In this document: piece by piece, positions 1-14,798 of the stretch | How positions within the stretch are numbered: position 1 is the stretch's first letter | Layout: every line of letters starts with the position of its first letter | Assembly (NCBI GenBank): GCA_018110855.1 | Contig: JAGBFZ010000041.1 | Coordinates: forward strand, 1 to 14,798 | Length of the DNA stretch: 14,798 nucleotides | Reading direction: 5' to 3' | Source: Oscillospiraceae bacterium | Lineage (GTDB): Bacteria > Bacillota > Clostridia > Oscillospirales > Ruminococcaceae | Notes under the pieces: generated by a model | The model's input: only the letters and a program-made list of their open reading frames with translations | Database searches by the model: none | What the model was told of the DNA's origin: nothing | Program-made: the position numbers and the translations under genes

Positions 1-702
1 AAATGAAACGCCCAGATCGCATTTTTTATCTCTGACAAATGCCGAAAGGCCTTCCATATGGGACAGTCCGCAGGATCTGTTGATATTATCCCCGTCAGGT
101 TCGCAGTTAAGAAGATAAACCTTTGCACCCAGAGCGGAAAAAAGCTCCTCGGCAGCCGATGCCACCGCTCCGTTTGCGCAGTCAGCCGCAATAGTAAGCC
201 CCGAAAGCTCCGTATCGGAATTTTTAAGAATAAAATCTGCATATTCCGAAACAGCATTTTCGTAAACTGTTCTTATGCCGAAAAGATCTGATCTGTGAAA
301 ATTTTTCTGATCAAGAATATCAGTAATTTTTTCCGAAATATCCTCGGAAATTCGCCGTCCGTTCGGGTCATAGACGGAAAAGCCGATGTATCCTGCTTCA
401 CGGTCGGGATCTCCTATCATAATAAAGCCGTCAGCACCGAGCTTTTTTACAAGAAAAGCACCCGCAGGCTCGGGGATAACTCCGAGACTGATAACATCAG
501 TCCCCGCTGACAATATTCCCGCCGTAAATGCGGCTTCATATGCATTGGCAGAACGCCTTGTATCTGTTCCCACAAGGATAGCACCGCTGTTTTTTCTGCC
601 TAATACCGCAGCAGCGGCAAAACCGAAATCAAGTACAGCTTCGCAGGAGATATCCCCTGCAGCTGCGCAGAAGCTCCCCTCCGAACCAAGTGAAATGCTC
701 AT
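1..702 (-). CDS. Phosphoglucosamine mutase-like protein lacking the catalytic serine loop (3' end outside window)
   Basis: The 234 visible residues follow the alpha-D-phosphohexomutase fold in GlmM order. An N-terminal LGSEG (5-9) stands where FGTDGIRG is expected. GTDTRRS (45-51) matches the GRDTRxSG strand, GADGFIMI (89-96) leads into the active-site loop, DCANGA (154-159) follows, and EPDGDNIN plus CG (182-194) match the GlmM-type EPDG-NIN-CG segment. The catalytic SASHNP loop is absent: residues 97-102 read GDPDRE, with Pro99 where the phosphoserine should be, and the Arg of the N-terminal motif is also gone. The sequence stops just before the expected DGDADR metal loop, so that site cannot be judged. 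An active GlmM converts glucosamine-6-phosphate to glucosamine-1-phosphate for the cell wall; this copy probably cannot. It starts 23 bp after the ruvB stop, with a GAGGAG site about 13 bases before ATG, which is long spacing. The frame is intact, so a maintained pseudoenzyme is likelier than a decayed gene. Confidence 0.8.
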   Translation of the reverse strand, partial: MSISLGSEGSFCAAAGDISCEAVLDFGFAAAAVLGRKNSGAILVGTDTRRSANAYEAAFTAGILSAGTDVISLGVIPEPAGAFLVKKLGADGFIMIGDPDREAGYIGFSVYDPNGRRISEDISEKITDILDQKNFHRSDLFGIRTVYENAVSEYADFILKNSDTELSGLTIAADCANGAVASAAEELFSALGAKVYLLNCEPDGDNINRSCGLSHMEGLSAFVRDKKCDLGVSF

Positions 703-725
703 ATATAACTGAAATCTCCTCGAAA

Positions 726-1775
726 TTACTCAAACAATGAGGTTTGTTTGTCGGGTGCGGTTATACCAAGATGCTTATATGCAAGAGCTGTGGCACACCG
801 TCCCCTTGGTGTACGGGAAATAAAACCCAGCTGCATAAGATACGGCTCGCACACGTCCTCAAGAGTGACCGATTCCTCGCCGATAGCCGAAGCTAAGGTC
901 TCAAGTCCCGCAGGACCTCCGCCGTAGCCTGTGATAAGCATATTTAAGAAACGCTTGTCAAGGCTGTCAAGACCCAAGGAATCTATCTCCATGCGGTCAA
1001 GAGCAATGGCGGCTATCTCGCCGTTTATCCTGCCCTCACCGATAACGTCCGCAAAATCCCTTACTCGTTTCAAGAGCCTGTTTGCGATACGGGGAGTTCC
1101 CCGTGAACGCTTGGCGATCTCCGCAGCGCCGTCAATATCGCAGGCAATGCCTAAAATGACCGCACTTCGCATGATAATATCCGAAAGCTGCTCATGAGAA
1201 TAAAGCTCAAGTCTCTGAATAATTCCGAATCTGTCTCTCAAGGGAGCAGTAAGCTGTCCCGCACGGGTGGTAGCGCCCACAAGAGTAAACCTGTGCAGCT
1301 CCACCTTCAAAGAACGGGCAGAGGGACCCTTTCCCACAATTATATCAAGAGCGAAATCCTCCATTGCAGGATAAAGTATCTCCTCAATAGAGCGTGAAAG
1401 CCTGTGTATCTCGTCTATAAACAGCACGTCACCCTCGGAAAGATTGGTAAGCAAAGCCGCCAGATCGCCGGGCTTTTCAATAGCAGGACCCGAAGTAGTC
1501 CTGATATTCACTCCCATTTCATGGGCAATTATAGTGGACAGGGTGGTTTTTCCAAGCCCCGGAGGACCGTAAAGAAGAACATGGTCGAGAGATTCATTTC
1601 TCTGCTTTGCCGCCTTTATGTAAACGGCTAAATTCTCCTTGACCTTGTCCTGACCGATATATTCGTTCAGAGTCTTAGGTCTGAGGGAATAATCTATATC
1701 ATCATCAGATGGCATGGATTCGGGCGAAACCATGCGTTCCTCAAAATCAAGCTCCATATCGCTTTGTTCCAGCAA
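726..1775 (-). CDS. ruvB: Holliday junction branch migration DNA helicase RuvB
   Basis: RuvB is the hexameric AAA+ motor that, loaded by RuvA, drives branch migration of Holliday junctions in recombination and repair. The 349-residue protein has the usual length and all hallmarks: Walker [10 protein letters not shown] (70-78), Walker B with DEIH (121-124), sensor 1 GATTR (167-171), the arginine-finger region LRDRFG (179-184), sensor 2 GTPRIANR (226-233), and a C-terminal winged-helix domain from about 260 ending in [10 protein letters not shown] (818-type motif of RuvB, here about residues 318-327). The start is a TTG, chosen because AAAGGAG lies 10 bases upstream (1786-1792); the first ATG is six codons further in. 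It lies 24 bp after the phosphatase-like gene, unlike the common ruvA-ruvB adjacency, and is presumably expressed from the ruvC promoter. Identification is secure. Confidence 0.98.
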
Positions 1776-1785
1776 TCCGAAGTCA

Positions 1786-1792
1786 CTCCTTT
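1786..1792 (-). promoter_or_regulatory. Ribosome binding site fixing the TTG start of ruvB
   Basis: AAAGGAG on the minus strand ends 10 bases before the TTG at 1775-1773. It lies in the 24-bp gap after the upstream TGA stop. The spacing supports the TTG rather than the in-frame ATG six codons downstream. Confidence 0.75.
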
Positions 1793-1799
1793 CAAAAAA

Positions 1800-3005
1800 T
1801 CAGTTAAAGGATCTCGGGGCAATGTTCTCAGTAAGGGGACGTTTCCAGCCCGATGTCTGCTTTGTGGTGATAACACAGAGAGGAAGGCACATTTCATCAG
1901 ATGTAATACCTCCCGAGCCTGCCTTGTCGGGGGAACGGTGCTTCTGATTCAATGCCCTGAACGTCAGCGACTTGTCACCCATGGCAAAGGCGCAGTAATC
2001 CCCGATAAAATCATATATTTTCTTGTTTGTCTTTCCGCAGCCGAACAGCTCTCTTTTCAGAATATCACTGCGGCTCATAAGATGGAAATCCTCTGAAAGG
2101 TCTCTTGCAAAAAGCCTTTCAAAATCGGAGCGGCAGTCAGCCTTAACATAAAAATTCACAGCCCGTCCGCCGAATACGGGAGGCATAAGCAGGCAGTCGC
2201 AAAGCTCATATTTCAGATTGAGCATTATTTCCGAAGAAATATCCTTCATTCCATGAGTGGATGTCACGATTATCAGCGTATCCTTCATGGATTTTGAAAG
2301 CCCGTTCACAGTGTCATTGATATCCCTGATAATGCTCTTTGTCTCCTCGCTTTCGCAGCCGTATCTGATTGCGGATTCCTGAGGAGCATTCCATTGAACA
2401 TAGGTGAATGTGTTCTGATCGGTCTCAGCGATCTTTTTAATAAGCTCAAACATACGCTTAGGATTATCAGCGACCTTGTGATAGCTTTTGTTTTCTGCTA
2501 TTTTCACACCGGGGAGAGCTATGGAAAAGGGCTGAACAGAGCCTAATATGGAGCCTGCTATCTCACCGAAAATATTTTCATAGGGCAGGATAAAATCCGC
2601 AGCATTCGCCACCGAAACAGGCTGATTTGAATAGGGATCCAGATTGGAGGAAAGCTCAACCGTCCGGCAGAATTCCTTGAAGAACATAGTCTGCCCGAGC
2701 CTGCCGTGCTCGTTGGGATAAAGTCCCGAAACAGAGCTTACCTCCGCCGCCGCAGGATATGACGGACAAACAGATGTAAGCTGCTCCGTCATTTTTTTCA
2801 GCAGAATATCCGACGGTTTCAGGGATGCTCTCAGCATATTCTCCCCGACCCCGCAAAGAACTATCAGAACCACGTTCTTATACATTCTGTTCAGCTCATC
2901 ATCTAGCTTTTCAATGGACGGAACATTGGTGGGAATACGATAATACTTTTTGATTGATGAGATCACATTGACCGAGCATTTCTTGTAATTTGGAAAAACA
3001 AGCAC
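1800..3005 (-). CDS. Alkaline phosphatase superfamily protein with degenerate active site (probable pseudoenzyme)
   Basis: The 401-residue protein aligns by motif with the type I phosphodiesterase/nucleotide pyrophosphatase-like branch of the alkaline phosphatase superfamily. VVLIVLCGVG (45-54) matches VLLILDGxG, the segment ending SGLYPNEHGRLG (93-104) matches the SGLxPxEHGWLG region, TYVQWNAPQ (201-209) matches FTYVYWNDPD, STHGM (249-253) matches ADHG, and GGITSDEM (365-372) matches the C-terminal HxGLTxxEM. The residues for metal binding and catalysis are largely replaced: Asp to Cys51, the nucleophile Thr to Pro84 (Tyr83-Pro84-Ala85), Asp to Gln209, His to Ile213, Asp to Thr250, and the last His to Ser364. 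Only His251 remains. No signal peptide is visible, so it is cytosolic. It starts at GTG with AAGGAC 8 bases upstream (3014-3019), overlapping the ruvA stop. It sits between ruvA and ruvB with gaps of 12 and 24 bp. Fold assignment is fairly sure; function is unknown, and hydrolase activity is unlikely. Confidence 0.82.
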   Translation of the reverse strand: MLVFPNYKKCSVNVISSIKKYYRIPTNVPSIEKLDDELNRMYKNVVLIVLCGVGENMLRASLKPSDILLKKMTEQLTSVCPSYPAAAEVSSVSGLYPNEHGRLGQTMFFKEFCRTVELSSNLDPYSNQPVSVANAADFILPYENIFGEIAGSILGSVQPFSIALPGVKIAENKSYHKVADNPKRMFELIKKIAETDQNTFTYVQWNAPQESAIRYGCESEETKSIIRDINDTVNGLSKSMKDTLIIVTSTHGMKDISSEIMLNLKYELCDCLLMPPVFGGRAVNFYVKADCRSDFERLFARDLSEDFHLMSRSDILKRELFGCGKTNKKIYDFIGDYCAFAMGDKSLTFRALNQKHRSPDKAGSGGITSDEMCLPLCVITTKQTSGWKRPLTENIAPRSFN

Positions 3006-3017
3006 AAAAACCAGTCC

Positions 3018-3629
3018 TTACTTAAATTTTGCAAGTCCTTTGAGAGCGAGCCTGATAAGCTCCTCCGGTGAGAGAGACGGGTCAAGCTTTGAAACAGCGT
3101 CCTCCGCCTCTGCCTGAGTATAGCCGAGAACAAGGAGCGCATCCACAGCCTCCGAAGCTGCTCCGCCTGAAATAAAGGCTCTGTTGACCTTTCCTGCGGG
3201 AGCAGCCTGAGTGAAGCTCATCTGATCCTTTGATATCTTGTCCTTCAGCTCAAGAACGATCCTCTGAGCCATTTTGGGACCAATTCCCTTTACCTTTGTA
3301 AGCTGCTTGAAATCGCCTGTGGCAACTGCAAGAGCAAAGTTGTTGGGATCAATATCCGACAGAATGGAAAGAGCCGCCTTGGGACCCACTCCCGAAACGC
3401 CCAGCAGCATTTTAAAGCAGCCAAGCTCCTTTTTATCATAAAATCCGAAAAGCTCTGTTCCGTCCTCCCTGACCTGCAGATGAGTATAGAGCATTGCTTC
3501 ATCGCCTATATTTCCAAGAGCAGCAAGAGTGTTATATGTAGTGCGGCAGCCGTAGCCCACGCCCGCACATTCAATGACTGCAAGTCCCGCTTCCTTAATA
3601 ATAAGCGTACCTCTGACGCTGTATATCAT
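3018..3629 (-). CDS. ruvA: Holliday junction branch migration protein RuvA
   Basis: RuvA binds the four-way junction as a tetramer and recruits RuvB. The 203-residue protein has the three expected parts. An N-terminal OB fold (1-62) carries the acidic pin Glu55-Asp56 in REDGTELFGF. The middle domain holds two helix-hairpin-helix motifs, GVSGVGPKAA (77-86) and VKGIGPKMAQ (113-122). After a flexible linker (about 133-154) comes the RuvB-binding domain III (about 155-200). ATG is preceded by AAAGGA. The gene begins 20 bp after the ruvC stop, and its TAA overlaps the ribosome binding site of the next gene, suggesting translational coupling. No key residue is missing. Identification is secure. Confidence 0.98.
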   Translation of the reverse strand: MIYSVRGTLIIKEAGLAVIECAGVGYGCRTTYNTLAALGNIGDEAMLYTHLQVREDGTELFGFYDKKELGCFKMLLGVSGVGPKAALSILSDIDPNNFALAVATGDFKQLTKVKGIGPKMAQRIVLELKDKISKDQMSFTQAAPAGKVNRAFISGGAASEAVDALLVLGYTQAEAEDAVSKLDPSLSPEELIRLALKGLAKFK

Positions 3630-3649
3630 TCCCGCTCAATCCTTTCGCA

Positions 3650-4135
3650 TTATTCAAACTTCACTGCCGAGGAGCTGTGTCCGTGACAGATGGCAAGAGC
3701 CAGCGCATCGGCGGTATCATCGGGCTTAGGCACCTTAGCCAACCCCAGAATACTTCTTGTCATCTCCATGACCTGCTTTTTTTCCGCTCTGCCGTAGCCC
3801 ACCACAGACTGCTTCACCTGCAGCGGAGTATATTCATAAATGGGTATGCCGCTTTCCGCCGCTGCAAGGACTATAACACCCCTTGCCTGAGCAACATCAA
3901 TACCCGTTTTCTGGTTAGTGTTGAAGAAGAGCTTTTCAATGCTCATAGCGTCGGGCTTGTACTTGCCGATAACGGTCTTCATGTCGTTGTAAATATCTAA
4001 AAGCCTCAGCGAAAAATCCGCTCCCGCCTCGGTGGTTATAGCTCCATATCCCTTCGGCTTGAAGCTGTAGCCATCATAATCCAATATTCCGTAACCCACA
4101 ATGGCATAACCGGGGTCTATTCCCAGAATTATCAA
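3650..4135 (-). CDS. ruvC: Crossover junction endodeoxyribonuclease RuvC
   Basis: RuvC is the dimeric, metal-dependent resolvase that nicks Holliday junctions, working with RuvAB. The 161-residue protein has the RNase H-like fold and the full acidic tetrad: Asp7 in LGIDPG, Glu67 in SIEKLFF, and Asp140 plus Asp143 in the DDTADALA helix. QARGV (83-87) and the basic VVGYGRAEKKQV segment (111-122) are also typical. The start is TTG, supported by GAGGAG 9 bases upstream (4145-4150) and by the protein then beginning exactly where RuvC proteins begin (M-I-I-L-G-I-D-P-G). It is the first gene of the operon, behind a strong promoter at 4183-4211. Identification is secure. Confidence 0.98.
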   Translation of the reverse strand: MIILGIDPGYAIVGYGILDYDGYSFKPKGYGAITTEAGADFSLRLLDIYNDMKTVIGKYKPDAMSIEKLFFNTNQKTGIDVAQARGVIVLAAAESGIPIYEYTPLQVKQSVVGYGRAEKKQVMEMTRSILGLAKVPKPDDTADALALAICHGHSSSAVKFE

Positions 4136-4144
4136 AAAAGCACG

Positions 4145-4150
4145 CTCCTC
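4145..4150 (-). promoter_or_regulatory. Ribosome binding site of ruvC
   Basis: GAGGAG on the minus strand lies 9 bases before the TTG at 4135-4133. It supports initiation at TTG, since no ATG or GTG lies upstream in frame at a usable distance before the conserved GIDPG motif. Confidence 0.7.
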
Positions 4151-4182
4151 GGCAAACCTGCATTATTTCAGAGTTACATTTA

Positions 4183-4211
4183 ATTATAGCACAAATCCTT
4201 CTTCTATGCAA
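4183..4211 (-). promoter_or_regulatory. Sigma-A type promoter of the ruvC-ruvA-ruvB operon
   Basis: On the minus strand, TTGCAT (4206-4211) and a perfect TATAAT (4183-4188) are separated by 17 bases. A TG one base before the -10 makes it an extended -10 promoter. It lies about 48 bases before the ruvC start. No SOS-type operator (Bacillus DinR or E. coli LexA box) was seen around it, so constitutive expression is plausible. Confidence 0.8.
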
Positions 4212-4254
4212 GCCCTTTAAACGGAAATTAAGTTAATTTTTATATAATAATTAC

Positions 4255-4282
4255 GGGGATACCGCAATCATACGATATCCCC
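4255..4282 (-). terminator. Probable terminator of the amino acid ABC operon
   Basis: GGGGATA and TATCCCC (4255-4261 and 4276-4282) form a 7-bp stem, with two further C-G pairs inside a mismatch, beginning five bases after the ATPase stop. On the plus strand it is followed by a T run. On the minus strand, the direction needed here, the 3' tail is only A/T rich, so termination there may be weak. Separation from the ruvC promoter downstream argues for a terminator. Confidence 0.55.
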
Positions 4283-4287
4283 ATTTT

Positions 4288-5052
4288 TTATGAATTATTA
4301 TATCTTTGCAGAAACTGCCTTGTCCTCTCATTCTCGGACTTTTCAAAGACCTCCTCGGGAGTGCCGTTTTCAATAATAATGCCCTTATCCATAAAAATAA
4401 CCCTGTCCGAAACCTCTTTGGCAAATGCCATCTCATGAGTTACTATTACCATTGTCATCTGTTCCTCCGCAAGACTGCGGATAACCTTTAGTATCTCACC
4501 CGTCAGCTCGGGATCGAGAGCAGATGTAGGCTCGTCAAAAAACAGCATATCGGGATTCAAAGCCAAAGCCCTTGCAATGGAAACACGCTGCTGCTGACCG
4601 CCCGACAGATTGCAGGGATATTCCTTTGCTTTGGCGGAAAGTCCCATTTTACCCAGCAGCTCCATCGCTTTTTCCTCGGCATCCTTCTTGTCCATTCCAA
4701 GAACGCAGACAGGAGCCTCGGTAATATTTCTCAGCACTGTAAAATGAGGAAATAGATTAAAATTCTGAAAAACAAGTCCGATTTTCAAACGAACATCTCT
4801 AAGGGTCTTTGCATCGGCATAAACCGCCCTGCCGTTTTCATCGCAGGTCATCATGGGAGTACCACATATGGAAATAGAGCCTCCGTCTGCCTTTTCGAGC
4901 TGATTAACTATCCTTAGTAGAGTGGATTTACCGCTTCCCGAAGGCCCGATGACAGAAACCGCCTGACCCTTTTCCACATAGAAGGAAATATCCTTTAAAA
5001 CCTCAGTCTTTCCGAAGCTTTTTGAAAGCTTATTTATTTCAAGCATTGACAT
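4288..5052 (-). CDS. Polar amino acid ABC transporter, ATP-binding protein (GlnQ type)
   Basis: This is the ATPase subunit of a polar amino acid importer, bound to the inner face of the membrane. The 254 residues carry all nucleotide-binding motifs: Walker [10 protein letters not shown] (36-44), Q-loop with Gln96 in [10 protein letters not shown], signature LSGGQQQR (149-156), Walker [12 protein letters not shown] (171-181) and the switch His206 in VTHEM. The QNFNLFPH string and the [17 protein letters not shown] stretch are typical of the GlnQ/HisP/ArtP family. One feature is a long insertion around 66-90 before the Q-loop, common in this family. ATG is preceded by AAAGGA with 8-base spacing, 18 bp after the permease stop. 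The actual substrate cannot be read from the ATPase. Confidence 0.95.
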
Positions 5053-5070
5053 AATAACTGTCCTTTCCCG

Positions 5071-5775
5071 TTATCTGTAATAACTGAGTTTTTTCTCGAT
5101 AAAGGAGAAAAGAAATGTCAGCAGCGTTGCTAAAACAAAATAGAACACACCCGCAATAATAAGAGGAACAAGCGAACTGTAGACCTGCATCTGCTGACGG
5201 GCTTTCAGAGTGATCTCGGCATAGGCAACCACATTGGCAATAGATGTATCCTTAACAAGAGTAATGACCTCGTTCGAGGAAGCAGGAACAATCCTCTTCA
5301 CAACCTGAGGAAGGATTATTCTGAAAAAAGTCTGCGTCTTTGTAAATCCAAGAGCAGCGGCAGCCTCGTACTGTCCCTTTGGAATGGACTCAATGCCCCC
5401 TCTGAATATCTCAGCAAAATAAGCGGCATAATTCAGCGAAAAAGCAGCAAGCACCGCATAAAACATATAATTTTCGCTGCGAATGTCAATACTCGCAAGT
5501 ATCGAAGCAATTGGCGATGGGAGTCCCTCCGCAAGCTTCAGATAGGGAATTATGTAATAGACCGCAATGACCTGAAGCATTAAAGGCGTTCCCCTCATTA
5601 TGAGGATGTAAATATTTGTGAGCCATGAAACAGGCTTCAAGCGGCACATTTTCAGCATAGCGGCAATCATACCGAGAGGAATGGAAAAAAGAAGAGTGAA
5701 GCCGAAAACCTTCAATGTAGGAACAAGATAATTCAAAAGTATCCCCGTCACATTTAAAATATCCTGAGTGGTCAT
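5071..5775 (-). CDS. Polar amino acid ABC transporter, permease (HisMQ type)
   Basis: This is the membrane subunit of a polar amino acid importer. The 234-residue hydrophobic protein has about five membrane segments (around 14-40, 54-80, 103-124, 163-185 and 203-228). The EAA coupling loop is YEAAAALGFTKTQTFFRIILPQ-like (136-157), and the RGTPLMLQ motif (61-68) is diagnostic of the His/Glu/Gln/Arg permease family. ATG follows AAAGGA at 11 bases. It is the first gene of the operon, behind its own promoter. No gene for a periplasmic-type binding lipoprotein lies beside it, although such systems usually have one in the same operon. The permease may therefore form a homodimer served by a binding protein encoded elsewhere. 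Confidence 0.94.
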   Translation of the reverse strand: MTTQDILNVTGILLNYLVPTLKVFGFTLLFSIPLGMIAAMLKMCRLKPVSWLTNIYILIMRGTPLMLQVIAVYYIIPYLKLAEGLPSPIASILASIDIRSENYMFYAVLAAFSLNYAAYFAEIFRGGIESIPKGQYEAAAALGFTKTQTFFRIILPQVVKRIVPASSNEVITLVKDTSIANVVAYAEITLKARQQMQVYSSLVPLIIAGVFYFVLATLLTFLFSFIEKKLSYYR

Positions 5776-5815
5776 TTATAGATCAATCCTTTCGGAGCAA
5801 AAGCATAATATATTT

Positions 5816-5844
5816 ATTATATCAGATTTTTCCACAAAATGCAA
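5816..5844 (-). promoter_or_regulatory. Promoter of the amino acid ABC transporter operon
   Basis: On the minus strand, TTGCAT (5839-5844) and a perfect TATAAT (5816-5821) are separated by 17 bases, about 40 bases before the permease ATG. It is back to back with the plus-strand promoter at 5886-5914, with 41 bases between the two -35 boxes. No clear operator was recognised between them. Confidence 0.78.
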
Positions 5845-5885
5845 CATTTCAGCGAGGGAAATTTTTTTATTATCACAAATTCCGA

Positions 5886-5914
5886 TTGACTTTTTTGTAG
5901 AAATATGCTAAAGT
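5886..5914 (+). promoter_or_regulatory. Promoter of the fumarylacetoacetate hydrolase family gene
   Basis: TTGACT (5886-5891) and TAAAGT (5909-5914) have a 17-base spacer, with TG just before the -10. It lies about 35 bases upstream of the ATG at 5950. A TATAGT at 5917-5922 is an alternative -10 but gives a poor 25-base spacer. Confidence 0.7.
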
Positions 5915-5949
5915 AGTATAGTAATGTAATATATAAAGGCGGTAGAACT

Positions 5950-6831
5950 ATGAAGCTTATAACTTTTTTATACAATAATTCCGAAATTGTGGGTGCAGTA
6001 TCACCCAATGGACAGTTTGCAGTCCCCTGCTCAGAGCTTGGAGCGGACTATCCCGATATGGAGACTCTCGCTTCTCATATCAGCGATACCGAACTTTCGG
6101 ATATGAAAGCAAAGCTGGCAAGCATTCAGGGCGGCATATCCATGTCTGAAATCAAGATTCTTGCACCCATACCCCGTCCATCGAGAGATATCATTTGTCT
6201 TGGAGTAAATTTCCGTGACCATGCGGAGGAAAGCGTCGGCGTAATGGGAGCGGAATACGGCGGAGAGAGGAAATTCCCCATATATTTTGCAAAGCACGTC
6301 AATGAAGCAGTTCCCTGCGGAGACTATATCAACGGTCATTTTGACATCGTGACCGAGCTTGATTACGAAGCGGAAATGGCATTTGTTGTAAGAAAAGACG
6401 CTCTGAACGTAAAAGCCGAAAATGCAGGTGAATATGTATTCGGCTATACAATAATGAACGATGTAAGCGCCAGATGCATACAAATGCGCCACAAGCAGTG
6501 GTTCAGAGGAAAGAGCTTTGACGGCTTTGCACCCATGGGTCCCTGCCTTGTAACCGCAGATGAGTTTGATTTCCCGCCTAAGCTCGATATCTCCTGCAAG
6601 GTAAACGGAGAGCTCAGGCAGAAGAGCAACACCGCTCTGTATATCCACAATATTCCTTACGCCCTTGAGGAGCTTTCAAGCGGTATGATGATCAAAGCAG
6701 GAACAATAATCTCAATGGGCACTCCCGGCGGCGTGGGAATGGGCTTCAAGCCTCCGAAATATCTGAAAAGCGGCGATATTATCGAATGTGAGGTCGAGGG
6801 TATCGGAAGGCTTGTGAACGAAGTCAGATAA
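5950..6831 (+). CDS. Fumarylacetoacetate hydrolase family protein
   Basis: This is a cytosolic metal-dependent enzyme of the FAH superfamily, which cleaves or decarboxylates acylpyruvate-type or 2-oxo-acid substrates in aromatic and sugar-acid catabolism; members also act as oxaloacetate decarboxylases or tautomerases. The 293-residue protein has the small N-terminal domain (1-70) and the catalytic domain. In the latter, VNFRDHAEE (86-94) carries the lid His91, ELDYEAEMA (136-144) supplies metal ligands Glu140 and Glu142, NDVSAR (170-175) supplies Asp171, and GKSFDGFAPMGP (187-198) supplies the active-site Lys188. The tail GTIISMGTPGGVGMG (251-265) is also typical. All expected catalytic residues are present. 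ATG is preceded by AAGGCGG. It is a single-gene unit, divergent from the amino acid transporter, so the substrate cannot be deduced from pathway neighbours. Confidence 0.92.
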   Translation: MKLITFLYNNSEIVGAVSPNGQFAVPCSELGADYPDMETLASHISDTELSDMKAKLASIQGGISMSEIKILAPIPRPSRDIICLGVNFRDHAEESVGVMGAEYGGERKFPIYFAKHVNEAVPCGDYINGHFDIVTELDYEAEMAFVVRKDALNVKAENAGEYVFGYTIMNDVSARCIQMRHKQWFRGKSFDGFAPMGPCLVTADEFDFPPKLDISCKVNGELRQKSNTALYIHNIPYALEELSSGMMIKAGTIISMGTPGGVGMGFKPPKYLKSGDIIECEVEGIGRLVNEVR

Positions 6832-6845
6832 ATCCGAAAAAATCC

Positions 6846-6874
6846 TTGACAAACAAAGAAAAATATGATTCAAT
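6846..6874 (+). promoter_or_regulatory. Promoter of the two-gene transporter operon
   Basis: A perfect -35 TTGACA (6846-6851) is followed after 17 bases by TTCAAT (6869-6874) with TG one base before it, an extended -10. It lies about 36 bases upstream of the ATG at 6911. The 79-base intergenic gap is too short for a yybP-ykoY-type riboswitch plus expression platform, and none was seen. Confidence 0.6.
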
Positions 6875-6910
6875 TAATATGAATAATTATAAATAATATC
6901 GGAGACTATT

Positions 6911-7768
6911 ATGGATTTGATTTTAGATGTTGTGATTGACGCTTTATTAGACTCGGTGAAAATGCTGCCCTTTCTTTATGCCGCATTTCTGCTCATGGAG
7001 TTTATCGAGCATCATGCAGGAGAAAAGCTGTCAACCGTTCTTGAAAAAGCGGGGCATTCAAAGCTGGGCGGCGCCGCAGCAGGAGCAGCGTTAGGCTGTG
7101 TTCCTCAGTGCGGATTTTCCATCGCCGCAACTAATCTCTACGCCAGCAGGATCATCGGTGCAGGAACGCTGATGGCAGTGTATATCTCCACCTCTGACGA
7201 AGCGATACCAATTCTGATAGCTCACCCCGACAAAATAAGCTCTCTCTGGGAGCTCATTGCAGCAAAGCTTATTATCGCTGTGATAGGCGGCGTGCTTTTT
7301 TCATATATCGGAAAATTCCTGCTTTCAAATGATGATGAAGCAGATTTTGACGAAATGTGCAGCGAATGCGGCTGCGGAAGCCATGGTATATGGATCTCCG
7401 CTCTGAAGCATACCATTTCAATATTCATATTCATTCTTATCGTAAATTTTGTTCTGGGATTGATAATTGGATTTGCGGGAGAAGAAAATGTAGCCGATTT
7501 TCTTAATAGCATGGGTATCTTTCAGCCCTTCGCCGCAGCACTTGTGGGTATGATACCAAACTGCGCCGCCTCTGTTATTATCACAGAGCTTTATGCAAAC
7601 GGAAGTATCCCTTTCGGAACCGCTGTGGGCGGTCTTTGTACTGGAGCGGGAATGGGGCTTGCAGTTCTGTTCCGAACAAATAAAAAAATCAAGGACAACC
7701 TTATCTTTGTCCTCTTTCTCTATATCATAGGCGTTCTCAGCGGAATACTGATCAACGCTGCATTTTAG
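6911..7768 (+). CDS. ArsP_2 family (putative manganese/heavy-metal) membrane transporter
   Basis: This polytopic membrane protein is recognised as the family annotated as 'putative manganese transporter' or 10-TM heavy-metal exporter (ArsP_2, formerly DUF2899). It is built from two related halves. GCVPQCGFSIAATNLYASR (62-80) in half one corresponds to GMIPNCAASVIITELYANG (213-231) in half two, about 151 residues apart, each followed by a glycine-rich membrane segment. Each half keeps a P-Q/N-C motif (Cys67, Cys218), probably in re-entrant segments near the transport path. The hydrophilic loop between the halves (139-161) is acidic and carries three cysteines and one histidine (CSECGCGSH, 150-158), a possible metal-sensing or metal-accepting site. 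ATG follows CGGAGA at 6 bases. It is co-transcribed with the next permease. The family is fairly sure; substrate and direction are not proven. Confidence 0.83.
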   Translation: MDLILDVVIDALLDSVKMLPFLYAAFLLMEFIEHHAGEKLSTVLEKAGHSKLGGAAAGAALGCVPQCGFSIAATNLYASRIIGAGTLMAVYISTSDEAIPILIAHPDKISSLWELIAAKLIIAVIGGVLFSYIGKFLLSNDDEADFDEMCSECGCGSHGIWISALKHTISIFIFILIVNFVLGLIIGFAGEENVADFLNSMGIFQPFAAALVGMIPNCAASVIITELYANGSIPFGTAVGGLCTGAGMGLAVLFRTNKKIKDNLIFVLFLYIIGVLSGILINAAF

Positions 7769-7781
7769 GAGTGACTCTGTT

Positions 7782-8891
7782 GTGAGCTTCAAAGAGCTTT
7801 TAAAAAAAGAAGCTGTAACAATTATCGCGGCGGCGGCAGCGCTTATTTCCTGTATGTTCGTTCCCGTAACCGATTATGTGGAATATATTGACGCCAACCT
7901 GATCGGGATCTTATTCTCCCTCATGGCAGTTGTGGCAGGCTTTGCCGAAAATAATGTTTTCAAAAAGCTGTCGGTAAGCGTTATCCGTCTTGCGGGAGAC
8001 ACAAGAAAGCTCGCCACGGTTCTTGTATTTACGGTATTTTTCAGTTCCATGCTTATCACAAATGACGTTGCGCTCATTGCCTTTGTTCCATTTACAATTA
8101 TGCTTTATCAGAAGATAGGGCGTTCTCCGGTCTATGTCATTGTTCTGCAGACGATCGCTGCAAATATGGGAGGAGCGTTTACGCCCATCGGAAATCCGCA
8201 GAATCTTCTTCTGTTCTCAGTTTCGGGAATGTCAGTCCCTGATTTTTTCGGGATCACCTCATATATTGCTGTGATCAGCTTTGTTCTGCTGTTTATATCT
8301 GTACTGTTTATCAGAAAGGAAGAAATAACAATAAGCACTGATGACGATCCTGAAATAAAGAATCATAATTTTCTTGCGCTTTATGCAGCTTTGTTTATTC
8401 TATGTATACTGTATGTATTCAGAGTAATAGATATCATCTATGTCCTGTCATCCGTCTGCCTTGTGATCGCAATAATTCAGCCCAATGTGTTTTCAAAGGT
8501 GGATTATGGGCTTCTTATCACATTTGCCTGCTTTTTCATATTTGTGGGAAATCTGAAAAATATACCCGAGGTATCAAAAGCTATTGTCACAGCTCTCAAC
8601 GGACGGGAATTTGAGTGTTCGCTTATTCTCAGTCAGGTCATTTCAAACGTCCCTGCAGCTGTAATGCTTTCGGGCTTTACCGATAATTACAAAGCTCTCA
8701 TCTTAGGTGCTGATATAGGTGGACTCGGAACACTTATTGCGTCCCTTGCAAGCCTGATCTCCTTTAAATTCTACTCAGCTTCCGTAAGCTCTGGAAAAAG
8801 CAAGCTGAGCTTTATCGGAATATTCACTGCGGCAAACATAATTTTCCTTGCAGTCCTTACAGCCTGCGCAAAGCTGTTTATCCTGAAATAA
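7782..8891 (+). CDS. ArsB/NhaD/citrate-type ion permease (SLC13-like)
   Basis: This is a polytopic permease of the ion transporter superfamily that includes ArsB, NhaD and CitM (CitMHS-type domain). It has about ten membrane segments in 369 residues. Two pseudo-symmetric halves carry the diagnostic motifs: TNDVALIAFVPF (93-104) and PIGNPQNLLL (135-144) in the first half, and SQVISNVPAAVMLSGF (284-299) with GADIGGLGTLIASL (309-322) in the second. The N-D and G-N-P helical hairpins normally form the substrate and cation sites and are intact. The start is GTG; AGGAG overlapping the preceding TAG stop lies 10 bases before it, so translation is probably coupled to the upstream transporter. Substrate (dicarboxylate, arsenite, sodium/proton or other anion) cannot be decided from sequence alone. 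No terminator was recognised before the next promoter. Confidence 0.85.
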   Translation: MSFKELLKKEAVTIIAAAAALISCMFVPVTDYVEYIDANLIGILFSLMAVVAGFAENNVFKKLSVSVIRLAGDTRKLATVLVFTVFFSSMLITNDVALIAFVPFTIMLYQKIGRSPVYVIVLQTIAANMGGAFTPIGNPQNLLLFSVSGMSVPDFFGITSYIAVISFVLLFISVLFIRKEEITISTDDDPEIKNHNFLALYAALFILCILYVFRVIDIIYVLSSVCLVIAIIQPNVFSKVDYGLLITFACFFIFVGNLKNIPEVSKAIVTALNGREFECSLILSQVISNVPAAVMLSGFTDNYKALILGADIGGLGTLIASLASLISFKFYSASVSSGKSKLSFIGIFTAANIIFLAVLTACAKLFILK

Positions 8892-8906
8892 AACCATAAA
8901 TTGCAT

Positions 8907-8935
8907 TTGAAAAATACTCTGAAACAGTATATAAT
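8907..8935 (+). promoter_or_regulatory. Promoter of the GH44 gene
   Basis: TTGAAA (8907-8912) and a perfect TATAAT (8930-8935) are separated by 17 bases, about 37 bases before the ATG at 8973. AGGAG at 8961-8965 precedes the start by 7 bases. A TTGCAT six bases further upstream gives a 23-base spacer and is less likely the -35. Confidence 0.75.
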
Positions 8936-8972
8936 TAATCTATGGATCATTCAGTAGTATAGGAGTCTGCCA

Positions 8973-11042
8973 ATGAAAAAGTATAAACAGATAATATCCT
9001 GCGCCGCAGCTATTGCCGCCGCCTGTACATTCACGGGCAAGGCATTTGCAGACAGTGAAATGTTTGTTGAAATTATTCCCCCAACAGGCGGCGCCAGCAT
9101 TTTTGTGGATACGGACAAAGGGCATAAAAAGATCAGCCCCTACATTTACGGCATAAACGATATCGGAGATCTGAATAGTATATCCCCCACTGTCATCAAA
9201 CAGAGAAGCACTTCTATCTCAACCTATAACTGGGAAACAAACTATTCCAATTCCGGTGCGCAGGGAATGAACGTCAACGATATCTCTCTTGTGGACGATT
9301 ACCCCTCCTCCAAATGGGGATCACCTGCTCTGTATGCGGAAAAGCTGACCACAAGGAGCAGAATGTATAATATCCCCGTTAAGCTGCTGACGCTGCCGAT
9401 GATGGGCTATGCAGCCGCCGATTCAATGGGTATCGTGTCAAACGATGAAGCGTCAAAGGAGACCCGGTGGAAGAAGGTTTTATTTAATAAAAATGATACA
9501 TACCTCAATCATCCCGATATATATGATGATACGGTATATATTGACGAATATGTGAGTTATCTTGTCAATCGTTTCGGAACCGCCGCCGAGGGTGGGATAA
9601 ACGGTTATTTCCTTGACAGCGAGCCTGACAAATGGAATGAGAATTTCCCTGTATTAAATCAGCCTCCCCTGACATTTGCGGAGCTTGCGGATCGTTCTGC
9701 AAATCTGGCAAATGCTGTAAAGGCTATCGACAGCAATGCTTTTGTTTTTGGTCCCTCATTAAGCGGACTTCAGGGCTGTATTGATCTCGGAAGCCCTTCG
9801 GATACAGGACTTTCGCCTGCCGAAAATGAGTATTCATGGTTTATCGACTATTATCTGAGCGAAATGCGGGCACGAAGCGCCCAGACAGGCTACCGTCTCC
9901 TTGATGTGCTTGACGTTCACTATTATACAGAAGCACAGACGCCTCTTGGTGAGGACATCAGAACAAGCACTGACCAGATCGCTGACGCTCTGAGAATGCA
10001 GTCGGTCAGAACACTTTGGGATCCCGATTATACTGAGACCTCTGTCACCGTAATGATGAATAAGCAGTTCACCCCGGTTATCCCCACACTTCAGGCATCC
10101 ATACGAATGAATTATCCCAAAACAAGACTGTCCTTTTCCGAATATGATTTCGGCGGCGGTGAAAATATGAGCGGTGCTATTGCAGAAATAGACGCTTTGG
10201 GTGTATTTGCCGAGCAGGAGGTATATCTTGCCTGCCTGTCTCCCCTTTCGGAAAAATATCCATTCCAGAAGGCGGCTCTGAATCTCTATACAGACTATGA
10301 CGGCAAAGGCAGCAGCTTCGGAGATACTCTTGTTTTCTCAGAAAACCATAACGATGAATTAAGCTCTGTGTATGCCGCTGTGGATTCGGATGAACCCGAT
10401 AAGCTGAAGATCATTCTCACCAACAAGCAGATGGTTACAGATAAAGATCTTGAGATCGTGATAAGCTCAGAAAAATACAGCTACGAGCTTGAAAACGCAT
10501 TTGCCATAAATCCTGAAAATGCCTTAATTGACGAGTGCGATTTGGATAAATTCACACTTGAGGATAATACAGTGTCATTCACTGCTGACCCTATGGGAGC
10601 ATATCTCCTTGTTTTAAACGGAACATCCGTCAAAGAAACAGAAATATCCGACAGTATATGGACAACGGACAACTCCGAAAGCGTAACGGGTATTTCAGAT
10701 GAGCCTGATGCATCCGCAGAAAATACAGCTGCTTCCGACACCGAATCTCTTATTGTTATTTCGGACATGACCGAATCCGAAGCATCTGTAATTTACCCCT
10801 CAGACGAAACTGTACCCGACCTTACCGAGTCTCAGACAGTATCTTCAGAAACCACAGACGTTACTGTCTCAGAAACCGAGCTGACCGAAAATACAAGCAT
10901 TTCCGAAGAAACGTCAGAAAGTAAGTTTACCGAGGACGAAAAATCTCCGTCTGTTCCACTGCCTCTAAAAATCATTATCAGCATGATGTGCCTCACTGTG
11001 ATAGGCGGCGTATTCTATATTCTGTTTTTTGACAGAAAATAA
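8973..11042 (+). CDS. Secreted, membrane-anchored glycoside hydrolase family 44 protein
   Basis: GH44 enzymes are retaining endo-beta-glucanases/xyloglucanases. In order, the 689 residues show a signal peptide (1-26, cleavage near AFA-DS), a (beta/alpha)8 catalytic domain (about 40-440), a C-terminal beta domain (about 445-550), a Ser/Thr/Glu/Asp stalk (about 555-660) and a membrane anchor (664-685) ending DRK. Recognition rests on HKKISPYIYGIN (51-62), STYNWETNYSN (83-93), MMGYAAAD (143-150), LDSEPDKW (214-221), DVLDVHYYTEA (311-321) and FSEYDFGGG (388-396). The acid/base is Glu217 and the nucleophile Glu390, 173 residues apart as in characterised GH44 enzymes. Oddities: the usual Asn before the acid/base is Ser216, and the WGGN motif before YNW is Gln77-Arg-Ser-Thr. 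There is no dockerin, carbohydrate-binding module or LPXTG signal. It is a single-gene unit with its own promoter and terminator. The family is sure; activity on cellulose is not. Confidence 0.9.
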   Translation: MKKYKQIISCAAAIAAACTFTGKAFADSEMFVEIIPPTGGASIFVDTDKGHKKISPYIYGINDIGDLNSISPTVIKQRSTSISTYNWETNYSNSGAQGMNVNDISLVDDYPSSKWGSPALYAEKLTTRSRMYNIPVKLLTLPMMGYAAADSMGIVSNDEASKETRWKKVLFNKNDTYLNHPDIYDDTVYIDEYVSYLVNRFGTAAEGGINGYFLDSEPDKWNENFPVLNQPPLTFAELADRSANLANAVKAIDSNAFVFGPSLSGLQGCIDLGSPSDTGLSPAENEYSWFIDYYLSEMRARSAQTGYRLLDVLDVHYYTEAQTPLGEDIRTSTDQIADALRMQSVRTLWDPDYTETSVTVMMNKQFTPVIPTLQASIRMNYPKTRLSFSEYDFGGGENMSGAIAEIDALGVFAEQEVYLACLSPLSEKYPFQKAALNLYTDYDGKGSSFGDTLVFSENHNDELSSVYAAVDSDEPDKLKIILTNKQMVTDKDLEIVISSEKYSYELENAFAINPENALIDECDLDKFTLEDNTVSFTADPMGAYLLVLNGTSVKETEISDSIWTTDNSESVTGISDEPDASAENTAASDTESLIVISDMTESEASVIYPSDETVPDLTESQTVSSETTDVTVSETELTENTSISEETSESKFTEDEKSPSVPLPLKIIISMMCLTVIGGVFYILFFDRK
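10635..10952 (+). other. Low-complexity Ser/Thr/acidic stalk of the GH44 protein
   Basis: Residues about 555-660 are mostly Ser, Thr, Glu and Asp, with recurring SET, TES and TEN triplets but no strict period. It precedes the C-terminal membrane segment and resembles a cell-wall-spanning stalk that holds the catalytic domain away from the membrane. It may be glycosylated. Confidence 0.7.
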
Positions 11043-11061
11043 TACTAATGGAGATAAGTAT

Positions 11062-11100
11062 AAATCCCGCTGTTGTCATTGCAGCGGGATTTATTATTTT
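11062..11100 (+). terminator. Rho-independent terminator after the GH44 gene
   Basis: A perfect 11-bp stem (AAATCCCGCTG at 11062-11072 with CAGCGGGATTT at 11082-11092) closes a 9-base loop and is followed by ATTATTTT. It starts about 20 bases after the TAA stop. The flanking A and T runs may let it also act on the opposite strand. Confidence 0.9.
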
Positions 11101-11103
11101 ATA

Positions 11104-11142
11104 ATATAGAAAAGGCACCCTTGACAAAAATCAAAGGTTGCC
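11104..11142 (-). terminator. Rho-independent terminator of the 96-residue protein gene
   Basis: On the minus strand, GGCAACCTTTGA pairs with TCAAGGGTGCC (11114-11142) with one mismatch and one bulge around a T-rich loop. It is followed by TTTTCTAT. It begins 25 bases after the stop of the leftward gene and sits tail to tail with the GH44 terminator. Confidence 0.75.
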
Positions 11143-11167
11143 AAAATATCAAATTGCTTTGTAAATG

Positions 11168-11458
11168 TTACCTTGAAAGCCACGCATAAGCGATATCGAG
11201 AGCCTCATAAAGGCTGCTTTTTTCGCTCTGCTTGATGATAGCCTCAACGGGGCTGAGCTTTTCATCGGTAGCCATTTTGTAGATCTTGACCTTGCTGGCA
11301 ACATCAAGATCGCCTACCTTGGTCTTTTCCATTATCTGCATCATAATAACATAGGTGTCGTACATATTGCCGTAATATATCTGATCCCCTTTTCTTACCA
11401 GCGGATAACCCTTGTAGGTAAAGAAATCTGTCTTTTTTGCTTCTGCTGCGTCACTCAT
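11168..11458 (-). CDS. Small conserved-type hypothetical protein (96 aa)
   Basis: I do not recognise a named family. The 96-residue protein is soluble, mixed charge, and looks like a short beta-hairpin N-terminal part (DFFTYKGYPLVRKGDQIYYG, 11-30) followed by helices. The helical part includes a Met-rich segment YVIMMQIMEKTK (36-47) and a C-terminal helix ending YEALDIAYAWLSR (84-96). I recall similar small proteins starting with an FFTYKGxPLVR motif in Clostridia, but this is memory, not a search. ATG is preceded by a perfect AAGGAGG at 7 bases (11466-11472). It has its own near-consensus promoter and terminator, which indicates a genuine, probably well expressed, single-gene unit. The function is unknown. 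Confidence 0.8.
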   Translation of the reverse strand: MSDAAEAKKTDFFTYKGYPLVRKGDQIYYGNMYDTYVIMMQIMEKTKVGDLDVASKVKIYKMATDEKLSPVEAIIKQSEKSSLYEALDIAYAWLSR

Positions 11459-11507
11459 AGCTGTTCCTCCTTATATCATAGTCTGATCTGCAAATCTTCT
11501 TGAAAAC

Positions 11508-11536
11508 ATTATATCACAAAAATATCTAAAAATCAA
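11508..11536 (-). promoter_or_regulatory. Promoter of the 96-residue protein gene
   Basis: On the minus strand, TTGATT (11531-11536) and a perfect TATAAT (11508-11513) have a 17-base spacer, with TG one base before the -10. It lies about 50 bases upstream of the ATG at 11458. It is downstream of the Gld-like operon, whose transcription may read into it, since no convincing terminator was found at 11537-11633. Confidence 0.78.
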
Positions 11537-11633
11537 GTAGTTTTTAACATTTTCATAATTTTTATTAAAAAAGATTTTGCCAATCGAATAATTCAATCAT
11601 AACATATACATAATGCGGAATTTGTCACAACAG

Positions 11634-13097
11634 TTACCATGTGGTAACAATATTCTCACCGTTCAGAAGATGCTCTGTATTTTCAATAAGCCTGTTTACA
11701 TAAGAAGTCCTGCATCTGAAGCTGGTCCTGCCGTTAAGGCGGATAATGGATTTTCTGTCTGTTGAATTTATAAACTCAAGCTTATCCACACCGTTTTCGT
11801 GAATTATCGTAATAGTGATATCCGCAGGGTCGGTACATTCCTCAAGATACATCTCCTCGGCAGGCGCACGGAGAATATACTGATAATAATCCTTGAAGAT
11901 GTCCTCGGAAACATCCTGAATGCCCTCACATTCCACATTGAAAGCCTCGCTTCCGCCGCTCAGCTCAAATGCTGCGCTTTTGTCAGCAGTCTCGATCTCA
12001 AGAGTGTTGATGGTGTAAATATAGGTGCTTGTTATCATGGACATGGTAATATCCAGAGGCATTACAGTTGCCCACGGCAGTATGCTGTAATCGAACATAT
12101 AAATTATGTCAATACCGTCTGCCATGCAGTATCTTCCCTTGGGAATACCATTTTCATCGGTGTACTCATTTCCGACAAGCAGATAGAAATCTCCGCCTGT
12201 AATATCATAGCTCACCTCGCAGAATGGATCTGCCAGACCAAACTGAGCAATGATCTCATCTGTGGGAGCAGCAACCGCTATCTCGGTAGCAGTGAGATTG
12301 AATACACTGTATATCAGATCGTATGAAGTATCGGGATTCAGATCGAGACAAACAGGGCTTGTCATAACATGGCTGGAGGAATTTCCGTAAACCGCATCTT
12401 CATCATCCTGACGGACATCGTATTCAAGAACGATATCGTAATCTATATCCTCTCGGGAGATGGTAATGCTTGTTATTTTTGTGTAGTCGGTGGTGTCATT
12501 TTCATCCTCCGCCTGCTTTGCTGTGTAAACCGTCTTGGCAAGGAAATAAAATCTGTCATTAAGGAACACTTCCACATCGGAGGTATCTACCGCATAAACG
12601 GTATTTTCACCCTTGAATGAAGCATAGGTAAGTCCGTCAGAGGGAGAATCGTTACCGATAAGCAGCTCCTTCACATCAGAACCTCCGCCGAAGGTTACTG
12701 TAACCTCAGCGCGGGGCTTGTCAAGTCCGTAAACCGACAGATCCTCCGCATTATCCGAAGCGACCTGCTGAGAAGTGAGAGTGGCTGCGCTTGAGCATAT
12801 GCTGTTCACAGCCACAGCACTGTGAGGAAGACCGATAAAATCCTTAACAAACCATGAGCTGTCATTATATTTAACAATGTCATATTCACCCGACTCGTTT
12901 GACACATGGATATTGTCTATCTGAGCGGGATCCTTGTCATAAAGGAGTCTGGAAAGAGTATTTGAAGCAGCAGTAGTCTCCTCGACCGCCTCCGAAGGCT
13001 CCTCCGCATCTCCCATAACATTCAGCAGGATAACAGCGGCTGCAAGCACGACAAGCGTCGCAGCACCGATTATCAAAAGCTTAACATTGGACTTCAT
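11634..13097 (-). CDS. DUF4340 domain-containing protein, partner of the Gld-like ABC system
   Basis: This is a membrane-anchored extracytoplasmic protein. An N-terminal membrane helix (7-28) is followed by an acidic linker (29-45) and a long outside domain. DUF4340-type units appear twice. One is YGLDKPRAEVTVTFG to about 180, with LLIGND (145-150) and TVYAVD (166-171). The second is FGLADPFCEVSYDITGG to about 345, with LLVGNEY (306-312) and IIYMFDYSILPW (331-342). The biochemical role is unknown; in Clostridia and many other bacteria the family is encoded after GldG-like proteins of ABC-2 exporters. Here its ATG directly abuts the TAA of the GldG gene (TAAATG), and its AAGGAG (13108-13113) lies inside that gene, 10 bases from the start, so the two are translationally coupled. 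The length of 487 is normal for the family. The domain call is fairly sure. Confidence 0.85.
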   Translation of the reverse strand: MKSNVKLLIIGAATLVVLAAAVILLNVMGDAEEPSEAVEETTAASNTLSRLLYDKDPAQIDNIHVSNESGEYDIVKYNDSSWFVKDFIGLPHSAVAVNSICSSAATLTSQQVASDNAEDLSVYGLDKPRAEVTVTFGGGSDVKELLIGNDSPSDGLTYASFKGENTVYAVDTSDVEVFLNDRFYFLAKTVYTAKQAEDENDTTDYTKITSITISREDIDYDIVLEYDVRQDDEDAVYGNSSSHVMTSPVCLDLNPDTSYDLIYSVFNLTATEIAVAAPTDEIIAQFGLADPFCEVSYDITGGDFYLLVGNEYTDENGIPKGRYCMADGIDIIYMFDYSILPWATVMPLDITMSMITSTYIYTINTLEIETADKSAAFELSGGSEAFNVECEGIQDVSEDIFKDYYQYILRAPAEEMYLEECTDPADITITIIHENGVDKLEFINSTDRKSIIRLNGRTSFRCRTSYVNRLIENTEHLLNGENIVTTW

Positions 13098-14666
13098 TTA
13101 CTTGCTTCTCCTTCTGATGAAAACCACTGTTCCAATAATGAGAACAGCAACAGGAATAATTACAATGAACAGGGTAAAATATCTGTTAGCAGTTCCGCTG
13201 TCAATATCGAAGCTGTCTGCGCCAAGATCCTTTGCAACGATAGAAATACCGCTGTTCTTGCCCGCCATTGTGTTCACAACTGAAATGAAATAATCACCGT
13301 TGTTGAAATAGGTGGTGGAAGTAAAGCTCTCATCAAGAGTCTCGGAGGAACCGATGACAAGAACATTGCTGAACACCATTTGGTTTTCCTCATCGAAAAT
13401 ATACTTTCTTCCGAGAGCCATAGTGGTCTGAACGCCGTAATTTATACCTGCTGTGTCGCCGTTCTTGATTGCCTGCTGAACCTCGTCTGTCATAATAAAT
13501 GCAGTATCCTTGGTCTGAAGCAGAGGAACAGTGCTTCTTGTATCCTTATTTTCAAAAAGCAGCGTAAGAGGTCTTGACTGGAAATCAATAACAGGAAGCG
13601 AGGAATTGGCAAGGTTTGTGGAATAATCATTCTCAGTGATATAATCACGGATAACATAAAGATTCTGACTCTGAAGATTGTTCATGTCGCTGTCCGCAAC
13701 AATACCGTCCTCCACACGGATACCCCATTCCTCAAGGAATGTACCCATGTTGCTCATAGTCTTCTGGCTGTAATCGGCAAAGTAGATGAGACTTCTGCCC
13801 AGCTTTCCGTCATTGTCAAGAAAAGCATAAAGCATATCAATAACAGTGGAATCATAGTCATTGAGAGGAGCGTTGATAACAACTATATCCGTATCCTCAG
13901 GGATAGTCTCAGCAAGAGGATTTATCTCGCTGACTTCATAGCCGTTGGAAGCAAGGAGATTATATACGTTATCATAGGAAGTACCCGAAGTCTCGCTCTT
14001 GAATACCACTGCCTTGATAGGATCGGGATCGGTAACATACATGATAGCGGAGGTGATCTCCTGCTCAGCCTTTGAAGACACAGGAACTTCTGCATATGAG
14101 AAGCTGCTGTAATCAAACTGAGACTCGGTATTGTAAAGGTCCTGAATACCGAAAACCTTGATACGGCCGTTAGCCTCGTTTTCCACGATAATGCTGTACT
14201 GATTGATCTCGCCCTTATAGGACTCCTTGTAACGCTCGGCATAGGTGGGGTCTGCTATCATATCCACAAAGGTAAGATTTACGAGATCGCTGTAAATGGA
14301 ATACTTTTTCAGCACCTCATATGCCTGCTTGTAGTAAATATATGTGGCAGTCTGGAAGGTAAGTTCATCGGAGAGACAAACGATATTCACAGGCTGATTC
14401 AGAGTGTTAAGATAATCTATTGTCTGCTGAGATATCTCGAAATTTCCGTTTGTGGTAAGGTCAATTGACATATTCACCTTATTTGAAGCCATGTTAACAA
14501 TAACATTCACAAGCACAACGATCGCCACAACGATAATTGTGATAGCAGCTGCAATGGAGCCGTATTTCAGCTTTCTTTTGTTAAAGCTGCCCTTTTTCTT
14601 CTCAACAGCACCGTCTGAAGAAATCTCGGCAGAATTTATCTCAGCTTCGTTTTTCTTTTTAGCCAT
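13098..14666 (-). CDS. GldG-family ABC transporter auxiliary protein
   Basis: The 522-residue protein is the GldG-like (ABC_transp_aux) component of an ABC-2 type export system. It has a basic cytosolic N-terminus (KKK at 3-5 and 23-25, RK at 31-32), a membrane helix (about 38-60), a large outside domain beginning with a SIDLTTNGNFEISQQT-like motif (67-82), and a second membrane helix near the C-terminus (about 496-516) followed by RRRSK. The motif after the first helix matches the DLTxxxxxxLS region of GldG proteins. A TTG three codons upstream was rejected as the start because it touches the ribosome binding site, whereas ATG at 14666 has AAAGGA 9 bases upstream. It starts 28 bp after the permease stop. 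GldG with GldA and GldF supports gliding in Bacteroidetes; in Firmicutes without gliding the substrate is unknown. Confidence 0.88.
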   Translation of the reverse strand: MAKKKNEAEINSAEISSDGAVEKKKGSFNKRKLKYGSIAAAITIIVVAIVVLVNVIVNMASNKVNMSIDLTTNGNFEISQQTIDYLNTLNQPVNIVCLSDELTFQTATYIYYKQAYEVLKKYSIYSDLVNLTFVDMIADPTYAERYKESYKGEINQYSIIVENEANGRIKVFGIQDLYNTESQFDYSSFSYAEVPVSSKAEQEITSAIMYVTDPDPIKAVVFKSETSGTSYDNVYNLLASNGYEVSEINPLAETIPEDTDIVVINAPLNDYDSTVIDMLYAFLDNDGKLGRSLIYFADYSQKTMSNMGTFLEEWGIRVEDGIVADSDMNNLQSQNLYVIRDYITENDYSTNLANSSLPVIDFQSRPLTLLFENKDTRSTVPLLQTKDTAFIMTDEVQQAIKNGDTAGINYGVQTTMALGRKYIFDEENQMVFSNVLVIGSSETLDESFTSTTYFNNGDYFISVVNTMAGKNSGISIVAKDLGADSFDIDSGTANRYFTLFIVIIPVAVLIIGTVVFIRRRSK

Positions 14667-14675
14667 TTTATTCAA

Positions 14676-14681
14676 TCCTTT
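14676..14681 (-). promoter_or_regulatory. Ribosome binding site fixing the ATG start of the GldG-family gene
   Basis: AAAGGA on the minus strand ends 9 bases before ATG at 14666-14664. The in-frame TTG at 14675-14673 directly adjoins this site and cannot be used with it, so the protein is three residues shorter than the longest open frame. Confidence 0.75.
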
Positions 14682-14694
14682 CAGTTAAAAATCC

Positions 14695-14798
14695 TCAGCT
14701 CCAGCGGCGGCGCTCAAGCACCCTTACCGTAAGGAAATTGAAAATAAATATAACGCTGACAAAAAATACAACGCTGGTAACATTAAGAATACCCTGGG
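14695..14798 (-). CDS. ABC-2 type permease, C-terminal end only (GldF-like; 5' part outside window)
   Basis: Only the last 34 residues are visible. They form a membrane helix (VTSVVFFVSVIFIFNFLTV) followed by the positively charged end RVLERRRWS and a TGA stop. This ending is typical of the last helix of ABC-2 permeases that precede GldG-family proteins, and the gene order supports it. The gap to the GldG-family ATG is 28 bp. An ATPase gene would be expected further upstream. The call rests on the helix, the charged tail and context. Confidence 0.72.
   Translation of the reverse strand, partial: QGILNVTSVVFFVSVIFIFNFLTVRVLERRRWS

Follow-up and report, generated by a model that had tools for sequence, protein, structure and literature searches.

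The ruv operon of a gut bacterium from the Oscillospiraceae carries an additional gene, here referred to as X, which is flanked by the two DNA-repair genes ruvA and ruvB and encodes a putative pseudo-phosphodiesterase of the alkaline-phosphatase superfamily. Sequence comparison provides good support for X being a conserved pseudoenzyme, while other members of its lineage that occupy the same slot look catalytically intact. Most likely (with a probability of roughly 60%), X works without catalysis, as a binding or scaffold protein, and descended from a working ruv-linked phosphodiesterase. Its cutting site has been lost, which is also true of several relatives in this slot, yet selection conserves the protein, and this suggests that it has taken on another task for which no chemistry is required.

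The analysed stretch of 14,798 nucleotides (the window) belongs to a genome of 2.6 Mb in 455 contigs; the name Huintestinicola is attached to two homologues. The initial annotation, made from the sequence alone, had placed X between ruvA and ruvB and had described an intact frame of 401 codons with a proper start. Both statements hold, as the genes run in the order ruvC-ruvA-X-ruvB on one strand (Table 1) and X starts with a GTG at 3005 that is preceded 9 nt upstream by AAGGA, with its stop ending at 1800. A search for LexA/SOS-type boxes with up to one mismatch gave 5 matches versus 4.7 expected and thus no excess. No published account of a ruvA-X-ruvB arrangement was found in titles and abstract openings, a search that covered few of the subscription journals.

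Table 1. Genes of the ruv run in the window.
Feature	Position	Strand	Description	Basis
X	1800..3005	-	NPP-like (PF01663) pseudoenzyme of the alkaline-phosphatase superfamily (putative), 401 aa, GTG start	ORF list, Pfam, alignment, structure model
ruvA	3018..3629	-	directly upstream of X; X starts 12 nt past the ruvA stop	ORF and Pfam
ruvB	726..1775	-	directly downstream of X; 24 nt separate the end of X from the ruvB start	ORF and Pfam
ruvC	3650..4135	-	first gene of the run	ORF and Pfam

An alkaline-phosphatase fold had been proposed for X, and this is supported by a Pfam match to PF01663 (48.7 bits, cut-off 23), a family matched by all 46 members of homologue set A2 (best E 1.9e-23), as well as by a structure model that predicts an NPP fold. 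The residues named in the initial annotation are all found at their numbers (C51, Y83-P84-A85, Q209, I213, T250, H251 and S364). In the alignment with intact relatives, whose catalytic string is DTDHDHH, X reads CPQITHS, i.e. one of the seven two-metal/nucleophile ligands is kept and six are replaced. In a profile alignment to the solved ENPP4, the nucleophile Thr of ENPP4 is matched by the second T of the PSTT motif typical of the family, and its Asp, Asp, His, Asp and His by positions 51, 209, 213, 250 and 251 of X, respectively, while position 364 lies outside this alignment and was assigned from the intact relatives. For NPP3, D168, T206, D326, H330, D373, H374 and H483 are listed as the seven ligands (PMC6052110). 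Since all 27 homologues without ruv linkage, which were not selected for catalytic residues, keep all seven ligands and an NPP fold is modelled, the loss in X is not a matter of chance. The earlier statement that only His251 survives is true of X itself, yet Tyr occupies this column in 6 of the 23 members of its clade. A shift of the ligands to nearby positions is not visible in the alignment. Among the Asp, Glu, His and Cys columns that are fixed in at least 22 of the 23 clade members, E55, D137, D196, H356, D370 and E393 differ from the intact relatives. X very probably lacks two-metal hydrolysis.

Compared with known systems, X departs from the NPPs (ENPP4/5/6, Xac NPP; PF01663) by the six replaced residues and also at Q105. 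The latter occupies the column of an ENPP4 Asn, presumably the phosphate-binding one (N227 in NPP3); 21 of the 22 intact relatives with ruv linkage have Trp at this position. Phosphonoacetate hydrolase PhnA (1ei6, 3szy) shows 16-17% identity to X, in which its catalytic residues are gone, and the NCBIfam PhnA model scores the intact relative P0026 at 19 versus a cut-off of 407.55. Neither NCBIfam nor PADLOC returned a match for X. Kinship to PglZ (BREX) was considered and rejected: Pfam PglZ is matched by 14 (best E 4.2e-7) and Metalloenzyme by 19 of the 46 A2 members, compared to 46 for PF01663. X itself matches neither, and the hits among its relatives probably reflect a shared superfamily. 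A stand-alone paralogue from the window's own genome (G000:C440, L151:2189-3283) belongs to the same subfamily as X (31% identity), but is intact, with DTDHDHH kept, and its locus contains no ruv gene. X resembles pseudoenzymes in general (reviewed in PMC10211241) in that the fold is kept, the catalytic motif lost and the sequence conserved, and differs in that the loss recurs within one operon-bound orthologous lineage. Binding of nucleic acids, as had been suggested initially, is not supported by the calculated charge (median pI 6.5, net charge -1). X is probably cytosolic, because no obvious signal peptide was seen by eye.

Relatives of X were sought on genome contigs with two peptide patterns, one of which contains position 251 ([HY]GM), so that this column is partly selected among the 71 loci returned. 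RuvA and/or RuvB are encoded beside X in all of the 34 closest loci (L050-L083) and in none of the 37 loci L084-L120 (flanks of up to 4 kb). At E 1e-30, 35 of 396 genomes of the family contain a match, and in at least 25 of these 35, from seven genera, a ruv gene lies within 1.5 kb. The slot between ruvA and ruvB is occupied by X orthologues in at least seven genera. X and its ruv neighbours are encoded on the same strand with median gaps of 44 nt (ruvA to X) and 19 nt (X to ruvB), and gaps below 100 nt were found in 35 of 39 and 37 of 41 cases, respectively; the underlying table of 43 rows lists some contigs twice (e.g. L030/L076), and its 912-nt gap in L083 is false owing to a miscalled start. 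Orthologue frames are open except for truncations at contig ends, with the stops in three g146 matches falling at the end of a 383-aa protein. Ten genomes of the genus have no ruv-linked X match. In seven of them (G001, G003, G008, G013, G014, G016 and G017) ruvA and ruvB share a contig and are directly adjacent, 16-66 nt apart, which implies that X is dispensable; in G010, G015 and G019, ruvA was not found. Of the 10 X-carrying genomes of the genus, 5 also have an intact stand-alone paralogue (the window's genome and 4 of 9 others), which lends little weight to the idea that X was freed by another intact copy. The other 23 genomes checked, among them G164 without verified ruv context, have no full-length paralogue and one fragment (G337). 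One protein labelled as Prevotella sp. MAG (P0051) sits inside the ruv-linked Oscillospiraceae clade, perhaps due to a misbinned contig.

The catalytic site is preserved unevenly across these loci. All seven residues are kept at 17 of 39 ruv-linked loci versus 27 of 27 non-ruv homologues, which together represent 66 of 79 deduplicated loci (the other 13 fall below 23% identity or 330 aa). A careful tree of 70 rows, calculated without the seven catalytic columns, unites the ruv-linked set in one clade (support 99/97), although many of its 64 rows stem from a protein collection without known context. This tree needs at least nine changes between intact and altered, or four if loss of two or more residues is coded, and a quick tree of 90 rows gives minima of eight and four. 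The outgroup is intact, so these changes are losses, with a few single-residue regains possible; hence, pseudoenzymes appear, by sequence, to have arisen repeatedly in the ruv-linked lineage. Multi-residue loss with verified context is found in the g146 group (DGARTST and variants), in a clade that unites g142 and L034 with the window's genus, and in L036 (DTSLDHH; L033 from the same genus is intact). Changes of D51 alone occur in L030 as well as in L059, L063 and L064. P0052 and P0025/P0032, which are protein records without genomic context, are altered too; the latter pair joins the big clade in the 70-row tree (90/92) and stands apart from it in another tree.

The selection acting on X was estimated by NG86, which is unreliable at the dS values near or above 1 found for many pairs and renders the exact ratios rough. 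In the window's clade, dN/dS amounts to 0.046-0.079 for X (8 pairs) and to 0.007-0.070 for RuvA in the same pairs. Values of 0.057-0.073 were obtained for X of g146 (3 pairs), 0.121 for L035-L037, 0.070 and 0.086 for the pairs with D51 changes only, 0.028-0.066 for intact ruv-linked pairs (7 pairs) and 0.124-0.174 for the stand-alone paralogues (3 pairs). Purifying selection and open orthologue frames thus agree with the initial view of X as a pseudoenzyme rather than a decaying gene. Within the clade (23 members), the mean entropy of the seven columns is 1.74 bits, compared to 0.50 bits for the set of 140 columns, these seven among them, that 22 intact relatives conserve, and none of 100000 random draws from the other 133 columns reached 1.74 bits. 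These 22 relatives were chosen as intact, and their invariance at the seven columns is therefore given by construction; what is informative is the entropy within the clade itself, together with the 27 of 27 homologues that had not been selected. None of the former ligand columns is near fixation except, partly, H251 and P84, and C51 is present in 12 of 23 members. In contrast to this variability, the clade shows no variation at 100 columns, and 19 of these fall into the blocks 97-124 and 155-160. All 23 members share R102 and H356, whereas Trp and Pro, respectively, occupy these columns in every one of the 22 intact relatives and of the 6 sister-clade proteins. A conserved non-catalytic function of X is highly probable.

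Covariation of X with the Ruv proteins was analysed in 31 of 39 examined loci, namely those holding all four genes. Raw distance correlations are 0.95 for X-RuvA, 0.88 for X-RuvB and 0.82 for X-RuvC; with the other two genes held constant, the partial correlations are 0.77, 0.37 and -0.06, and become 0.45, 0.48 and 0.08 when g146 is left out. The Ruv pairs give 0.05 (0.34 without g146) for RuvA-RuvB, 0.30 (0.33) for RuvA-RuvC and 0.42 (0.19) for RuvB-RuvC. Because RuvA-RuvB, a known complex, scores low and RuvB-RuvC reaches 0.42, such covariation cannot be relied on to indicate contact; the partial Mantel test is a liberal one, and neighbouring genes share their history. In g146 (L042, L043, L044 and L049), X has the longest stem branch of the 70-row tree (2.05), and RuvA is less similar than RuvB predicts (z -1.9 to -2.9 versus 45 genomes without ruv-linked X match), with identities to the window's proteins of 47-48% for RuvA and 74-77% for RuvB. 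These identities come from tblastn and the background from a separate genome search, so that deviations of a few percent between the two are possible, and the divergence concerns one lineage. The link to junction processing, as put forward in the initial annotation, thus remains only suggestive: the slot kept in seven genera and the fact that X covaries with RuvA and RuvB and not with RuvC favour it, while the low RuvA-RuvB value and the entry of unrelated genes into the region do not.

Conceivably, X could be an unneeded enzyme in slow decay whose frame is kept open by polarity on ruvB. The drift of the ligand columns without a fixed replacement, the several and partly single-residue losses, the seven genus-mates without X and the intact paralogue in half of the X-carrying genus genomes would be compatible with this, and mild relaxation would also fit the dN/dS of X, which slightly exceeds that of intact ruv-linked relatives. 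Yet, this ratio (0.05-0.08) is close to that of RuvA, and relaxed selection would hardly leave 100 columns invariant over 23 diverged members, including R102 and H356, so that such decay is improbable. The fixation of the latter two residues, together with the preserved fold and the conserved block around 97-124, could alternatively hint at a changed enzyme that hydrolyses its substrate through a different mechanism involving relocated residues, e.g. H356. This is quite improbable, however, given the scarcity of near-fixed ligand columns and the absence of H356 and R102 from sister clades in which the site has likewise been lost.

A more serious contender is a conserved non-catalytic job unrelated to recombination, with the ruv operon serving for expression only. 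Its odds, somewhat short of even, overlap with those of the preferred reading, since both share the pseudoenzyme step and differ in the partner. Other genes enter the same region, i.e. a DinB-superfamily gene that replaces X in the slot of G028 (L133:2126-2806), a serpin gene between X and ruvB (L071:5247-6506) and a 280-aa ORF without Pfam match (L060). In addition, the neighbourhoods of two stand-alone paralogues revealed, by eye, no recombination link or functional clue. The retention of the slot across at least seven genera and the stronger covariation with RuvA and RuvB than with RuvC argue against a mere passenger.

According to the preferred reading of X as a non-catalytic binding or scaffold protein, X would neither bind two metals nor hydrolyse phosphodiesters, but act by binding, either of a ligand held in the old cleft or as a protein scaffold. 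With less confidence, its partner may be RuvA or the RuvAB branch-migration complex. This is the best single guess at what X binds, and a role of X as partner in RuvAB is, based on the present comparisons, a realistic if less than even prospect. The ancestral enzyme, also with less confidence, may already have had the same binding role, in which case catalysis could have been given up repeatedly without any loss of binding. The resulting scenario of a lineage-specific RuvAB partner that arose from a co-transcribed phosphodiesterase, with binding first and catalysis dropped independently in several genera to give an intact-to-nearly-dead series in one slot, is more tentative. If true, a widespread bacterial recombination machine would have an unrecognised lineage-specific partner, and the locus would offer a graded series (intact, one, two and nearly all ligands lost) at constant synteny, in which it is directly testable what stays when catalysis drops. 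Even if the link to Ruv fails, the label "alkaline phosphatase family protein" on some relatives misleads with regard to activity.

Elsewhere in the window, a glycoside hydrolase family 44 protein (8973-11042, Pfam) shows, on visual inspection, a start that resembles a signal sequence, a linker rich in Ser, Thr and Glu and a hydrophobic segment at the C-terminus. At 11634-14675, a DUF4340 protein adjoins an ABC_transp_aux protein, a pair reminiscent of gliding-type ABC systems.
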